A stretch of DNA of 64,000 nucleotides from Oscillospiraceae bacterium. Lineage in GTDB: Bacteria > Bacillota > Clostridia > UMGS1810. The stretch covers positions 71,650-135,649 of the forward strand of contig SVJH01000002.1 of NCBI GenBank assembly GCA_015069095.1. The letters run 5' to 3'. Positions 1-64,000 of this stretch are shown here, in pieces (position 1 is the first letter of the stretch; each line of letters opens with the position of its first letter). The notes under the pieces are model-generated. The model was not told the origin of the DNA, did no database searches, and worked only from the letters and a program-made list of their open reading frames with translations. The position numbers were made by a program, and so were the translations under genes.

Positions 1-1
1 C

Positions 2-496
2 CTTGAAAACGGACTTAAAGGCGAAGCTCCTAAAAAATTCCCTCATCCTATCGCAGGTAACTGTTTACCTCATATTGACGTGTTCCTTCCTAACGGATAC
101 ACAAAAGAAGAAATGAAAATGGTTAATGAAACAAGAAAAATCCTTGGCGACGATTCTATAAGAATTACTGCTACAACAGTTAGAGTTCCTGTATTTAACA
201 GCCATAGCGAATCTATTAACCTTGAATTTGAAAAACAGTTCGATCTTGACGAACTTAAAGATGTTCTTAAAAACGCTCCTGGCGTTATTGTTGAAGACGA
301 TCCTGAAAACAACGTATATCCTTTAGCACTTAACGCAACAGGCAAAAACGAAACATTTGTAGGAAGAATAAGACGTGATGAAAGCGTTGAATCAGGCGTT
401 AACCTTTGGGTTGTTGCAGATAACATCAGAAAAGGTGCTGCTGCAAATGCCGTTCAGATTGCTCAGGAACTTATAAGACAGTGGGAAGAAAACTAA
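2..496 (+). CDS. asd: Aspartate-semialdehyde dehydrogenase, C-terminal part (5' end outside window)
   Basis: This enzyme reduces aspartyl phosphate to aspartate semialdehyde with NADPH in the cytosol, the branch-point reaction of lysine, threonine and methionine synthesis. About 164 C-terminal residues are visible. They include the substrate-domain segment FPHPIAGNCLPHID, the active-site region RVPVFNSHSE with the catalytic His, and the C-terminal helix GAAANAVQIAQ typical of the family. The frame is open to the window edge, so the nucleotide-binding half and catalytic Cys lie upstream. dapA follows after 18 bases and receives the product, so this is one lysine/diaminopimelate operon. Family identity is clear; only the truncation limits the description. 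Confidence 0.95.
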   Translation, partial: LENGLKGEAPKKFPHPIAGNCLPHIDVFLPNGYTKEEMKMVNETRKILGDDSIRITATTVRVPVFNSHSESINLEFEKQFDLDELKDVLKNAPGVIVEDDPENNVYPLALNATGKNETFVGRIRRDESVESGVNLWVVADNIRKGAAANAVQIAQELIRQWEEN

Positions 497-514
497 TCTA
501 TCGGAGGGATTAAA

Positions 515-1402
515 TTGAAGAAGACTGTTTTTACAGGCAGTGGTGTTGCTATTATTACACCGTTTACCGAAGATGGCAAAATAGACTTTGAATCACTCGG
601 CAAAATGCTTGACTACCATGTGGAAAACAATACAGATGCAATTATTATTTGCGGTACAACAGGCGAAGCGGCTTGTATGAGCCACGAAGAACACGTTGCT
701 GCAATTAAATTTGCTGTAGATTACATAGACAGCCGTATTCCTGTTATTGCAGGTACGGGTTCAAATGACACAGAATATGGAATAAAACTTTCTAAAGAGG
801 CTGAAAACCTTGGCGCAGACGCACTTCTTTGTGTTACACCATACTACAACAAAGCCACTCAGAAAGGGCTTATTGAGCATTTTACAAAAATTGCAAAATC
901 AGTTTGTATTCCTGTTATTTTGTATAATGTTCCATCAAGAACAGGCGTTAATATTAAGCCTGAAACTTTAAAAGAACTTGCAAAAGTTCCAAATATTGTT
1001 GGTATTAAAGAAGCAAGCGGAGATATTGCTCAGGCTGCTAAAATGGCAGCACTTTGCCCTGAAATCGACATTTATTCAGGCAACGATGATATGATTGTTC
1101 CTATTATGTCGCTTGGCGGCAAAGGTGTTATTTCTGTTCTTGCAAACGTAGCACCAAAAGAAACTCACGACATTTGCCAGAAGTACTTAGACGGCGATGT
1201 AAAAGCATCACTCCAACTTCAACTTGAAGCAATTGAACTTGTTGATGCATTGTTTTGCGAAGTAAACCCTATCCCTGTTAAAACTGCGATGCGACTTTTA
1301 GGATGGAATGTTGGTACACTTAGACTTCCGCTATGCGAAATGGAAGAAAAAAATCTTGAAACATTAAAGAGTGCAATGAAAAACTACGGACTTAAATTTT
1401 AA
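515..1402 (+). CDS. dapA: 4-hydroxy-tetrahydrodipicolinate synthase
   Basis: Condenses pyruvate with aspartate semialdehyde, the first committed step to diaminopimelate and lysine. The 295-residue length is normal for a class I aldolase TIM barrel. Visible motifs are GTTGEA (residues 47-52, pyruvate binding), TPYYNKATQ (about 108-116), catalytic Tyr137 in YNVPSRTG and Schiff-base Lys165 in GIKEASGD. The start is a TTG six bases after GGAGGG, which matches the expected N-terminus MKKTVFTGSG. It lies 18 bases after asd. A 195-base stretch of hairpin repeats separates it from dapB, so the operon is interrupted by a repeat insertion, though readthrough is likely. Confidence 0.97.
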   Translation: MKKTVFTGSGVAIITPFTEDGKIDFESLGKMLDYHVENNTDAIIICGTTGEAACMSHEEHVAAIKFAVDYIDSRIPVIAGTGSNDTEYGIKLSKEAENLGADALLCVTPYYNKATQKGLIEHFTKIAKSVCIPVILYNVPSRTGVNIKPETLKELAKVPNIVGIKEASGDIAQAAKMAALCPEIDIYSGNDDMIVPIMSLGGKGVISVLANVAPKETHDICQKYLDGDVKASLQLQLEAIELVDALFCEVNPIPVKTAMRLLGWNVGTLRLPLCEMEEKNLETLKSAMKNYGLKF

Positions 1403-1413
1403 AGTTATATAGC

Positions 1414-1572
1414 CATACTTTTTGTAAAAAGTATGCAAAAACCCGCTTTCTTAAAAGAAAGCTTGGCAAAGAATTTACTTAAAGCAAAACGTACGTTTTG
1501 CTTTGATGTAAGTTTTTTGTGTTGCTTTTTTTCAAAAAAGCAACGATTTTGATAAGCTTTTTTAAAAAGCGT
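1414..1572. repeat. Mosaic of five perfect hairpins between dapA and dapB
   Basis: Successive perfect inverted repeats fill this intergenic stretch: CATACTTTTT/AAAAAGTATG (1414-1435), GCTTTCTT/AAGAAAGC (1445-1462), GCAAAACGTACGTTTTGC (1484-1501), GTTGCTTTTTT/AAAAAAGCAAC (1521-1544) and GCTTT/AAAAAGC (1556-1572). The same hairpin types recur, often in the same order, at 5699-5856, 11661-11741, 20256-20307, 27440-27506, 32598-32650 and 35468-35512. The internal copy in an operon argues against a simple terminator role. It may be a REP/MITE-like non-coding element. Confidence 0.8.
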
Positions 1573-1597
1573 AAACAAAATTAAAGGAAGTATTGTT

Positions 1598-2356
1598 ATG
1601 ACTAATATAATTATAAGCGGTGCAAACGGCAAAATGGGCAAAGTAATTGCCGAAATCGCAAAAAAAGACGACAGTTTAAACATCGTCTGCGGCTTTGACG
1701 TTAACACCGAACCTAACGGCATATTTGAAATATATTCAAACTACGCCGAATTTGCAGGAAAAGCCGACGTTGTAATCGACTTTTCACATCCTGCCAACCT
1801 TGACAAAGTGATATCATTTTGCGAAAGAACAAACACAGCGCTTGTAATGGCAACAACAGGCCTTACAGATGCTCAGAAACAGCAGGTAATTGATCTGTCA
1901 AAAAAAGTTCCTGTATTCTTTAGCGCAAATATGTCGCTTGGTGTAAACCTTTTAGTAAATCTTGCAAAAAAAGCAACTGAAATACTTGAAGAAAGTTTCG
2001 ATATTGAAATAATTGAAAAACACCACAACCAAAAAATTGACGCTCCCTCAGGTACTGCATACATGATTGCCGACGCAATTAAAGAAACTATGCACGGTGA
2101 GGCTTCTTACGTTTACGATAGAGCATCAAAACGTGAAAAACGTGATAAAAACGAAATTGGCATAAGTTCAATAAGAGGTGGCACAATAGTTGGTGAACAC
2201 ACAGTTATCTTTGCCGGAAACGACGAAGTAATTGAACTTAAACACACCGCAACAAGCAAAAGCGTATTTGCCGTTGGAAGCATAAAAGCCGCAAAATTTA
2301 TCGCTTCAAAAAAATCCGGTCTTTATGACATGAAAGATATTTTAACAGGAGTTTAA
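1598..2356 (+). CDS. dapB: 4-hydroxy-tetrahydrodipicolinate reductase
   Basis: NAD(P)H-dependent reduction of the DapA product to tetrahydrodipicolinate, second step of the diaminopimelate branch. The protein is 252 residues, normal for the short Gram-positive form. It shows the N-terminal Rossmann motif GANGKMGK (residues 8-15), the nicotinamide-proximal ATTGL segment, and the catalytic signature EKHHNQKIDAPSGTA with the conserved His and Lys. The start ATG follows AAGGAAG. The ACT-domain gene begins one base after the stop codon, indicating translational coupling. With asd and dapA it forms the lysine/peptidoglycan precursor operon. Confidence 0.97.
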   Translation: MTNIIISGANGKMGKVIAEIAKKDDSLNIVCGFDVNTEPNGIFEIYSNYAEFAGKADVVIDFSHPANLDKVISFCERTNTALVMATTGLTDAQKQQVIDLSKKVPVFFSANMSLGVNLLVNLAKKATEILEESFDIEIIEKHHNQKIDAPSGTAYMIADAIKETMHGEASYVYDRASKREKRDKNEIGISSIRGGTIVGEHTVIFAGNDEVIELKHTATSKSVFAVGSIKAAKFIASKKSGLYDMKDILTGV

Positions 2357-2357
2357 T

Positions 2358-2804
2358 ATGGAAAAAGGTACTATTTCAAACATATCCGTTGAATATGATA
2401 TAACACTTTTAAAAGTAAACAAAGCGGAATTTTCAAAAATAAACGACACAGTAAATGCGCTTAGCGAAGCAAAAATCAATATCGGCACAATTATGATGAC
2501 TCAAACACTTAAAGATTCATCTTCGCTTTTGTTTTCACTAAAAGACGAAGACACATCGCGTGCACTTGACATTTTAAAACAGTCTGTTGAAGGCGAATTT
2601 GATGTGAAAAACAACAATGCAAAAATCATCATCCACGGCAACGGGTTTAAAAATCCACTTAGCGGAATAAACGATATTTTAGATACAATCGTATATTCAG
2701 GCATTGAAATAAAGCAGTTTTCAACAACAGATACAGAACTTGCTATCATTGTTGAAAAATCTGAGGCCGACAGAATTATTGATATTTTAAAACCTTTTGA
2801 ATAA
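2358..2804 (+). CDS. Stand-alone ACT-domain protein, aspartokinase-like
   Basis: A 148-residue protein without catalytic domain. Its sequence resembles the paired ACT modules at the C-terminus of aspartate kinases: residues 10-70 (SVEYDITLLKVNK...INIGTIMMTQ) and 80-148 (AKIIIHGNGFKNPLSGINDILDTI..GIEIKQFSTTDTELAIIVEK). ACT domains bind amino acids and regulate enzymes. Its position one base downstream of dapB suggests a lysine- or threonine-sensing partner of the pathway, possibly of a separately encoded aspartokinase. That function is inferred; only the fold and the operon position are seen. A strong terminator follows within seven bases, making this the last gene of the asd-dapA-dapB operon. 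Confidence 0.75.
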   Translation: MEKGTISNISVEYDITLLKVNKAEFSKINDTVNALSEAKINIGTIMMTQTLKDSSSLLFSLKDEDTSRALDILKQSVEGEFDVKNNNAKIIIHGNGFKNPLSGINDILDTIVYSGIEIKQFSTTDTELAIIVEKSEADRIIDILKPFE

Positions 2805-2810
2805 TATAAA

Positions 2811-2842
2811 ACACCCAAGTAATTTAAAGTTACTTGGGTGTT
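2811..2842. terminator. Intrinsic terminator after the dap operon (bidirectional)
   Basis: Stem ACACCCAAGTAA/TTACTTGGGTGT with a seven-base loop followed by TTTTTG. It ends the asd-dapA-dapB-ACT transcript and, read in reverse, also serves the convergent small gene ending at 2847. Confidence 0.9.
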
Positions 2843-2846
2843 TTTG

Positions 2847-3035
2847 TTAATATGTAATATTTTTAAATTCATACAATCTTATTGCTATTTCTACTCTCTT
2901 TTTTATTTCTTCTTCTGTAAGGGTTTCTTTTTCTTTAATAATTAACATTATATCTTCAATAAATGCTTTTTTTCGTCTTCGTTTTTTCTCTTCTTCCGTT
3001 ATATTGTCCGGTATTATTTCTGTAAAATATCTCAT
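2847..3035 (-). CDS. Small charged helical protein, unknown function
   Basis: A 62-residue reading frame, very rich in Glu and Lys (ITEEEKKRRRKKAF... LTEEEIKKRVEIAIRLYEF), predicted mostly helical, with no signal peptide or membrane segment. A weak GGCGGGG-like ribosome-binding site lies seven bases before the ATG. It is divergent from the ribbon-helix-helix gene at 3134, sharing a 98-base control region. The stop codon sits directly at the dap-operon terminator. I do not recognise the family. The divergent pairing could indicate a small regulatory or toxin-antitoxin-like unit, but no toxin fold can be named. It may also be a chance frame. Confidence 0.45.
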   Translation of the reverse strand: MRYFTEIIPDNITEEEKKRRRKKAFIEDIMLIIKEKETLTEEEIKKRVEIAIRLYEFKNITY

Positions 3036-3052
3036 TTTTACCCCGCCTATTG

Positions 3053-3101
3053 CGTCATTGTTTCGTCATTTATGCATCAATTTTACCATAAATTATATAA
3101 T
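3053..3101. promoter_or_regulatory. Direct CGTCATT repeats in the divergent control region
   Basis: CGTCATT occurs at 3053-3059 and 3064-3070, exactly one helical turn (11 bp) apart, with a weaker CATCAAT at 3075-3081. A TATAAT -10 hexamer for the plus-strand gene lies at 3096-3101. Ribbon-helix-helix repressors such as Arc/CopG bind short tandem repeats at one-turn spacing, so an autoregulatory operator is plausible. Binding itself is inference. Confidence 0.4.
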
Positions 3102-3133
3102 AAAGTCAATAGCATTTATAAAGAGGTGTTAAA

Positions 3134-3331
3134 ATGCAAGATAAATTACCACGATATACAATGAGAATTGACAGAGTTCTTCTAAATAAACTTGGATACA
3201 TTGCCGAATATGAAGGGAGAACAACTAATAAGCAACTCGAACAACTTGTTAAAAAATGTATTTTAGAATTTGAAAAAGAACACGGCGAGATAAAACAAAC
3301 AGATTTAAACGAGTTAAAAGAGAATTTGTAA
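3134..3331 (+). CDS. Arc/CopG-like ribbon-helix-helix DNA-binding protein
   Basis: A 65-residue protein with the ribbon-helix-helix pattern. PRYTMRIDRVLLNKLGYIAEYEGRT carries the beta-ribbon (YTMRI) and helix A, and NKQLEQLVKKCILEFEKEHGEI forms helix B. Such proteins are dimeric repressors whose ribbon enters the major groove. AGAGGTG lies seven bases before the ATG. The gene is divergent from the 62-residue gene at 2847-3035, and one-turn-spaced heptamer repeats lie in between, which fits autoregulation. A perfect terminator follows at 3359. The targets beyond its own region are unknown. Confidence 0.7.
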   Translation: MQDKLPRYTMRIDRVLLNKLGYIAEYEGRTTNKQLEQLVKKCILEFEKEHGEIKQTDLNELKENL

Positions 3332-3358
3332 ACATTTTATTGTATAAAAAACAATAAA

Positions 3359-3384
3359 AACCGGATAACTTTTGTTATCCGGTT
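3359..3384. terminator. Bidirectional intrinsic terminator
   Basis: Perfect stem AACCGGATAAC/GTTATCCGGTT around TTTT, flanked by A-rich DNA upstream and T-rich DNA downstream. It lies between the convergent RHH gene and the secreted prolyl isomerase gene, so it can end both. Confidence 0.9.
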
Positions 3385-3395
3385 TGTTTTTTGTA

Positions 3396-4529
3396 TTAGT
3401 TCCAGTTTACATTAAGCGAAGGAACAAGCATATTTATTACATCTTCAACTTTTTTTAGTGAAAGTTCTGTAAGAATTGTTTCTTTTGCCATATCATATGG
3501 AAGATATTCAATTTTATCTACAAGTTTAATGATGTGGTATCCATAGTCTGAAAGTACAGGCTCGCTAACCTGACCGATTTCAAGTGCATATGCGGTATCT
3601 TCAAATTCTTTTACCATATCGCCTTTTGTAAATACATAACCGTCAGGATTTGATTCAACACCAGGGTCTTCGCCAAATTCATTCATTAGAGCATCGAAAT
3701 CTGCTCCGTTTTTAATCTGATTATATATTTCGTCAACTACTTTTTTAAGTTCTGCCTGTTTTTCATCGGTAAGCGGATTTCCATTTTCGTCTTTTGTAGA
3801 AATTAAAATGTGTTTTGCCTTAAGTCCGTCATATTTGAACTCTTCTTTATTTGTATCGTAGTATGCTTTCATTTCTTCTTCTGTTGCCATAAATGATGCA
3901 GGCGCATCGCCAATTACCATTTGTGTAAGATAATCTGACTGCCAAACCTGTTTATATGATTTTTCTGTGTATCCTACCATTTGAAGAATTTGTGTAAATT
4001 GAGGATACTGCGTACTCATATACTGCATATATGCTGCGTATTCATCTTCAAATTGTTTGTTAATTTTAAGACCGATTCCTTTTGCATAATTTTCAAGAGC
4101 AACGTCATATGCGATTTTTTCTTTTGCTTTTTCCAAAAGGGCACTTTCGTCAAGGTTTTTATCTACATTTTCTACTTTAACAATTGATACATATGTATCA
4201 AGTTGTTCTTTTGTAATTTCTTTTCCGCCAACATTACCAACAACTTCGCCTGAGTATGTAACGCCGTATGTGTCGTGGATGTCAGCAGTTTTTGTAGCGT
4301 CGTCCCAGTCAACAGTTTTGCCTGTAATTTCGCTTATTGCACGAAGCGGAACGTAAGTTCTTCCGTTATATAAAATGTTGTCTGCTTCAACTTTTTTGCC
4401 GTCTACTGTAACTGTAACTGTGTTAAAGTATACTTCAATCATTTCTTTAACACTGTCTGCAACAACAGGAAGTGAAAATAAAAGTGCACCTGTAAGAATA
4501 CCTGCGATGTAAGATCTGAATTTTTTCAT
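3396..4529 (-). CDS. Secreted foldase: copper-amine-oxidase-N-like domain plus parvulin prolyl isomerase
   Basis: A 377-residue exported protein. Residues 1-26 form a signal peptide (MKKFRSYIAGILTGALLFSL..ADS). Residues 36-86 match the copper amine oxidase N-terminal-like surface domain (VTVDGKKVEADNILYNGRTY, VPLRAISEITG). A SurA-like helical region follows, then a PpiC/parvulin domain around residues 235-345 (KAKHILIST ... DYGYHIIKLVDK), which catalyses prolyl cis-trans isomerisation during folding of secreted proteins. The ATG at 4529 is chosen over an upstream in-frame start because AAGGAG precedes it and the signal peptide begins there. It is 13 bases downstream of prfB and in the secA-prfB orientation, so it may be co-transcribed with the export motor gene. 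Confidence 0.85.
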   Translation of the reverse strand: MKKFRSYIAGILTGALLFSLPVVADSVKEMIEVYFNTVTVTVDGKKVEADNILYNGRTYVPLRAISEITGKTVDWDDATKTADIHDTYGVTYSGEVVGNVGGKEITKEQLDTYVSIVKVENVDKNLDESALLEKAKEKIAYDVALENYAKGIGLKINKQFEDEYAAYMQYMSTQYPQFTQILQMVGYTEKSYKQVWQSDYLTQMVIGDAPASFMATEEEMKAYYDTNKEEFKYDGLKAKHILISTKDENGNPLTDEKQAELKKVVDEIYNQIKNGADFDALMNEFGEDPGVESNPDGYVFTKGDMVKEFEDTAYALEIGQVSEPVLSDYGYHIIKLVDKIEYLPYDMAKETILTELSLKKVEDVINMLVPSLNVNWN

Positions 4530-4542
4530 TGGTATAATCTCC

Positions 4543-5664
4543 TTATTTTTCGTTAATTGAGCCAAGATTTGACTGTTTTAGATATTCGTTTATAAATCCT
4601 TCAATTTCGCCGTCCATAACAGCTGTGATGTTACCCATTTCGTAGTTTGTTCTGTGGTCTTTAACAAGGTTGTAAGGGTGGAAAACGTAAGAACGAATCT
4701 GACTTCCCCAGGCAATTTCTTTTTGAATGCCTTTTAAGTCCTCGATTTTTTCTTTTTGTTCCCTTTCTGCAATCTCAACAAGTTTTGATTTAAGCATTTT
4801 CATAGCAGTATCACGGTTTTTATGCTGAGAACGTTCTGTCTGACACGCAACAACAACGCCTGTTGGAATGTGTGTAATACGAATTGCAGAGTCTGTTTTG
4901 TTAATGTGCTGTCCGCCCGCACCTGATGCACGGTATGTGTCAACTTTCAAGTCATCAGGATTGATATTTATTTCAATATCGTCGTCAATTTCAGGCATAA
5001 CTTCGCAAGATGCAAATGATGTATGACGTCTGCCCGAAGCATCAAACGGAGAAATTCTGACTAATCTATGAACGCCTTTTTCGGCTTTTAAATATCCATA
5101 CGCATTAAGACCTGAAATAAGGATTGTTACACTTTTAACGCCTGCTTCATCGCCTGCAAGATAGTCAAGTGTTTCAACTCCAAAATCGTTTCTTTCAGCA
5201 TAACGGGTAAACATTCTAAGAAGCATTTCTGTCCAGTCCTGCGCCTCAGTTCCGCCAGCACCTGCGTGGAGTGTAAGTATTGCATTATTTTTGTCGTATT
5301 GACCTGAAAGAAGCGTTTCAAGTGTTAAGTCTTCAAGTTCTTTCTGAATGGTTTTTGCGCTCTGTGTAAGTTCTTCAACCATACTTTCGTCGTCTTCGTC
5401 GTTTGCCATGTCAATCATAACGATTGTATCGTCGTAATTTGATTTAAGGTTGTCATATTTTTCGACTTTTTGCTTTAGACCTTTTGATTTTTTAAGGATT
5501 TTCTGGCTTTTTTCCATATCGTCCCAAAATCCGTCGACCATTGTTTCTTTTTCAAGTTCGTCAATCTGTTTTAGCGCACCGTCTATATCAAGTGATTCTC
5601 TTAAATTTTTGATGTTGTCTTCTAATGAAAGAAGTGTTTGTTTTAATTGTTCAAGTTCTATCAC
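4543..5664 (-). CDS. prfB: Peptide chain release factor 2, no programmed frameshift
   Basis: Recognises UGA/UAA in the ribosomal A site and triggers peptidyl-tRNA hydrolysis. The 373 residues carry the stop-codon tripeptide SPF at 205-207 and the catalytic GGQ at 250-252, the same numbering as in E. coli RF2. The start is GTG after AAGAAGGTGA. In most bacteria an in-frame UGA near codon 26 (in a CUU-UGA-C slippery site) makes prfB autoregulated. Here the reading frame runs uninterrupted through LRESLDID at that place, so the frameshift is absent. A 194-base hairpin repeat separates it from upstream secA. Confidence 0.97.
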   Translation of the reverse strand: MIELEQLKQTLLSLEDNIKNLRESLDIDGALKQIDELEKETMVDGFWDDMEKSQKILKKSKGLKQKVEKYDNLKSNYDDTIVMIDMANDEDDESMVEELTQSAKTIQKELEDLTLETLLSGQYDKNNAILTLHAGAGGTEAQDWTEMLLRMFTRYAERNDFGVETLDYLAGDEAGVKSVTILISGLNAYGYLKAEKGVHRLVRISPFDASGRRHTSFASCEVMPEIDDDIEININPDDLKVDTYRASGAGGQHINKTDSAIRITHIPTGVVVACQTERSQHKNRDTAMKMLKSKLVEIAEREQKEKIEDLKGIQKEIAWGSQIRSYVFHPYNLVKDHRTNYEMGNITAVMDGEIEGFINEYLKQSNLGSINEK

Positions 5665-5698
5665 AATAGTTCACCTTCTTTGAATTTGTTTTTTAAGC

Positions 5699-5856
5699 GT
5701 TACTTTTGAAAAAGTAACCAAAACCATACTTTTTTTGCAAAAAAAGTATGCAAAAAAACTTTAGTATTGCAAAAACGAATGTTTTTGCTTATTGTAGGTT
5801 TTTCGCCTTGCCTTTTTTCAAAAAGGCGAGTGGGGTTTAAGGGGTAACACCCCTTT
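5699..5856. repeat. Multi-hairpin intergenic repeat between secA and prfB
   Basis: Ordered perfect hairpins: GTTACTTTTGAAAAAGTAAC (5699-5718), CATACTTTTTTT/AAAAAAAGTATG (5725-5750), GCAAAAACGAATGTTTTTGC (5769-5788), CCTTTTTTCAAAAAGG (5811-5826) and an AAGGGGT/ACCCCTT stem (about 5839-5856). The first two match 20256-20307 in sequence and order. The last three match 11661-11741 in order. Confidence 0.85.
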
Positions 5857-5858
5857 TA

Positions 5859-8585
5859 CTACTCCTCGCTTCCGCAGCATTTTTTATACTTTTTGCCGCT
5901 TCCGCATGGGCAAGGATCGTTTCTGCCAACTTTTGCACTTTTAACAACAGGTTTTTTCTGCACAGTGCCGTCAGATGCACCTGACGCACCTGTAACTTTT
6001 GCAACCTGTTTTCTTTCTACGTTAGATTTTGGCTCAACATTTAAAATATATTTAATAACTTCTTCTCTTATGTTGCCAAGCATTTCGTCATACATAGCCG
6101 AGCCTTCTTCACGGTATGCAATAACAGGGTCTGTATTTCCGTATGCTCTAAGTCCTATACCCTGACGAAGTTGGTCCATATTGTCAATGTGATCCATCCA
6201 TTTATTATCAACAACCTGAAGAAGAATAACTCTTTCAATTTCTCTAATTCTTTCTGTTCCGAAAATTTCTTCTTTTTCTTTGTAAATTCTTGTTGCTTCA
6301 TCGTAGATTTTGTTATAAATATCTTCTTTTGTGAGGCTTTCCCAAGTTTCGCGAGGGAAATCAATTCTGTTTTCTTTATCAAATATTGACTGACAATACT
6401 CTTTAAGCCCATCTAAATTCCAGTCGTCAACAACGTCTGATGAACCAACGTAACTTCTTACAATTTCATCTGCGAACTGCTCAAGCATACTTGAGTAAGA
6501 ATTTTGAAGTTCCTCTCCGTCAAGTACTTTCTGACGCTCGTTATAGATAACTTTTCTTTGTTCGTTCATTACATCGTCATACTGAAGAACGTGTTTTCTT
6601 GTCTGGAAGTTTCTGCCTTCAACACGTTTTTGCGCGCTTTCAATCGCATTTGATAAAAGTTTGTTTTCAATTGCTTCGTCGTCTGCAAGACCAAGTCTGT
6701 CAACCATAGTTTCCATACTTGCGCTACCAAAAAGTCGCATAAGTTCGTCCTGTAACGATAGGAAAAATCTTGATTCACCCACGTCGCCCTGACGTCCTGA
6801 ACGTCCGCGAAGCTGATTATCAATACGTCTTGATTCATGGCGTTCTGTACCAAGTATGAAAAGACCGCCTGCACTTACAACTTCTTCTCTTTCTTTATTT
6901 GTAATTTCTTTGTATTTTTCGTTAAGTTCTCTAAATGTTTTTCTTGCTTCTAAAATACTTTCATCGTCAGTTTCAAAAAACGCAGTCGATGCATCAATAA
7001 GTTCTTCTTCAATGCCCATTTTGCGCATTTCTTTTTTCGCCATAAACTCAGCATTACCGCCAAGGATAATATCAGTACCACGTCCCGCCATATTTGTTGC
7101 GATTGTAACAGCGCCTTTTTTACCTGCCTGAGCGATAATTTCTGCTTCTTTTTCGTGGAATTTAGCGTTAAGTACTTCGTGAGGAATACCTTTTTTCTTA
7201 AGCAGTGCGCTTAAAAATTCACTCTTTTCGATTGTGATTGTACCAACAAGTACCGGCTGACCTTTTTTGTAGCATTCTTCAATCTGTTTTATAACAGACA
7301 TATATTTGCCCATTTCGGTTTTGTAAACAACGTCAGGATGGTCAAGTCTTACCATAGGCATATTTGTAGGAATAACAACAACGTCAAGCGAGTAAATAGA
7401 CTGAAATTCAACTTCTTCTGTCTGTGCTGTACCCGTCATACCTGAAAGTTTTTTGTAAAGACGGAAAAAGTTCTGGAAAGTAATAGTTGCAAGTGTTTTG
7501 CTCTCATGTGCAACTTTTACGTTTTCTTTTGCCTCAATAGCCTGATGAAGTCCGTCATTGTAGCGTCTTCCGTACATAAGACGTCCTGTAAATTCGTCAA
7601 CAATTATAACTTCGCCATCTTTTAAAACGTAATCTTTATCACGCTTCATAATTCCGTTTGCTTTAAGTGCCTGATTGATATGATGCGAAATTGTCATATT
7701 GTCAGGGTCGGATAAGTTTTCAAGATTAAACGCCGCTTCTGCTTTTTTGATACCTCTTGCTGTAAGAGTTGCAGTATGCGCTTTTTCGTCAACAATGTAG
7801 TCGGCATCCATATCGTCTGATAAAACTTTGTCATCTTGTTCTTTTATAACGATAGATTTTAAACCTTTTGCAAAACGGTCGGCAATTTCGTATAGCTGAG
7901 TAGATTCAGAGCCGATTCCCGAAATAATAAGCGGTGTTCTTGCTTCGTCAATAAGAATTGAGTCAACTTCATCGACAATAGCGTAGTTATGGCCGCGTTG
8001 AACCTGATTTTTCTTATAGATAACCATATTATCTCTAAGATAGTCAAATCCAAACTCGTTATTTGTACCGTATGTTATATCGGCATCATATGCCGCTTTT
8101 CTATCTTCTGTATCGTGAGTTATAAGTCCAACTGTAAGACCTAAAAACTTATAGATTTTACCCATTTGTTCGCTATCACGTTTTGCAAGGTAATCGTTGA
8201 CAGTAACAACGTGAACACCTTCGCCCGTTAAAGCGTTTAAGTAACAAGGAAGTGTAGCAACAAGAGTTTTACCTTCACCTGTTTTCATTTCGGCAATTCT
8301 GCCCTGATGAAGAACAATACCGCCTATAAGCTGAACATCAAAATGACGCATACCAAGTGTTCTTTTTGATGCTTCTCTTACTGTGGCAAATGCTTCAGGC
8401 AAAATATCGTCAAGCGTTTGCCCGTTTTTTAGTCTTAATTTAAATTCATCTGTTTTCTGTTTAAGCTCTGTGTCCGAAAGTTTTTCAAAATCGCTCTCTA
8501 AAGCGTTTATTTTTTCAACAATAGGCTTAATTCTTTTTATTTCACGGTCGCTGTACGACCCGAATATTTTTTCAAAAAATCCCAT
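5859..8585 (-). CDS. secA: Preprotein translocase ATPase SecA
   Basis: Motor that drives unfolded preproteins through SecYEG. Full-length at 908 residues. Domains and motifs: nucleotide-binding domain 1 with Walker A MKTGEGKT (100-107), DEAD-type box [16 protein letters not shown], the preprotein cross-linking domain, NBD2 with [10 protein letters not shown] and the [21 protein letters not shown] arginine-finger region, and the C-terminal zinc/SecB-binding tail [16 protein letters not shown]. The ATG follows GAGGGTGA. A well-formed promoter (TTGATA, 17 bp, TATAAT) lies immediately upstream at 8638-8666. prfB and the secreted prolyl isomerase follow in the same direction. Confidence 0.98.
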
Positions 8586-8637
8586 TCATTTCACCCTCAA
8601 AAAAATTATTACCCATTTTATAAATATAGATAATATA

Positions 8638-8666
8638 ATTATACCAAAAAATTATGCAAATATCAA
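8638..8666 (-). promoter_or_regulatory. Sigma-A promoter of secA
   Basis: Read on the minus strand: TTGATA (8661-8666), 17-bp spacer, TATAAT (8638-8643). The start codon lies about 50 bases downstream. Confidence 0.8.
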
Positions 8667-8698
8667 TACACTCATTAAAAAAGTTTATATAAAAATTG

Positions 8699-8740
8699 TT
8701 GAAATATGTCATATTTATATGGTATAATGAAAGTACTTTC
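8699..8740 (+). promoter_or_regulatory. Promoter with overlapping palindrome for the 8763 gene
   Basis: TTGAAA (8699-8704), 18-bp spacer, TATAAT (8723-8728). The perfect 12-base palindrome GAAAGTACTTTC (8729-8740) covers the expected transcription start and could be an operator. Confidence 0.7.
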
Positions 8741-8762
8741 ATATACATAAGGGGGAATTTTT

Positions 8763-9359
8763 GTGAAAGAAAAAATTCAGGCAAAAATAAATGGCGCAAA
8801 AATGTGGAAAAGTATTACTTTAATATGCGTACTTATTTTAGTTGTATCGTTTTTTGTTGGAATTATAATAAAAAATGATATTACAAAATTTATTCTTGGT
8901 GCGTCTGGCATTGCTACAATTGTTAGTCTTATTGTATTTTTCGGATTTAGAAACAACATACTAAAATGTATGAAAATCCTTGAAGAAGCGGGGATTACAC
9001 TTGATGAAGTGGCAAAAGACCTTGAAGGTGCAAAAACTATCGGCAAAGTAAGAAAAGTTGTTTGCGGAGATAAGTTTTTTACACTTCCAAGTCCGTTTTG
9101 TGTATTTTCTTATAAAGAAATCCTTTGGGTTTATTTAAAAAAGACTACAACACATGATGGCAGTACAGGTGCTACAACAACAAGTAAAACAGTTATTTTC
9201 TGCACAGCACACGGCAAAAAGTTTTCTGCAAATATTTCGTGGAAAGTTGCAAAAGAATTTTTAGAAGAAAATAGAGAAAAATTTCTTCCTGAACTTATTG
9301 TCGGATATAAAATGAAATACAACAAACAATACAAAGAATTAGTAAAAAAATATAAATAA
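8763..9359 (+). CDS. Two-TM membrane protein, unknown function
   Basis: A 198-residue protein with two adjacent hydrophobic helices (about residues 17-37 and 42-62) and a cytoplasmic C-terminal domain. That domain has a beta-rich segment (KVVCGDKFFTLPSPFCVFSYKEILWVY) and a second strand pair (SKTVIFCTAHGKKFSANISW). The pattern of a small TM anchor followed by a PH-like barrel recalls uncharacterised clostridial DUF6709-type proteins, but I cannot confirm the family. The start is GTG behind AAGGGGG. The gene has its own strong promoter and is transcribed divergently from secA. A terminator follows at 9396. Confidence 0.75.
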   Translation: MKEKIQAKINGAKMWKSITLICVLILVVSFFVGIIIKNDITKFILGASGIATIVSLIVFFGFRNNILKCMKILEEAGITLDEVAKDLEGAKTIGKVRKVVCGDKFFTLPSPFCVFSYKEILWVYLKKTTTHDGSTGATTTSKTVIFCTAHGKKFSANISWKVAKEFLEENREKFLPELIVGYKMKYNKQYKELVKKYK

Positions 9360-9395
9360 AAAACACACTTATGTAGGTGCGTGTTAGTGATAAAA

Positions 9396-9428
9396 AACCG
9401 AGTGAAACTAAAATCACTCGGTTATTTT
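9396..9428. terminator. Terminator of the CCGAGTGA type
   Basis: Stem AACCGAGTGA/TCACTCGGTT followed by ATTTTTATT. The same stem sequence is reused at 11619, 46713, 50626, 51592, 52141 and 52224. Confidence 0.8.
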
Positions 9429-9440
9429 TATTGCTTTAAT

Positions 9441-9500
9441 ATTGTAGGGGCGACTCTCTGCGGTCGCCCGTTTATGCCTCCTTGCCTAAAGGGAGCCTTT
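9441..9500. repeat. GTAGGGG-type repeat joined to a CCTTGCCTAAAGG-type repeat
   Basis: GGGCGACTCTCTGCGGTCGCCC forms a hairpin (about 9448-9469) after ATTGTAGG. It is followed by CTCCTTGCCTAAAGGGAG (9479-9496). Related copies of the first type lie at 51686 and 52182. Copies of the second lie at 26843, 27288, 35422, 36908, 36990 and 56018. Confidence 0.7.
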
Positions 9501-9535
9501 TTCAAAAACCCTAACTTATATTAGCGCCTTTTTTG

Positions 9536-10666
9536 TCAGTCAAAATATACAAATACTTTTTCTTCTGATGATTTTTTTGCACCAAGGCACATTTTAGCAC
9601 TTAAAATTCCTGCAGATAATGGTGCTTTTGACTTTTCCTTTCCTTCCATAACGCCTATAAAGTTTTCGCACAAAACAGCATCGCCGCCATAGTGAGAGCC
9701 GTTTGTCGATAAAACATGTGTTTCTTTTATATTTCTAAGATGCTGATATACATTAACCTCATTTGTTGTCCAGTCGAAATCAATTGTGCCTTTATAACCG
9801 ATAATTCTTGCTCCGCGGTTTCCTGCTTTATTTCTTACAACAAAATCCTGTGTATAAACAACGTGCATACCGTTTTCATATTCCACTAACATACTTCCCG
9901 AATCTTCGTTACCTGTATCTTTTGCAAAGCAGCAGTACTCGCCAATAACAAATCCGTCGCCGTTTTTCGCCACGTTTTTTGGGCTTTCTGTACATGTTTC
10001 ATACTCTGGGCAGTCTTTACATTTTAATCCTTCTTCTTTTTCTCCCAAAAATACCTGTTTCGATTTCATAGCAGTAATACATACAGGTTTTAAGCCGTTT
10101 AGTAAATAGTTTATGTAATCAATATCGTGAGTGGCTTTTTGAAGGAATAAACCGCCCGTTTCATTTTCATCGCGGTACCATTTGTGATAGTAACCCCTGG
10201 CGTAATTTACGTTATTATATGCCTCTATATGGGTGATTTCGCCTATTTTTCCTAAGTCAATAATTTCTTTTACATATTCTAAAATGGCAGATACTCTAAG
10301 CGGAAACGAAACAACACATTTATCCTCTAAGTTATCTATTTTTTCAAGCAAATATAAATCTTCATAATTTGTACAAACCGGCTTTTCCAAAAATAGGGGA
10401 ATATCATATTTTGAAACCAACTTAGTATACATTGCATGTGTTGAACATCTTGTGCCAATAAGCACTCCGTCAAGTTTTTCTGCCTTAAGCATTTTTTTTG
10501 CATCATCATAGTAGTTTATATTTTTATCTTCACTTAAATATTTTTCTTTAACGCCGTCATTATCAATATCCATAACAGCTGCAAGAGAAACTTTTTGTGT
10601 GCCTAAAAGTTTTTTAACTATTCCGTCTATTCTGTTTCCGTATCCAATAACGCCTATTTTAAGCAT
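9536..10666 (-). CDS. Gfo/Idh/MocA-family oxidoreductase
   Basis: A 376-residue NAD(P)-dependent sugar or inositol dehydrogenase-type enzyme. The N-terminal Rossmann domain starts with GVIGYGNRI (residues 5-13), the conserved EKP is at 94-96, and the C-terminal substrate domain holds the HDIDYINYLL segment with the family's catalytic His/Asp region. A CxxC-containing insertion (CKDCPEYETC) is typical of one bacterial subgroup. The substrate cannot be told from sequence. The gene is divergent from an AraC-type regulator 147 bases away, which probably controls it in response to a sugar. It ends near a terminator and intergenic repeats at 9396-9500. Confidence 0.88.
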   Translation of the reverse strand: MLKIGVIGYGNRIDGIVKKLLGTQKVSLAAVMDIDNDGVKEKYLSEDKNINYYDDAKKMLKAEKLDGVLIGTRCSTHAMYTKLVSKYDIPLFLEKPVCTNYEDLYLLEKIDNLEDKCVVSFPLRVSAILEYVKEIIDLGKIGEITHIEAYNNVNYARGYYHKWYRDENETGGLFLQKATHDIDYINYLLNGLKPVCITAMKSKQVFLGEKEEGLKCKDCPEYETCTESPKNVAKNGDGFVIGEYCCFAKDTGNEDSGSMLVEYENGMHVVYTQDFVVRNKAGNRGARIIGYKGTIDFDWTTNEVNVYQHLRNIKETHVLSTNGSHYGGDAVLCENFIGVMEGKEKSKAPLSAGILSAKMCLGAKKSSEEKVFVYFD

Positions 10667-10775
10667 AATATCACCTCAAATAAATTATAAGTAAAGTTTA
10701 TCAAAAAAATCAAGACTTGTCATTACAAAAAAATGCTATGTTTTTGTACTTTTCTGCTATTTAAATGTTTTTAAG

Positions 10776-10804
10776 TTGACATTTTAATTTACGGATGTTA
10801 AATT
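10776..10804 (+). promoter_or_regulatory. Candidate promoter of the AraC-type regulator
   Basis: TTGACA at 10776-10781, 17-bp spacer, TAAATT at 10799-10804. The inferred start would fall at or just before the ribosome-binding site at 10811, giving an unusually short leader. Confidence 0.45.
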
Positions 10805-10813
10805 AAAAAAGAG

Positions 10814-11614
10814 GTGATTTTTATTAAAATTTCAGATTTAATATACGTGTCAGAATGTAATATTCAAAATATAGATGGAGTAGATACAGGAAGTTTAAGA
10901 CCTGACGGTCGAAGTGATTATCATATTTTATATATTGTAAAAGGTTCTTGTTTTGTAAATCTTCACGGTAAGGAGTACGAAGTAAAAGAGGATTCAATTA
11001 TATTGTACTTGCCCTATGAATATCAGGAATACACATATAAAAAAGAAATAAAAACAAAGTCATATTTTGTACATTTTCAAGGAAGTATTTGCGAAAGTCT
11101 TTTTAAAGATTATGATGAAAGAATAATGTATATCGGAAAAAACGCAAAAACAGAAAGGCTTTTTGAAAGTCTTGTTGAAGAACATCAACTAAAAATGATG
11201 GGATATGAAGAAATATGTTCATCACTGCTTCTTACAATAATTTCATATATAACAAGAGAGAAAAACTGTATCTCTAAAAATTTAAATACATCATCAAACG
11301 AAAAAATTGCTGAGGCGTGCGCCGAAATAAGAAGGAATTATTATAAGGTTTTTTTGATTTCGGATTATGCAAAAATGTACAATATGAGCATAAGCAGATT
11401 TTCGCATCTTTTTAAACATATGACTGGTACAAGTCCGAATAAATATGTAAATGAAATTCGCATAGAAAAAGCAAAAGAAATGCTTATAAATACAAATTAT
11501 CCGATTTGTGAAATAGCACAGCGTGTAGGAATGCAAAGCCAAAGTTATTTTAGTAAAAATTTTAAAAAACACACTATGTATTCGCCGATTGAATACAGAG
11601 AAATGTTTAAATAA
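10814..11614 (+). CDS. AraC-family transcriptional regulator, start codon uncertain
   Basis: About 266 residues. An N-terminal cupin-like sensor (residues 20-100, with HILYIVKGSCFVNLHGKEYEV) is followed by a C-terminal double helix-turn-helix (ISDYAKMYNMSISRFSHLFKHMTG and PICEIAQRVGMQSQSYFSKNFKKH). Such proteins activate sugar-use genes, and the divergent Gfo/Idh/MocA gene is the obvious target. The start is odd. The longest frame opens at a GTG that is itself part of AGAGGTG, the apparent ribosome-binding site. The codon at normal distance is ATT (10823), a rare initiator. The next in-frame GTG (10847) has no ribosome-binding site. The product identity is firm; the first 3-11 residues are not. 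Confidence 0.9.
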   Translation: MIFIKISDLIYVSECNIQNIDGVDTGSLRPDGRSDYHILYIVKGSCFVNLHGKEYEVKEDSIILYLPYEYQEYTYKKEIKTKSYFVHFQGSICESLFKDYDERIMYIGKNAKTERLFESLVEEHQLKMMGYEEICSSLLLTIISYITREKNCISKNLNTSSNEKIAEACAEIRRNYYKVFLISDYAKMYNMSISRFSHLFKHMTGTSPNKYVNEIRIEKAKEMLINTNYPICEIAQRVGMQSQSYFSKNFKKHTMYSPIEYREMFK

Positions 11615-11618
11615 AAAT

Positions 11619-11646
11619 AACCGAGTAGATTTTAATCCACTCGGTT
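11619..11646. terminator. Terminator of the CCGAGT type
   Basis: Stem AACCGAGTAGAT/ATCCACTCGGTT with one mismatch, loop TTTA, followed by TTAATTTTT. Confidence 0.85.
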
Positions 11647-11660
11647 TTAATTTTTACTTT

Positions 11661-11741
11661 GCAAAACGAATGTTATGCATAAATAAGTTTTTCGCCTTAC
11701 CTTTCTTTCAAAAAGGCAAGCATGTTAAGGGCAGCGCCCTT
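11661..11741. repeat. Multi-hairpin intergenic repeat downstream of serS
   Basis: GCAAAACGAATGTTATGC (11661-11678), a CCTTTCTTTCAAAAAGG hairpin (11700-11716) and AAGGGCAGCGCCCTT (11727-11741). The order and linking sequence (AAGTTTTTCGCCTT) match the right half of the 5699-5856 repeat. Confidence 0.8.
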
Positions 11742-11758
11742 TACACAATTAAAAACTA

Positions 11759-13030
11759 TTATTTTTCAATTTTATCTGTGCCCATGTATGGAACCAAAAC
11801 TTCAGGAATAGTAACGCTTCCGTCTTCATTCTGGAAGTTTTCAAGGATAGCCGCAACAGTTCTTCCGATTGCAACACCGCTACCATTTAATGTATGAACA
11901 TACTGCGCTTTATCCTTAGGCGAATTTTTAAATTTAATGTCCGCTCTTCTTGCCTGGAAATCTTCAAAGTTAGAGCAAGAAGAAATTTCAACGTATCTGC
12001 CATAACTTGGCATCCAAACTTCAATATCATACTTCATAGCAGCAGTAAATCCTAAATCGCCAACGCAGATTTTAACAACTCTGTATGGAATTTTAAGCAT
12101 CTGAAGTACTTTTTCTGCATCATTTGTAAGTTTTTCAAGTTCAGCATAACTATCTTCAGGTTTTGTAAATTTAACAAGTTCTACTTTGTTAAACTGATGC
12201 TGACGAATAAGACCTCTTGTGTCTTTACCGGCACTACCTGCTTCTGCTCTGAAACATGCTGAGTATGCAACGTGTTTTATTGGAAGTTTGTCGCCTTCTA
12301 AAATCTGTTCTCTGTACATATTAGTAACAGGAACTTCAGCAGTAGGAATTAAGAAGTAATCTGTACCTACAACTTTAAATGCATCTTCTTCAAATTTTGG
12401 AAGCTGACCTGTTCCAACCATAGAACGTCTGTGCACCATATATGGTGGGAATACTTCTTCATAACCACTAATTGTAGTATGAGTATCTAAAAAGAAGTTG
12501 ATTATAGAACGTTCTAATCGAGAGCCTAAACCTTTGTAGAAAGTAAAACGTGTACCTGTAACTTTACCTGCAGTTGGGGCATCTAAAATGCCAAGGTCTG
12601 CACCAACATCCCAGTGTGCTTTAGGTTCAAAATCAAATTTTGTAGGTTCTAAGAATTTTCTGACTTCCACGTTATCTTCGTCTGTATCACCATCCGGAAC
12701 AGTAGGATTTGGAAGGTTAGGAATTCTAAGCATCATTTCGTATACTTTTTCGTCGTATTCTTTAACAACGGAATCGATTTCAGAAATTTTTGCAGAAAGT
12801 TCTTTCATTTGGGCAAAAATAGGAGTAACATCTTTTCCTTCTTTTTTAAGAGCAGGAATTTGTTTACTTGTTTCATTTTGTTTGCTCTTTAACTGTTCAA
12901 CTTCATATAATAATTCACGTCTTTTGTTATCAAGTTCCAAAAGAGCGTCAATGTCAACAACTTCTTTTCTTCTTGCAAGTGCTGCTTTTACTTTTTCTGT
13001 TTCTGTTCTTATAAGTTTAATATCAAGCAT
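11759..13030 (-). CDS. serS: Seryl-tRNA synthetase
   Basis: Class II synthetase charging tRNA-Ser. It is 423 residues, the standard length. An N-terminal antiparallel coiled-coil arm (residues about 27-105, tRNA-binding) precedes the catalytic domain, which has motif 2 ([22 protein letters not shown]) and motif 3 ([16 protein letters not shown]). The ATG follows AAGGAG. The 56 bases upstream hold no T-box leader, unlike many Firmicute serS genes. The gene lies after parA-parB and the coiled-coil membrane gene in the same direction, so it may be the tail of the dnaA-to-parB transcript or start inside it. Confidence 0.97.
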
Positions 13031-13086
13031 AGTTTTTCTCCTTAATTGATTATTTTTATATATTTTACACCTTTTTTATACAAAAA

Positions 13087-13503
13087 TCAATCATTTATTA
13101 TAATATCGTACACTTTTTGTTGTATTTTTGTAAGTTTTGTTCTGTCGCAAGATGATTTTACCATATTTTTGGCTTCTTCTTTTTCGCCATTCAAATATTT
13201 TTCATATGCTGTTGCAAGTGTTTCATCAATTCCTTTTGATGAAAGCCACTCTGTTTCTTTTGTTTTATATTTTTCAATCTCTGTATTTAAATTTGCAATC
13301 TGTGCATCTTTTTCTTTGAGTTGTTCTTTTAAAGATGAGTTTTCGTTTGAAACTTTTACTAATCCTTCTTTTGCACCTGTTGTTTGAGATTCTATTTCAT
13401 CTCTTGTTGTAAATTGTGTTACCCATGCAATAAGAATGAGAACAAGTGCGATAGAAAAAAGTATGCCTGTGTAAATCCAAAGATATTTTGTGTTTCTTTT
13501 CAT
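13087..13503 (-). CDS. Single-pass membrane protein with coiled coil, unknown function
   Basis: A 138-residue protein with one N-terminal membrane helix (about residues 8-28, YLWIYTGILFSIALVLILIAW). A coiled coil follows at about 45-85 (SSLKEQLKEKDAQIANLNTEIEKYK), then a small C-terminal helical domain with a TPR-like look (ATAYEKYLNGEKEEAKNMV). The ATG at 13503 is chosen because GGAGGAAAT lies directly before it; an earlier in-frame ATG has none. It is located between parB and serS in the replication-region operon, so a role in chromosome segregation or the division site is possible but unsupported. I do not recognise a named family. Confidence 0.75.
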   Translation of the reverse strand: MKRNTKYLWIYTGILFSIALVLILIAWVTQFTTRDEIESQTTGAKEGLVKVSNENSSLKEQLKEKDAQIANLNTEIEKYKTKETEWLSSKGIDETLATAYEKYLNGEKEEAKNMVKSSCDRTKLTKIQQKVYDIIIND

Positions 13504-13517
13504 ATTTCCTCCACAAT

Positions 13518-13533
13518 TGTTCCACATGGAACA
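13518..13533. promoter_or_regulatory. parS-like centromere site (near-perfect)
   Basis: TGTTCCACATGGAACA, a palindrome differing by one central base from the perfect site at 15388. It matches the ParB-binding parS consensus (TGTTNCACGTGNAACA). It lies downstream of parB. Confidence 0.8.
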
Positions 13534-13680
13534 TTTTCTGTTGATTTCTTTAATAAAATTTTATTAACACTTTTAAAATAGCTAAATTTTAATTTTAACA
13601 ATCTCAACATTTTCAATGTGAAATTATATTCGCTTTTTTTAAAAATGCGTTAAAACGCAATTTTGAAGGTCGTTTTTTCG

Positions 13681-14538
13681 CTAAATTTTTAAAATTTTTC
13701 CAATTCTTTCCAAATCTTCTTCGGAATAATACTCAATTTCAATTTTTCCTTTTTTCTTTCCTCCGCTTATTTTTACTTTAGTTCCAAGCGCAGATTCAAA
13801 TTTTCTTTCAAATTCTTCATAAGCAAGTTTAACATTTAAATCTACTTCTTTTTCTTTTTTAGGAGGTTTCAAATCATTTTTTATTACTTGCTCAAGTTCT
13901 CTAACTGTTAAATTCTTTTCTTCAACAAGTTTCGCGTAGAAAATTTGTTTTTTACTGTCTTCTACTGATAAAAGTACTTTTGCATGACCTACAGAAAGCA
14001 CTTTTTCTTCAATCATTTTTATAATTTCTTTATGAAGATTAAGTATTCTTAGTGAATTTGCTACATAAGGACGGCTTTTTCCTACTTTTTTAGCAGTTTC
14101 TTCCTGAGTTAATTCAAAATCACTCATAAGACGAGCATATCCTTTTGCTTCTTCAATTGGATTTAAGTCTTCACGCTGTAAATTTTCGATTAAAGCGATA
14201 AATGCGCTTGTTTTTTCATCTAAATCACGGATTACTGCAGGAATTGTTTTAACTCCGGCTTTTTTTGACGCTCTCCATCTTCTTTCGCCGGCAATAATTC
14301 TGTAAAACCCGTTATCAAGTTTTTTTACTATAATAGGGGAGATAACTCCGTGTTCTTTAATGGAAGAAGCCAGTTCTTCGAGTTTTTCTTCGTCAAAATT
14401 GGTTCTTGGCTGTGCTTTGTTAGGCTCTACGTCCATAACTTTAAGTTCTACAACTTTATCGCCTTCAAAAATCTCGTCTGATGTATCAATTTGAGGGATA
14501 AGTGATCCAAGTCCTTTTCCTAAACCTTTTTTTGCCAT
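13681..14538 (-). CDS. parB: Chromosome-partitioning protein ParB (Spo0J)
   Basis: CTP-dependent DNA clamp that loads at parS and spreads to organise the origin region. It is 285 residues. The N-terminus AKKGLGKGLGSLIP carries the ParA-stimulating motif. The CTP/arginine box reads GERRWRASKKAG (about residue 85), the helix-turn-helix reads LTQEETAKKVGKSRPYVANSLRIL, and the C-terminal dimerisation domain is Lys-rich. The ATG at 14538 is preferred over one two codons earlier because AAGGGA then has proper spacing. It follows parA by 60 bases. Two parS-like sites flank the parAB pair. Confidence 0.95.
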   Translation of the reverse strand: MAKKGLGKGLGSLIPQIDTSDEIFEGDKVVELKVMDVEPNKAQPRTNFDEEKLEELASSIKEHGVISPIIVKKLDNGFYRIIAGERRWRASKKAGVKTIPAVIRDLDEKTSAFIALIENLQREDLNPIEEAKGYARLMSDFELTQEETAKKVGKSRPYVANSLRILNLHKEIIKMIEEKVLSVGHAKVLLSVEDSKKQIFYAKLVEEKNLTVRELEQVIKNDLKPPKKEKEVDLNVKLAYEEFERKFESALGTKVKISGGKKKGKIEIEYYSEEDLERIGKILKI

Positions 14539-14598
14539 TATCATTTCCCTTTCTTTTGTGATAAAGCAAAAATCTGCTCATTTTTAGCAAATTTAAGT

Positions 14599-15363
14599 TT
14601 ATTTATTCTTTTTTATAACCTCTTTTGCAAGGTTTTTGTAACTTACAGCGCCTTTTGAGTGTTTATCGTACACGTTTATAGGCTGACCGTAACTTGGTGC
14701 TTCGCTAAGGCGAATATTTCTTGGTATAACCGATTTATACACTTTGTCAGGATAGTATTTTTTAATTTCATCGGCTACCTGATTTGAAAGATTTGTTCTT
14801 CCGTCAAACATTGTAAGAAGTATTCCTTCAATGTCTATATCTTTATTTAACGATTTTTTAACTTGTCTTATTGTGCTAACAAGTTGGCTAAGCCCTTCCA
14901 ATGCAAAAAATTCGCACTGAAGAGGAATTAGTATTGTATCTGTACAAACAAATGAGTTAAGTGTTAAAAGTCCAAGCGAAGGGGGACAATCAATTAAAAT
15001 AAAATCGTAATCGTCTTTAATTTCGCTTACCTTTTCTTTAAGTCTTGTTTCTCTGTTTTCAATTTCAACAAGTTCTATTTCTGCACCTGCAAGAGATGTT
15101 GTTGCAGGAATGACACTTAAATTTTTGAATTCAGTTTTAATTATTGCCTCTTTTATTGGAACGTCGTTAATAATAACATCGTAAATTGATGTAACATCGC
15201 TCATTTTATCGATGCCAACACCACTTGTTGCGTTACCTTGAGGGTCAAGGTCAATCAAAAGGACTTTTTTGCCTGCCACGCCAAGTGCAGCAGATAAGTT
15301 AACGCTTGTTGTTGTTTTTCCAACTCCGCCTTTTTGATTAGCCACGGCAATACATTTGCCCAT
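14599..15363 (-). CDS. parA: Chromosome-partitioning ATPase ParA (Soj)
   Basis: Deviant-Walker ATPase, 254 residues. It works with ParB in origin segregation and, in Bacillus relatives, regulates DnaA. The N-terminus IAVANQKGGVGKTTTSVN has the ParA-specific KGGVGKTT (11-18). The Walker B-like LLIDLDPQGN and DFILIDCPPSLGLLTLN follow. The start at 15363 is chosen because AAGGATG precedes it and the family N-terminus begins there; the longer frame would read through the parS site. It follows gyrA, not the usual mnmG-rsmG pair, so the parAB locus has been relocated to the other side of dnaA in this lineage. Confidence 0.96.
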   Translation of the reverse strand: MGKCIAVANQKGGVGKTTTSVNLSAALGVAGKKVLLIDLDPQGNATSGVGIDKMSDVTSIYDVIINDVPIKEAIIKTEFKNLSVIPATTSLAGAEIELVEIENRETRLKEKVSEIKDDYDFILIDCPPSLGLLTLNSFVCTDTILIPLQCEFFALEGLSQLVSTIRQVKKSLNKDIDIEGILLTMFDGRTNLSNQVADEIKKYYPDKVYKSVIPRNIRLSEAPSYGQPINVYDKHSKGAVSYKNLAKEVIKKNK

Positions 15364-15387
15364 TATGCCACATCCTTTTTTATAAAT

Positions 15388-15403
15388 TGTTCCACGTGGA
15401 ACA
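15388..15403. promoter_or_regulatory. parS centromere site (perfect palindrome)
   Basis: TGTTCCACGTGGAACA fits the parS consensus recognised by ParB/Spo0J. It lies directly upstream of the parA start codon, between gyrA and parA, about 8 kb from the origin. Confidence 0.92.
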
Positions 15404-15456
15404 TTATTAAAAATCAAGATATAGTGTTGTAATATTTATCACAACACTATATATAG

Positions 15457-17982
15457 TTATTCTGCAGGTGTTTCTACTGTTTCTTGCTGATTTACTTCTT
15501 CTGCGTTTTCTTCGTCTGCTTCTTCTTCCTTATCGGAAATTGTAATAGAAACAACTTTTACTTCGTCGGTAAGTCTCATTACTTTTACACCTTGTGTTGC
15601 TCTTTGGAATTTGCTTATTTCATCTGTTGAGCATCTTATAATAATACCATCCGATGTAATTATCATAACGTCTTTGTCTTCTGAAAGTACGCTTATTCCC
15701 GCAACGCATCCTGTTTTTTCAGTAATGCGGTAGCCCATAACACCTTTACCGCCACGAGCTTGTACTTTAAATTCATCGATATCTGTCTTTTTACCAAATC
15801 CGTTTTCGCAGATAGATAAAAGTTCATCGCCATCTTTACAAACGGATGCACCAACAACAATATCGTCGCCTTTAAGGTTAATACCTCTTACACCGCTTGC
15901 ACCTCTGCCCATCGGACGAACGTCTTTTTCTTCAAAGCGAATACACATACCGTCTTTTGTTCCGATTATAATATTGCTTTCGCCGTCTGTAAGGTCAACT
16001 GAAATAAGTTCGTCATCTTCTCTGAGCCCGATTGCAATAAGACCGCCTGATCTTCTTGAGTTGTATTCTTCAAGAAGTGTCTTTTTAGCAACACCTTTTT
16101 TAGTAATCATTGTAAGGTATTTGCCATCTAAGAAAGTTCTTATAGGAATAACTGCAGTAATTTTTTCGCCGTCTTCAAGCGGAAGAAGGTTTACAATTGC
16201 AGTTCCTTTTGCAGTTCTTCCTGCTTCAGGAATCTGATATCCTTTAAGTTTATACATTCTTCCCATATTTGTAAAGAATAAAAGGAAGTTGTGTGTTGAT
16301 GTAACAAACATTTTTTCAACAAAGTCTTCATCACGGGTAGAAAGACCGGTAATACCGCGTCCTCCTCTGTGCTGTGCTTTGTATGTGCTTGCAGGAAGAC
16401 GTTTTACATAACCAAAGTGTGTCATTGTAATAACAACGTCTTCTTCTTCAATTAAGTCTTCATCTTCAATTAAATCAATACCCGGTTCAATACTTGTAAG
16501 TCTTTCGTCGCCGTATTTATCTTTAATTTGAAGCAGTTCATCTTTAATTGTTGCAAGAAGTACAGTTTCGTCAGAAAGAATAAGTCTGTACTCGTTACAT
16601 TTTTCTTTAAGTTCCTGATATTCGTTTTCTATTTTTTCGCCGTTTAATTTTTGAAGTTGTGCAAGACGCATATCAAGTACACTTTGTGCCTGAATTTCTG
16701 AAAGATTAAATCTTTCCATAAGTCTTTCTTTTGCATCGTCATAAGAAGTTCTGATAACTTCAATAACTTCGTCGATGTTATCAAGTGCAATTCGAAGTCC
16801 CTCTAAAATATGCATTCTTGCAAGTGCTTTATCAAGGTCGAACTGTGTTCTTCTTGTAACTATTTCTTTTTGGAATTTAATAAATTCAGCAAGTATTTCT
16901 TTAAGACCAAGTGTCTGAGGTTTTCCGTCTTTAATAGCAATCATATTGATTGAAAAACTATCCTGAAGACGTGTGTATTTATAAAGTTGGTTAAGCACAA
17001 CATAAGGGCTTGTACCTTTTCTTATAAACATTTCAACTCTAATTCCCACACGGTCAGATGAATGGTCTTCAATTTCGTAAAGACCTTCAATTCTTTTTTC
17101 TTTTACCATTTCGGCAATAGATGTAACAAGGTCTTTTTTGTTAACCTGATATGGAAGTTCTGTAACGATAATAGAAGATGAACCATCTTTGTGTTCTTCT
17201 ATTTCTGTTTTTGCTCTTATAATTATTTTTCCTCTGCCTGTGTTATAGGCACTTCTAATTCCGCTTTGTCCCATAATAGATGATTTTGTTGGAAAATCAG
17301 GACCTTTTATGTACTGCATAAGTCCTTCAACATCTATTTCAGGATTATCTATCTGTGCAATAACGCCGTCTAAAACTTCAGATAAGTTATGAGGCGGAAT
17401 GTTTGTTGCCATACCAACAGCAATACCGCTGCTTCCGTTTATGAGAAGAGTTGGAATTCTTGTTGGAAGAACAACAGGTTCTCTTCTTTTTTCATCAAAG
17501 TTAGGTACAAAATCAACTGTATTTTTTTCGATGTTTTCAAGCATTGCCTCAGAAAGACGGCTCATTCTTGCTTCTGTGTAACGGTATGCAGCAGGAGGGT
17601 CGCCGTCAATAGAACCAAAGTTACCATGACCGTCAATGAGTGTGTATCTCATTGAGAAATCCTGTGCAAGTCTTACCATAGCATCGTAAACAGATGCGTC
17701 GCCGTGAGGATGATATCTACCGATAACATTACCGACGGTTGTAGCAGATTTAAAGAAAGGTTTGTCGTGTGTTAGGTGTTCTTCGTACATAGAATATAAA
17801 ATTCTTCTGTGAACAGGTTTTAAACCGTCTCTTACATCAGGAAGGGCACGGCTTACAATAACACTCATAGCATAGTCAATAAATGCTTCTTGCATTCTTT
17901 TTTCAATATCTACTTCCACAATGGTTTGTGTATCTAAATATTCTTCAAAATGTGAATCTTCATATTTTTTGTTTTTTGCCAT
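15457..17982 (-). CDS. gyrA: DNA gyrase subunit A
   Basis: Breakage-reunion subunit of the type II topoisomerase that introduces negative supercoils. 841 residues. Catalytic Tyr135 sits in AAYRYTEARM, the quinolone-region helix is HPHGDASVYDAMV (91-103), and the GyrA-box QRGGRG-equivalent AQHRGGRGITGL opens the C-terminal beta-pinwheel. Position 96, equivalent to E. coli Ser83, is Ala. The acidic tail ends in EEEADEENAEEVNQQETV. The ATG follows AAAGGAG, and gyrB is 23 bases upstream, so the subunits are co-expressed in the replication operon. Confidence 0.98.
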   Translation of the reverse strand: MAKNKKYEDSHFEEYLDTQTIVEVDIEKRMQEAFIDYAMSVIVSRALPDVRDGLKPVHRRILYSMYEEHLTHDKPFFKSATTVGNVIGRYHPHGDASVYDAMVRLAQDFSMRYTLIDGHGNFGSIDGDPPAAYRYTEARMSRLSEAMLENIEKNTVDFVPNFDEKRREPVVLPTRIPTLLINGSSGIAVGMATNIPPHNLSEVLDGVIAQIDNPEIDVEGLMQYIKGPDFPTKSSIMGQSGIRSAYNTGRGKIIIRAKTEIEEHKDGSSSIIVTELPYQVNKKDLVTSIAEMVKEKRIEGLYEIEDHSSDRVGIRVEMFIRKGTSPYVVLNQLYKYTRLQDSFSINMIAIKDGKPQTLGLKEILAEFIKFQKEIVTRRTQFDLDKALARMHILEGLRIALDNIDEVIEVIRTSYDDAKERLMERFNLSEIQAQSVLDMRLAQLQKLNGEKIENEYQELKEKCNEYRLILSDETVLLATIKDELLQIKDKYGDERLTSIEPGIDLIEDEDLIEEEDVVITMTHFGYVKRLPASTYKAQHRGGRGITGLSTRDEDFVEKMFVTSTHNFLLFFTNMGRMYKLKGYQIPEAGRTAKGTAIVNLLPLEDGEKITAVIPIRTFLDGKYLTMITKKGVAKKTLLEEYNSRRSGGLIAIGLREDDELISVDLTDGESNIIIGTKDGMCIRFEEKDVRPMGRGASGVRGINLKGDDIVVGASVCKDGDELLSICENGFGKKTDIDEFKVQARGGKGVMGYRITEKTGCVAGISVLSEDKDVMIITSDGIIIRCSTDEISKFQRATQGVKVMRLTDEVKVVSITISDKEEEADEENAEEVNQQETVETPAE

Positions 17983-18005
17983 TTTTATTTTCTCCTTTCC
18001 TTAAA

Positions 18006-19940
<1,935 letters not shown>

Positions 19941-19977
19941 TTATTTTTTCCTTTCTGCATTTTATTGCAATAAGAAT

Positions 19978-20226
19978 TTATTTTGCTCTTTTTAAAAGTG
20001 TTACCGATGCAATCGGCGATATATATAAAATGTTTTTGCCGTTTTCATTTGTTACAACGTATGATTTTGGCAGTGATTCTTTTTCTACGTTTATTACACG
20101 ACCGTTTATTTCTTCGTTTTTTAAATATTCTTTTGTAATTTTTGAAAGCGATGTGCTTTCTAAGTCGAATATTGCTATTACATCTTTTTTGTACACTACA
20201 AAATCTCCGCCTAAATGCAAAAACAT
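19978..20226 (-). CDS. remB: RemB/YaaB-like DUF370 protein
   Basis: An 82-residue protein starting FLHLGGDFVVYKKDVIAIFDLESTS, which matches the DUF370 family of small DNA-binding regulators. In Bacillus, RemB (YaaB) sits between recF and gyrB exactly as here and is a paralogue of the biofilm-matrix regulator RemA. The family pattern of hydrophobic strands and the SKITKEYL segment is intact. AAGGAGATAAG precedes the ATG. A 148-base repeat region separates it from recF. Regulatory targets in this organism are unknown. Confidence 0.88.
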   Translation of the reverse strand: MFLHLGGDFVVYKKDVIAIFDLESTSLSKITKEYLKNEEINGRVINVEKESLPKSYVVTNENGKNILYISPIASVTLLKRAK

Positions 20227-20255
20227 AAACTTATCTCCTTTATTTTTATTTTATC

Positions 20256-20307
20256 GTTACTTTTGAAAAAGTAACCAAAACCATACTTTTTTCGTGAAAA
20301 AAGTATG
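20256..20307. repeat. Two-hairpin intergenic repeat between recF and remB
   Basis: GTTACTTTTGAAAAAGTAAC (20256-20275), then CATACTTTTTT/AAAAAAGTATG (20282-20307), linked by CAAAAC. The first hairpin and linker are identical to 5699-5724. It lies inside the dnaA operon. Confidence 0.85.
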
Positions 20308-20374
20308 CAAAAAAGCTAACGTAAAAAAACATTTTTTTAAAACTGCTTTTTTCGGGGCGATATAATTTCGCCCC

Positions 20375-21436
20375 TTATTTTATTTTTCCATCTTCTATTT
20401 TAAAGAATTTTGCATTATCAAAATCTTCTTTATCGGTACAGGTAATAATAACTTGCTTGTCCTTAATTTTTCCAAGAAGATACATTCTTCTTTCTATATC
20501 AAGTTCACTCATAATATCATCTAAAAGTATAACAGGTTTTTCATTAAATATTTCATCTATTATGTCGCTTTCGCTTAGAATAAGCGAAAGTACTGCTGTT
20601 CTTATTTGTCCTTGAGATGCATAAAGTTTCATTTCCATATTATTAACAAAAAAGTCAAAATCATCTCTGTGAGGACCGATAAGTGAAAAACCTATTTCTT
20701 TTTCACGCTCAATATTTTTATCAAGTACACTTAAAAAATAAGACTCATCATCGCATTTTTCTTTAACAGAAGGATTATATTTTATAAAAAACTCTTCTTT
20801 TTCACTGCTCATTTCTTTTTGATACTTTTTAGCATACGGATTTATTTTTTCTATAATATGCTTTCTGTATTTTGAAACAATACTTCCGTATTTAGCAAGT
20901 GAAATATTCCATACTTTAAGCATTTCATCATCTGCATTTTTAAGTTTTAGAGCATTATTTTTTTGCTTTAATACTTTATAATAACTTACTAAACTTTTAA
21001 AATACACAGGATACAAAACAGAAATGAAATTATCTATAAAATTACGTCTTTTTGACGGACCTTCTTTTATTAAAGAGAGCATATCCGGAGTAAACATAAT
21101 GGCTTTGAAATATCCTATAAGTTCGCTAAGTTTTCCTATACCAATTCCGTTTACTTTTATAATTTTTGTATTTTCTATTTCTATTTCGCACTTTGTATTT
21201 CGCATATTTGAAGAAAAATCCAATATAATTTTGGCTTTTTCTTCTCCTTTTTTTATAACTTCTTTTTCTTTTGTTGCTCTATAACTTCTTCCGTTACAAA
21301 AAAAGTAAAGTGCTTCAAGTACGTTTGTTTTTCCCTGACCGTTTTTTCCGTAAATTACATTTACGTTTTCGTTAAATATAAATTCTTCTTTTTTATAATT
21401 TCTAAAATTTAAAAGAGTTAGTTTTTTTATTTTCAT
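20375..21436 (-). CDS. recF: DNA replication and repair protein RecF
   Basis: SMC-like ATPase that loads RecA at single-strand gaps as part of RecFOR. 353 residues. Walker A is GKNGQGKTN (30-38), the ABC signature region is ASQGQIRTAVLSLILSE, and Walker B is PVILLDDIMSELD. Its start codon overlaps the rlbA stop by four bases (ATGA), showing translational coupling. Gene order dnaN-rlbA-recF is the classic Firmicute origin arrangement. Confidence 0.97.
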   Translation of the reverse strand: MKIKKLTLLNFRNYKKEEFIFNENVNVIYGKNGQGKTNVLEALYFFCNGRSYRATKEKEVIKKGEEKAKIILDFSSNMRNTKCEIEIENTKIIKVNGIGIGKLSELIGYFKAIMFTPDMLSLIKEGPSKRRNFIDNFISVLYPVYFKSLVSYYKVLKQKNNALKLKNADDEMLKVWNISLAKYGSIVSKYRKHIIEKINPYAKKYQKEMSSEKEEFFIKYNPSVKEKCDDESYFLSVLDKNIEREKEIGFSLIGPHRDDFDFFVNNMEMKLYASQGQIRTAVLSLILSESDIIDEIFNEKPVILLDDIMSELDIERRMYLLGKIKDKQVIITCTDKEDFDNAKFFKIEDGKIK

Positions 21437-21657
21437 TCATTTATCACTTTTAACATAATTTTTTCGCCTTCATATTCAACAACTACTTCATCATTGTTGT
21501 ATATTTTTTTACCACGGCGAGTTTCAACGTTTCCGTTTAATTTAACATATCCTTCTGTTATAAGTATTTTTGCATCTGCCCCGTCAGATACAACATCAGC
21601 AAATTTTAAAAGTTGACCAAGTGTTATATATGGAGTTGTAATATATATTTTTTCCAT
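21433..21657 (-). CDS. rlbA: S4-domain RNA-binding protein YaaA/RlbA
   Basis: A 74-residue protein that is essentially one S4 RNA-binding domain (ITLGQLLKFADVVSDGADAKILITEGYVKLNGNVETRRGKKI). The conserved dnaN-yaaA-recF position identifies it. The family is linked to ribosome assembly. AAGAGG precedes the ATG. It lies 11 bases after dnaN and overlaps recF by four. Confidence 0.92.
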   Translation of the reverse strand: MEKIYITTPYITLGQLLKFADVVSDGADAKILITEGYVKLNGNVETRRGKKIYNNDEVVVEYEGEKIMLKVINE

Positions 21658-21668
21658 TTTTTATCCTC

Positions 21669-22769
21669 TTAATTTAATGTTTTTGGAAGAACCATATAAT
21701 AGAATTTATCTCCTTCAATAGGAGTTAAAATACAAGGAGATTTTTCGTCTGTAAAGTTTAAAAATACATTATCATCTTCAACTGCTTTTAATGCTTCTAA
21801 TATATATTTACTTCCAAGACCTATTTTTAACATTTCGTTGCTGTTTCCAATTTCTATTTCTTCGTTAAATTCTCCAATTTTAGTAAAACATTTTACACTT
21901 AAAACAGGACCGTCAATATCAAATATAACAGGAGTTCTTAAATCATCTAAATTTATAAGAATAGATGCTCTTTCAATTGTCTGAGTAAGAAGTCTTCTGT
22001 CTACATTAACACAGAATTTGCTTTTTCTTGAAATAAACTGGTCGTAGTTAATATATTCTCCACCCATAAGTGATGTTGTTACTTTATAATTTTCAAATTC
22101 AAATACAACTGTATTACCATTAAATGAAATTATTAAATCTTTTTCATCATCTGTAAGAGTTTTTACAACTTCGTTTGCTATTCTTCCTTTAATTAAAAAT
22201 TCAAATTCGTCTTCTCTTTCTTTTATTATCTGTTTTCTTATTGATAATCTGTAACCGTCAACAGATACTACTTTCATTTCATTTTTAGAAATTTCAAATT
22301 TTAATGCTGTAAGAATTGGTCTTGATTCATCCTGTGCAGTGCTAAATACTGTATCTTGCACAATATCTTTAAAATCTTTTATTTTAAGTTTTAGTTCTTT
22401 TTCTGCACTTATATAATTTGTTTTAGGAAATGTAGATGCATCAAGTCCTGAAATATTGAATTTATTTTTATTTGTATAAATAAATGCTTCATTTTTTGCA
22501 TTTATATCAAAGTTAATAATTCCTTCTTCGCTTTTTCTTATAATATCAGAAAGCATCCTCGCATCAATTACAGTTTCTCCTCTTTCTTCTATTTCTGCAT
22601 CAAGTACGCATTCAATGCTTATTTCCATATTATTTGCTCTGATATATAGTTTGTCATCTGCTTCAATATAAATTCCTTTTAGAATTTCTATTGTTGATGA
22701 AGTATTTGTTGCTTTTGATACATTATTAAGTGCATTTAAAAGTTCATTTCTGTTGCATGAAAATTTCAT
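21669..22769 (-). CDS. dnaN: DNA polymerase III sliding clamp (beta subunit)
   Basis: Ring-shaped processivity clamp, 366 residues in three repeated clamp domains, ending in the typical SPCILTPIEGDKFYYMVLPKT(L) tail that forms part of the partner-binding pocket. The ATG at 22769 is the best start. It follows AAAGGTGA, while a GTG that would extend the protein by three residues lies inside that site. The upstream 342 bases hold the putative origin. rlbA and recF follow closely. Confidence 0.97.
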   Translation of the reverse strand: MKFSCNRNELLNALNNVSKATNTSSTIEILKGIYIEADDKLYIRANNMEISIECVLDAEIEERGETVIDARMLSDIIRKSEEGIINFDINAKNEAFIYTNKNKFNISGLDASTFPKTNYISAEKELKLKIKDFKDIVQDTVFSTAQDESRPILTALKFEISKNEMKVVSVDGYRLSIRKQIIKEREDEFEFLIKGRIANEVVKTLTDDEKDLIISFNGNTVVFEFENYKVTTSLMGGEYINYDQFISRKSKFCVNVDRRLLTQTIERASILINLDDLRTPVIFDIDGPVLSVKCFTKIGEFNEEIEIGNSNEMLKIGLGSKYILEALKAVEDDNVFLNFTDEKSPCILTPIEGDKFYYMVLPKTLN

Positions 22770-22787
22770 AATAATCACCTTTATAAA

Positions 22788-23093
22788 TTATAGTAATATT
22801 TTAATATTTATAAATAAATAATATAATTAAATATTAAAAAAGCAGTAGCAGTAGTAGAGGGTGTGTAAATCTTGATAAGTTAAATTTTTGCCTTTGTACC
22901 GCTAAAAAACGCTGTGTAAAAATATGTAAATAAAAACGACATATTTCCACATTATACACATACTAAAAAATTGATAATTTTAAAAATTTTAAATTTAAAC
23001 TTATAAACATGTGTAAAACTAATTATAAACATAAAAAATGTGGACAAGTAGTAAGTTTATTTGTAGATAAGTGGAAAATTTAAATGTGTAAAA
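22788..23093. other. Putative replication origin, dnaA-dnaN half: AT-rich unwinding region, DnaA-trio and DnaA boxes
   Basis: Next to dnaN lies an almost pure A/T block (22793-22840). The trinucleotide run CAG-TAG-CAG-TAG-TAG follows (22843-22857), read 3'-GAT like the DnaA-trio, then AGGG and a DnaA-box-like TGTGTAAAT (22862-22870). Further boxes: TGTGTAAAA (22913, 23010, 23085), TTATACACA (22952-22960), TGTGGACAA (23039-23047) and TGTAGATAA (23062-23070). This is the layout of the basal unwinding system described for Bacillus. No gene is present. Confidence 0.8.
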
Positions 23094-23111
23094 TTTTTAT
23101 GTTATGTAAAC

Positions 23112-24446
23112 TTATCTGTTTTTAATATTCTTTTTGATATCTTCAATTACATTTTTTATTGTCATATCATTAGAAATAAAATTATCTATTTTTTCAACAC
23201 CATGCATTACTGTAGTGTGGTCTCTTCCGCCAAGCGACTGACCTATTGCAGTATAAGATAAATCAAGAAGATCTCTCATTAAATACATAACAATTTGTCT
23301 GCCAAAAGCAATATCTTTTGTTTTTCTTGAACTTATAATTGAGCCTTCTTTTAAATTAAAATATTTTTCAACAGCTCTAATAATAGTTTCTTCAGTAATA
23401 AGGTTAGGGTCAATAGTGTTGAAATCTTTTAAACATTCACTTACAGTTTCCATATCTATTGATGAGTTATTACCTTTTAAAATTGAATAAGCCGTAAGTT
23501 TTTTAATAGCACCTTCAAGTTCACGAATGTTAGATGTGATTCTTGCTGCAATGTAATCTATAATGTCGTAACTGATGTTTAAATTAAATTGTTCTGCTTT
23601 TTGTTTTAAAATTGCTGCTCTCATTTCAAAATCAGGAGGAGCAACTTCTATAATCTGACCGCTTTCAAAACGTGTGCGAAGTCTTTTTTCCAAAGTATGA
23701 AGTTCTTTTGGAGGTCTGTCCCCGCTAATAACAATCTGCTTATTTGATTGATGAAGAGCATTGAAAGTGTTAAAAAATTCTTCCTCACTGCTTGCTTTTC
23801 CGCCGATAAACTGAATATCGTCAATCATAAGAAGATCAATATTTCTGTATTTATTTCTAAAATCTGCATTTTTTTGAGTTTTAATTGCTTCAACAAGTTC
23901 ATAAGTAAATTGTTCTGACGAAACATACATAACCTTTTTATCAGGATAAATTTTTAAAAAGTGGTTTCCAATAGCGTTCATAAGATGCGTTTTTCCAAGA
24001 CCAACGCCTCCGTGAAGATATAAAGGGTTATATAATGTTGATGGTGATTCAGCAACTGCAAGTGCAATCGCGTGAACAAATTTGTTTGAATTACCTATAA
24101 CGTAATTATCAAATGTGTACTGGCTAAGAAGCATTGAATTTGTTTCTTCAAATTTAACAGGTTCTTTTTTCTCTTCTTTAACTTCAATTTCTTCGGTTTC
24201 TTCAACAATAACAACTTCGATTTCGTAATCTTTTCCAAGAACTAAAAACAGTGAATTTTTAATAAGGTCGTTATATCTGTCGCAAATCATTGTTTTGTTG
24301 TATTCATTTGGAACCTGGAGTGTAATGTGAGTATCTGACAAATCGGTAGGGATAATAGGTTTAATCCAGGTGTTAAATGTAACGGGCTGAATTTTTTCTT
24401 TTAAAATTGTTGCAACTTCTTGCCATGCCTGAAGTAAATTTTCCAT
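23112..24446 (-). CDS. dnaA: Chromosomal replication initiator DnaA
   Basis: AAA+ initiator that melts the origin, 444 residues. The N-terminal helicase-interaction domain is followed by an acidic linker (about 78-100). The AAA+ core has Walker A GGVGLGKTH (146-154) and Walker B LLMIDDIQF. The C-terminal box-binding domain carries the signature DLSYTAIGQSLGGRDHTTVMHGVEKI. AAAGGAG precedes the ATG. It heads a leftward operon dnaA-dnaN-rlbA-recF-remB-gyrB-gyrA-parA-parB. DnaA boxes both upstream and downstream suggest autoregulation and a bipartite origin. Confidence 0.98.
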   Translation of the reverse strand: MENLLQAWQEVATILKEKIQPVTFNTWIKPIIPTDLSDTHITLQVPNEYNKTMICDRYNDLIKNSLFLVLGKDYEIEVVIVEETEEIEVKEEKKEPVKFEETNSMLLSQYTFDNYVIGNSNKFVHAIALAVAESPSTLYNPLYLHGGVGLGKTHLMNAIGNHFLKIYPDKKVMYVSSEQFTYELVEAIKTQKNADFRNKYRNIDLLMIDDIQFIGGKASSEEEFFNTFNALHQSNKQIVISGDRPPKELHTLEKRLRTRFESGQIIEVAPPDFEMRAAILKQKAEQFNLNISYDIIDYIAARITSNIRELEGAIKKLTAYSILKGNNSSIDMETVSECLKDFNTIDPNLITEETIIRAVEKYFNLKEGSIISSRKTKDIAFGRQIVMYLMRDLLDLSYTAIGQSLGGRDHTTVMHGVEKIDNFISNDMTIKNVIEDIKKNIKNR

Positions 24447-24523
24447 TTTTTTCTCCTTTCTTAAAATAATGATTTTTAAATAAAAATTTTACTGATTTTA
24501 TTGTAGTTAAAATAATGTAATAT

Positions 24524-24568
24524 TTATCCACAAAATTATCAACATAAATCTTTAAAAAATGTGGATAA
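24524..24568. other. Upstream DnaA-box cluster (second half of bipartite origin, dnaA control)
   Basis: Perfect boxes TTATCCACA (24524-24532) and, inverted, TGTGGATAA (24560-24568), plus one-mismatch TTATCAACA (24536-24544). They sit about 80-120 bases upstream of dnaA. The rest of 24447-24789 is AT-rich with no gene. Confidence 0.88.
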
Positions 24569-24684
24569 CACCGCTATTTTTAATGCATAATAAAACTAAA
24601 AATATTATACCATATTTTTATAAATTTTTCAAGAAAAAACCGCAAATTTTTATAGTTAATTTTTAATAAATTTTTACAAAAATA

Positions 24685-24714
24685 TTGACAAATATTACAA
24701 AAATAAAGTATAGT
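24685..24714 (+). promoter_or_regulatory. Promoter of tRNA-Arg
   Basis: TTGACA (24685-24690), 18-bp spacer, TATAGT (24709-24714), about 75 bases before the tRNA. Confidence 0.7.
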
Positions 24715-24789
24715 AAATAAAGGTAAAAAAATAAGTGTTATTTATGATAATTTTAACATAAAAAATCAGGAAAAATCGGCAAAAAATAA

Positions 24790-24864
24790 GCCCCCTTAGT
24801 TCAATGGATAGAATAAACCCCTCCTAAGGGTTAGATGTGAGTTCGATTCTCGCAGGGGGTGCCA
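24790..24864 (+). tRNA. tRNA-Arg (anticodon CCU)
   Basis: A full cloverleaf. The acceptor stem GCCCCCT pairs with AGGGGGT, with a G-U first pair. The D arm contains GTTCAATGGATAGAA. The anticodon arm ACCCCTCCTAAGGGTT displays CCT, and the T arm is GTGAG-TTCGATT-CTCGC. CCA is encoded after discriminator G. It decodes AGG. A promoter lies upstream, and the small gene at 24889 follows within 25 bases, probably on the same transcript. Confidence 0.95.
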
Positions 24865-24888
24865 AAATAGAAAAAAGGAGAAGAAATA

Positions 24889-25095
24889 ATGGAAAAAAAA
24901 TATACAAAAATGGATTTATACAAAAATAAAATAGAAACAATATACCGCAGTATGGGAAAGTTAAATCTTTACTGTTCAATGTGTAAAATAAGAAACGAAA
25001 GAGTATATAATGATCTTATAAATGTAAGAAATCTTATAGATGAGTTTATTGAAGAAGAATTACAAGAAGAAAAGAAAAAAGCGCAGGATGAATAA
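24889..25095 (+). CDS. Small hypothetical protein
   Basis: A 68-residue, mainly helical, charged protein. It contains two cysteines in LYCSMCKIRNERVYNDLINVRN and an acidic/lysine tail (EEELQEEKKKAQDE). AAAAGGAGAAG lies at proper distance from the ATG. It follows tRNA-Arg and is closed by a terminator that overlaps its stop codon, so it is a real transcription unit. I do not recognise a family. CxxC could bind metal, but one pair alone is weak evidence. Confidence 0.7.
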   Translation: MEKKYTKMDLYKNKIETIYRSMGKLNLYCSMCKIRNERVYNDLINVRNLIDEFIEEELQEEKKKAQDE

Positions 25096-25105
25096 TCTTG
25101 CGCTT
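25079..25105 (+). terminator. Intrinsic terminator overlapping the stop codon
   Basis: AAGCGCAGGAT/ATCTTGCGCTT (one G-T pair) followed by TTTAT. It ends the tRNA-Arg/small-gene unit. Confidence 0.85.
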
Positions 25106-25152
25106 TTTATGTAAATTTTTTTCTAAGCTTTTTCAAAAGTAACACAAAAAAA

Positions 25153-25614
25153 TCAAACTTTTATTTTAATAAGTACCTTTTTAACATTTTGAGGTATTTT
25201 GTTTGGTGCAAGACCAGGTTTGTGAATATCCTCAGGAAAGAAAATTCCGTATCCGTTATCGCTTACTACCGCTTCTGCAAAAGATTCTTTGTCATAGTAA
25301 AATTCAACGTCTTTTTCTTCGTTATAAGGTATTTTTGTTTCAACATCACTTATATGGCAAACCTGCATATATTCGCTTCCTGAAACAATAAACTGAATAT
25401 CAATGTAATTTTTGTGTCCTTCAAATTTCTTTTCTTCAAAATTCGGGCAGTTTTCATATTCCTGTATAGATGCAAAAATTTCTTTCCCGTCAATTTCATA
25501 TTTACCTGCAGGTAGATTGTTTTTAATTGCTTCTTCAATAAATTTAAAACCTTTTTCCATGTTTTTGTGAATACCATAGTAAATGTGTGCATTTTCAAGT
25601 TTATCAAATATCAT
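25153..25614 (-). CDS. YhcH/YjgK/YiaL-family sugar anomerase-like protein
   Basis: A 153-residue cupin-fold protein of the DUF386 family. It shows the characteristic GHKNYIDIQFIVSGSEYMQV and the C-terminal FFPEDIHKPGL, which carries the metal-ligand His. Characterised relatives include the sialic-acid anomerase NanQ and EbgC. The sugar handled here cannot be deduced. It lies 18 bases downstream of mnmA in the same direction with its own AGGAGAG site, so co-transcription is likely, although no functional link to tRNA thiolation is known. Confidence 0.85.
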   Translation of the reverse strand: MIFDKLENAHIYYGIHKNMEKGFKFIEEAIKNNLPAGKYEIDGKEIFASIQEYENCPNFEEKKFEGHKNYIDIQFIVSGSEYMQVCHISDVETKIPYNEEKDVEFYYDKESFAEAVVSDNGYGIFFPEDIHKPGLAPNKIPQNVKKVLIKIKV

Positions 25615-25632
25615 TTTTTATCTCTCCTTTTT

Positions 25633-26670
25633 TTATTCCATATTGTATATAATACCGCCGCCAATAAGTATGTCCCCGTCGTAAAAAACGGCAGATTGCC
25701 CAGGGCATGCGGCACTTTTAACATTTTCAAATTCTATTTTTACTTTATCTTTATCAATTGGCGTAATAAGCGCTTCTTCGGGATGTGATGAATATCTTAA
25801 CTTGCATAAAAATTTTTGTGGTTTATCAAGAAATTCAAACGGCAAAAAGTTTGTTTCTTTTGCATAAACTGTTTTTTTAAACTGACCGCCCGATTCTGAT
25901 AACGTAACAGTGTTACTTTTTGCATCAATTTTTGTAACAAACATTGGCTTTCCAAACGTCATTCCAAGACCTTTTCTCTGACCTATTGTGTAAGATGCAA
26001 TACCTAAATGCTCGCCTATTTTTTTACCTTCGTCATCTAAAAAGTCGCCAATAGGGGGAAGGGTAATATATCTTTTTAAAAACGAAATATAATCTCCGTC
26101 AGGAATAAAGCAAATGTCCTGACTGTCTTTTTTATTTGCCACGTTAAGACCGATTTTTTCCGCAATTGCTCTTATCTCTTCTTTTGAATAAGAATAAAGT
26201 GGCATAAGTGTTTTTGCAAGTTGGTCTTGAGTTAGCCTGTATAAAACGTATGACTGGTCTTTTTTGTCGTAAACACTTTTTCTAATAACGTATCTTTTTG
26301 TATTTTCGTCGAATTCAACGCGTGCATAGTGCCCAGTCGCAATATAATCAAAACCTAATTCCTCCGCTTTTTTAAGAAGCATCTCAAATTTTAAATAACG
26401 ATTGCATACAATACACGGATTTGGAGTTCTTCCACGAGTGTATTCATCAATAAAATTATTTATAACATATTGTTCAAATTCGCGTATAAAATCAAAAACA
26501 AGATGCTCAATGCCAAGCATATCACAAACTTTTTTTGCATCAGTAAGGTCAGTTTCTTTCCATAAATTAAGAGTAACGCCAACAACGTCGTAGCCTTCTT
26601 TAAGTAAAAGATACGCTGCAACTGCGCTGTCAACACCGCCACTTATTCCAATCATTACTCTTTTTTTCAA
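25633..26670 (-). CDS. mnmA: tRNA-specific 2-thiouridylase MnmA
   Basis: Forms 2-thiouridine at the wobble base of tRNA-Lys/Glu/Gln. About 345 residues. The PP-loop is SGGVDS (10-15). The catalytic cysteines lie in RTPNPCIVCNRYLKF and SQDICFIPDGDY, and the C-terminal beta-barrel ends SAACPGQSAVFYDGDILIGGG. The start is taken as TTG at 26670, six bases after AGGTGA. A GTG three codons earlier is part of the ribosome-binding site, and an ATG five codons further in is a possible alternative. Confidence 0.95.
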   Translation of the reverse strand: MKKRVMIGISGGVDSAVAAYLLLKEGYDVVGVTLNLWKETDLTDAKKVCDMLGIEHLVFDFIREFEQYVINNFIDEYTRGRTPNPCIVCNRYLKFEMLLKKAEELGFDYIATGHYARVEFDENTKRYVIRKSVYDKKDQSYVLYRLTQDQLAKTLMPLYSYSKEEIRAIAEKIGLNVANKKDSQDICFIPDGDYISFLKRYITLPPIGDFLDDEGKKIGEHLGIASYTIGQRKGLGMTFGKPMFVTKIDAKSNTVTLSESGGQFKKTVYAKETNFLPFEFLDKPQKFLCKLRYSSHPEEALITPIDKDKVKIEFENVKSAACPGQSAVFYDGDILIGGGIIYNME

Positions 26671-26689
26671 AATTTTCACCTCACTAAAA

Positions 26690-26772
26690 TTATTTTCTTA
26701 ATGCTTTTGCATTATCTGTTAATTTTGGATTATTAGTTTTATTCAGCACATTCGGTGGTTCATATTCCTTTA
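26690..26772 (-). pseudogene. 5' remnant of a second DUF559 endonuclease gene
   Basis: The minus strand reads NNPKLTDNAKALRK and then a stop. This aligns with the N-terminus of the intact neighbour (HNIKLTTNAKTLRKNMTKEE). DNA similarity continues into the repeat-like sequence CCTTGTCTAAAGG just upstream, as at the intact copy. Only about 25 codons survive, and everything downstream is replaced by the mnmA leader. It indicates repeated insertion or decay of this unit at one site. Confidence 0.65.
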
Positions 26773-26826
26773 GACAAGGGGGTCTTTCTTTCGACAACAT
26801 TTGACTTTGCGACACATAAGGTTTAA

Positions 26827-26945
26827 CTGCAACCTATCAAAGCCTCCCTTGCCATAGGCCCCCTTGCCTAAAGGGGGCTGTCAGCGTAGCTGACTGGGGG
26901 ATTAATAGGAGGTGTCAGTCGCAGACTGACGGAGGGATTCTTTCA
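26827..26945. repeat. CCTTGCCTAAAGG-type repeat overlapping the 3' end of the DUF559 gene
   Basis: CCCCCTTGCCTAAAGGGGG stem (about 26851-26869), then the CAGC-GTAG-CTG inverted pair with GACTGGGGGATT (to about 26902). A second unit follows: GTCAGTC-GCA-GACTGAC with GGAGGGATT (to about 26938). The second unit encodes the last residues of the DUF559 protein. Confidence 0.8.
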
Positions 26946-27285
26946 CTACAATATCTATATATTGACAAACTCCCTCGAAATTTATATTGACCTCGTTATT
27001 AGGTATTCTAATGACAGTCAAATTTCGTTGTTCAATTCTTTCAGTTCTGATTTTGTCTTTTAATAACCCTTTTTCCTCATAATGCCCAGAACCATCAAGT
27101 TCTATGATTAACCTAGCACTATGACAATAAAAATCTACAATGTAATTATCAATTATCTTTTGCCTTAAAAATCTAACAGGATAACATTTCAAGAAATCAT
27201 ACCATAAATGTCGTTCTTCTTTTGTCATATTCTTACGCAAAGTTTTAGCATTTGTTGTTAACTTGATATTGTGTTTTCTATCCAT
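26902..27285 (-). CDS. DUF559 (Vsr-like) endonuclease-domain protein
   Basis: A 127-residue protein of the DUF559 family, related to very-short-patch-repair/PD-(D/E)XK-type nucleases. It contains KEERHLWYDFLKCYPVRFLRQKIIDNYIVDFYC and LIIELDGSGHYE, whose Asp/Glu residues are candidate metal ligands. The ATG at 27285 follows GAGGGGATTC, and that ribosome-binding site is part of an intergenic repeat. The stop and the last residues (SLRQSATDTSY) also come from a repeat. The gene is thus fitted into repeat DNA at both ends, suggesting it moves with, or moves, these repeats. This is inferred from layout; no transposition activity is shown. Confidence 0.85.
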   Translation of the reverse strand: MDRKHNIKLTTNAKTLRKNMTKEERHLWYDFLKCYPVRFLRQKIIDNYIVDFYCHSARLIIELDGSGHYEEKGLLKDKIRTERIEQRNLTVIRIPNNEVNINFEGVCQYIDIVVKESLRQSATDTSY

Positions 27286-27287
27286 AT

Positions 27288-27332
27288 TGAATCCCCTCGC
27301 CACTTCGTGGCCCTCTCCCCTTTAGGCAAGGG
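27288..27332. repeat. CCTTGCCTAAAGG-type repeat upstream of the DUF559 gene (opposite orientation)
   Basis: GAATCCCCTCGCCACTTCGTGG, then CCCTCTCCCCTTTAGGCAAGGGG. It is the inverted form of the 26851-26902 repeat and supplies the ribosome-binding site of the DUF559 gene. Confidence 0.8.
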
Positions 27333-27399
27333 GCGCTTTTTTCACAACTTATTATATCACGATTTAATACTTATTACAATTGTTTTTGTTAAAATAAAA

Positions 27400-27424
27400 A
27401 AGGCACCTTATAATAAGGTGCCTT
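27400..27424. terminator. Terminator of the rnf operon
   Basis: Perfect stem AAGGCACCTTA/TAAGGTGCCTT with A/T flanks. The same stem family recurs at 35371 and 36829. Confidence 0.85.
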
Positions 27425-27439
27425 TAAATTTACCTTTTT

Positions 27440-27515
27440 GCAAAGCGTATGCTTTGCTAAGTTAAGTTTTTTGTGTTCCTTTTTTACAAAAAAGGAACGA
27501 TTTTATATCTTTTTA
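27440..27515. repeat. Multi-hairpin intergenic repeat downstream of rnfB
   Basis: GCAAAGCGTATGCTTTGC (27440-27457), linker TTAAGTTTTTTGT, hairpin GTTCCTTTTTT/AAAAAAGGAAC (27475-27498), then CGATTTTATATCTTTTTAAAAAG. The tail is shared with 35492-35513. Confidence 0.85.
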
Positions 27516-27534
27516 AAAAGAACATTTAATATCT

Positions 27535-28323
27535 TTATATAATTTCAATAACTTTTTTAGGACAAACTTCTGCGCATTTTCCGCAGTTAACACATTTTTC
27601 GTAGTCAATTTTTGCAAGGAAGTTTTCAACTTTTATAGCATCATGCTCACAGTTTTTAACGCATATCATACATCCAATGCATCCGGCTTGGCAGTTGTCT
27701 TTAACAACAACACCTTTGTCAGTTGAATTACACTTAACAAAAACTTTTTGCTTTTGAAGTGTAATGTCAATAACATTTTTAGGACAAACCTCTTTGCACT
27801 CACCACATCCACCGCATTTTTCAGGGTCGATTTTTGCAACACCATTTTCAATAGTAATCGCGTTTTGCGAGCATACCTTTACGCAAGAGCCAAGCCCCAT
27901 ACATCCAAATTCACATTTTTTAGGACCGCCACCAAGATTAAATGCAGTAACACAGTCGTCAACGCCAAAAAGTTCGTATTTATCTTTTGCCGTGTTGCAG
28001 TCGCCCTTACATTTAACAACTGCGTATTTTTTAATAATTTCAGTTTCTTCAACGCCCATAATATCACAAATTTCTCTCATTATGCCTTCTGTCATAAGAT
28101 TACATTTGTTAATAGGCGCGCCTTCTTCCACAATTGCTTTTGCAAACTGCGCACATCCTGCATATCCGCATCCGCCACAGTTAGCACCGGGAAGAATACC
28201 CTCAATTTTTTCTATTCTTTCGTCTTTGTCAACTTTAAAAATAATTGACGAAACAGCAAGTATAGCCCCAAATGCAAGGCCTAAAGCACCAATTGCAAGG
28301 GTTGGAAATAAAATTTCTGTCAT
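27535..28323 (-). CDS. rnfB: Rnf complex ferredoxin-type subunit RnfB
   Basis: Membrane-anchored iron-sulfur subunit that takes electrons from ferredoxin into the Rnf ion pump. 262 residues. One N-terminal membrane helix (about 8-28) precedes the 4Fe-4S domain CGGCGYAGCAQF..C. Several ferredoxin CxxCxxCxxxC clusters follow (CMGLGSCVKVC, CGGCGECKEVC, CIGCMICVKNC, CVNCGKCAEVC), the extended arrangement seen in clostridial RnfB. It is the last gene of the rnfCDGEAB operon, 12 bases after rnfA, and is followed by a terminator. Confidence 0.97.
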   Translation of the reverse strand: MTEILFPTLAIGALGLAFGAILAVSSIIFKVDKDERIEKIEGILPGANCGGCGYAGCAQFAKAIVEEGAPINKCNLMTEGIMREICDIMGVEETEIIKKYAVVKCKGDCNTAKDKYELFGVDDCVTAFNLGGGPKKCEFGCMGLGSCVKVCSQNAITIENGVAKIDPEKCGGCGECKEVCPKNVIDITLQKQKVFVKCNSTDKGVVVKDNCQAGCIGCMICVKNCEHDAIKVENFLAKIDYEKCVNCGKCAEVCPKKVIEII

Positions 28324-28335
28324 ATGTAACCCCCC

Positions 28336-28917
28336 TTAAAATGATAGTCCGGAAAATCCTAAAAATGCAATAGACATAAGTCCGGCTGTGATTAGCGCAA
28401 TAGGAAATCCTTTTAAAAATTCAGGGATATCGGCGTTTTCAAGTCTTTCTCTGATACCCGCAAAAAGCACGATTGAAAGAGTAAACCCGATTGATGCACA
28501 AAAAGCGTACCAAACAGAGCCAAGAAGGTTAAGTTCAAGTTCGATGTTAAGTAGTGCAACCCCAAGTACTGCACAGTTTGTTGTAATAAGCGGAAGATAA
28601 ATTCCAAGCGAATTATAAAGCGCAGGCATTGTTTTTGCAAGGAACATCTCAACAAACTGAACAAGTCCTGCAATAACTAAAATAAACGATAGCGTTTGAA
28701 GATACTCTGCATTAAGCGGTACTAATATAAATGTCTGGGTAAGATATGTAAGAAATGATGCAACAACCATAACAAACATAACTGCCATACCCATACCAAA
28801 AGCAGTTTCAACTTTTTTAGAAACGCCAAGGAACGGACAAATACCCATAAATTTAACCATTATAAAGTTTTGTGTGAAAATGCCCATAATGGCAAGAGCA
28901 AAAAGACCTTTATCCAT
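28336..28917 (-). CDS. rnfA: Rnf complex membrane subunit RnfA
   Basis: Integral membrane subunit, 193 residues with about six helices, paralogous to RnfE. It carries the conserved Cys-bearing half-helices FMGICPFLG and TTNCAVLG, which hold the intramembrane 2Fe-2S centre with RnfE. The ATG at 28917 follows AAGGAGG and overlaps the end of rnfE by eight bases; an upstream in-frame start lacks a ribosome-binding site. Part of the ion-translocating ferredoxin:NAD+ oxidoreductase. Confidence 0.96.
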
Positions 28918-29518
28918 TGTTTTTTGCCTCCTTACGCATTGATATAGCATTTTTTATGCCAAGAATTACGCCAAGTGTGATAAACGCACCAGGTGATAAA
29001 ATAAATATAAGTGCCGGTTTAAAACTTTCGCCAAAAATTGCGATGTTAAATATTGTTCCATTTCCCAAAAGTTCTCTGACAGATCCTAAAACACAAAGTG
29101 CAAATGTAAATCCAAGCCCCATTCCAAGACCATCTACTGCAGATGGAATAACTTTGTTTTGCGATGCAAAACTTTCTGCACGAGCAAGAATTATACAGTT
29201 AACAACGATTAAAGGAATAAATACACCAAGACTTTTCGAAAGTGATGGAATATATGCTTTAAGGAGCATTTCAATAACCGAAACGAATGTTGCAATAATT
29301 ACAACATACGATGCAATTCTTATTTTTGAAGGAATGCATTTTCTAAGAAGTGATATAACAATATTTGAAAAAATAAGAACAAATGTTGCTGAAAGTCCCA
29401 TACCGAGCGCATTTATAACGCTTGTTGTAACGGCAAGTGTAGGACACATTCCAAGAAGTTGGACAAATGTTGGGTTTTCATCTATCAGCCCATTTTTAAG
29501 AACTTTTAAATTCTTCAT
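28910..29518 (-). CDS. rnfE: Rnf complex membrane subunit RnfE
   Basis: Integral membrane subunit of 202 residues, paralogue of RnfA with inverted topology. The Cys-containing segments [10 protein letters not shown] and [10 protein letters not shown] match the RnfA/RnfE iron-sulfur site. It overlaps rnfG by four bases (ATGA-type coupling) and rnfA by eight. The compact overlaps show a single translated operon. Confidence 0.96.
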
Positions 29519-30063
29519 TTTTCCACCTCCATAACTTTCTTAGCCATTTTAAGTGCATCATTAACACCATCAGTTACAGCGTTTGATGTAACTGTAGCAC
29601 CTGAAATTGCAACAATTTCATTACCTGAAGCACTTCCGCCTTTTTTAACGGTTATGCCTTCAGTAAGATTAGAATACTGACCTAAAAACTTAGAGTCGTT
29701 TGCTTTTGAGCCAAGTCCCGGAGTTTCTGAAATATTAACAATAGAAATTCCGCAAACTTTAAGTTCTTTGTCAACACCAACCATCATATCAATGTTTCCG
29801 CCAAAACCTTTTGGACTAACGCTTATGGCGTATCCAACTATTTCATCGCCTTTTTTGCCGATGAACACATTTTTATCAGTTTTTGAAACAGTAAAAGATG
29901 TTGCTTCTTTAAGTACTTCTTTTTTTGCATTTTCCTGATTTTCAATATTTATTTTTGCAATTGTGTCTTTTGTAATATCGTTACAAACAGCAAGAACGCA
30001 AACACAAACTGCACTGATTAAAAACAGGATAAGTGAGAGTTTTACAATGAATTTTTTATCCAT
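29515..30063 (-). CDS. rnfG: Rnf complex FMN subunit RnfG
   Basis: Extracytoplasmic FMN-binding subunit, 182 residues, anchored by one N-terminal helix (about 8-27). The covalent flavin motif SGATVT lies at 154-159, with Thr159 the expected phosphoester ligand added by ApbE. The surrounding GLGSKANDSKF is typical of the FMN-binding fold. It lies one base from rnfD and overlaps rnfE by four. No apbE flavin transferase gene is in this window. Confidence 0.96.
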   Translation of the reverse strand: MDKKFIVKLSLILFLISAVCVCVLAVCNDITKDTIAKINIENQENAKKEVLKEATSFTVSKTDKNVFIGKKGDEIVGYAISVSPKGFGGNIDMMVGVDKELKVCGISIVNISETPGLGSKANDSKFLGQYSNLTEGITVKKGGSASGNEIVAISGATVTSNAVTDGVNDALKMAKKVMEVEK

Positions 30064-30064
30064 T

Positions 30065-31009
30065 TTATTTACCCTCCTTTACATATCCGAATTTTTTAGG
30101 AATAACAAATTTATCAATAAGCGGTGTAGCAATATTTGCAAGAAGTATTGCATAAGTTACACCTTCAGGATATGAGCCGTATGTTCTTATAATTACAGTA
30201 ATAAAACCTGCAAGAAGAGCATAAATAAACTGACCTTTTTTAGTAACAGGGCTTGTTGTGTAGTCTGTAGCCATAAATATACCGCCAAGCATTACACCGC
30301 CTGTAACAATTGAGAATAAAAAGTCGCCGTGGAAAAATCCGTGCGGTGAAAAGATAAATCCGCAAATTCCAACAGTTAAAATATATGTAAGTGGAATTGT
30401 AGCAGTGATAACTTTTCTTGCAATAAGATAAATTCCGCCAATAAGAAGGAATAGCGCCGCACCTTCACCAATACAGCCAAGTTGATTTCCTAAGAATAAG
30501 TCGAAAAATGGTGGGAAAGAGCCTGTGCCATTTTTATAAAGAGCAAGTGCTGTAGCACCGCTTGTAGCATCTGTACCCATTGTAAAGTAAGTCATTTCAA
30601 CAGGCCACGATGCCATCATAAATGCTCTTGCGCAAAGGGCAGGGTTAACAATGTTCTGACCAATTCCGCCAAAGAAGCATTTTACAACAATAATTGCAAA
30701 AGCATCGCCTATAATTACCATCCAGACTGGAATCTGGGGTGGAAGACAAAATGCTAAAAGTATGCCTGTAACTGCACTTGAAAGGTCCCCTGCTGTGTTT
30801 TCTTTTTTAATAATCATGTTCCAGATTGTTTCAAATGCCATACAAGATGCAGCAGAAATAAGTGTTATAAATGCCGCGCGAAAACCGAAATAATATGTAC
30901 CAACAATAAGCGCAGGCATAAGCGCAATTATTACGTCAAGCATAACTGAGCGTGTGTTTTCTTTAGTTCTCGTATGAGGAGCATATGAAACTATTAAATT
31001 TTTATCCAT
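30065..31009 (-). CDS. rnfD: Rnf complex membrane flavin subunit RnfD
   Basis: Membrane subunit of 314 residues with about nine to ten helices. It holds the covalent FMN site GTDATSGATAL around residue 150 and the family segments NPALCARAFMMASWP and GGVMLGGIFMATDYTTSP. It is thought to form the ion channel with the other membrane subunits. Neighbours are rnfC (one base upstream) and rnfG (one base downstream). Confidence 0.97.
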   Translation of the reverse strand: MDKNLIVSYAPHTRTKENTRSVMLDVIIALMPALIVGTYYFGFRAAFITLISAASCMAFETIWNMIIKKENTAGDLSSAVTGILLAFCLPPQIPVWMVIIGDAFAIIVVKCFFGGIGQNIVNPALCARAFMMASWPVEMTYFTMGTDATSGATALALYKNGTGSFPPFFDLFLGNQLGCIGEGAALFLLIGGIYLIARKVITATIPLTYILTVGICGFIFSPHGFFHGDFLFSIVTGGVMLGGIFMATDYTTSPVTKKGQFIYALLAGFITVIIRTYGSYPEGVTYAILLANIATPLIDKFVIPKKFGYVKEGK

Positions 31010-31010
31010 T

Positions 31011-32336
31011 TTACTTGCCCCCCTGTTTCTTTTTAAGTGCGTTTATTTTTTGTTTTCCTATTTTTATTGCCTGAGTGCAACTTCTTTCACTTGGGCAAAC
31101 GTAAGAACAAATACCACATTCAATACAGTCTAAAATATTATATTTAAGACATTTTGAAAAATCCTCGTTTAGTGCAGATTCTGCAAGAGTAAGCGGTACA
31201 AGGTTCATAGGACACGAATTTACACACTTGCCACATCTTAAACATGGACTTTTTTCTTTTTTGTAAATTTCGCTTTCGTCAAATGCCAAAATTGCAGAAG
31301 TTGTTTTTATAACAGGAGTATCAGTATCCTGCTGCGCAATACCCATCATAGGTCCGCCCATAACGATTTTTTTAACGTTTCCTATAAATCCGCCTGCATT
31401 TTCTATAACATCAGTGAAGGATGTACCAAGTTTAACTCTGAAGTTGCAAGGCGAGTCAATAGCACCGCCCGAAACTGTAACAACTCTTGAAAGAACAGGC
31501 TGACGGAAAATGGCAGCGTTGTAAACTGCGCATGCAGAGTCGACATTTTGAACAACAACGCCTACGTCTGCAGGAAGTTTTCCTGATGGAACTTCTCTTT
31601 TTGTAACCGCATAAATAAGGTGTTTTTCACTACCTTGCGGATATTTTGTTTTAAGTGTAACAACATCGATATTATCGTATTTAGATGATGCTTCTTTCAT
31701 TTTTTTGATTGCTTCCATCTTGTTGTTTTCGATTGCTATGTAGCCTTTATCACATTCAACGATGTTCATAATAAATCGTAAACCTTCAACAACCATAAAA
31801 GCAGTTTCCATCATAACGCGGTAATCACTTGTAAGATAAGGCTCACATTCAGCAGCGTTAATAATAACACAGTCAATCTTACCGCTTGGATTAAGTTTAA
31901 TATGAGTAGGGAAGCCTGCACCGCCAAGACCAACAAGGCCTGCTTCTCTTATGATAGCAAGTTTTTCTTCTTTAGATAGATTTTCAAATCCATCTCGACG
32001 GTAAATATCAGGCGAAAGTGTGTATAAATCATCATTTTCAATGATAACAGAGTTTACCATTTGTCCGTTTGGATGACGGCGTTTTTCAATTTTTGTAACC
32101 GTACCCGATACAGTAGAGTGAATTGGCGCACTGACAAAAGCAGAAGAATCTGCGATTTTTTGTCCAACGCAAACGGTATCTCCAACGTTTACAATAGGCT
32201 CACATGGAGCGCCGATGTGCTGAGACATAGGATACACCATTTCTTTAGATGCGCTCATTTCAACAATTGGTTTGTCTTTGGTATAAATCTTTTTATCATC
32301 AGGATGAATACCACCCTTAAATGTAAGGACACCCAT
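31011..32336 (-). CDS. rnfC: Rnf complex NADH-interacting subunit RnfC
   Basis: Peripheral subunit where NAD+ is reduced, 441 residues. The Nqo1-like FMN/NADH domain shows GLGGAGFPTHIKL and NAAECEPYLTSDYR. An SLBB-like region and two 4Fe-4S clusters follow (CLRCGKCVNSCP and CIECGICSYVCP). AAGGAGG precedes the ATG. It is the first gene of rnfCDGEAB, with a promoter about 50 bases upstream. The complex couples ferredoxin oxidation to a Na+ or H+ gradient, the main energy-conserving device of many anaerobic clostridia. Confidence 0.97.
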   Translation of the reverse strand: MGVLTFKGGIHPDDKKIYTKDKPIVEMSASKEMVYPMSQHIGAPCEPIVNVGDTVCVGQKIADSSAFVSAPIHSTVSGTVTKIEKRRHPNGQMVNSVIIENDDLYTLSPDIYRRDGFENLSKEEKLAIIREAGLVGLGGAGFPTHIKLNPSGKIDCVIINAAECEPYLTSDYRVMMETAFMVVEGLRFIMNIVECDKGYIAIENNKMEAIKKMKEASSKYDNIDVVTLKTKYPQGSEKHLIYAVTKREVPSGKLPADVGVVVQNVDSACAVYNAAIFRQPVLSRVVTVSGGAIDSPCNFRVKLGTSFTDVIENAGGFIGNVKKIVMGGPMMGIAQQDTDTPVIKTTSAILAFDESEIYKKEKSPCLRCGKCVNSCPMNLVPLTLAESALNEDFSKCLKYNILDCIECGICSYVCPSERSCTQAIKIGKQKINALKKKQGGK

Positions 32337-32382
32337 TTGATTTCCTCCTTAAATTTTAAATATATCCACAATACCAAGCGAT

Positions 32383-32411
32383 ATTATAGCACAAAAAAGC
32401 ACATAAATCAA
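32383..32411 (-). promoter_or_regulatory. Promoter of the rnf operon
   Basis: Read on the minus strand: TTGATT (32406-32411), 17-bp spacer, TATAAT (32383-32388). A second TATAAT-like hexamer lies about 40 bases further upstream. The rest of 32337-32662 holds the terminator at 32557 and a hairpin repeat; I see no gene. Confidence 0.7.
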
Positions 32412-32556
32412 CAATTGTTAATATTATATCAATCTACATAAAAAAGATGACAAATGTATTTTAAAAATATAAAAAAGAAAAAATAACCTTATCGTTTGGA
32501 AAAGTATGGCGTGCGCTAAGTCCTAAAGGCTTTACCCTACAAATTTTAAATAAAAA

Positions 32557-32582
32557 ACCGAGCGATAAAATTTCGCCCGGTT
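32557..32582. terminator. Terminator between the peptide gene and the rnf promoter
   Basis: AACCGAGCGA/TCGCCCGGTT with one mismatch and flanking A/T tracts. It separates the upstream secreted-protein cassette from rnf. Confidence 0.75.
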
Positions 32583-32597
32583 TTAATTTTATCTTTT

Positions 32598-32650
32598 GCA
32601 AAGCGAATGCTTTGCTATGTAAGTTTTTTTGTATACTTTTTTAAAAAGAA
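32598..32650. repeat. Multi-hairpin intergenic repeat
   Basis: GCAAAGCGAATGCTTTGC (32598-32615), then TATGTAAGTTTTTTTGTATACTTTTTTAAAAAG. It is the same order and linker as at 27440, with a degenerate second hairpin. Confidence 0.75.
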
Positions 32651-32662
32651 CGATTACAAAAA

Positions 32663-32824
32663 TTACTTGCCAACTTTGTCGCCCCAACTTGCATTTGCAT
32701 CTGAAACAGAGAAAGTTTTTGTTGCAAGTGCTGTTAAAGGATTGTTAACTGTTGTACCTGAAGTTGTGATAATATCTTCAGAAATGAATTTTTTAATTTC
32801 TGCATTTGGTTTTATATATCTCAT
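32663..32824 (-). CDS. 53-residue peptide of an MRYIKPNAEI-type family (cassette 1)
   Basis: A short gene beginning MRYIKPNAEIKKFISED, continuing IITTSGTT, and ending ASWGDKVGK. It has no hydrophobic segment. A strong AAGGAGG lies 8 bases before the ATG, and the gene starts 13 bases after the stop codon of the 806-residue secreted protein, so it is translated with it. A paralogue (35521-35679) lies in the same place after the second secreted protein, with about 80% identical residues, which strongly supports that both are real. Function is unknown. Similar short frames with a K-P-x-x-E...ED-(I/V)-I-T-T-S pattern recur, to my recollection, in gut Clostridia without a named role. Confidence 0.85.
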   Translation of the reverse strand: MRYIKPNAEIKKFISEDIITTSGTTVNNPLTALATKTFSVSDANASWGDKVGK

Positions 32825-32837
32825 TGTTCAATCCTCC

Positions 32838-35258
32838 TTATCTGTACGTTTTGTTGCCTTCAAAGTCGATTGTGTAAACTTTGAAATCAAAATCGCCAAG
32901 TTTAACTTTGTCTGCCGGTACATCACCGATAGCACCTGTTAAAATATAACTTCCTGTTTTTGCAACGTAATCGTTTGTTCCAACTGTAACAGCAGAGTAA
33001 ACTGTGTCAAGTACGATATCCCAAACGTATTTAACGTCGTCTAAAGTAATTTCTGCTTCAAAACCTGCTACTGCAATATTTTCAATACTGTCAAGTGCAG
33101 CAAAGAAACGGTTTGTAATAGTACCTAAACCTTTTCCGTCATCGTATATAGAAGCAGTTGCTTCTTCGATTTCTGTAGCTGGTTTTACTTTTTCATATGT
33201 AAATGTAGCACCGCTTGTAACATTTGAACCAAAAATATCTGTAACTTCACTTAGGTCGATTGCGTTTTCGCCGTAGTCAAGTGCATCTTCGCTGATTGAA
33301 ATGTTAAGTCCGCCCATTGGGATAGTGATATCATCCATAGAAATGTAGTTACCATTAACTTTAATTTTACTTGTTGTGCCTTCTTTAATAAGGTCTGCTC
33401 TCATAACTTCGTTAGAGAATGTAACATCAAGTCCGTTGTTTGTAGCAGAAAGTGCAGGAAGGTTACTTGAAAATACAGAGTATGCCATAGTATCGTCAAC
33501 TTTTGTTTCGCCTGTACCAACTATTACCTGGTTACTACTATTTTTTTCTTCTCCGCCCTGATGTTCGCTCTGTAAGTTAACAGCAGAAATTAAACCTTGT
33601 TTAGCATATGTCATAAAAGTACTATGAAGAAGTCCTTCGTGTTTTTCTCCGTTAAAATAAACAGTAACAGGGGCTCTGTCTTTTGAATAGTCAACATCAA
33701 TAACTGCAACAGCATCAACCCAGCCGTCGTAGTAGTCTGTAATGTTTAAACGAGTAGAACCGTGGTTTGAAACACCTGAAGATGAGTTTCCAGCGTATCC
33801 GTAAAGCTGTCCGTTTTGCTGACCAATAAACATTGGCGCACCTACAGATGTAATTGTATATGAATTAGCAGGGATACCTGAAATACGAAGTCTTGAAAGC
33901 ACTCCGCCCGGATACATTTTAATTTTGTAAACAAGTTTCTGGTTTTCTGCTGCACTATTTACACCAACAAATTTTTCAAATACTCTGTATGCACCTGTGT
34001 TGTATTCAACACTGCCTTTTGGGAAAATACCCATTGTGTTATCTTCGTTATGCCAGATTCCTGCTCCTGTGTTAGTATACCAGTTTGTTAAAAGTGTAGT
34101 TAAACCTTGGTTTCTTGAAATTTCTGAAGATGCATCAAATGAAGCATTTGGCATATGAATTGTTTTAACATCATCTATGTTGTTAATAACAATATCTCTT
34201 TTTTGAATATCTTTAATTTGCTGACCGAAAATATCTTTAACATTTCTTAAACTGATTGTTGTAGAACCAGGTTTGTTAAAGTATTTTTCGTTAATTGTAA
34301 ATGCAAGACCGCCTTTTTCAAATGTGATGTCAGATAGTGGAATAGCCACGCTATCTACTAAAATTGTAGAAAGTGTATTATCTGATGAATTTGTTAAATC
34401 TCCCATCATAACTTCGTTTGAAAATTCAAAACGGTTATTTGTTCTTGTATATGTAAGTGCAGGAAGATTTGCTTTATTAACTGTGTAAACACCTGTGTTG
34501 TCCATTTCGCAAAATGTGTTATAGTCATCGCTTGTTGTGTCGCCACCAGTCTGAATTATAAGACCTTTTAGTTCTCCTGCTGTTGCAATGTCATATAAAT
34601 GAGTATGTACAGTGTTTGTTTTTTTCATACCGTTGTAGTAAACAGTAATAGGGTAATTGTTGTTTTTTACAGTAGCAGTCATTGGTATAACGGCGGTAAC
34701 GTCTATCCAGCCATCGCCGTAGTAGTCCGGAACATCAAATAGATCAGTACCGACACCACGATCGCCGGGTTTTGCTATTGATGCTTTAAGAGTTCCGTTT
34801 GTTTTTCCTGTTTCAAAAATTGTAACAGTTTCGCCGTTTGATTTTGCACCAAGTCTGTATCTTTGTCTTATTGTTGTCGCATCTCCAGGTTTTACCTGAA
34901 TTTTTGTAACCAAGTACAATTCGTTGTCTGCAGTAACTTGAGGAACTGTTCCGCCAGCAAAACCTGTCTGAATAGACTGGTAGTTGTATTTTACGGTGTT
35001 TTTGTAGAAAAGTTTTGCAGTTTGAGCATCGGCGTTATATGTAATGTTGTTTGCTCCGCCGTGCCAGTACGCATTTGCGTATGATGCCCCGCCTGCACTG
35101 CTTAAATCGCTTGCTGATGAAAATGTTACCATTGGCTGATACCATGTTTTAACTGCTTCATTGGTTGTTTCTGTTGTAGTATCTTCAGCAAATGTTGTGA
35201 AAGCAAAAGAAGAAATTACAAGTGTCAAAACTAAAAGTGATGCTAATAATTTTCTCAT
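32838..35258 (-). CDS. Large secreted protein with duplicated beta-rich modules (cassette 1)
   Basis: An 806-residue exported protein. A signal peptide (RKLLASLLVLTLVISSFAFTTFAED) is followed by two homologous halves of about 320 residues. Matching landmarks are DYYGDGWIDVTAVI/DYYDGWVDAVAVID, YPITVYYNG/APVTVYFNG, FEFSNEVMMGDL/VTFSNEVMRADL, DITFEKGGLAFTI/DITIPMGGLNISI and DIFGQQ/DIFGSN. The C-terminal 100 residues (from SIYDDGKGLGTITNRFF to the end) match the C-terminus of the 347-residue protein at 35704. No catalytic residues, LPXTG or S-layer motifs are seen. The halves look like lectin-like or concanavalin-type beta sandwiches followed by Ig-like segments, which is a guess. The gene is headed by two copies of a 36-bp palindromic element. 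Confidence 0.88.
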   Translation of the reverse strand: MRKLLASLLVLTLVISSFAFTTFAEDTTTETTNEAVKTWYQPMVTFSSASDLSSAGGASYANAYWHGGANNITYNADAQTAKLFYKNTVKYNYQSIQTGFAGGTVPQVTADNELYLVTKIQVKPGDATTIRQRYRLGAKSNGETVTIFETGKTNGTLKASIAKPGDRGVGTDLFDVPDYYGDGWIDVTAVIPMTATVKNNNYPITVYYNGMKKTNTVHTHLYDIATAGELKGLIIQTGGDTTSDDYNTFCEMDNTGVYTVNKANLPALTYTRTNNRFEFSNEVMMGDLTNSSDNTLSTILVDSVAIPLSDITFEKGGLAFTINEKYFNKPGSTTISLRNVKDIFGQQIKDIQKRDIVINNIDDVKTIHMPNASFDASSEISRNQGLTTLLTNWYTNTGAGIWHNEDNTMGIFPKGSVEYNTGAYRVFEKFVGVNSAAENQKLVYKIKMYPGGVLSRLRISGIPANSYTITSVGAPMFIGQQNGQLYGYAGNSSSGVSNHGSTRLNITDYYDGWVDAVAVIDVDYSKDRAPVTVYFNGEKHEGLLHSTFMTYAKQGLISAVNLQSEHQGGEEKNSSNQVIVGTGETKVDDTMAYSVFSSNLPALSATNNGLDVTFSNEVMRADLIKEGTTSKIKVNGNYISMDDITIPMGGLNISISEDALDYGENAIDLSEVTDIFGSNVTSGATFTYEKVKPATEIEEATASIYDDGKGLGTITNRFFAALDSIENIAVAGFEAEITLDDVKYVWDIVLDTVYSAVTVGTNDYVAKTGSYILTGAIGDVPADKVKLGDFDFKVYTIDFEGNKTYR

Positions 35259-35284
35259 TTTAAATCATCCTTTCTTTTGAGTGT

Positions 35285-35356
35285 TTTTGTTGTATTAACA
35301 TACAACAAAAGGAGTACTCCTTTTGTTGTATTAACATACAACAAAAGGAGTACTCC
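35285..35356. repeat. Two tandem copies of a 36-bp palindromic element upstream of the 806-residue gene
   Basis: Exact 36-bp units at 35285-35320 and 35321-35356. Each contains TTTTGTTGTAT/ATACAACAAAA, and the units are joined by AAAAGGAGTACTCCTTTT, a perfect 18-bp palindrome. An identical third copy precedes the 347-residue gene. They lie 27 bases before the start codon, between the terminator of the preceding cassette and the ribosome-binding site, so they probably carry promoter/operator or leader functions. Confidence 0.92.
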
Positions 35357-35370
35357 TTTTTATTTTTTAA

Positions 35371-35403
35371 AAGGCACCTTAAGTTTTTTACCTAAGATGT
35401 CTT
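35371..35403. terminator. Terminator after peptide cassette 2
   Basis: AAGGCACCTTAAG/CTAAGATGTCTT stem with two mismatches and A/T flanks. It is related in sequence to 27400 and 36829. Confidence 0.75.
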
Positions 35404-35421
35404 AAAAAGTGTGAATTGTAA

Positions 35422-35513
35422 TGCCCGCCTTGTGTAAAGGGAGCTGTTTTTATTGTAAGTTTTTTGTGTTACTTTTTTTCAAAAAAGTAACGATTTTATA
35501 TCTTTTTAAAAAG
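35422..35513. repeat. CCTTGTGTAAAGG-type repeat followed by a multi-hairpin repeat
   Basis: GCCCGCCTTGTGTAAAGGGAGC (about 35423-35444), then TTGTAAGTTTTTTGT and hairpin GTTACTTTTTT/AAAAAAGTAAC (35468-35491), then CGATTTTATATCTTTTTAAAAAG. Confidence 0.75.
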
Positions 35514-35520
35514 AAAATAT

Positions 35521-35679
35521 TTACTTACCTACTTTGTCGTTCCAGCTTACGTTTGCATCTGAAACAGTAAATGCTTTTGATGTAAGTGCTGTTAAAGGAT
35601 TGTTAGTAGTACCTGAAGTTGTGATAACATCTTCAGAAATGAATTTTTTAATTTCTGCGTTTGGTTTTATATATCTCAT
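35521..35679 (-). CDS. 52-residue peptide of an MRYIKPNAEI-type family (cassette 2)
   Basis: The paralogue of the peptide at 32663: it starts MRYIKPNAEIKKFISED, then VITTSGTT, and ends VSWNDKVGK. AAAAGGAG precedes the ATG. It begins 24 bases after the 347-residue secreted protein. Conservation is strongest at both ends, with the middle (NNPLTALTSKAF) drifting by conservative changes and one deletion. The retained frame and paired position argue that the peptide is functional. No modifying enzyme, transporter or protease gene that would mark a known peptide natural-product cluster lies nearby. Confidence 0.85.
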   Translation of the reverse strand: MRYIKPNAEIKKFISEDVITTSGTTNNPLTALTSKAFTVSDANVSWNDKVGK

Positions 35680-35703
35680 TTCTTAATATCTCCTTTTACT
35701 ATT

Positions 35704-36747
35704 TTATGCTAAAGGAATTTTAACACCTTCATAGGTTATAACATATGGTGTAACAACAAAATTGCTACCAAAATCACTTGGAACATCGCCGATAGCACCT
35801 GTTAGAATGTAACCTGCACTTGCAACATATTTTGAACCGTTAACAGTAACTGTATTGTAAACACTGTCAAGTGCGATATCCCATGCGTATGTTTCGCCGT
35901 CAACAACCGCTTCAACTTCAAAGCCCGCTTTTGCAAAATCCAAAGACTCAAGTGTTGTAAAGAATCTGTTTGTAACAGTAGATGTGTCTTTTCCGTCATC
36001 GTAAGAAACTTCGCTTAATTCATTGTTAACTTCGATTTTTTCAACAACAGAGTATGTACCGTCTTCGTTTTCTACACATTCATAGCCGTTTGCAATGTAT
36101 TTTTCATCTACCGCAACAGAAAATGTTCCGCCTTTTATTGCAGAGCCGTCTGCAGTAGAAAGACCTATTACATCATCAAATACAGTTTCTTCTGTTGTAG
36201 TTGTAATAAAAGTACCACCGTTTATAGTAAGTGGTGCATTTTTAACAGTAAATAATTTTGTTCCGCTGTTTTTCTGGTAAGTACCGCCGTTAATTACAAC
36301 GCTACATCCTTCAACGTCGCAATATGCAACGTTACCGCTGTTAGTAGTAATTTCTAAGTTTTCGCCAAGTACAAGTTTTCCACCTGCTGTATTTACATTA
36401 AATACATTACCCGTGCCTGTAATTTCAATTTTACCGTTGTAAATTTTGAAATCACTTTTTACATAGAATAATGGGTTTTTTGCACTTGTGCATTTAAGCG
36501 TATATCCGCCAAGGTCAATTTCAATGTTTTTGCCTGAGCCGGGGCTGTACGAACCGCTACCTGTTGAATAATCTGCTTTAAGTTCAATTTTCCAAAGTGA
36601 ACCATCATTTGGTGAATTGGTAAGTGCTGTTGACAAATTGTTTCCGTATGACTGCCCGTTAACATAAATGTCTGCAGCATAAGAAATAGTAGCAAATGCA
36701 CAAATTAAAACCAATACTAAAACGAAAGATGCTAAAAACTTTTTCAT
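35704..36747 (-). CDS. Secreted beta-helix-like protein sharing the cassette C-terminal module (cassette 2)
   Basis: A 347-residue exported protein. A signal peptide (KKFLASFVLVLVLICAFATISYAAD) precedes a right-handed beta-helix-like region of short repeating strands. Examples are IEIDLGGYTLKCTS, FKIYNGKIEITGTG, GGKLVLGENLEITTN, CSVVINGGTYQKN, APLTINGGTF and GGTFSVAV, a pattern common in surface adhesins. The C-terminal 100 residues (from SYDDGKDTSTVTNRFF through GYILTGAIGDVP to the end) are homologous to those of the 806-residue neighbour. The leader carries one copy of the 36-bp element. No anchoring motif is seen, so the shared C-terminal module may be the attachment or recognition part. 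Confidence 0.88.
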   Translation of the reverse strand: MKKFLASFVLVLVLICAFATISYAADIYVNGQSYGNNLSTALTNSPNDGSLWKIELKADYSTGSGSYSPGSGKNIEIDLGGYTLKCTSAKNPLFYVKSDFKIYNGKIEITGTGNVFNVNTAGGKLVLGENLEITTNSGNVAYCDVEGCSVVINGGTYQKNSGTKLFTVKNAPLTINGGTFITTTTEETVFDDVIGLSTADGSAIKGGTFSVAVDEKYIANGYECVENEDGTYSVVEKIEVNNELSEVSYDDGKDTSTVTNRFFTTLESLDFAKAGFEVEAVVDGETYAWDIALDSVYNTVTVNGSKYVASAGYILTGAIGDVPSDFGSNFVVTPYVITYEGVKIPLA

Positions 36748-36773
36748 TTTAAATCATCCTTTCTTTTGAGTGC

Positions 36774-36809
36774 TTTTGTTGTATTAACATACAACAAAAG
36801 GAGTACTCC
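36774..36809. repeat. Third copy of the 36-bp palindromic element, upstream of the 347-residue gene
   Basis: Identical over 36 bp to 35285-35320. The flanking leader (CATTTTAAATCATCC and TTTCTTTTGAGTG on the plus strand) is also identical, so about 60 bp of control DNA is duplicated between the cassettes. Confidence 0.92.
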
Positions 36810-36828
36810 TTTTAAAATTTTTAATTAA

Positions 36829-36860
36829 AAGGCATCTTAAGTTTTTACCTAAGATGCCTT
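36829..36860. terminator. Terminator following rpoC
   Basis: AAGGCATCTTAAG/CCTAAGATGCCTT stem with A/T flanks. It lies just upstream of the 36-bp element, so it insulates cassette 2 from rpoBC. Confidence 0.8.
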
Positions 36861-36883
36861 AAAAATTGTGATTTGTAATGTAC

Positions 36884-37027
36884 GTTGTAGGGAAGGGATT
36901 TATCCCTTCCGTAAAGCCCTCCTTGCCTAAAGGAGGGGGGACCATCGAAGATGGTGGGAGGATTTTATTTATATTACAATCCCTCAGTCACTGCGTGACA
37001 GCTCCCTTTACACAAGGGAGCCTTTTT
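36884..37027. repeat. Composite of GTAGGG- and CCTTGCCTAAAGG-type repeats
   Basis: GGGAAGGGATTTATCCCTTCC hairpin (about 36889-36909), then CCTCCTTGCCTAAAGGAGG, ACCATC-GAAG-ATGGT and GGGAGGATT, followed by the opposed copy AATCCCTCAGTCACTGCGTGAC and CTCCCTTTACACAAGGGAG (to about 37021). Together they fill the space between the rpoC stop and its terminator; no gene is present. Confidence 0.8.
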
Positions 37028-37069
37028 GTAAATTGAAACAATCAAAACCGTCCGTTTATTATAAAAACA

Positions 37070-40000
37070 TTACATATCAAGGTAATCGCTTTGAACGATA
37101 GGAGTAACAACTTCGATATCGTTGTAAGTTTTCATACCTGTACCTGCAGGAATAAGTTTACCGATAATAACGTTTTCTTTAAGACCGATAAGTGGGTCTT
37201 TTTTACCTTTGATAGCAGCTTCTGTAAGAACTCTTGTTGTTTCCTGGAAGGAAGCAGCAGAAAGGAACGAATCTGTAGCAAGGGCAGTTTTTGTGATACC
37301 AAGAAGTACTTGTTTTGCAACCGGTGGATTTTTACCGGCCTTAAGTGCCTCTTTAGTTTTTTCTTTAAGTTCGCTCTTGTCAATCATAGAGCCAACGATT
37401 AAATCTGTATCTCCGGCATCTTCAACTCTTACTTTATGCATCATCTGACGTACAATAACTTCGATGTGCTTGTCGTTGATATCGATACCTTGTAGTCTGT
37501 AAACTCTTTGTACTTCCTGAATTAAGTACTGCTGAACGGCATCTGCACCTTTAGATTCAATTTTTAATAAATCGTGCGGATTGATAGAACCTTCTGTAAG
37601 TTCAGCACCTGCAACAAGTTTTTCTCCATCTGCGATTTTAATTCTTGAACCGTAAGGGATAAGATAAGTAACAGCATGACCTGTTTCTTCGTTAGTAACA
37701 GTGATTTCACGTTTGTTTTTGTTTTCACTGATTTTTGCAATACCGTCTTGTTCAGAAAGAATTGCAAGACCTTTTGGTTTTCTTGCTTCGAATAGTTCTT
37801 CAACCCTTGGAAGACCTTGTGTGATGTCATCACCGGCAATACCACCAGAGTGGAATGTTCTCATTGTAAGCTGTGTACCAGGTTCACCGATAGACTGAGC
37901 AGCAATAATACCAACTGCTTCACCAACGTCAACGCTTCTGCCTGATGAAAGGTTAGAACCGTAACATTTAGAACATACGCCGATTTTTGATTCACAAGTA
38001 AGGATAGTTCTGATTTTAACTTCTTCAATACCTGCTTTAACAATGTTTTCAGCGTCTTTTTCTGTCATAAGTTGGTTTTTCATAACAAGTACGTTGCCGT
38101 TTTCATCTATGATATCCTGAGCACTTGTTCTTCCAACAAGTCTGTCCTGAAGACTTTCAATAATTTCATTTCCGTCTTTGATATCTCTTACAACAAGGTA
38201 CTCTTCTGTACCGCAGTCGTGTTCTCTAACGATAACATCCTGTGATACGTCAACAAGTCTTCTTGTAAGGTAACCAGAGTCGGCTGTACGAAGAGCTGTA
38301 TCTGTAAGACCTTTTCTGGCACCGTGAGTAGAAATGAAGTATTCCTGAACGTTAAGACCTTCACGGAAGTTCGCTTTAATAGGTACTTCGATTGTTCTAC
38401 CCTGTGTATCCGCCATAAGACCACGCATACCAGCAAGCTGTCTTATCTGGTCGATACTACCACGGGCACCGGAAGTTGCCATCATGTAGATTGGGTTGTA
38501 TTTGTCAAGGTTTTCAACAAGTGCGTCTGTAACTTTATCAACAGTTTCGCTCCATGTCTGAACAACCATGTTATGTCTTTCTTCGTCTGAAATAAGACCA
38601 CGTTTGAATTCTTTTGTAATAGCGCTGATTTCTTTTTCAGCATTTTCAAGGTATTCTTTTTTAGCCTTTGGAATTTCCATATCGGAAACGCTGATTGTGA
38701 TTGCGCCTTTTGTTGAATATTTAAATCCAAGAGATTTAATGCTGTCAAGAACTGCAGCAGTATCAGTAATACCATGTGTTCTTATACATTTGTCAACAAT
38801 TTTTCCAAGACCTTTTTTACCTGCAACAAAAGAAATTTCAAGTTCAAAGTTAGATTTATCGGTAGGGTCAAGAGGATTTCTCTTAACAAAACCTAAATCC
38901 TGCGGAATGTTCTGGTTGAAAATAAGTCTGCCGACTGTAGCGTCAACAAGTTTTTCGTAAGTTTCTCCGTTAATTTCTTTTTTGATTATAACTTTAATTG
39001 GTGCGTGAAGCTGTACTGCGCCTTCGCCATAAGCCATAAGTGCTTCATCAACGCTGATGAATGTTTTACCTTCACCAATTTCACCGCCAAAGCATCCTTC
39101 TTCTGTAAATGTTGCTTTTCTTTTGCCTTCAGCTTCTAAGCGTGCATTGATTTTAGAAAGTGCTTCGCCTTCTTCACCGTCTGTGATGTATGTTACAACC
39201 TGACCTTCTTTATAGCCGGAATCGCCACCATCTAAAATTTTAACTTCTTTAGGTTTAACCATTGTTAAGTAGTAACTACCAAGAACCATATCCTGTGTAG
39301 GAACTGTAACCGGTTTACCATCCTGAGGTTTTAAAAGGTTATTTGCTGATAGCATTAAGAATCTTGCTTCTGCCTGTGCTTCAGGAGATAGAGGAACGTG
39401 AACAGCCATCTGGTCTCCGTCGAAGTCGGCGTTGAACGCACTACATACAAGCGGATGTAGTTTAAGCGCTCTACCTTCAACTAAGATTGGTTCAAATGCC
39501 TGAATACCAAGTCTGTGAAGTGTAGGGGCACGGTTAAGTAGAACAGGATGTTCTTTGATAACATCTTCAAGCATATCCCAAACTTCAGGACGTACTCTTT
39601 CTACCATTCTTTTTGCACTTTTAATGTTGTGGCAAAGACCGTCAGAAACGAGTTTTTTCATAACGAATGGTTTGAAAAGTTCAAGTGCCATTTCTTTTGG
39701 AAGACCACACTGATAAATTTTAAGTTCAGGACCAACAACGATAACTGAACGTCCAGAGTAGTCAACACGTTTACCAAGAAGGTTCTGTCTAAAGCGTCCC
39801 TGTTTACCTTTAAGTAAATCAGAAAGTGATTTAAGCGGTCTGTTTCCAGGACCTGTAACAGGTCTGCCACGTCTGCCGTTGTCGATAAGAGCATCAACGG
39901 CTTCCTGAAGCATTCTTTTTTCGTTTCTTACGATAATATCAGGTGCTTCAAGTTCAAGTAATCTTTTTAAACGGTTATTTCTGTTGATAACACGTCTGTA

Positions 40001-40774
40001 TAAGTCATTTAAGTCGCTTGTTGCAAATCTTCCGCCGTCAAGTTGTACCATAGGACGAAGATCAGGCGGGATAACAGGAACAACGTCCATAATCATCCAT
40101 TCAGGTTTGTTTCCTGAAATTCTGAAAGATTCAACAACTTCAAGTCTTTTTGCAATTCTAACTTTTTTCTGACCCTGTGCTTCTTCAAGTTCTGCTTTAA
40201 GTTCAACTGATAATTTTTCAAGGTCAATCTGCATTAAAAGTTCTTTAATTGATTCGGCACCCATACCTGCTTTAAATGCATCTTTACCGTATTTTTCAAC
40301 AGTATCTCTGTATTCTTTTTCGCTGAGTACCTGTTTTGCTTCAAGGCTTGTTTTCTGACCTGGGTCAATAACAACGTAAGAAGCAAAATATAATATTTTT
40401 TCAAGAGAGCGAGGGCTCATATCGAGCAAGAGCCCCATTCTTGAAGGAATTCCTTTAAAATACCAAATGTGAGATACAGGAGCTGCAAGGTCAATATGAC
40501 CCATTCTTTCACGTCTGACTTTTGAGCGTGTTACTTCAACACCGCAACGGTCGCAGACAATACCCTTGTATCTGATTCTTTTATATTTACCGCAATAACA
40601 TTCCCAGTCTTTTTGAGGTCCGAAAATTCTTTCACAAAATAGACCGTCTCTTTCCGGTTTTAATGTTCTGTAATTTATGGTTTCAGGCTTTTTAACTTCG
40701 CCTCTTGACCATTCCCTGATTTTTTCAGGAGATGCCAAACCAATTTGTATAGCGTCAAATTCTTGGTTTTCCAA
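37070..40774 (-). CDS. rpoC: RNA polymerase beta' subunit
   Basis: Largest subunit of RNA polymerase, 1234 residues, normal for Firmicutes. The N-terminal zinc ribbon has Cys59, Cys61, Cys74 and Cys77. The active-site Mg motif NADFDGDQ lies at 448-455. The second zinc site, bridge helix and trigger loop are recognisable in [32 protein letters not shown] and TMRTFHSGG. It lies 17 bases after rpoB. Downstream, where rpsL-rpsG would be expected, there are only repeats, a terminator and the secreted-protein cassettes. Confidence 0.98.
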
Positions 40775-40791
40775 ATCAGTCAGCTCCTTCC

Positions 40792-43700
40792 TTAAAATAA
40801 ATTATCGTCGTCGAATTTAGATGTAAGATCAACGTCCTCGTCGATGCTTTCAAGTTCGTCTAAATCGAGTAGGTCGATGTAGTCTTTGTCGTCATTTAAA
40901 AATGCATCATCTGAAAAGTCGCCGATTAAATCGTCTGTTAAGTCGTCAAGATCAGCGTCTTCGTGATCATCTTCAAAAGAAAGAACGTCATCAAAGTCGT
41001 TTTCTTCTTCGGCTGCTTCTGCCTGTGCATTTTTATTTTCGATTTCTTCAATCAAATCGTCATCGTCTTTAATATTAAGTCTTAGTGTAGCAGTATCGTC
41101 ATCGTCAGTTGCTTCTTTAAGGATGATTTCCTGACCCATTTCATCTAAAACTTTAACATCAAGTGATAAACTCTGAAGTTCTTTGATAAGAACCTTGAAT
41201 GATTCAGGAACGCCCGGATTAGGAACGTTTTCGCCTTTAACGATACTTTCGTAAGTTCTTACACGGCCAACGATATCGTCGGATTTAACAGTAAGAATTT
41301 CCTGAAGTGTGTTTGCTGCGCCGTATGCTTCAAGCGCCCAAACTTCCATTTCCCCGAATCTTTGTCCACCGAACTGAGCTTTACCACCAAGAGGCTGCTG
41401 AGTAACAAGTGAGTAAGGACCTGTAGAACGGGCATGGATTTTATCGTCAACAAGGTGATGAAGTTTTAGGTAATACATATAACCAACAGTAACAGGATTG
41501 TCAAATGGTTCGCCTGTTCTTCCGTCGTATAGAATTGTTTTACCTGATCTGTCATAACCTGCCATTTCAAGTGTGTTCATAATATCTTCTTCAGTAGCAC
41601 CGTCAAATACAGGAGTAGCAATTTTCCAGCCAAGTGCTTTAGCAGCATAGCCAAGATGAACTTCAAGTACCTGTCCGATGTTCATACGAGAAGGAACCCC
41701 AAGAGGGTTTAATACTATCTGTAGAGGAGTACCGTCTGGTAAGAATGGCATATCTTCTTCAGGAAGAATTCTTGATACAACCCCTTTGTTACCATGACGA
41801 CCAGCCATTTTATCCCCAACGCTGATTTTACGTTTCTGTGCAATGTAGCATCTTACAAGTTTGTTAACTCCAGGAGGTAGTTCGTCGCCGTTTTCTCGTG
41901 TGAACACTTTAACGTCAACAATAATACCTGCTTCCCCGTGAGGAACTCTAAGTGAAGTATCTCTTACTTCTCTTGCTTTTTCGCCGAAGATTGCACGAAG
42001 AAGTCTTTCTTCAGCAGTAAGTTCAGTTTCGCCCTTAGGAGTAACTTTACCAACTAAGATATCTCCGCTTCTAACTTCAGCGCCGATTCTTATAATACCT
42101 CTTTCATCAAGGTCTTTAAGAGCATCTTCGCCGACGTTTGGAATATCTCTTGTAATTTCTTCAGCGCCAAGTTTTGTATCTCTGGCTTCAGATTCGTATT
42201 CTTCAATATGAATAGATGTAAATACATCGTCTTTAACAAGTTTTTCGTTAATTAAAACAGCATCTTCGTAGTTGTAACCTTCCCATGTCATAAAGCCGAT
42301 AAGAATGTTTCTTCCAAGTGCGATTTCACCGTTGCTTGTAGAAGGACCGTCAGCGATGATATCGTCTTTTTTAACAATTTCGCCTTTTTTAACAATAGGT
42401 TTCTGGTTGATACATGTGCTCTGGTTAGAACGGATAAATTTAGTAAGAGTGTAAGTTCTTAAATTTCCGTCATTTTCTTTAATAATGATGTGTTTTGCGT
42501 CAACAAATTCAACAACACCGTCTTCTTTAGCAAGAACAACAACGCCTGAGTCTTTAGCGGCTTTGTATTCCATACCTGTACCTACGATAGGAGATTCAGG
42601 GTTTAGAAGTGGAACTGCCTGACGCTGCATGTTAGAACCCATAAGTGCACGAACGGCGTCATCATTTTCAAGGAACGGAATCATAGCAGTAGCAACAGAT
42701 ACTAACTGTTTTGGAGATACGTCCATATAGTCAACGTCGCCCTTCGCAATTTCAACGAATTCGTCCTGATGACGAACAATAATTCTGTCGTTAACGAATT
42801 TGTTGTCTTCTGTAAGCGGTTCATTAGCCTGAGCAATTTTGTATGCATCTTCGATGTCGGCTGTCATATATTCAATTTCATCTGTAACAACGCCTGTTTC
42901 TTTGTCAACTTTTCTGTATGCTGCTTCAATAAAACCAAATTCATTGATTTTTGCATAAGATGAAAGTGAGTTGATAAGACCGATGTTAGGACCTTCAGGA
43001 GTTTCAATAGGACACATACGTCCGTAGTGAGAGTGGTGAACGTCCCTAACTTCAAATCCGGCTCTTTCTCTTGAAAGACCGCCAGGTCCAAGAGCAGAAA
43101 GACGTCTTTTGTGTGTAAGTTCTGCAAGAGGGTTTGTCTGGTCCATAAACTGTGAAAGCTGTGATGAACCGAAGAATTCTTTAATTGCAGAAACAACAGG
43201 TCTTGAATTTATAAGAAGTTGAGGTGTAACTGCTTCTAAATCCTGAATTGTCATTCTTTCTTTAACAACTCTTTCAAGACGTGCAAAACCGATTCTGAAC
43301 TGGTTTTGTAAAAGTTCGCCAACCGCGCGGATTCTTCTGTTTCCAAGGTGGTCGATGTCATCTGTTGTGCCCATACCGTAAGATAGGTTGTTGTGGTAGT
43401 TAACAGATGCCAAAATATCTTCTAAAATGATGTGCTTTGGAATAAGCTCATCTCTTCTTTTATCAATTTCTGCTTTGATTTCTTCTTCATCTTCGAAATT
43501 ATCCAAGATGTCGCAAAGAATATCAAATTTAACTTTTTCAGTAATTTTAAGGTCAGAAATATCAAAGTCAACGTGGTCGTGAATGTCAACCATGCCGTTA
43601 GAGAAAACTTTTATTTCTGTGCCTTCGTGGTCAAGATATACTACGTTAACGCCTGCTTTTTCAATTTCTTTTGCAACATCTTTAGCAATATATTCACCTT

Positions 43701-44613
43701 TTTTAACAAGTACTTCACCTGTTGTAACGTCAACTATATCACGTGCTGCTTTAAAGTTTTCAATACGTTTGCCGATAGCAAGCTTTTTGTTGAATTTAAA
43801 GCGGCCAACTTTAGATAAGTCGTATCTTTTTGAATCATATAAAAGTGAATTTAAAAGGCTTGTAGCACTTTCAACTGTAGGCGGTTCGCCCGGTCTTAAT
43901 CTTTTATATATTTCAATTAAAGCTTCTTCCTGACTTGTAGTTGAGTCTTTTTCAAGTGTAGTTATAAGTTTGAAATCTTCACCGAAGCATTCTAAAATCT
44001 GGGCATTTGTGCCAAGACCTAAAGCACGAAGGAAAACAGTTACAGGAAGTTTTCTTGTTCTGTCAATTCTAACAGAGAAAACGTCATTTGAGTCTGTTTC
44101 GTATTCAAGCCAAGCACCACGGTTAGGAATAACAGTTGCGTTGTATAGTTTTTTACCTATTTTGTCAAACTGCATTGCATAGTAGATACCAGGAGAACGA
44201 ACAACCTGACTGACAATAACCCTTTCAGCACCATTGATGATGAAAGTACCCTGATCAGTCATAAGAGGGAATTCACCCATAAAGATTTCCTGTTCTTTAA
44301 CTTCGCCGGTTTCGTTGTTGATAAGTCTAACTTTCATTTTAAGAGGTTTAGAGTATGTAGCATCTCGTGCTTTACATTCCTCAATTGAATATTTGGGATT
44401 ATCTTCCAAATAATAATCGTTAAACTCAAGTACAAGGTTTCCTGAAAAATCGGTAATAGGAGATACGTCTCTTAGCACCTCGTGTAAACCTTCTTCAATA
44501 AACCATTGATAAGAGTTTTTCTGCACCTCGATTAAGTTTGGCATTTCAGCAACGTCGCCAATTTTTGAATAGCTCATACGTTCGTTTTTGCCAAGCCTTA
44601 TTGGATGTACCAT
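40792..44613 (-). CDS. rpoB: RNA polymerase beta subunit with long acidic C-terminal tail
   Basis: Catalytic subunit, about 1273 residues. The rifampicin-pocket segment [18 protein letters not shown] and [14 protein letters not shown] looks wild type. [10 protein letters not shown] and the C-terminal [18 protein letters not shown] are intact. The ATG at 44613 follows GAGGTGAT; a longer in-frame reading starting at 44706 has no ribosome-binding site and an unrelated sequence. The last roughly 95 residues are extraordinarily acidic ([12 protein letters not shown]... [16 protein letters not shown]). The gene has its own promoter and no rplJ-rplL upstream, unlike the usual operon. Confidence 0.98.
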
Positions 44614-44873
44614 AAAACAAATCACCTCGTCTATAAATTGTGGAGATTTCACCTCAACTAACTCTCGCAAAAAAATGCGTCCACTACAAGTTAATTTCAA
44701 AGGCATAATTACTTTTAAAAAATCTATTTAAACATCAAATACCGCAAAAATTATATATATAATATAATGAAGAAAATTTTTAAAATTCTTCTAAATTATT
44801 CCCAAAAAATGGAAGAAAATACATATTTTTCTAAGTTTTGGGCATATTTAAGCGGATATGATTGCAATTTACA

Positions 44874-44902
44874 ATACTAACATAATTTCTTAGAAATGTC
44901 AA
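44874..44902 (-). promoter_or_regulatory. Promoter of rpoBC
   Basis: Minus-strand TTGACA (44897-44902), 17-bp spacer, TAGTAT (44874-44879). Transcription would begin near 44867, leaving a leader of about 250 bases before rpoB. The 400 bases between rpoB and the divergent gene hold no other feature I can support. Confidence 0.65.
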
Positions 44903-44936
44903 GGTTTTTTTAATTTTTTTTGTTTTTTTAAAAAAA

Positions 44937-44967
44937 TTGTTTCATTATAATTAAAGTGTGGTATAAT
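44937..44967 (+). promoter_or_regulatory. Candidate promoter of the acyl-CoA synthetase gene
   Basis: TATAAT at 44962-44967, preceded by TTGTTT (44937-44942) at a rather long 19-bp spacing. Confidence 0.5.
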
Positions 44968-45013
44968 ATTATCATAGAATTTTTTGTATTTTTTTAAAAT
45001 TGGAGGTCAAAAA

Positions 45014-46705
45014 ATGAAGAATTATCCTTATTATGAAGTTGATACAATTGAATCTATTAAAGATATGATTTCAAACAGCGTTAAAAAGTACGGCGATAAA
45101 GATGCTATGCTTATTAAAAAGAAAAAAGGTGAGCCTTATACACATATTACATATAAACAGCTTGATAAAGACGTAGAAGCTTTAGGAACAGCGTTTTTAG
45201 ATTTAAATCTTTCGGGCAAAAAAGTAGCACTTATGAGTGAAACACGCTACGAATGGTATATTTCTTACCTTGGTGCTGTAAACGGCGAAAGCATTATTGT
45301 GCCAATAGATAAAGAACTTCCGCCACAAGACTGGAAACATCTTTTGAAAATTGCAAAGGTTAGCGCAGTTGTTTATTCTAACAAATTCAGTGAAGAAATG
45401 CTAAAGGCAAAAGAAGAAGTTGAAACTTTGGAATATCTTATCAATATGGATATAGAAGAGTCAACAGAAGATGAACTTAGCGTATGGGAACTTGTTAAAA
45501 AAGGATACGAAAAAACAGAAAATGGAGATACTCGCTTTAAAGATGTAGAAATAGATGTAAACGAAGCAAGAATACTTCTTTTCACATCAGGTACAACTGC
45601 TATGAGCAAGGGTGTTTTACACTGTCACAGAGCAATTGCCAAAAACCTTATGAATATGTGTAAAATGACATTTATAGGCGAAAAAGATATCTTCTTATCT
45701 GTTCTTCCTATTCATCACACATATGAATGTACTTGCGGATTTTTAGCACCGCTTTTTAGAGGTTGTACAATTGCACAGTGCGAAGGATTAAAATCTATCC
45801 TTAAAAATATTTCTGAAGCAAAACCAACAATGATTCTTGGCGTGCCTGCAATTTTTGAGGTAATGTACAAAAGAATTTGGGCAACTGCAAAGAAAAACGG
45901 CATTGAATCAAAACTTAAATTTGCGCTTAAACTTTCAAACGGACTTAGAAAAATAGGTATCGACATAAGAAGAAAACTTTTCAAACAGGTTATTGATAAT
46001 TTTGGCGGTAATTTAAGACTTTTAATTTCGGGTGCTGCAGCAATCAATCCGGAAGTATCAAAAGGCTTTGAAGATATGGGCATTGCATTTTTACAGGGCT
46101 ACGGAATTACAGAATGTGCTCCGCTTGTTGCACTAAACCGAGATAAATTCTATAAACACGACAGCGCAGGTTATCCTTGCGTTGGTATGGAAGTTAAAGT
46201 AGTAAATGCCGACGACGAAGGTGTAGGAGAACTTATTTGTACAGGTCCTAACGTAATGCTTGGATACTACGAAAACGAAGAAGCAACAAACGAAGTTTTA
46301 AAAGACGGCTGGTTCTATACAGGCGACCTTGCATATATTGACGATGATGGATTTATTCACATTACAGGAAGAAAGAAAAACGTAATTATCGCATCAAACG
46401 GTAAAAACGTTTTCCCTGAAGAACTTGAAACTTTCCTTAACGAAGATCCAAGCATTCTTGAAAGTATGGTTTATCAGGATGGCGAAGATATTGCAGCAAT
46501 TATCGTTCCAAATTTTGACTATATAAAAGAATCAAATAAAGATGCAACAAAAGAAGATATCGAAAAAATAATAAACGAAATTGTTGATGCATTAAATAAA
46601 CGTAATCCGCTTTACAAATATATAAGAAAAGTTGAAATAAGAGAAACAGAACTTATAAAAACAACAACTAAAAAGATTAAAAGATACGAAGTAATAAAAA
46701 AATAA
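45014..46705 (+). CDS. AMP-forming long-chain acyl-CoA synthetase-like enzyme
   Basis: A 563-residue adenylate-forming enzyme that activates a carboxylic acid, probably a fatty acid, with ATP and CoA. The P-loop-like motif LLFTSGTTAMSKGV has Ala where many members have Gly. The core shows LQGYGITECAP, the hinge GWFYTGDLAYIDDDGF, and the GRKKNVIIASNGKNVFPEELE motif. The C-terminal catalytic Lys lies in TTKKIKRYEV. The ATG at 45014 is chosen for the upstream TTGGAGG. It is divergent from rpoB and ends at a strong terminator. The exact acyl chain preference is not readable. Confidence 0.9.
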   Translation: MKNYPYYEVDTIESIKDMISNSVKKYGDKDAMLIKKKKGEPYTHITYKQLDKDVEALGTAFLDLNLSGKKVALMSETRYEWYISYLGAVNGESIIVPIDKELPPQDWKHLLKIAKVSAVVYSNKFSEEMLKAKEEVETLEYLINMDIEESTEDELSVWELVKKGYEKTENGDTRFKDVEIDVNEARILLFTSGTTAMSKGVLHCHRAIAKNLMNMCKMTFIGEKDIFLSVLPIHHTYECTCGFLAPLFRGCTIAQCEGLKSILKNISEAKPTMILGVPAIFEVMYKRIWATAKKNGIESKLKFALKLSNGLRKIGIDIRRKLFKQVIDNFGGNLRLLISGAAAINPEVSKGFEDMGIAFLQGYGITECAPLVALNRDKFYKHDSAGYPCVGMEVKVVNADDEGVGELICTGPNVMLGYYENEEATNEVLKDGWFYTGDLAYIDDDGFIHITGRKKNVIIASNGKNVFPEELETFLNEDPSILESMVYQDGEDIAAIIVPNFDYIKESNKDATKEDIEKIINEIVDALNKRNPLYKYIRKVEIRETELIKTTTKKIKRYEVIKK

Positions 46706-46712
46706 GTAAAAA

Positions 46713-46735
46713 CCCCGAGTGAAATTCACTTGGGG
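46713..46735. terminator. Terminator of the CCGAGTGA type (convergent genes)
   Basis: CCCCGAGTGAA/TTCACTTGGGG followed by TTTTTTAAG, between the synthetase gene and ylbJ. Confidence 0.85.
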
Positions 46736-46739
46736 TTTT

Positions 46740-47636
46740 TTAAGACCAATTAAAAAATGTCATATTTACTAAAATCACGCTATATACAAACGAAAATACA
46801 CTTTGAATACACTTTGCAAAAACGTATTTTTTAAATGATAAATCTGTTTTTGAAATAATTCTTTTTGTCTGCATAATTACGCTAAGCGATGAAAAAGATG
46901 CCAATGAGGATATTATAATAAATTTTATTTTCATATTTATTTTTTGATTTTCGCAAAGAATAATCAGCGCATTTGTCATTTCAAAAAAACCAAGCACAAA
47001 TATATTTTTTGTAAAAAGTAAAATATACTGTATAATCACGCCGAAAAACACAACATATGCGCATACGCTAAGTATTGCTTCTGTACTTTCTTCAATGCTT
47101 TTTGTAAAAGCGTTTTTTTCTTTTTTTATTTTTATATCATTTATGCGTGCTTTCTTTTTTATGCTTCCTCTAAACAGCACTCCCACACTTACAGACGACA
47201 AAATATGTACAAAATAAAGCATAAATCCATACCTTACACTGCCCATCATTACAAGTCCTACTGCTCCTATTAAAAAAGAAGGTCCTGAATTATTGCAAAA
47301 ACCCAAAAGAGATTGTGCTTCATCTTTTGAAAGGTCGCCTTTTTTATAAAGGTCGCATACAGTTATTGCACCAAGTGGGTATCCGCTTATAAGACCAAGC
47401 ACAAAGGGAAGAGCACCGTTTGGATTTACGTTAAACATAATTTTTATAAAAGGCGAAAGTATTCTTCCAAAATAAACAGCACCACCGCTTTTAATAAACA
47501 TCTTTGCCAGAACAAAAAACGGAAAAAGGGAGGGAACAACAGTATTAAAACATATATTAAGTGCATTTTTTACGCCCAAAACAGATACAGAAGGGCAAGC
47601 GAGCACAAAAAGCATAACTACAAACGAAACAGCCAT
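46740..47636 (-). CDS. ylbJ: Sporulation integral membrane protein YlbJ-like (nucleoside-gate family)
   Basis: A 298-residue polytopic membrane protein with about eight helices. The Gate-family segments VVPSLFPFFVLAKMFIKSG, PFVLGLISGYPLGA and LLGFCNNSGPSFLIGAVG are conserved in YlbJ/SpoIIM-type sporulation proteins. In Bacillus YlbJ is a sigma-E-controlled protein needed for spore cortex and resistance. It faces yqfC-yqfD across an 83-base gap, and all three belong to the sporulation regulon, which supports the assignment. Start codon ATG follows AAAGGAG. Shorter than Bacillus YlbJ (about 400), as often in clostridia. Confidence 0.8.
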   Translation of the reverse strand: MAVSFVVMLFVLACPSVSVLGVKNALNICFNTVVPSLFPFFVLAKMFIKSGGAVYFGRILSPFIKIMFNVNPNGALPFVLGLISGYPLGAITVCDLYKKGDLSKDEAQSLLGFCNNSGPSFLIGAVGLVMMGSVRYGFMLYFVHILSSVSVGVLFRGSIKKKARINDIKIKKEKNAFTKSIEESTEAILSVCAYVVFFGVIIQYILLFTKNIFVLGFFEMTNALIILCENQKINMKIKFIIISSLASFSSLSVIMQTKRIISKTDLSFKKYVFAKCIQSVFSFVYSVILVNMTFFNWS

Positions 47637-47719
47637 AATTTTATCTCCTTTTTACACATATATTCATAATAATATAAAAATAATCATAGATTTTAATATC
47701 ATACCAAAGGAGTAATATT

Positions 47720-47980
47720 ATGAATTTTAAAAAAGCCGTAAAATCTATAACAGGACTTCCGTCTGAAATTATTTTGAATACACCTAAAATGACAGTTGAA
47801 GCAGACGAAAAAATCCGCATCGAAAACTTTAAAGGTCTTGTTGAATATACCGATAAATTTATATGCATAAATACAAACACATTTACCATAAAAATTGAAG
47901 GCGAATTGCTTAATATCGGTTATATGACAAAAGAAGAAATATGCATTTTAGGAAGCATAAAAAACATAAATTATGATTAG
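47720..47980 (+). CDS. yqfC: Sporulation protein YqfC (YabP family)
   Basis: An 86-residue protein with the YabP/YqfC pattern: LPSEIILNTPKMTVEADEKIRIENFKGLVEYTDKFICINTNTFTIKIEGELLNIGYMTKEEICILGSI. It lies immediately upstream of yqfD (11 bases), the conserved pairing in spore formers, where both are sigma-E-dependent and required for efficient sporulation. CAAAGGAG precedes the ATG. I could not identify a convincing sigma-E promoter in the short gap to ylbJ. Confidence 0.9.
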   Translation: MNFKKAVKSITGLPSEIILNTPKMTVEADEKIRIENFKGLVEYTDKFICINTNTFTIKIEGELLNIGYMTKEEICILGSIKNINYD

Positions 47981-47991
47981 AGGTTATATTT

Positions 47992-49152
47992 ATGCTCGCT
48001 CTTTTAAGATATTTAAAAGGATATGTAGTAGTTAATATAAAGGGATTTTTCGTCGAAAAATTCCTTAATTTGTGTATAGAAAAAAATATAATTATATGGG
48101 ATGTAATTTATCACAACGATGCATCTGTTACGCTGAAGATGAGCATAAATGCATTTAAAAAAATAAAAGATGCATCAAAAAAAACAAAAACAAATGTTAA
48201 AATAATTAAAAAATGCGGTATAAAATTTATAATTAACGAAAACAAAAAGCGAAAGGGACTTGTTTTAGGATTTATACTCGCTTTTTTTACATTTGTCTTT
48301 TTGACATCATTTATATGGACTATTGAAATTGAAGGCAACGAAAAAATAAAAAACGAAGAAATACTTTCTGTTTTAAAGGAAGCGGGATTTGAAAAAGGCT
48401 GTTTAAGATATAATATAGACGAAAACGAGCTTAAAAACAAAATTCTTTTAAAAGACGAACGGCTTTCGTGGATATGGGTTGAAATAAAAGGTACAAAAGC
48501 ATTTGTATCTGTAAGAGAGAAAAAAGAAAAGCCAAAAATGTTTAATGATGACACGCCAAACAACATCGTAGCAAAAAGAAACGGGCTTGTTACACAAGTT
48601 GTTGCAAAAGAAGGTACAAAAATTGCAAAAGAAGGCGATATTGTATCAAAAGGCGACCTGTTAATCAGTGGGATAAGTGATATCGGAGAAAACGGATACT
48701 CATATAAAAATGCAACGGGATACGTTCTTGCAAGAACGTGGCACGAAAAGACGAGTACAATTTCACTAAAAGAAGTTACTTTTCAAAAAAGTTTTGAAAA
48801 AATTTCAAAAAAGTCTGTAAATTTGTTCGGTTTTGATGTATTATTATATATAGATAAAAAAATTCCGTATAAACACTTTGAAAAAGAGGAAACTGTTAAA
48901 AAAATTCCGCTAATTCCTATAAGTTATAAAAATACTGTTTTCTATGAACTTTTAAAAGAGGAAAAAACTATAACAAAAGAGGAAGCACTAAAAAAAGAGA
49001 GCGACAGATTAAAAGAGGAAATTGAAAAAGAATTAACAGACGACATTAAAATTGTAAAAAAAGATGTAGATTTTAATGAAGAAACAGGAAAAATAAAAGT
49101 AACATATGAATGCATTGAAGATATAGCAGAAAAAAAGAAAATAGATACTTAG
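47992..49152 (+). CDS. yqfD: Sporulation protein YqfD
   Basis: A 386-residue membrane protein. An N-terminal domain (LRYLKGYVVVNIKGFFVEKFLNLC) and one membrane helix near residues 86-107 (GLVLGFILAFFTFVFLTSFIW) precede a long extracellular/forespore-facing domain. That domain includes IEGNEKIKNEEILSVLKEAGFEKG and a beta-barrel-like segment (VVAKEGTKIAKEGDIVSKGDLLISG). This matches the YqfD/SpoIV family. It follows yqfC and precedes phoH and ybeY, the standard Firmicute gene string. Confidence 0.92.
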   Translation: MLALLRYLKGYVVVNIKGFFVEKFLNLCIEKNIIIWDVIYHNDASVTLKMSINAFKKIKDASKKTKTNVKIIKKCGIKFIINENKKRKGLVLGFILAFFTFVFLTSFIWTIEIEGNEKIKNEEILSVLKEAGFEKGCLRYNIDENELKNKILLKDERLSWIWVEIKGTKAFVSVREKKEKPKMFNDDTPNNIVAKRNGLVTQVVAKEGTKIAKEGDIVSKGDLLISGISDIGENGYSYKNATGYVLARTWHEKTSTISLKEVTFQKSFEKISKKSVNLFGFDVLLYIDKKIPYKHFEKEETVKKIPLIPISYKNTVFYELLKEEKTITKEEALKKESDRLKEEIEKELTDDIKIVKKDVDFNEETGKIKVTYECIEDIAEKKKIDT

Positions 49153-49164
49153 GAGGATTTAAGT

Positions 49165-50145
49165 TTGGAAAGAGAAATAAAAGTTGACAACACCGAAAGT
49201 GCAATCGAAATATTTGGTCAGTTTGACAAAAACATCAAAAAAATAATGTCAGAATGTAACGTTTCAATTGTCAACAGAGGCGAAATTATAAAAATTACCG
49301 GTAGCGAAGAAGGAACGCTTAAAGCGTTTAAGGTAATTGAAAAATTAAATAAAATAATTCAGTCCGAAGGCGAACTTAACGACCAGATTATAAACTACAC
49401 AATAGAAAGCATAGACGAAAATGAAAATGTGGAGCAACTTTACGGAAGCGACTGCATATGCATTACAAGCAAAGGCAAACCTGTAAAAAGCAAAACTATG
49501 GGGCAGAAAAAATATGTTGAATCCATAAAGAAAAATACCGTTACTTTTGGCATAGGCCCTGCCGGTACAGGTAAAACTTATCTTGCTGTTGCACTTGCCG
49601 TTAAGGCATTTAAAAATAAGGAAGTTTCAAGAATTATTCTTACACGTCCTGCAGTTGAAGCGGGCGAAACTTTAGGTTTTTTACCCGGCGATTTGCAAAG
49701 CAAAGTTGACCCGTATTTAAGACCGCTCTACGATGCACTTTACGATATGTTCGGATTTGAAACGTATCAGAAACTTCACGAAAGAGGCGCAATTGAAATT
49801 GCACCGCTTGCATATATGAGAGGACGTACGCTTGACGATAGTTTTATAATTCTTGACGAAGCGCAAAACACAACAAAGGAACAGATGAAAATGTTTCTTA
49901 CACGTCTTGGCTTTAATTCAAAAATAATTGTAACTGGTGATACATCGCAAATTGACCTTCCGTCAGGCAAAAAAAGCGGACTTAAAGAAGTTGAAAGAGT
50001 GCTTGACGGCGTTGAAGATATAGGTTTTTGCTATCTTACAGAGCGCGACGTTGTAAGACATCAACTTGTTCAGAAAATCGTAAAAGCATACGACAAATAC
50101 GAGCAAAAACTACTTGCAAGACAAAACGAAAGGAATAAAAAATGA
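49165..50145 (+). CDS. phoH: PhoH-like ATPase
   Basis: A 326-residue P-loop protein: an N-terminal KH-like region (residues 1-80), Walker A GPAGTGKTYLA (131-141), Walker B-like SFIILDEAQNTTKEQMKM and sensor TGDTSQIDLP. PhoH/YbeZ proteins act with YbeY in rRNA maturation and RNA quality control, and here the two genes overlap by four bases. The start is TTG after AGGAGG. The gene is the third in yqfC-yqfD-phoH-ybeY. Confidence 0.94.
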   Translation: MEREIKVDNTESAIEIFGQFDKNIKKIMSECNVSIVNRGEIIKITGSEEGTLKAFKVIEKLNKIIQSEGELNDQIINYTIESIDENENVEQLYGSDCICITSKGKPVKSKTMGQKKYVESIKKNTVTFGIGPAGTGKTYLAVALAVKAFKNKEVSRIILTRPAVEAGETLGFLPGDLQSKVDPYLRPLYDALYDMFGFETYQKLHERGAIEIAPLAYMRGRTLDDSFIILDEAQNTTKEQMKMFLTRLGFNSKIIVTGDTSQIDLPSGKKSGLKEVERVLDGVEDIGFCYLTERDVVRHQLVQKIVKAYDKYEQKLLARQNERNKK

Positions 50146-50618
50146 TATATATTGAAAACGAACAGGAAAAAATTGAAATAAACAAAGATATTGAAAACTT
50201 AATAATAACCGCAATAAATGCGTCTTTAAAGTATGAAAATGTGGAAGATAGCGCCGAAGTAAACGTGCTTATTGTGGATAACGAAGGCATCAGAGAAATA
50301 AATAATGAACAGCGAAATATAGACAGTGCAACAGATGTTTTATCTTTTCCGATGCTCGATTTTGAAAATGGTAAAATGATAAAAACAGATGCAGATTATT
50401 TTGAAGGTAATCTTGTGCTTGGCGATATTGTTTTATCGGCACAGAGGGCAAAAGAGCAGTCGGAAGAATTCGGACATTCATTTGAAAGAGAAGTAGGATT
50501 TTTAGTTTGCCACAGTATGCTTCATCTTTTGGGATATGACCATGAAGAAGAGGAAGAACGATTAGTTATGCGACAAAAAGAAGAAGCAATACTTGAAAGC
50601 ATAAACCTAACAAGATAA
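50142..50618 (+). CDS. ybeY: Endoribonuclease / rRNA maturation factor YbeY
   Basis: A 158-residue metalloprotein with the zinc motif H-x3-H-x5-H at His124, His128 and His134 (CHSMLHLLGYDHE), and the family strand NVLIVDNEGIREINNEQRNIDSATDVLSFP. It processes 16S rRNA 3' ends and takes part in late 30S quality control. It overlaps phoH by four bases and is closed by a terminator at 50626. The usual downstream partners (dgkA, cdd, era) are absent. Confidence 0.96.
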   Translation: MIYIENEQEKIEINKDIENLIITAINASLKYENVEDSAEVNVLIVDNEGIREINNEQRNIDSATDVLSFPMLDFENGKMIKTDADYFEGNLVLGDIVLSAQRAKEQSEEFGHSFEREVGFLVCHSMLHLLGYDHEEEEERLVMRQKEEAILESINLTR

Positions 50619-50625
50619 AAATAAA

Positions 50626-50648
50626 ACACGAGTGAATTTCACTCGTGT
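50626..50648. terminator. Terminator between ybeY and the XRE gene
   Basis: ACACGAGTGA/TCACTCGTGT followed by ATTTTTGTG. The stop codon of the convergent XRE gene lies within the stem. Confidence 0.85.
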
Positions 50649-50857
50649 ATTTTTGTGTTTTGCGTAAGTCCTGCAATATAGTCAATGGAAACTTTGTATA
50701 GTTTAGCAAGGCGAATTACAAGTTCAAAAGGAATTTCTCTTTTACCTTGTTCGTAATTTGTATATGTTGTTTTATGCATTTTTAAAATTTCAACAAGTTG
50801 GTCTTGTGTAAGGTCGTGGTCTTCACGCAAATCTCTAAGTCTTGGATAATATGCCAA
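50639..50857 (-). CDS. XRE-family helix-turn-helix repressor
   Basis: A 72-residue Cro/cI-type DNA-binding protein: RLRDLREDHDLTQDQLVEILKMHKTTYTNYEQGKREIPFELVIRLAKLYKVSIDYIAGL covers the five-helix HTH fold. The start is TTG, six bases after GAGGTGAG. It is divergent from a zinc-ribbon membrane protein gene. Two near-identical 18-bp palindromes lie between them, one inside the other gene's promoter, so it very probably represses that gene and perhaps itself. No separate sensor domain is present, so the inducing signal is unknown. Confidence 0.88.
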   Translation of the reverse strand: MAYYPRLRDLREDHDLTQDQLVEILKMHKTTYTNYEQGKREIPFELVIRLAKLYKVSIDYIAGLTQNTKIHE

Positions 50858-50884
50858 TAAAACTCACCTCATAAAAATATTATA

Positions 50885-50941
50885 TTGACATAATACATCA
50901 TATGTTGTATAATATACTCAAAAATACATCATATGATGTAT
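50885..50941 (+). promoter_or_regulatory. Consensus promoter with two palindromic operators
   Basis: TTGACA (50885-50890), exactly 17 bp, TATAAT (50908-50913). Operator 1 ATACATCATATGTTGTAT (50893-50910) fills the spacer. Operator 2 ATACATCATATGATGTAT (50924-50941) is a perfect palindrome over the start region. Centres are 31 bp apart, about three helical turns, so two repressor dimers could sit on one face. Confidence 0.92.
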
Positions 50942-50960
50942 TTACTAAGGAGGAAATATT

Positions 50961-51551
50961 ATGAAATTTTGTTCAACATGTGGCAATCAAATTGCCGACG
51001 GAGTAAAAACGTGCCCACAATGTGGCGGAAAGCAAAAAGCATCTAAAACAAAGAAACTTGTTATATGGTGTTGTGCTGCGGTAGTAACAGCAGTCGTACT
51101 GATAGTATTGATTGGTTTGGGAATGGTTACAGATGTACAAGATGATTTTATGAATTATCATAATAATATTGTTCGTAGCAACATAAGTGAAAAATTGAAA
51201 GAAATAAGTGGATTAGAAAAAGAAGCTTTTAAAGCAGGTACTGCAGAAGAATTTAAAGAACGTATTGACGAAGATGTATTGCCTTTAGTAAGAGACGTTT
51301 ATGAAATTGCAAAAGATGCAGACATAAAAACAAAAGAAGTAGAAGATGTAAATAAACTTTTGGTATCAGGCTTGGAAAAACTGGAAGAATATTATGAATT
51401 ATATACAGAAGCAGTAGTGGAAAGAGACGAAGATAAGTTAAAAGAATCCGAAGAATTAAAAGAAAGTTTTCAAAAAGACATTGCCGACTGGGAAGAAAAA
51501 CATAAAGACTTAATGGATGAATACGGTATGGAATTGGAATACAAAGACTAA
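50961..51551 (+). CDS. Zinc-ribbon single-pass membrane protein
   Basis: A 196-residue protein. The N-terminal zinc ribbon is CSTCGNQIADGVKTCPQC (Cys4), followed by a Lys-rich linker, one membrane helix at about residues 33-55 (LVIWCCAAVVTAVVLIVLIGLG), and a highly charged helical, probably extracytoplasmic domain (KEISGLEKEAFKAG... EYYELYTEAVVERDEDKLKES). AAGGAGG precedes the ATG. It is controlled by the two-operator promoter and the divergent XRE protein. Proteins with this layout are common in Firmicutes, but their role is unknown; envelope sensing is a reasonable guess only. Confidence 0.85.
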   Translation: MKFCSTCGNQIADGVKTCPQCGGKQKASKTKKLVIWCCAAVVTAVVLIVLIGLGMVTDVQDDFMNYHNNIVRSNISEKLKEISGLEKEAFKAGTAEEFKERIDEDVLPLVRDVYEIAKDADIKTKEVEDVNKLLVSGLEKLEEYYELYTEAVVERDEDKLKESEELKESFQKDIADWEEKHKDLMDEYGMELEYKD

Positions 51552-51591
51552 TAATTCCCACACCAAAGAGTACAAATTAGAGTTAAGGTTA

Positions 51592-51712
51592 AACCCGAGT
51601 GAATTTCACTCGGGTTTTTTGTTGGTTTAAATATTGTGGGCGAGGATAAAAAAGGGCCCCTACAATATGCTATAATGATATTTTCGTAGGGGAGGGTCTC
51701 TGTGCCCTCCCG
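51592..51712. repeat. CCGAGTGA terminator joined to a GTAGGGG-type repeat
   Basis: Stem AACCCGAGTGA/TCACTCGGGTT (51592-51616) with TTTTTT, then TTGGTTTAAATATTGTGGGCGAGG. Further on, GTAGGGGAGGGTC and GCCCTCCCG form a hairpin (51686-51712). The terminator plus the TTGGTTTAAATATTGT linker recurs at 52141-52184. Confidence 0.75.
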
Positions 51713-51714
51713 TT

Positions 51715-51900
51715 TTATTCTATTCTAAGCATTTTCTTTTCTTCGTCGCTAAGGCAAAGGCGTAAATAATCACATTCGTTGCAACAGCATTCTATTATAT
51801 TTCCGTTTTCATCATAATGCTTGCCGTTTCCAAGACAATCTTTACCTTCGTTTCCAGGTGTTAATTTTATGCCTGTTATATCTATAAATTCATTTGCCAT
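51715..51900 (-). CDS. Cys-rich mini-protein, probably metal-binding
   Basis: A 61-residue protein with five cysteines in CLGNGKHYDENGNIIECCCNECDYLRLC plus one His, a compact arrangement suggestive of a zinc or iron-sulfur site. The N-terminus ANEFIDITGIKLTPGNEGKDC is, from memory, widely conserved among clostridial hypothetical proteins, but I know no function. The ATG at 51900 follows GGGGGAG; an upstream in-frame start would lie in the preceding terminator. A structured RNA with its own promoter and terminator ends 18 bases upstream in the same direction, so expression may depend on readthrough. Confidence 0.8.
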   Translation of the reverse strand: MANEFIDITGIKLTPGNEGKDCLGNGKHYDENGNIIECCCNECDYLRLCLSDEEKKMLRIE

Positions 51901-51911
51901 ACTAAACTCCC

Positions 51912-52080
51912 CCAAAATAAAAAAGTGCACCAACTAAAGTCAGTGCACAAAAAACACATAACTCTAATTGCTGCGACACAACTTTTGACAAACTACAAGA
52001 GAACGCCAAAATAGAGAATGTGTTTTTAACAAAATAAAAACACTTCCCTTGTAGAATGTCTAATATTAAGTTGTGTCGCA
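51912..52080 (-). ncRNA. Putative structured RNA or attenuator leader
   Basis: On the minus strand, transcription from the promoter at 52086-52114 would start at about 52080, exactly at an outer stem TGCGACACAACTT/AAGTTGTGTCGCA (13 bp, 52068-52080 with 51972-51984). Inside lies GACA-TT-CTACAAG/CTTGTAG-TT-TGTC (52048-52060 with 51987-51999). A terminal hairpin GTGTTTTT/AAAAACAC (52020-52043) follows. A separate terminator stem (GTGCAC pair, 51925-51948) with a T-tract closes the unit. It matches no RNA family I can name. It could be a free small RNA or a riboswitch-like attenuator for the Cys-rich gene. Confidence 0.65.
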
Positions 52081-52085
52081 AGTAT

Positions 52086-52114
52086 AGTATAGCATTTTTA
52101 GTTGTGTTTTACAA
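52086..52114 (-). promoter_or_regulatory. Promoter of the putative structured RNA
   Basis: Minus-strand TTGTAA (52109-52114), 17-bp spacer, TATACT (52086-52091). Confidence 0.6.
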
Positions 52115-52140
52115 GTATTTTTTGTATTTTAAACAAAATG

Positions 52141-52254
52141 CCCAAGTGAAATTCACTCGGTTTTTTATTGGTTTAAATATTGTAGGGGAGGGTCTCTGCG
52201 CCCTCCCGCTTTTATTTATATAAAAATGCCCAAGTGAAATTCACTCGGGCATTT
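52141..52254. repeat. GTAGGGG-type repeat bracketed by two copies of a terminator
   Basis: CCAAGTGAAATTCACTCGG with T-tract (52141-52166), linker TTGGTTTAAATATTGT, hairpin GGGGAGGG/CCCTCCC (52182-52208), then AAATGCC-CAAGTGAAATTCACTC-GGGCATTT (52224-52254). The sequence AAAATGCCCAAGTGAAATTC is repeated on both sides. The last stem terminates glpP. Confidence 0.8.
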
Positions 52255-52258
52255 CTTA

Positions 52259-52792
52259 TTATTTCCAAAATTCTTCTTTTGCGGTAGACACAGCATGTGC
52301 GCCGCTATTTATTGCAATTTCAATCTCACTAAGTGTCTCTATAAGTCCGCCTGCTATAATTGGCATACTTACAAGACCATTTAATCTCTCTATAACTTTT
52401 GTCGCAATACCCGGCATAATTTCAATCATATCGGGTTTTGACGATTTTATGGTTTCAATTGTTGTTAAAACCGATTTTGAATCTACCGCAAAAAATCTTT
52501 GTACTGTAAAAAGTTTTTCTTCGCGTGCGGCTTTTATAAGGTTTGCTCTTGTGCTTATTATTCCGTCTACTCCAAGTCGTTTTGCAAACTTGATTCCGCT
52601 TTTATCTTTGCCTATTCCTTCTGTTAAATCCAAATGAATAAATATTTTTTTACCTTTTGCGTGCGCTTTTTTTATTGTATCAAAAAGCGTGTTAACATCG
52701 GGACTTAAATGAAATATAATTTCGACATTTGAATTTACGGCAGTTATAAAATCTTTTTCATCTCTTACTGCGGCAATAACGGAAAAAGCCAT
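52259..52792 (-). CDS. glpP: Glycerol-3-phosphate-responsive antiterminator GlpP
   Basis: A 177-residue TIM-barrel-like RNA-binding protein. When bound to glycerol 3-phosphate it lets RNA polymerase read through leader terminators of glycerol genes. Family landmarks: IFIHLDLTEGIGKDKSGIKFAKRLGVDGIISTRANLIKAA, LFTVQRFFAVDS, DMIEIMPGIATKVI and PIIAGGLIETLSEIEIAINSGAHAVSTA. It lies at the end of the operon it probably controls, whose leader contains a terminator at 55892. Confidence 0.95.
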   Translation of the reverse strand: MAFSVIAAVRDEKDFITAVNSNVEIIFHLSPDVNTLFDTIKKAHAKGKKIFIHLDLTEGIGKDKSGIKFAKRLGVDGIISTRANLIKAAREEKLFTVQRFFAVDSKSVLTTIETIKSSKPDMIEIMPGIATKVIERLNGLVSMPIIAGGLIETLSEIEIAINSGAHAVSTAKEEFWK

Positions 52793-52810
52793 AAAAACAC
52801 TCCTTAAAAA

Positions 52811-53155
52811 TTACTTCGCATTTGATGTTGCAACAATATTTGCACCAAATACATCTTCAATTATAACATCTCCGATGTTTATTGGCAAGCACGCTTTTTT
52901 AGCATTTATAATCTTCATACATTCAAAAATTTTATCTTTTGCAATCGGTCTGTCTGTTTTTACGCAAACAAGTGAGCCGTCTTCACATTTTATTGTAGAT
53001 GTAATTGTTCTTGTAGGAGAAGTACATTCTGTTTCGGCATAAACCTTTCCTCTTGGGCAGGTGTTACCTGTAACAGAAACAACTTTATCATTTTCAAGTG
53101 TAACTTCAAGGTCGCATCCAAGCGGACAAACTATACATGTAAAACATTTTTTCAT
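52811..53155 (-). CDS. DUF1667 Cys-rich protein
   Basis: A 114-residue protein of the DUF1667 family, with the N-terminal cluster CFTCIVCPLGCDLEV and CPRGKVYAETEC. These cysteines probably bind an iron-sulfur cluster or zinc. The family is almost always encoded beside GlpA/GlpB-like flavoproteins in Firmicutes, as here (five bases from the upstream FAD gene), and is thought to be the third, electron-transferring component replacing GlpC. That role is inferred from context. Confidence 0.9.
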   Translation of the reverse strand: MKKCFTCIVCPLGCDLEVTLENDKVVSVTGNTCPRGKVYAETECTSPTRTITSTIKCEDGSLVCVKTDRPIAKDKIFECMKIINAKKACLPINIGDVIIEDVFGANIVATSNAK

Positions 53156-53160
53156 TTTTA

Positions 53161-54393
53161 TTACACCTCCAACATAAATTCAAGTTCTTTTGCGCCCAAA
53201 ATCATATCTTTTGTAACTGTAACAGTTTCCATTTCGCCGGGTGCAACTTTAACTTTTTTCTTAGAATAAACTTCTTCTCCGTCTTTTAACACTTTTACCT
53301 TGCAGTTTTTGTAAACATCTGCTACTCTAAAATACACTTTGCAATCTTTGTTTTCAGTAATAATCTGAGGAACTGTGTATCTTATTTTTCCATCTGTTTT
53401 AAGTGTAACGTTTACTTTTTCTTTACTTTTTCCTAAAATGTAGTCTGCAGCGCTTATTCCTGCAATTTCTGCTTCTTCTGAAACAAAATCAACAAGGTCG
53501 TGAACGTGAAGCACATTTCCGCAGGCAAATATACCTTCAATTTCGGTTTGTCTTCCTTGGTCAACTTTTGCGCCGTTTGTAATGCGGTCAAGACCAATCC
53601 CTGCTGAAAGTGTAAGTTCATTTTCAGGAATAAGACCAACAGATAATAAAAGTGTATCGCATTTTATAAATTCTTTTGTTTCTTCAATTGGACGTCTGTT
53701 TTCGTCAACTTTTGCAATAGTAACACCTTCAAGGCGCTCTTTTCCGTGAATTTCAACTACTGTGTGGCTAAGTTTTAGCGGAATGTCAAAATCGTTTAAG
53801 CACTGCTGAATGTTTCTTGCAAGACCGCCGGAGTATGGCATAAGTTCGCAAACCGCTTTAACGCGCGCTCCTTCAAGTGTCATTCTTCTTGCCATAATAA
53901 GACCAATATCGCCGGAGCCAAGTATTACAACTTCCTTTCCAGGCATATAGCCTTTCATATTAACAAATTTTTGTGCTGTACCTGCGCTGAAAATACCTGC
54001 AGGTCTTGTTCCTGCAATGTTTAGCGCACCCTTTGGTCTTTCTCTGCATCCCATAGCAAGAATAATTGCTTTTGCTTCTATTTTAATAATTCCTTCGTCT
54101 TCGTTTGTTGCTGTGATAACTTTATCTTTTGAAATATCAAGCACCATTGTGTTTAGTTTAAATGGAATATTAAGTTCTCTTACTCTTTTTTCGTATTTCC
54201 ACGCGTATTCAGGACCTGTAAGTTCTTCTTTGAATTTATGAAGACCAAATCCGTTATGAATACACTGCTGAAGTATTCCGCCAAGTGATGAATCTCTTTC
54301 TAAAATAAGGATATCTTTAATACCACTTTCGTAAGCCGCAACAGCTGCACTCATTCCTGCAGGACCGCCGCCGATTATAACTAAATCAGTCAT
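53161..54393 (-). CDS. FAD-dependent pyridine-nucleotide-type oxidoreductase of the glycerol cluster
   Basis: A 410-residue flavoprotein. The N-terminal FAD dinucleotide motif is VIIGGGPAGMSAA (5-17), a second NAD(P) motif reads VVILGSGDIGLIMARRM, and the FAD-anchoring ATG-like segment is IEGIFACGNVLHVHDLVDFV. It also contains CIHNGFGLHKF, typical of this subgroup. Found between the GlpA-like protein and DUF1667 and translated with them (one to five bases apart), it probably passes electrons from glycerol 3-phosphate oxidation to a carrier. The subunit assignment is from context. Confidence 0.9.
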   Translation of the reverse strand: MTDLVIIGGGPAGMSAAVAAYESGIKDILILERDSSLGGILQQCIHNGFGLHKFKEELTGPEYAWKYEKRVRELNIPFKLNTMVLDISKDKVITATNEDEGIIKIEAKAIILAMGCRERPKGALNIAGTRPAGIFSAGTAQKFVNMKGYMPGKEVVILGSGDIGLIMARRMTLEGARVKAVCELMPYSGGLARNIQQCLNDFDIPLKLSHTVVEIHGKERLEGVTIAKVDENRRPIEETKEFIKCDTLLLSVGLIPENELTLSAGIGLDRITNGAKVDQGRQTEIEGIFACGNVLHVHDLVDFVSEEAEIAGISAADYILGKSKEKVNVTLKTDGKIRYTVPQIITENKDCKVYFRVADVYKNCKVKVLKDGEEVYSKKKVKVAPGEMETVTVTKDMILGAKELEFMLEV

Positions 54394-54394
54394 A

Positions 54395-55828
54395 TTATTT
54401 ATCCTCCTTTGTTTTAGATACGTTTACTAAAGAGTTTCCACCCATTTTTGTAACTTCTTCGTATTTTATACCAAGTTCTTTTGCTAAAAGTTCAACAATG
54501 TAAGGCATACAGAAACCGCCCTGACATCTTCCCATCTGTGCTCTTGTACGTCTTTTTACGCCGTCAAGATCAAGCGGTTTTGGATTAGTTCTTATTGCTT
54601 CTTTAATTTCGCCTTCTGTAACAGTTTCGCATCTGCAAATAATTTTTCCAAACGATTTATCTTTTTTAATTATTTCATTTTTTTCCTCAATGCTTGCTTC
54701 TTTAAAGTAATGCATTGGTTTTCTTTCTGGATTGTAATTTTCTTTTTTGTTTAATGTAAGACCTAATTCTTTGAGCATATCGGCAATATGAAGACCAATT
54801 GCAGGGGCACTTGTAAGACCTGGAGATTCAATTCCTGCAACGTTTATAAAGTTTTCTTTAGGAGAGTTTATAATAAAATCGCCAATATCTGACGCAGCAC
54901 GAAGTCCGCAGAAAGATGTGATTGATTTATTAAACGGAACAGAAGGTACATCTTCAAGTGTTTCTTTAATAATTTTAGAAAAACCTTCGCTTGTAGTTGT
55001 ATTATCGTTTTTGTCTTCCATATCAACCGATGTAGGACCTGTTAAAAGGTTTCCGTCAACTGTTGGAGAAACAAGTATTCCTTTACCCATTTTTGATGGA
55101 GTTCTAAATATAGTGTGCGACACAATTGAACCACATTCTTTATCGAGTAGTATGTATTCTCCGCGTCTTGGGTGGATTTTAAAAGAGTTATCTCCAACCA
55201 TAGATGCAATTTCATCTGCAAAAAGACCTGCTGCGTTTACAACATATTTTGCAAATACTTTTTCGTTTTCTGATTTTATTTCATAACTGTCATCTTTTTT
55301 TGTAATGCTTAAAACTTTAAAGTTTCTTTTAAGTTCTGCGCCATTGTCCATAGCGTTACCGATTGCGGCAACTGTAAGTTCGTAAGGGCAAACAATAGCA
55401 CCTGTCGGAGCGTAAAGTGCGCAAGTTACGTTGTCAGATATGTTAGGTTCTATCTTTTTAACGCCCTCTTTGTCTAAAATTTCAAGGCGTTCTACGCCGT
55501 TTTTAATTCCACGCTCGTAAAGTTCTTTAACAGTTTTTTCGTCTTCTTCGTTAAAGCCGATAACCAAAGAACCGTTGTTTTTGTATTTTACACCAAGCTG
55601 GGCGCAAACTTTTGCCATCATTTTTGAGCCAAGCACGTTAAACTTTGCTTTGTTTGAGCCTTCTTTAGCATCAAAACCTGCGTGAACAATTGCAGAGTTT
55701 GCTTTTGTTGCACCCATTGCAACATCGTTTTCTTTTTCCAAAATTACGATTTTCAAATCGTATGCACTAAGTGTTCTTGCAATTAAACCGCCTGTAACAC
55801 CTGCGCCGATAACAGCAACATCGTACAT
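54395..55828 (-). CDS. GlpA-like FAD-dependent glycerol-3-phosphate dehydrogenase with BFD-type iron-sulfur tail
   Basis: A 477-residue flavoprotein of the DAO/GlpA family. The FAD motif is VIGAGVTGGLIARTLS (6-21), with MGATKANSAIVHAGFD and the HPRRGEYILLD substrate-domain segment. The C-terminal bacterioferritin-associated-ferredoxin-like domain has four cysteines (CRCETVTEGEI... MGRCQGGFC) for a 2Fe-2S cluster. It is the first gene of a glycerol operon followed by the second FAD enzyme, DUF1667 and glpP. A promoter and leader terminator upstream indicate GlpP-type antitermination. Confidence 0.92.
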   Translation of the reverse strand: MYDVAVIGAGVTGGLIARTLSAYDLKIVILEKENDVAMGATKANSAIVHAGFDAKEGSNKAKFNVLGSKMMAKVCAQLGVKYKNNGSLVIGFNEEDEKTVKELYERGIKNGVERLEILDKEGVKKIEPNISDNVTCALYAPTGAIVCPYELTVAAIGNAMDNGAELKRNFKVLSITKKDDSYEIKSENEKVFAKYVVNAAGLFADEIASMVGDNSFKIHPRRGEYILLDKECGSIVSHTIFRTPSKMGKGILVSPTVDGNLLTGPTSVDMEDKNDNTTTSEGFSKIIKETLEDVPSVPFNKSITSFCGLRAASDIGDFIINSPKENFINVAGIESPGLTSAPAIGLHIADMLKELGLTLNKKENYNPERKPMHYFKEASIEEKNEIIKKDKSFGKIICRCETVTEGEIKEAIRTNPKPLDLDGVKRRTRAQMGRCQGGFCMPYIVELLAKELGIKYEEVTKMGGNSLVNVSKTKEDK

Positions 55829-55891
55829 TTTAATTACTCCTTTTTAAAAAGATTTATACATATTATAAAATAAAAAAAGACATAACAAAAT

Positions 55892-55908
55892 AAAGGGCAA
55901 GTCCCTTT
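55892..55908 (-). terminator. Leader terminator of the glycerol operon (GlpP target candidate)
   Basis: AAAGGGACTTGCCCTTT followed by ATTTTG on the minus strand, between promoter and first gene. GlpP-regulated genes carry such a leader terminator. Confidence 0.7.
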
Positions 55909-55943
55909 ACTTTGATACGTCTCCAAATCTCTGTATCTTAATA

Positions 55944-55972
55944 ATTCTAATACTTTTGACTTATTTTGTCAA
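55944..55972 (-). promoter_or_regulatory. Promoter of the glycerol operon
   Basis: Minus-strand TTGACA (55967-55972), 17-bp spacer, TAGAAT (55944-55949). TTGAC and GTCAA form an inverted repeat over the -35, a possible second control site. Confidence 0.85.
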
Positions 55973-56017
55973 GATTTATTTTCTATGATATAATTTTCGT
56001 TGAAAATGCACTTTTAA

Positions 56018-56045
56018 AAGGCTCCCTTGTGTAAAGGGAGGCTTC
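56018..56045. repeat. CCTTGTGTAAAGG-type repeat
   Basis: AGGCTCCCTTGTGTAAAGGG and AGGC, the short form of the repeat family at 26851 and 36908. No other feature is seen between it and the epimerase gene. Confidence 0.7.
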
Positions 56046-56114
56046 AAAAGATTACATACCAACCTTAAAATCTCTTGAAATTTATATTAAAGATTCGTTT
56101 CACAAAAAATCAAA

Positions 56115-57389
56115 TTATTTATTTTCAAGTCTGTCAATTATCTCAAAGCACATTCTTGTATTGTGATAACAACAGTGCCAAGGCGAAATTTTGCAAATAT
56201 AATTATAATTTGGTTCTTTATTATGCTTTTCCATATGAATTTTCCTCATATATTCTGTAAGAGGAGGATACCAAAAAAATCCCTTCCAGCAACCGTTTTT
56301 TTCGTCTATTATCTGCTCTTTTGCCGCATTCCAAATTTTAAGGCAAATTTTGTAATAAAAGTAATCGCCTGTTACTTCATACACATTAAAATATCCAAGT
56401 ATTGCTTCGGCATATGACCACCAATCACGGCCGTATTTTTTCCAGATATCATCTTCATATAAAGTGCCCATTCCCACTTTAACAGAATAATTTTTGTCTA
56501 TGCCTACCTCAATTACTTTTTTTGCTATTCTTATTGCAAGGTCATAAGATTTTTGCAAATATTTTTTATCGCCTATAGCCTGTGCGCATTTAATAATAAG
56601 CCAACTTGTTTCGATATCGTGTCCTGGCGAAAAAGCATCGTAATTGCAGGTATAATCGTCATCAAAAAACATTTTGAGTGCGTCTTTTTTATCGGTAAGC
56701 ATTTTGTCAAATATAATATCTAAAACTTCAATTATAGTCTTTTTTACTCTTTCGTCTTTTGTAATTTCATAAAGCGGAGTGAGTGCTTCCATAAAGTGAA
56801 GTGTGGTGTTCATTGTTTTTGTGCAATCTACCGTTTTTGGTGCAAGTGCATATTTTTCGGTTTTTTCCCATTTTTCGTCCATATTTTCAAAAAAACCGCC
56901 GTTTTTATTATCGGTGCATTTTTCGATTATTTTATCGTAAATTTCAAGCGCTTTTTTTAGCGCCTCATCTTCATTAAAAGCGCTGTAAAACGCACAAAGT
57001 CCGTATATTGCAAACGATTCGGAGTAAAGATGTTTATAGCGTTCATGCGGCACTTTATTTATAGTTTCTTCGTAGTCCAAACTCCAGATAACTCCGCCGT
57101 TTTTATTGTCATAAAAATCGTTTATAAGATTATCATAACAAATATATGCGCACTTTTTGTATTCTTCTTTTTTGTACTTTTTGTACGCAGTAGAAAAAAC
57201 CCAAAGAGTTCTTGAGCATAAAATAGAAGTTTTGTTATACGATGTTTTTACTGTGTTTCCTTCTTTGTCATCCGTAACCCAGCCGTAAAGACGGTTGTTT
57301 TTGTAATCGAATGCCTTATCTACCCAATAGCGCAAAATGTTTTCTTTCAGATGTTTATCAAGTTCACACCTAAACTCTTTAAACTTCAT
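56115..57389 (-). CDS. AGE-family (N-acyl-D-glucosamine 2-epimerase/cellobiose epimerase-like) protein
   Basis: A 424-residue (alpha/alpha)6-barrel enzyme. It shows the AGE landmarks RTLWVFSTAYKKYKK, NGGVIWSLDYEE, HLYSESFAIYGLCAFY, NTTLHFMEALTPLYE, FSPGHDIETSWL and ISPWHCCYHNTRMC, including the His/Glu residues used in epimerisation. The substrate is probably a hexosamine or beta-1,4-linked disaccharide, not resolvable here. The ATG at 57389 follows AGAGGTCC; the longer frame overlaps the upstream ftsW/rodA gene. It is 16 bases downstream of that gene, an unexpected partner for a cell-wall polymerase. Confidence 0.9.
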   Translation of the reverse strand: MKFKEFRCELDKHLKENILRYWVDKAFDYKNNRLYGWVTDDKEGNTVKTSYNKTSILCSRTLWVFSTAYKKYKKEEYKKCAYICYDNLINDFYDNKNGGVIWSLDYEETINKVPHERYKHLYSESFAIYGLCAFYSAFNEDEALKKALEIYDKIIEKCTDNKNGGFFENMDEKWEKTEKYALAPKTVDCTKTMNTTLHFMEALTPLYEITKDERVKKTIIEVLDIIFDKMLTDKKDALKMFFDDDYTCNYDAFSPGHDIETSWLIIKCAQAIGDKKYLQKSYDLAIRIAKKVIEVGIDKNYSVKVGMGTLYEDDIWKKYGRDWWSYAEAILGYFNVYEVTGDYFYYKICLKIWNAAKEQIIDEKNGCWKGFFWYPPLTEYMRKIHMEKHNKEPNYNYICKISPWHCCYHNTRMCFEIIDRLENK

Positions 57390-57405
57390 AAAAAGGACCT
57401 CTTTT

Positions 57406-58686
57406 CTATATTCGCCTTTTATCCATACTGGATATGGCAACAAGTATGCCCATGGAAATATAACTTGATAAAAGTGAACTTCCACCGGCGCTTACAAACG
57501 GCAGAGTAATACCCGTTAGAGGGATTAGTTTTATTACACCGCCGACTATTATAAATGTTTGATAAGCAAACATAACAGTTGTAAGTATTGCAAGAGTTTT
57601 ATAAAAATCATTTTTTGTGGTAATTGCAATTTTTACGCCTCTGTAAGCGAATAAAAAGTAAATCATAATAATTGCAACGCCTGCAAAAATACCAAGTTCC
57701 TCACAAATTGCCGCAAATATAAAATCTGATTTTATTGCAGCAATATTTACAGATAAGCCTTCCCAAAGTCCTACGCCAAAATATCCGCCTGATGCTATTG
57801 CGCTAAGTGAACGCACCATATCGTATCCCGCATTAAATGGGTCATCATATGGATTAAGCCATCCTGTTATACGATTTTGAATATGAGAAAATTTTCCCAT
57901 TTTAACAAGTATAACCAGTGCAAAAACAGCCGCTGCAACTATAATAAGATTTATTAAAATGTTACGCCACGAAGGACGAAGCATAAATACAACAGTAAAA
58001 TGAATCATAAGAAATAAAACTGCTGTGCCAAGTTCTCCCTGAAGCACAAAAAATCCTATACACATATAAGTAAAAGCAGTTATTGCAACATCTCTTTTTT
58101 CTATGCCCAAAAACTTTCCGTGTAAATAGTGTAATTCGTCATATTCATTATTCATAAAACATGAAAGAGAAAGAATATACAAAATTTTTATAAATTCCGA
58201 CGGCTGAAGCGTTATCGGTCCTATTTTTATCCAGTTTGTTGCTCCGTTTATTCTTTTTCCGACTATAAGTGTAAATAAAAACAAACCGACAATTAAAAAT
58301 ACATAAAGCCATACAAGTTTATCAAGATTTTTTAAAAATCTTGTAACTATGTATGTCATAAAAAATATTAAAAGCCCGCCAATGTAAAAAAGAATTTGAT
58401 TTTCTCCGCCGCTTTCCGGATTTGCGGGATTTTTATAATCAAGTCTAAGTATCATCACTACACCGATGGTAACAAGTATTGTAACGAGTAAAAACAAATA
58501 AACATCGCCAAGTTTTCCGTAGTTTAATATGCAGTAAACAACAATATTTATTGCACACAAAATAGCCCCTATGTACAAAAATCTTGTATTATACGCACAA
58601 GGAGACGGAGTAAAATATAAAAGTGCAAAACCTAAGATATTTATAAATGTCAAAAGTACTATCGGTTTTAGTCCTTTTTTAAGCAA
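57406..58686 (-). CDS. SEDS-family peptidoglycan glycosyltransferase (FtsW/RodA)
   Basis: A 426-residue membrane protein with about ten to twelve helices that polymerises lipid II with a class B PBP. The SEDS signature segments are GATNWIKIGPITLQPSEFIKI, VLQGELGTAVLFL, NPYDDPFNAGYDMVRSLSAIASGGYFGVG, FIFAAICEELG and LIPLTGITLPFVSAGGSSLLSSYISMGI. It lies 10 bases after an FHA-domain gene, a pairing common in Firmicutes. The class B PBP gene that often follows is missing, replaced by the AGE-family epimerase. FtsW or RodA cannot be decided. Confidence 0.94.
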   Translation of the reverse strand: MLKKGLKPIVLLTFINILGFALLYFTPSPCAYNTRFLYIGAILCAINIVVYCILNYGKLGDVYLFLLVTILVTIGVVMILRLDYKNPANPESGGENQILFYIGGLLIFFMTYIVTRFLKNLDKLVWLYVFLIVGLFLFTLIVGKRINGATNWIKIGPITLQPSEFIKILYILSLSCFMNNEYDELHYLHGKFLGIEKRDVAITAFTYMCIGFFVLQGELGTAVLFLMIHFTVVFMLRPSWRNILINLIIVAAAVFALVILVKMGKFSHIQNRITGWLNPYDDPFNAGYDMVRSLSAIASGGYFGVGLWEGLSVNIAAIKSDFIFAAICEELGIFAGVAIIMIYFLFAYRGVKIAITTKNDFYKTLAILTTVMFAYQTFIIVGGVIKLIPLTGITLPFVSAGGSSLLSSYISMGILVAISSMDKRRI

Positions 58687-58696
58687 TCGTATTCAC

Positions 58697-59149
58697 CTAC
58701 TCAGCCGAATTTAAATCTACAAGCAAAAAGCAAATTGTACCAAAAGTAATTTTATCACTGTCTTTAATTTTTACAGCCTTTTTTCCAAGTTTTTTGCCAT
58801 TTAAAAACGTTCCGTTGGTACTTAATAAATCCTGAACGTAATAATTTCCCTCGTGTTTAAAAATTCTTGCGTGTTGTTTTGATAAAAGCGGGTCAGGAAT
58901 AAACACATCGCATTTTCTTGACCTGCCAATAATGTTTATATCGCTTATTCCGTAACTTTCGTGTACTTTAAATTCAAAATCGCTTTGCAGATTTATAAGT
59001 TTTAAATAACACGAATAATTACCGACAAAACTTGCAAGTTTTGTTGTATCGGAAATGTCAAGATAAATAAGTTTTATAACATTAAATATGAAAATATAAA
59101 TTACAATAACAAACGTATATCTTAAAATATCTGCTATTAACTGATTCAT
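58697..59149 (-). CDS. Membrane-anchored FHA-domain protein
   Basis: A 150-residue protein with an N-terminal membrane helix (about residues 9-30) and a C-terminal forkhead-associated phosphothreonine-binding domain (INIIGRSRKCDVFIPDPLLSKQHARI, YYVQDLLSTNGTFLNGKKL). FHA proteins dock on targets phosphorylated by Ser/Thr kinases such as PrkC. Its place directly before a SEDS polymerase gene suggests phospho-dependent control of wall synthesis. No kinase or phosphatase gene is in the window. Confidence 0.92.
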   Translation of the reverse strand: MNQLIADILRYTFVIVIYIFIFNVIKLIYLDISDTTKLASFVGNYSCYLKLINLQSDFEFKVHESYGISDINIIGRSRKCDVFIPDPLLSKQHARIFKHEGNYYVQDLLSTNGTFLNGKKLGKKAVKIKDSDKITFGTICFLLVDLNSAE

Positions 59150-59172
59150 TTTTAAAAAATACCCTCCGACCT

Positions 59173-59667
59173 TTAATAACCGAACTGGCCTGATAAAGAA
59201 TCATCGTTTTCTATCCAATTGTCTGTGTTTACAATTTCAAATTCGTCGTTTGTTTTTCTGATGATAACTTCTTTTATACCCGAATTTATAATCATTCTTT
59301 TACACATAGCACAACTTGTTGCATCTTTAACAAGTTCGCCAGTTTTTGCATCAACACCCACAAGATAAAGTGTTGCGCCTATCATTTCGCTTCTTGGTGC
59401 GTTTATTATTGCGTTTGCTTCAGAGTGAACACTTCTGCACATTTCGTATCTTTCGCCACGCGGAATATTTAATTTTTCACGCATACAAAACCCTAAATCT
59501 ATGCAGTTTTTTCTTCCTCTTGGTGCGCCTGTGTAACCCGTAGATATAATTTCGTCGTTTTTAACGATAATACTTCCGTAGTTTCGTCTAAGGCAAGTAC
59601 CTCTTTTAAGTACAGTTTCGGCAATATCAAGATAATAATTTATTTTATCGCGTCTTTGTGAGTTCAT
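59173..59667 (-). CDS. Deoxycytidylate (dCMP) deaminase
   Basis: A 164-residue zinc deaminase converting dCMP to dUMP for thymidylate synthesis. It has HSEANAI (zinc His and catalytic Glu) and CAMCKRMIINSGI (two zinc Cys), plus the deaminase N-terminus DKINYYLDIAETVLKRGTC and STGYTGAPRGRKNC. The ATG at 59667 lies at proper distance from TGAGGTGA; a GTG three codons earlier is part of that site. It is of the ComEB/late-competence type. It lies 10 bases downstream of recN in the same operon direction. Confidence 0.93.
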   Translation of the reverse strand: MNSQRRDKINYYLDIAETVLKRGTCLRRNYGSIIVKNDEIISTGYTGAPRGRKNCIDLGFCMREKLNIPRGERYEMCRSVHSEANAIINAPRSEMIGATLYLVGVDAKTGELVKDATSCAMCKRMIINSGIKEVIIRKTNDEFEIVNTDNWIENDDSLSGQFGY

Positions 59668-59677
59668 TTTTTTCACC

Positions 59678-61363
59678 TCATAAAGTTTTTTTGATTTTTT
59701 CGGCGTTACTTATAAGTTCTTTTGCGTTTTCTTTTGTAACGTCGCTTATTATTTCTCCGCCTAAAAGACGGGCAATTTCGTCTATTTGACTTTTTTTGTC
59801 AAGACATTTTATATCTGTTTTTGTACGAGCGTTTTCTATTTCTTTTTTAATTAAAAAGTGAAGGTTAGAAAAACATGCAATCTGCGGAAGATGAGTTATA
59901 CATATAACCTGACTTTTTTTAGAAATTGTGTAAAGTTTTTCGGCTATTTTGTGGGCAACCTTTCCGCTTACGCCTGTGTCAACTTCGTCAAAAATCATTG
60001 TAACTAAATTTTCGCAAAGTATGGTTTTTATTGCAAGAATAACTCTTGAAAGTTCACCGCCAGACGCTATGCGAGAAAGCGGTTTTAAACTTTCGCCCTT
60101 GTTTGTAGAAATTAAAAATTCTATACTGTCTTTGCCGTTTTTTGTATAGTCTGTTTCAGTTATTTCTATTTCAAACTGACAATCCTTCATTTCAAGGTCG
60201 TTAAGTTCCTTTTTAATTTTTTCGCAAAGTTTTTTTGCGCTTTCTTTTCTTAGCATCGTAAGATTATTTGCATACTCTAAGCGTTTTATTTCAAGTTTTT
60301 CTTTTTCAAGTTTTAACTTTTCTATTTCTTCGTCGCTCATTTCAATTTTTGCAAGTTCATCTTTTATTTTTTCAAGATATGAAAGAACGCCATTGACATC
60401 TGAGCCGTATTTTCTTTTGATGTTGTAAATTACGTTTAGCCTGTCCTCAATTTCGCTGAGTTTGTACGGGTCGTAATTCATACTTTCAAAATAGTGTTTT
60501 ACATCATGTGCGCTATCGCTTATAACGTATGCCGCATCAGTAAGTGATGTTACGATTTCGCTAAGTTTTTTATCGTATTCTTTTACATTTTCAAGAAGTT
60601 TTATTGCACTCCATAATAAGTCATATGCTGAACTTGTGTTTTCATCGCCTTCGTAAAGGTATGAAAAAGCACCGTTTGCATTTTCTGAAATTTTTTGCGC
60701 GTTGGCATACATAAGTCTTTTTTCTTCAAGTTCTTCCTCTTCGCCGCAACTTAAAGATGCAACTTCAATCTCTTCAATCTGATAACTTAAAAGGTCAACT
60801 TTTCTTGCTTTTTCAGTTTCGTCCATTTTAAGTTCTTCAATTTGCGAGTCGATTTCTATATATTTTTGGTGGATTTCTTCGTATTTTTTAATTGCGTCTT
60901 TTATTTTTTCGCCGCCAAAAGTATCAACGTGCGTAATATGTGTTTTTTTGTTAAGAAGAAGTGTACCTTCGTGCTGACCGTGGATATTTACAAAAAGATG
61001 ACCTATTTGTTTTAGCATTGAAAGTGTAAGATACGAGCCGTTTAAACGTATATCGTTTTTGCCGTCTGATGTTATGCTTCTTGTAATTACCACATCATCG
61101 TCTTCTATTTCAATTCCGAGTTCATTTTTTATTTCGTTTTTTATTTCATCTGTTGCATCAAAAACGCCTTCTACTTTTGCACTCATTTCGCCTGTTCTTA
61201 TAAGTTCTTTTGATGCTCTTTCTCCGCAAAGAAGTGCGAGCGAATTTATAATAACCGATTTACCTGCACCTGTTTCGCCTGTTAAAACGATAAATCCTCT
61301 GTCAAACTGACAAGTGCATTTTTCAATAACAGCAATATTTTCTATCGATAAAAATTTAAGCAT
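59678..61363 (-). CDS. recN: DNA repair protein RecN
   Basis: SMC-like ATPase of 561 residues acting early in double-strand-break repair. Walker A is GETGAGKSV (29-37). Long coiled-coil arms (about 150-215 and 290-380) follow. The signature is RIASGGELSRVILAIK and Walker B is MIFDEVDTGVSGKVAHKI. It follows argR by 12 bases, the conserved argR-recN arrangement of Firmicutes. AAGGTGA precedes the ATG. Confidence 0.97.
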   Translation of the reverse strand: MLKFLSIENIAVIEKCTCQFDRGFIVLTGETGAGKSVIINSLALLCGERASKELIRTGEMSAKVEGVFDATDEIKNEIKNELGIEIEDDDVVITRSITSDGKNDIRLNGSYLTLSMLKQIGHLFVNIHGQHEGTLLLNKKTHITHVDTFGGEKIKDAIKKYEEIHQKYIEIDSQIEELKMDETEKARKVDLLSYQIEEIEVASLSCGEEEELEEKRLMYANAQKISENANGAFSYLYEGDENTSSAYDLLWSAIKLLENVKEYDKKLSEIVTSLTDAAYVISDSAHDVKHYFESMNYDPYKLSEIEDRLNVIYNIKRKYGSDVNGVLSYLEKIKDELAKIEMSDEEIEKLKLEKEKLEIKRLEYANNLTMLRKESAKKLCEKIKKELNDLEMKDCQFEIEITETDYTKNGKDSIEFLISTNKGESLKPLSRIASGGELSRVILAIKTILCENLVTMIFDEVDTGVSGKVAHKIAEKLYTISKKSQVICITHLPQIACFSNLHFLIKKEIENARTKTDIKCLDKKSQIDEIARLLGGEIISDVTKENAKELISNAEKIKKTL

Positions 61364-61375
61364 AATTTTTTCACC

Positions 61376-61837
61376 TTAATTTCTTTCCGACATATAACTT
61401 TTAAACTTGTTTGCAAGATATACTGCACCTTTTTCATCGCGTGAAACTACCATAAAAGTATCATCTCCGGCAATTGTTCCCACAACTTCTTCAAGGTCAA
61501 AAGAATCCACTGCAGCGGCGGCAGTCTGGGCTGTTCCGGGAAGTGTTTTTACAACGACGATGTTTTGCGCCGCATCAACTTTTACAATACACTGCGAAAG
61601 CATAGAGTTAAGTTTGTCGTTTACTATTGTGTCCTCTGTTTTCGGTGCTACATACTTATATACTCTGCCGGGGAGCATAATTTTTAAAATACGCATTTCC
61701 TGAAGGTCTCTTGATGTTGTTGCCTGAGTAACGTTTGCGCCGTTGTCGTTTAAAATGCGGACTAAATCTTCCTGAGTTGAAATGTCATTTTCGGCAATAA
61801 TTTTAAGTATTAACTTTTGTCTTTCGCCTTTAGTCAT
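61376..61837 (-). CDS. argR: Arginine repressor ArgR/AhrC
   Basis: A 153-residue hexameric arginine-dependent repressor. The winged-helix N-terminus QKLILKIIAENDISTQEDLVRIL contains the DNA-contacting TTSRDLQEM, and the C-terminal arginine-binding core is GTIAGDDTFMVV. It overlaps nadK by eight bases and precedes recN. Targets are expected to be arginine biosynthesis or catabolism genes, none of which lie in the window. Confidence 0.96.
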   Translation of the reverse strand: MTKGERQKLILKIIAENDISTQEDLVRILNDNGANVTQATTSRDLQEMRILKIMLPGRVYKYVAPKTEDTIVNDKLNSMLSQCIVKVDAAQNIVVVKTLPGTAQTAAAAVDSFDLEEVVGTIAGDDTFMVVSRDEKGAVYLANKFKSYMSERN

Positions 61838-62687
61838 GCAGTTTGCTCCTTTCGCCCATTTTCTTTTTAAGCACTGTATAAAAGCCTTTTTCGTTAAGTT
61901 TTATAAATGTAACTTTGTGATACGATTCGCATATTCTTACAATATCGCCGTATTGAAGTTCGTATCCGTCCTGACCGTCCATTGTAAGTACGCTTGTACG
62001 TTTAGGTTTGCCTTTAATCATAATTTTTAGTTCTTTATCCATAGGCATAACAATTGAACGTGAAGATAATGTATGCGGACAAATAGGCGTTACAATACAA
62101 ACACCGAGCGACGGGTCTACAACAGGTCCGCCTGCAGATAAAGAATATGCGGTAGAGCCTGTAGGAGTTGCACAAATAACTCCGTCTGCCCAGTAACTGT
62201 CAACTTTTATATCGTCAATAAAAATATCAAGTTCAATCATTCTTTTGTATTTTGCACAAGAAACTGTAATTTCGTTAAGTGCGTTGCATTTTCCTATAAT
62301 CTGGCCATCTCTTTCAACAGATGCAAAAATCATATTTCTTTTTTCTTTTTTGTATTCGCCTCTTAAAAACTTTTCCACGCTTTGTTCAAGATTGGTTTTG
62401 TCAATTTCAGCCAAAAATCCTAAGTTGCCCATATTTATTCCGAGGATTGGAATATTATGTCTGAAAAACATTCTCGCAACGTTAAGGATTGTTCCGTCTC
62501 CGCCGAGCACAATTATGCATTCTGCCTGATTTATAAATTCGTCTTTTGAAACTGTAACAATGCCCTCAATTCCAAGGTCCTGCGCGCAGATTACTTTGCA
62601 CTTGTTCTTTAAAACTTCGTATACTCTTTTTGCACCAAGATGGTCAATATCTTTTCGTGCATTTGAAAAAATTCCGATAATTTTCAT
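61830..62687 (-). CDS. nadK: NAD kinase
   Basis: Phosphorylates NAD+ to NADP+. 285 residues, with GGDGT at 62-66, the NE motif in NALNEITVS, and the glycine-rich TPTGSTAYSLSAGGP. AAGGGGAAAG precedes the ATG. It is the first gene of nadK-argR-recN-dCMP deaminase; the tlyA gene that often precedes nadK is absent, and upstream lies the divergent hisS. Confidence 0.97.
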   Translation of the reverse strand: MKIIGIFSNARKDIDHLGAKRVYEVLKNKCKVICAQDLGIEGIVTVSKDEFINQAECIIVLGGDGTILNVARMFFRHNIPILGINMGNLGFLAEIDKTNLEQSVEKFLRGEYKKEKRNMIFASVERDGQIIGKCNALNEITVSCAKYKRMIELDIFIDDIKVDSYWADGVICATPTGSTAYSLSAGGPVVDPSLGVCIVTPICPHTLSSRSIVMPMDKELKIMIKGKPKRTSVLTMDGQDGYELQYGDIVRICESYHKVTFIKLNEKGFYTVLKKKMGERSKLHD

Positions 62688-62853
62688 ACTTTCCCCTTAT
62701 AATACTATATATATACTAAATTTCTTATTAACAATTATACACATTCCGCATAAAATATGCAATAGAAAATTGCATAAAATCACAAATTATGTATAAATTT
62801 TTGTATGAATTTTATCTTTTTAGTAGAATAAAGTGATAAATCTTTAAATTGCA

Positions 62854-62883
62854 TTGACAAAACGTGCACTTTTGCCGTATAAT
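62854..62883 (+). promoter_or_regulatory. Promoter of hisS
   Basis: TTGACA (62854-62859), 18-bp spacer, TATAAT (62878-62883). The leader of about 65 bases is too short for a T-box. Confidence 0.85.
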
Positions 62884-62954
62884 ATACTTTGTATAATTAT
62901 GACTTTATAACTTTATTTTAAGAATATCAAGAACTATTTAAGGATGTGAAAACT

Positions 62955-64000
62955 ATGCTTACACAGGCACCAAAAGGTACTAATGACGTACTACCTGACA
63001 GAGTTCATATCTGGCAGTATTTGGAAGACGAAATAAGAAAAATTTGTAAAGAGTACAACTATAAAGAAATAAGAACTCCTGTATTTGAACATACAGAACT
63101 TTTTGAAAGAGGCGTTGGCGATACAACTGACGTTGTTGAAAAAGAAATGTACACTTTTAATGACAAAGGCGGAAGAAGTATTACACTTCGCCCTGAAGGT
63201 ACAGCATCAGCATCAAGAAGTTACATTGAAAACGGACTTTTTAACACAGCACAGCCGTCTAAACTTTTCTATCTTATAAGATGTTACAGATACGAAAAAA
63301 ATCAGGCGGGAAGATACCGTGAGTTTAATCAGTTCGGCGCAGAAGTTATAGGCAGTCAGTCTCCTTCAATTGACGCAGAACTTATGAGCCTTGCAATGCT
63401 TCTTTATGAAAGAGTAGGACTTAAAAATTTAAAACTTAACATAAATTCAATCGGATGTCCTAAATGCCGAAAAGAATATAACGAAAAACTAAAAGAATTT
63501 TTAATGCCAAATTATGATAAACTTTGCGATACTTGTAAAACGAGATTTAATAAAAATCCGATGAGAATTATCGACTGTAAATCAAGCGTGTGCAAAGAAA
63601 TTGTTAAAGATGCTCCTGTTCTTCTTGACTGCATCTGCGATGAATGCCACGACCATTTTGAAAAAGTTAAATCACTTCTTGACGGTATGGGCATTAAATA
63701 CTACATTGATCCGTACATTGTGCGTGGTCTTGATTACTACACAAAAACAGTTTTTGAAATTATTGCAGATAACAAAAATTCAAATTCTACAATTTGCGGT
63801 GGCGGAAGATACGACGGTCTTGTAGAGCAACTCGGACACAAAAGTACACCTGCATCAGGATTTGCTCTTGGTATGGAACGACTTATTCTTACAATGGAAG
63901 AACAGGGAGTGCCATTCCCCGAGGATAACAAACCCGACTTATTTATCGCATCAATTGGCGATAATGCTTCGCTTTTTGCTCAGAGCCTTGTATATAACCT
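62955..64000 (+). CDS. hisS: Histidyl-tRNA synthetase (3' end outside window)
   Basis: Class II synthetase charging tRNA-His; 348 codons are visible. The N-terminus [10 protein letters not shown], motif 1 region [20 protein letters not shown], motif 2 ([17 protein letters not shown] and [29 protein letters not shown]), HisA-type segments ([14 protein letters not shown]) and motif 3 region ([11 protein letters not shown]) are all present. The insertion domain carries eight or more cysteines (GCPKC, CDTC, CICDEC), common in clostridial HisRS and possibly zinc-binding. The ATG follows AAGGATG. The gene runs off the window. Confidence 0.97.

Follow-up and report, generated by a model that had tools for sequence, protein, structure and literature searches.

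Layout of the two-unit locus

The window, by which we mean the whole 64,000-nt stretch of DNA analysed here, lies on contig C30 of the source genome (G000; 2.06 Mb). Two neighboring units with the same plan are found on its minus strand, with their open reading frames at the positions given in a preliminary description of this DNA, and these are flanked by an rpoC-like gene (37070-40774) and an rnfC-like gene (31011-32336). In each unit, a terminator-like hairpin is followed by one or two copies of a 36-bp palindromic element, then by the gene of a secreted protein, and lastly by the gene of a 52-53-residue peptide (Table 1). The ribosome-binding sites and signal peptides of both units are readable from the sequence. 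Searches with both large proteins and both peptides in Pfam and NCBIfam gave nothing above cut-off, and the two-unit region had no Rfam match above the gathering score.

Table 1. Features of the two units in the window (all on the minus strand)
Feature	Position	Strand	Basis or remark
Terminator-like hairpin before unit 1	36827..36860	-	Sequence, folding
Single palindromic leader element upstream of the 347-aa gene	36774..36813	-	Repeat search, folding
Unit 1 secreted protein, 347 aa	35704..36747	-	ORF; signal peptide ~36676-36747; beta-helix-like outer part
Unit 1 type-A Ig-like module at the C-terminus (aa 241-347)	35707..36027	-	A2 profile, E 1.3e-48
52-aa LPP-like RiPP precursor gene (putative)	35521..35679	-	ORF, homology, dN/dS
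Predicted leader of the 52-aa precursor, aa 1-22, YIKPNAEIKKFISEDVITTS	35614..35679	-	Conservation over 76 peptides
Predicted core of the 52-aa precursor, aa 23-52, type A	35524..35613	-	Strand and helix modelled on module
Terminator-like hairpin before unit 2	35371..35404	-	Sequence, folding
Tandem pair of palindromic leader elements (36-bp period) upstream of the 806-aa gene	35285..35360	-	Repeat search, folding
Unit 2 secreted protein, 806 aa	32838..35258	-	ORF; signal peptide ~35187-35258; two beta-rich repeats
Unit 2 type-A module at the C-terminus (aa 698-806)	32841..33167	-	A2 profile, E 3.8e-45
53-aa LPP-like RiPP precursor gene (putative)	32663..32824	-	ORF, homology
Predicted leader of the 53-aa precursor, aa 1-22	32759..32824	-	Tyr3, Pro6, Phe13, invariant Ser22
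Predicted core of the 53-aa precursor, aa 23-53	32666..32758	-	Sequence

At the DNA level, the likeness of the two units is confined to their ends, with 75% over 222 nt (upstream leader and signal peptide) and 71% over 537 nt (module, peptide, and 3' end), while the middles are unrelated. This agreement at the ends only points to an exchange of outer domains on a retained frame. The last ~105 residues of the 806-aa and 347-aa proteins share 50% identity, in line with the ~100 common C-terminal residues described earlier, and the type-A module of the 347-aa protein was modelled as an all-beta fold of nine strands with pLDDT values mostly of 87-94. As for the two peptides, these are even more alike than first estimated (87% identity, against ~80%), and their dN/dS of 0.22 agrees with the purifying selection expected of genuine frames; most other tested peptide pairs gave 0.13-0.53, and one pair 0.71.

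The upstream leaders of the two units fold much better than shuffled sequence (z = -5.7 and -11.6). Here, the palindromic leader of the preliminary description is indeed present at both units with its 36-bp period, but it is not a defining part of the unit. The element is restricted to the two units of the window, with one weak relative at another unit of the source genome (C42), and being thus local, it has no place in the general plan and was ruled out as a general mark of the units.

A family of paired genes in the source genome and other Clostridia

A first contig scan with the peptide alignment confirmed no relative. Within G000, there are 17 peptide sites, consisting of 15 good matches, a divergent copy (C43), and a broken copy (C20), and the intact unit copies number 16. 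Module profiles recognised nine modules of type A, two cut by contig ends (C29, C32, C8), and six of type B. Each of the 15 good peptides adjoins a module protein of the matching subtype (nine of type A and six of type B), such that cores with the pattern NPLTAL..K.F.VSDAN.SW.DKVGK are paired with A modules and those with the pattern TVQELIAKGYSIGTVKNLFKN with B modules. At C9, the peptide gene precedes that of its 2128-aa partner, and this reversed order indicates that the pairing is independent of gene order. Within this genome, the more alike two modules are, the more alike are their cores (Mantel rho 0.70, p < 2e-4), with mean core similarity being 0.61 within types and 0.13 between types, while leader identity stays high (0.72 and 0.57, respectively). 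The peptide is therefore not constant throughout, as had been proposed, in that its constancy is limited to the first ~22 residues and the core varies by subtype. Linked duplication alone could yield the subtype matching within this genome. The divergent C43 unit combines an A-like module with an unrelated core.

Co-occurrence of module and peptide elsewhere had been set beforehand as a check on the preliminary description, and it was found both within G000 and in other families. Among 391 genomes, the peptide profile has matches in at least 39 and a broader leader profile in at least 52; several genera carry from 5 to at least 20 unit copies per genome, and in other families of the class the pairing recurs at up to at least 17-20 copies per genome. 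The peptide gene follows a protein gene for 37 of the 38 peptides in four genomes (G223, G031, G118, and G065), and the median gap between the two genes is 22 nt over all units measured. By a simple rule, a signal peptide is present in 44 of 47 complete partners, and none of the complete partners checked has an LPxTG ending; likewise, no sortase was found in G000. Among the varied outer parts of the partners, CBM96 and Big_5 were recognised in two, and most have no recognised domain. This recurrent genome-wide pairing of module and peptide, with diversified outer domains, upholds that part of the original picture. Directly upstream of two units are genes for GH10 xylanases with CBM4_9. Most genomes of the source bacterium's own family have only a short-form kinase and no good peptide match.

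The modules of type A and of lineage f17 were modelled as Ig/FnIII-like sandwiches, for which Foldseek returned generic Ig/FnIII-like matches only (best E 9e-3 and 2.8e-3). While the type-B and f17 modules are homologous, yet with differing cores, hhalign detected no relationship of module A to either B or f17.

The peptides as putative LPP-like precursors

Over ~22 residues, 76 peptides share the leader consensus Y-x-x-P-x-x-E-[IV]-x-x-F-x-x-E-D-[IV]-[IL]-T-x-S, with the remainder being variable. The Tyr is found in 73, the Pro in 74, and the final Ser in all 76, and hence the YxxP RRE-binding motif of LPP is present. LPPs are linear polyphosphorylated peptides made with LppA, K, B, S, D, and N, in which the LppB RRE binds the YxxP leader, the LppK kinase phosphorylates core Ser3, and SipW-like LppS removes the leader (Popov et al., 2026; PMC13381572). 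The full LPP leader consensus (YxxPxVLxHQxIxFETxxS) is not matched, as the second half reads E[IV]xxFxxED[IV][IL]TxS, though the Ser is kept. The 52-53-aa peptides have no signal peptide. The features of a lasso peptide are missing, in that the core GTTVNNPLT has no acidic residue at positions 7-9, and neither a macrolactam cyclase nor a B2 protease was recognised by eye in the cassettes read. Judged from sequence, the peptides are most likely precursors of an LPP-like RiPP. The earlier view that no described system has this architecture is thereby superseded, since the peptide has both the leader motif and the maturation cassette of LPP RiPPs (PMC13381572).

A putative maturation cassette, encoded in trans in the source genome

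In single-copy genomes, the protein-peptide pair is followed directly by genes for an HprK-like kinase, a PqqD-type RRE, an S24/S26-like (putatively SipW-like) peptidase, an MsbA-like ABC exporter, and NTP_transf_5. All five cassette genes, and with them the gene set of LPP, occur together at loci L135, L136, L138, and L139. Around 80 HprK loci in named records, we found an RRE at 54, a peptidase at 47, an exporter at 27, an NTP transferase at 21, and a YxxP peptide at 22, with the last including those of Acetivibrio alkalicellulosi, Herbivorax sp. ANBcel31, and Clostridiales bacterium VE202-01. The cultured isolate A. alkalicellulosi DSM 17461 has its cassette in cis. In G000, the cassette lies in trans to the units, with the full-length kinase (E 3.5e-89), RRE, and peptidase on C33 (~28.3-29.7 kb), two NTP_transf_5 genes on C21, and an MsbA-like exporter on C28 along with a second RRE and a short-form kinase. 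Across the 391 genomes, peptide and full-length kinase are both present in 36, the peptide alone in 3, the kinase alone in 23, and neither in 329 (Fisher p = 1e-31); with the broader leader profile, the same counts are 45, 7, 14, and 325.

The RRE matches PF05402 (5.5e-16), and its profile matches LppB (9x8z) at 3.5e-6, though being about equally close to the lasso RREs TfuB1, TbiB1, and PbaB1. The C33 RRE retains the residues of the LppB Tyr/Pro pocket (N33, Y60, D70, and F74), of which D70 and F74 vary in relatives. In the G000 peptidase, Ser33 (GTSM) and His72 (VLHR) are 39 residues apart, as are S29 and H68 in LppS, while the candidate Asp, in a GD motif, is located at +15 rather than at +25 as for LppS D93; its match to TIGR02228 (3.7e-7) is below cut-off. 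The best NCBIfam matches of the cassette, which are to SynChlorMet and HprK-related kinases A and B, are weak (25 bits vs curated cut-offs of 125-200).

Modelled docking of the core on the module

When the type-A module was read through into the peptide, AlphaFold2 placed a core strand (peptide aa 30-37) and a helix (peptide aa 46-50) with pLDDT values of 79-89, whereas the leader region remained below 55. Being the only strand of the peptide, the modelled core strand must pair with the module, though such a fused read-through design favours contact between the two. The equivalent f17 model gave a good module with no confidently docked core, and so there is one positive among the two lineages modelled. 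In comparisons across genomes, cores and modules are weakly correlated in their similarity, and since this correlation is no stronger than that of leaders with modules, we do not use it as proof of contact. We infer from the one model and the within-genome covariation that the core may dock on the module, as modelled for type A only.

Proposed mechanism and alternatives

From the observed pairing, subtype matching, leader motif, cassette, and co-occurrence, we propose, at a probability of roughly 60%, that the many LPP-like precursors scattered over a genome are matured by one and the same cassette, and that each core acts with the adjoining secreted protein. Accordingly worded for G000, every unit would supply one Sec-secreted modular protein and one LPP-like precursor, with all the precursors carrying a single leader type (YxxP...F..EDIITxS). 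This leader would be bound by the stand-alone PqqD-type RRE encoded on C33, the HprK-like kinase beside it would phosphorylate the invariant Ser, and the SipW-like peptidase would remove the leader by a cut near this residue. Release of the core would fall to an MsbA-like exporter, in all probability that of C28. RRE binding, Ser phosphorylation, leader cleavage, and export are here transferred by analogy from the LPP work (PMC13381572). The ~30-aa core would then act with the protein of the adjoining gene, and the likeliest way is that it binds the Ig/FnIII-like module at the C-terminus of this protein.

Alternatively, the LPP-like peptides might act alone, be it as signal, bacteriocin, or surface compound, with the secreted protein merely co-expressed for the same task, e.g., polysaccharide use. 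The cassette evidence fits this equally well, LPPs have been described without a known biological role (PMC13381572), GH10 and CBM genes are situated directly upstream of two units, and the f17 model is without docking. Against this, in nearly all cases the partner ends in a module from a small set of types, matched to the core in 15 of 15 cases in G000, and the pairing survives altered gene order and altered outer domains; we give independent action of the peptide a minor, though real, chance. Rather improbable is that the peptide is an unmodified cytosolic chaperone or secretion pilot, whose N-terminal half binds one export factor and whose C-terminal half binds the module of its client. One constant and one client-specific half, as well as the missing signal peptide, would suit such a role, but the partners have ordinary Sec signal peptides, the constant half is made up of the YxxP RRE-binding motif and the invariant Ser, and the peptide family co-occurs with the RRE/kinase/peptidase cassette. 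Least credible by far is that the two genes form an effector/immunity or toxin/antitoxin system in which the peptide is the small protective protein, for although a small gene directly downstream of a large, partly variable secreted protein is reminiscent of one, the recognised outer parts are CBM96 and Big_5 and not toxin domains, the constant part is the C-terminal module of the partner, and the peptides follow a RiPP cassette.

Returning to a core that acts with its adjoining protein, an unlikely extension of this is sortase-free display, in which the core would be a two-headed adaptor. The NTP transferase would join its phosphorylated N-terminal Ser to a glycopolymer of the envelope, while the opposite end would bind, or complete, the Ig-like module of a specific secreted protein. 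If so, a single cassette would anchor a whole repertoire of interchangeable surface proteins. More generally, the one-to-one link between LPP-like precursors and large secreted proteins, seen in several Clostridia families, offers a concrete lead on LPP function and suggests that peptides of this kind are functional partners of exported proteins. Should the docking be true, RiPP chemistry would gain a structural or anchoring role at the cell surface. The proposal would also account for many unnamed tiny genes adjoining secreted proteins in gut and cellulolytic Clostridia.

Comparison with known systems

Like the T9SS CTD and LPXTG sorting domains, the modules are C-terminal domains of a single kind that many unrelated secreted proteins have in common, but here there is a small peptide gene beside each client, and neither a sortase in G000 nor an LPxTG ending. 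The SynChlorMet and HprK-related kinase A and B cassettes of NCBIfam similarly combine an HprK-like kinase with a PqqD-like protein, with matches far below cut-offs. Paeninodin-type lasso peptides, which are tailored by HprK and an NTP transferase, share a related RRE, kinase, and NTP transferase along with a [Y/W]xxP leader; in contrast, the units described here have Tyr in place of Trp and a putatively LPP-like peptidase, and the cassettes read show no recognised macrolactam cyclase or B2 protease.

The closest resemblance is to LPP, with which the units share the YxxP leader, a conserved Ser near the leader end, the PqqD-type RRE, the HprK-like kinase, a putative SipW-like peptidase, the MsbA-like exporter, and the NTP transferase. 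The leader differs in its second half (F..EDIITxS instead of HQxIxFETxxS), and while LPP clusters contain 1-3 precursors, up to at least 17-20 are dispersed here away from one cassette, each beside a secreted modular protein. LPP-type RiPP precursors and their maturation gene set are already known. As the LPP paper mentions neither Clostridia nor secreted partner proteins (PMC13381572), the one-to-one pairing with secreted modular proteins, together with a large precursor set served in trans, is new as far as we have searched the open-access literature.

Palindromic hairpins of the window

Strong palindromic hairpins lie immediately ahead of the start regions of both secreted-protein genes, with folding z-scores against shuffled sequence down to -11.6. 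An Rfam search of the region gave no family above the gathering score for these hairpins, which may act as a regulator site or as an RNA control element.

Coordinates of the features discussed
Feature	Sequence	Positions
Palindromic hairpins	window	35285-35360
Palindromic hairpins	window	36774-36813
Locus with peptide gene remnant (L123)	G000, contig C20	17000-23000
Locus with second kinase set (L216)	G000, contig C28	121000-139000
Second kinase set	L216	7660-11881

Module and peptide copies

In the draft assembly of the window's own genome (G000), the ends of contigs C8, C29, and C32 fall within the type-A module, as is expected of a repeated sequence. Draft genomes probably undercount the repertoires of the module and peptide family. 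In G000, the C20 peptide gene is a broken remnant with an in-frame stop, and the adjoining ORF has an integrase-like start and an end resembling a copper-amine-oxidase N-terminal-type domain.

HprK-like kinase loci

Two differing YxxP peptides stand in tandem upstream of HprK, ahead of the cassette, in four loci (L245, L253, L271, and L307), one with a short core and a W-Y end (DDGWY, GAWY), and the other with a longer core. The second set on C28 comprises a short-form HprK, PqqD, and an ABC exporter, and is adjoined by a 343-residue secreted protein and an SLH-like protein. As most genomes of the window's family have the short-form kinase while lacking good YxxP peptide matches, its substrate is probably another than these peptides. 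In several lineages (loci L217, L218, L221, and L224), the HprK kinase gene is immediately adjoined by that of a small secreted protein, which resembles the copper-amine-oxidase N-terminal domain family.
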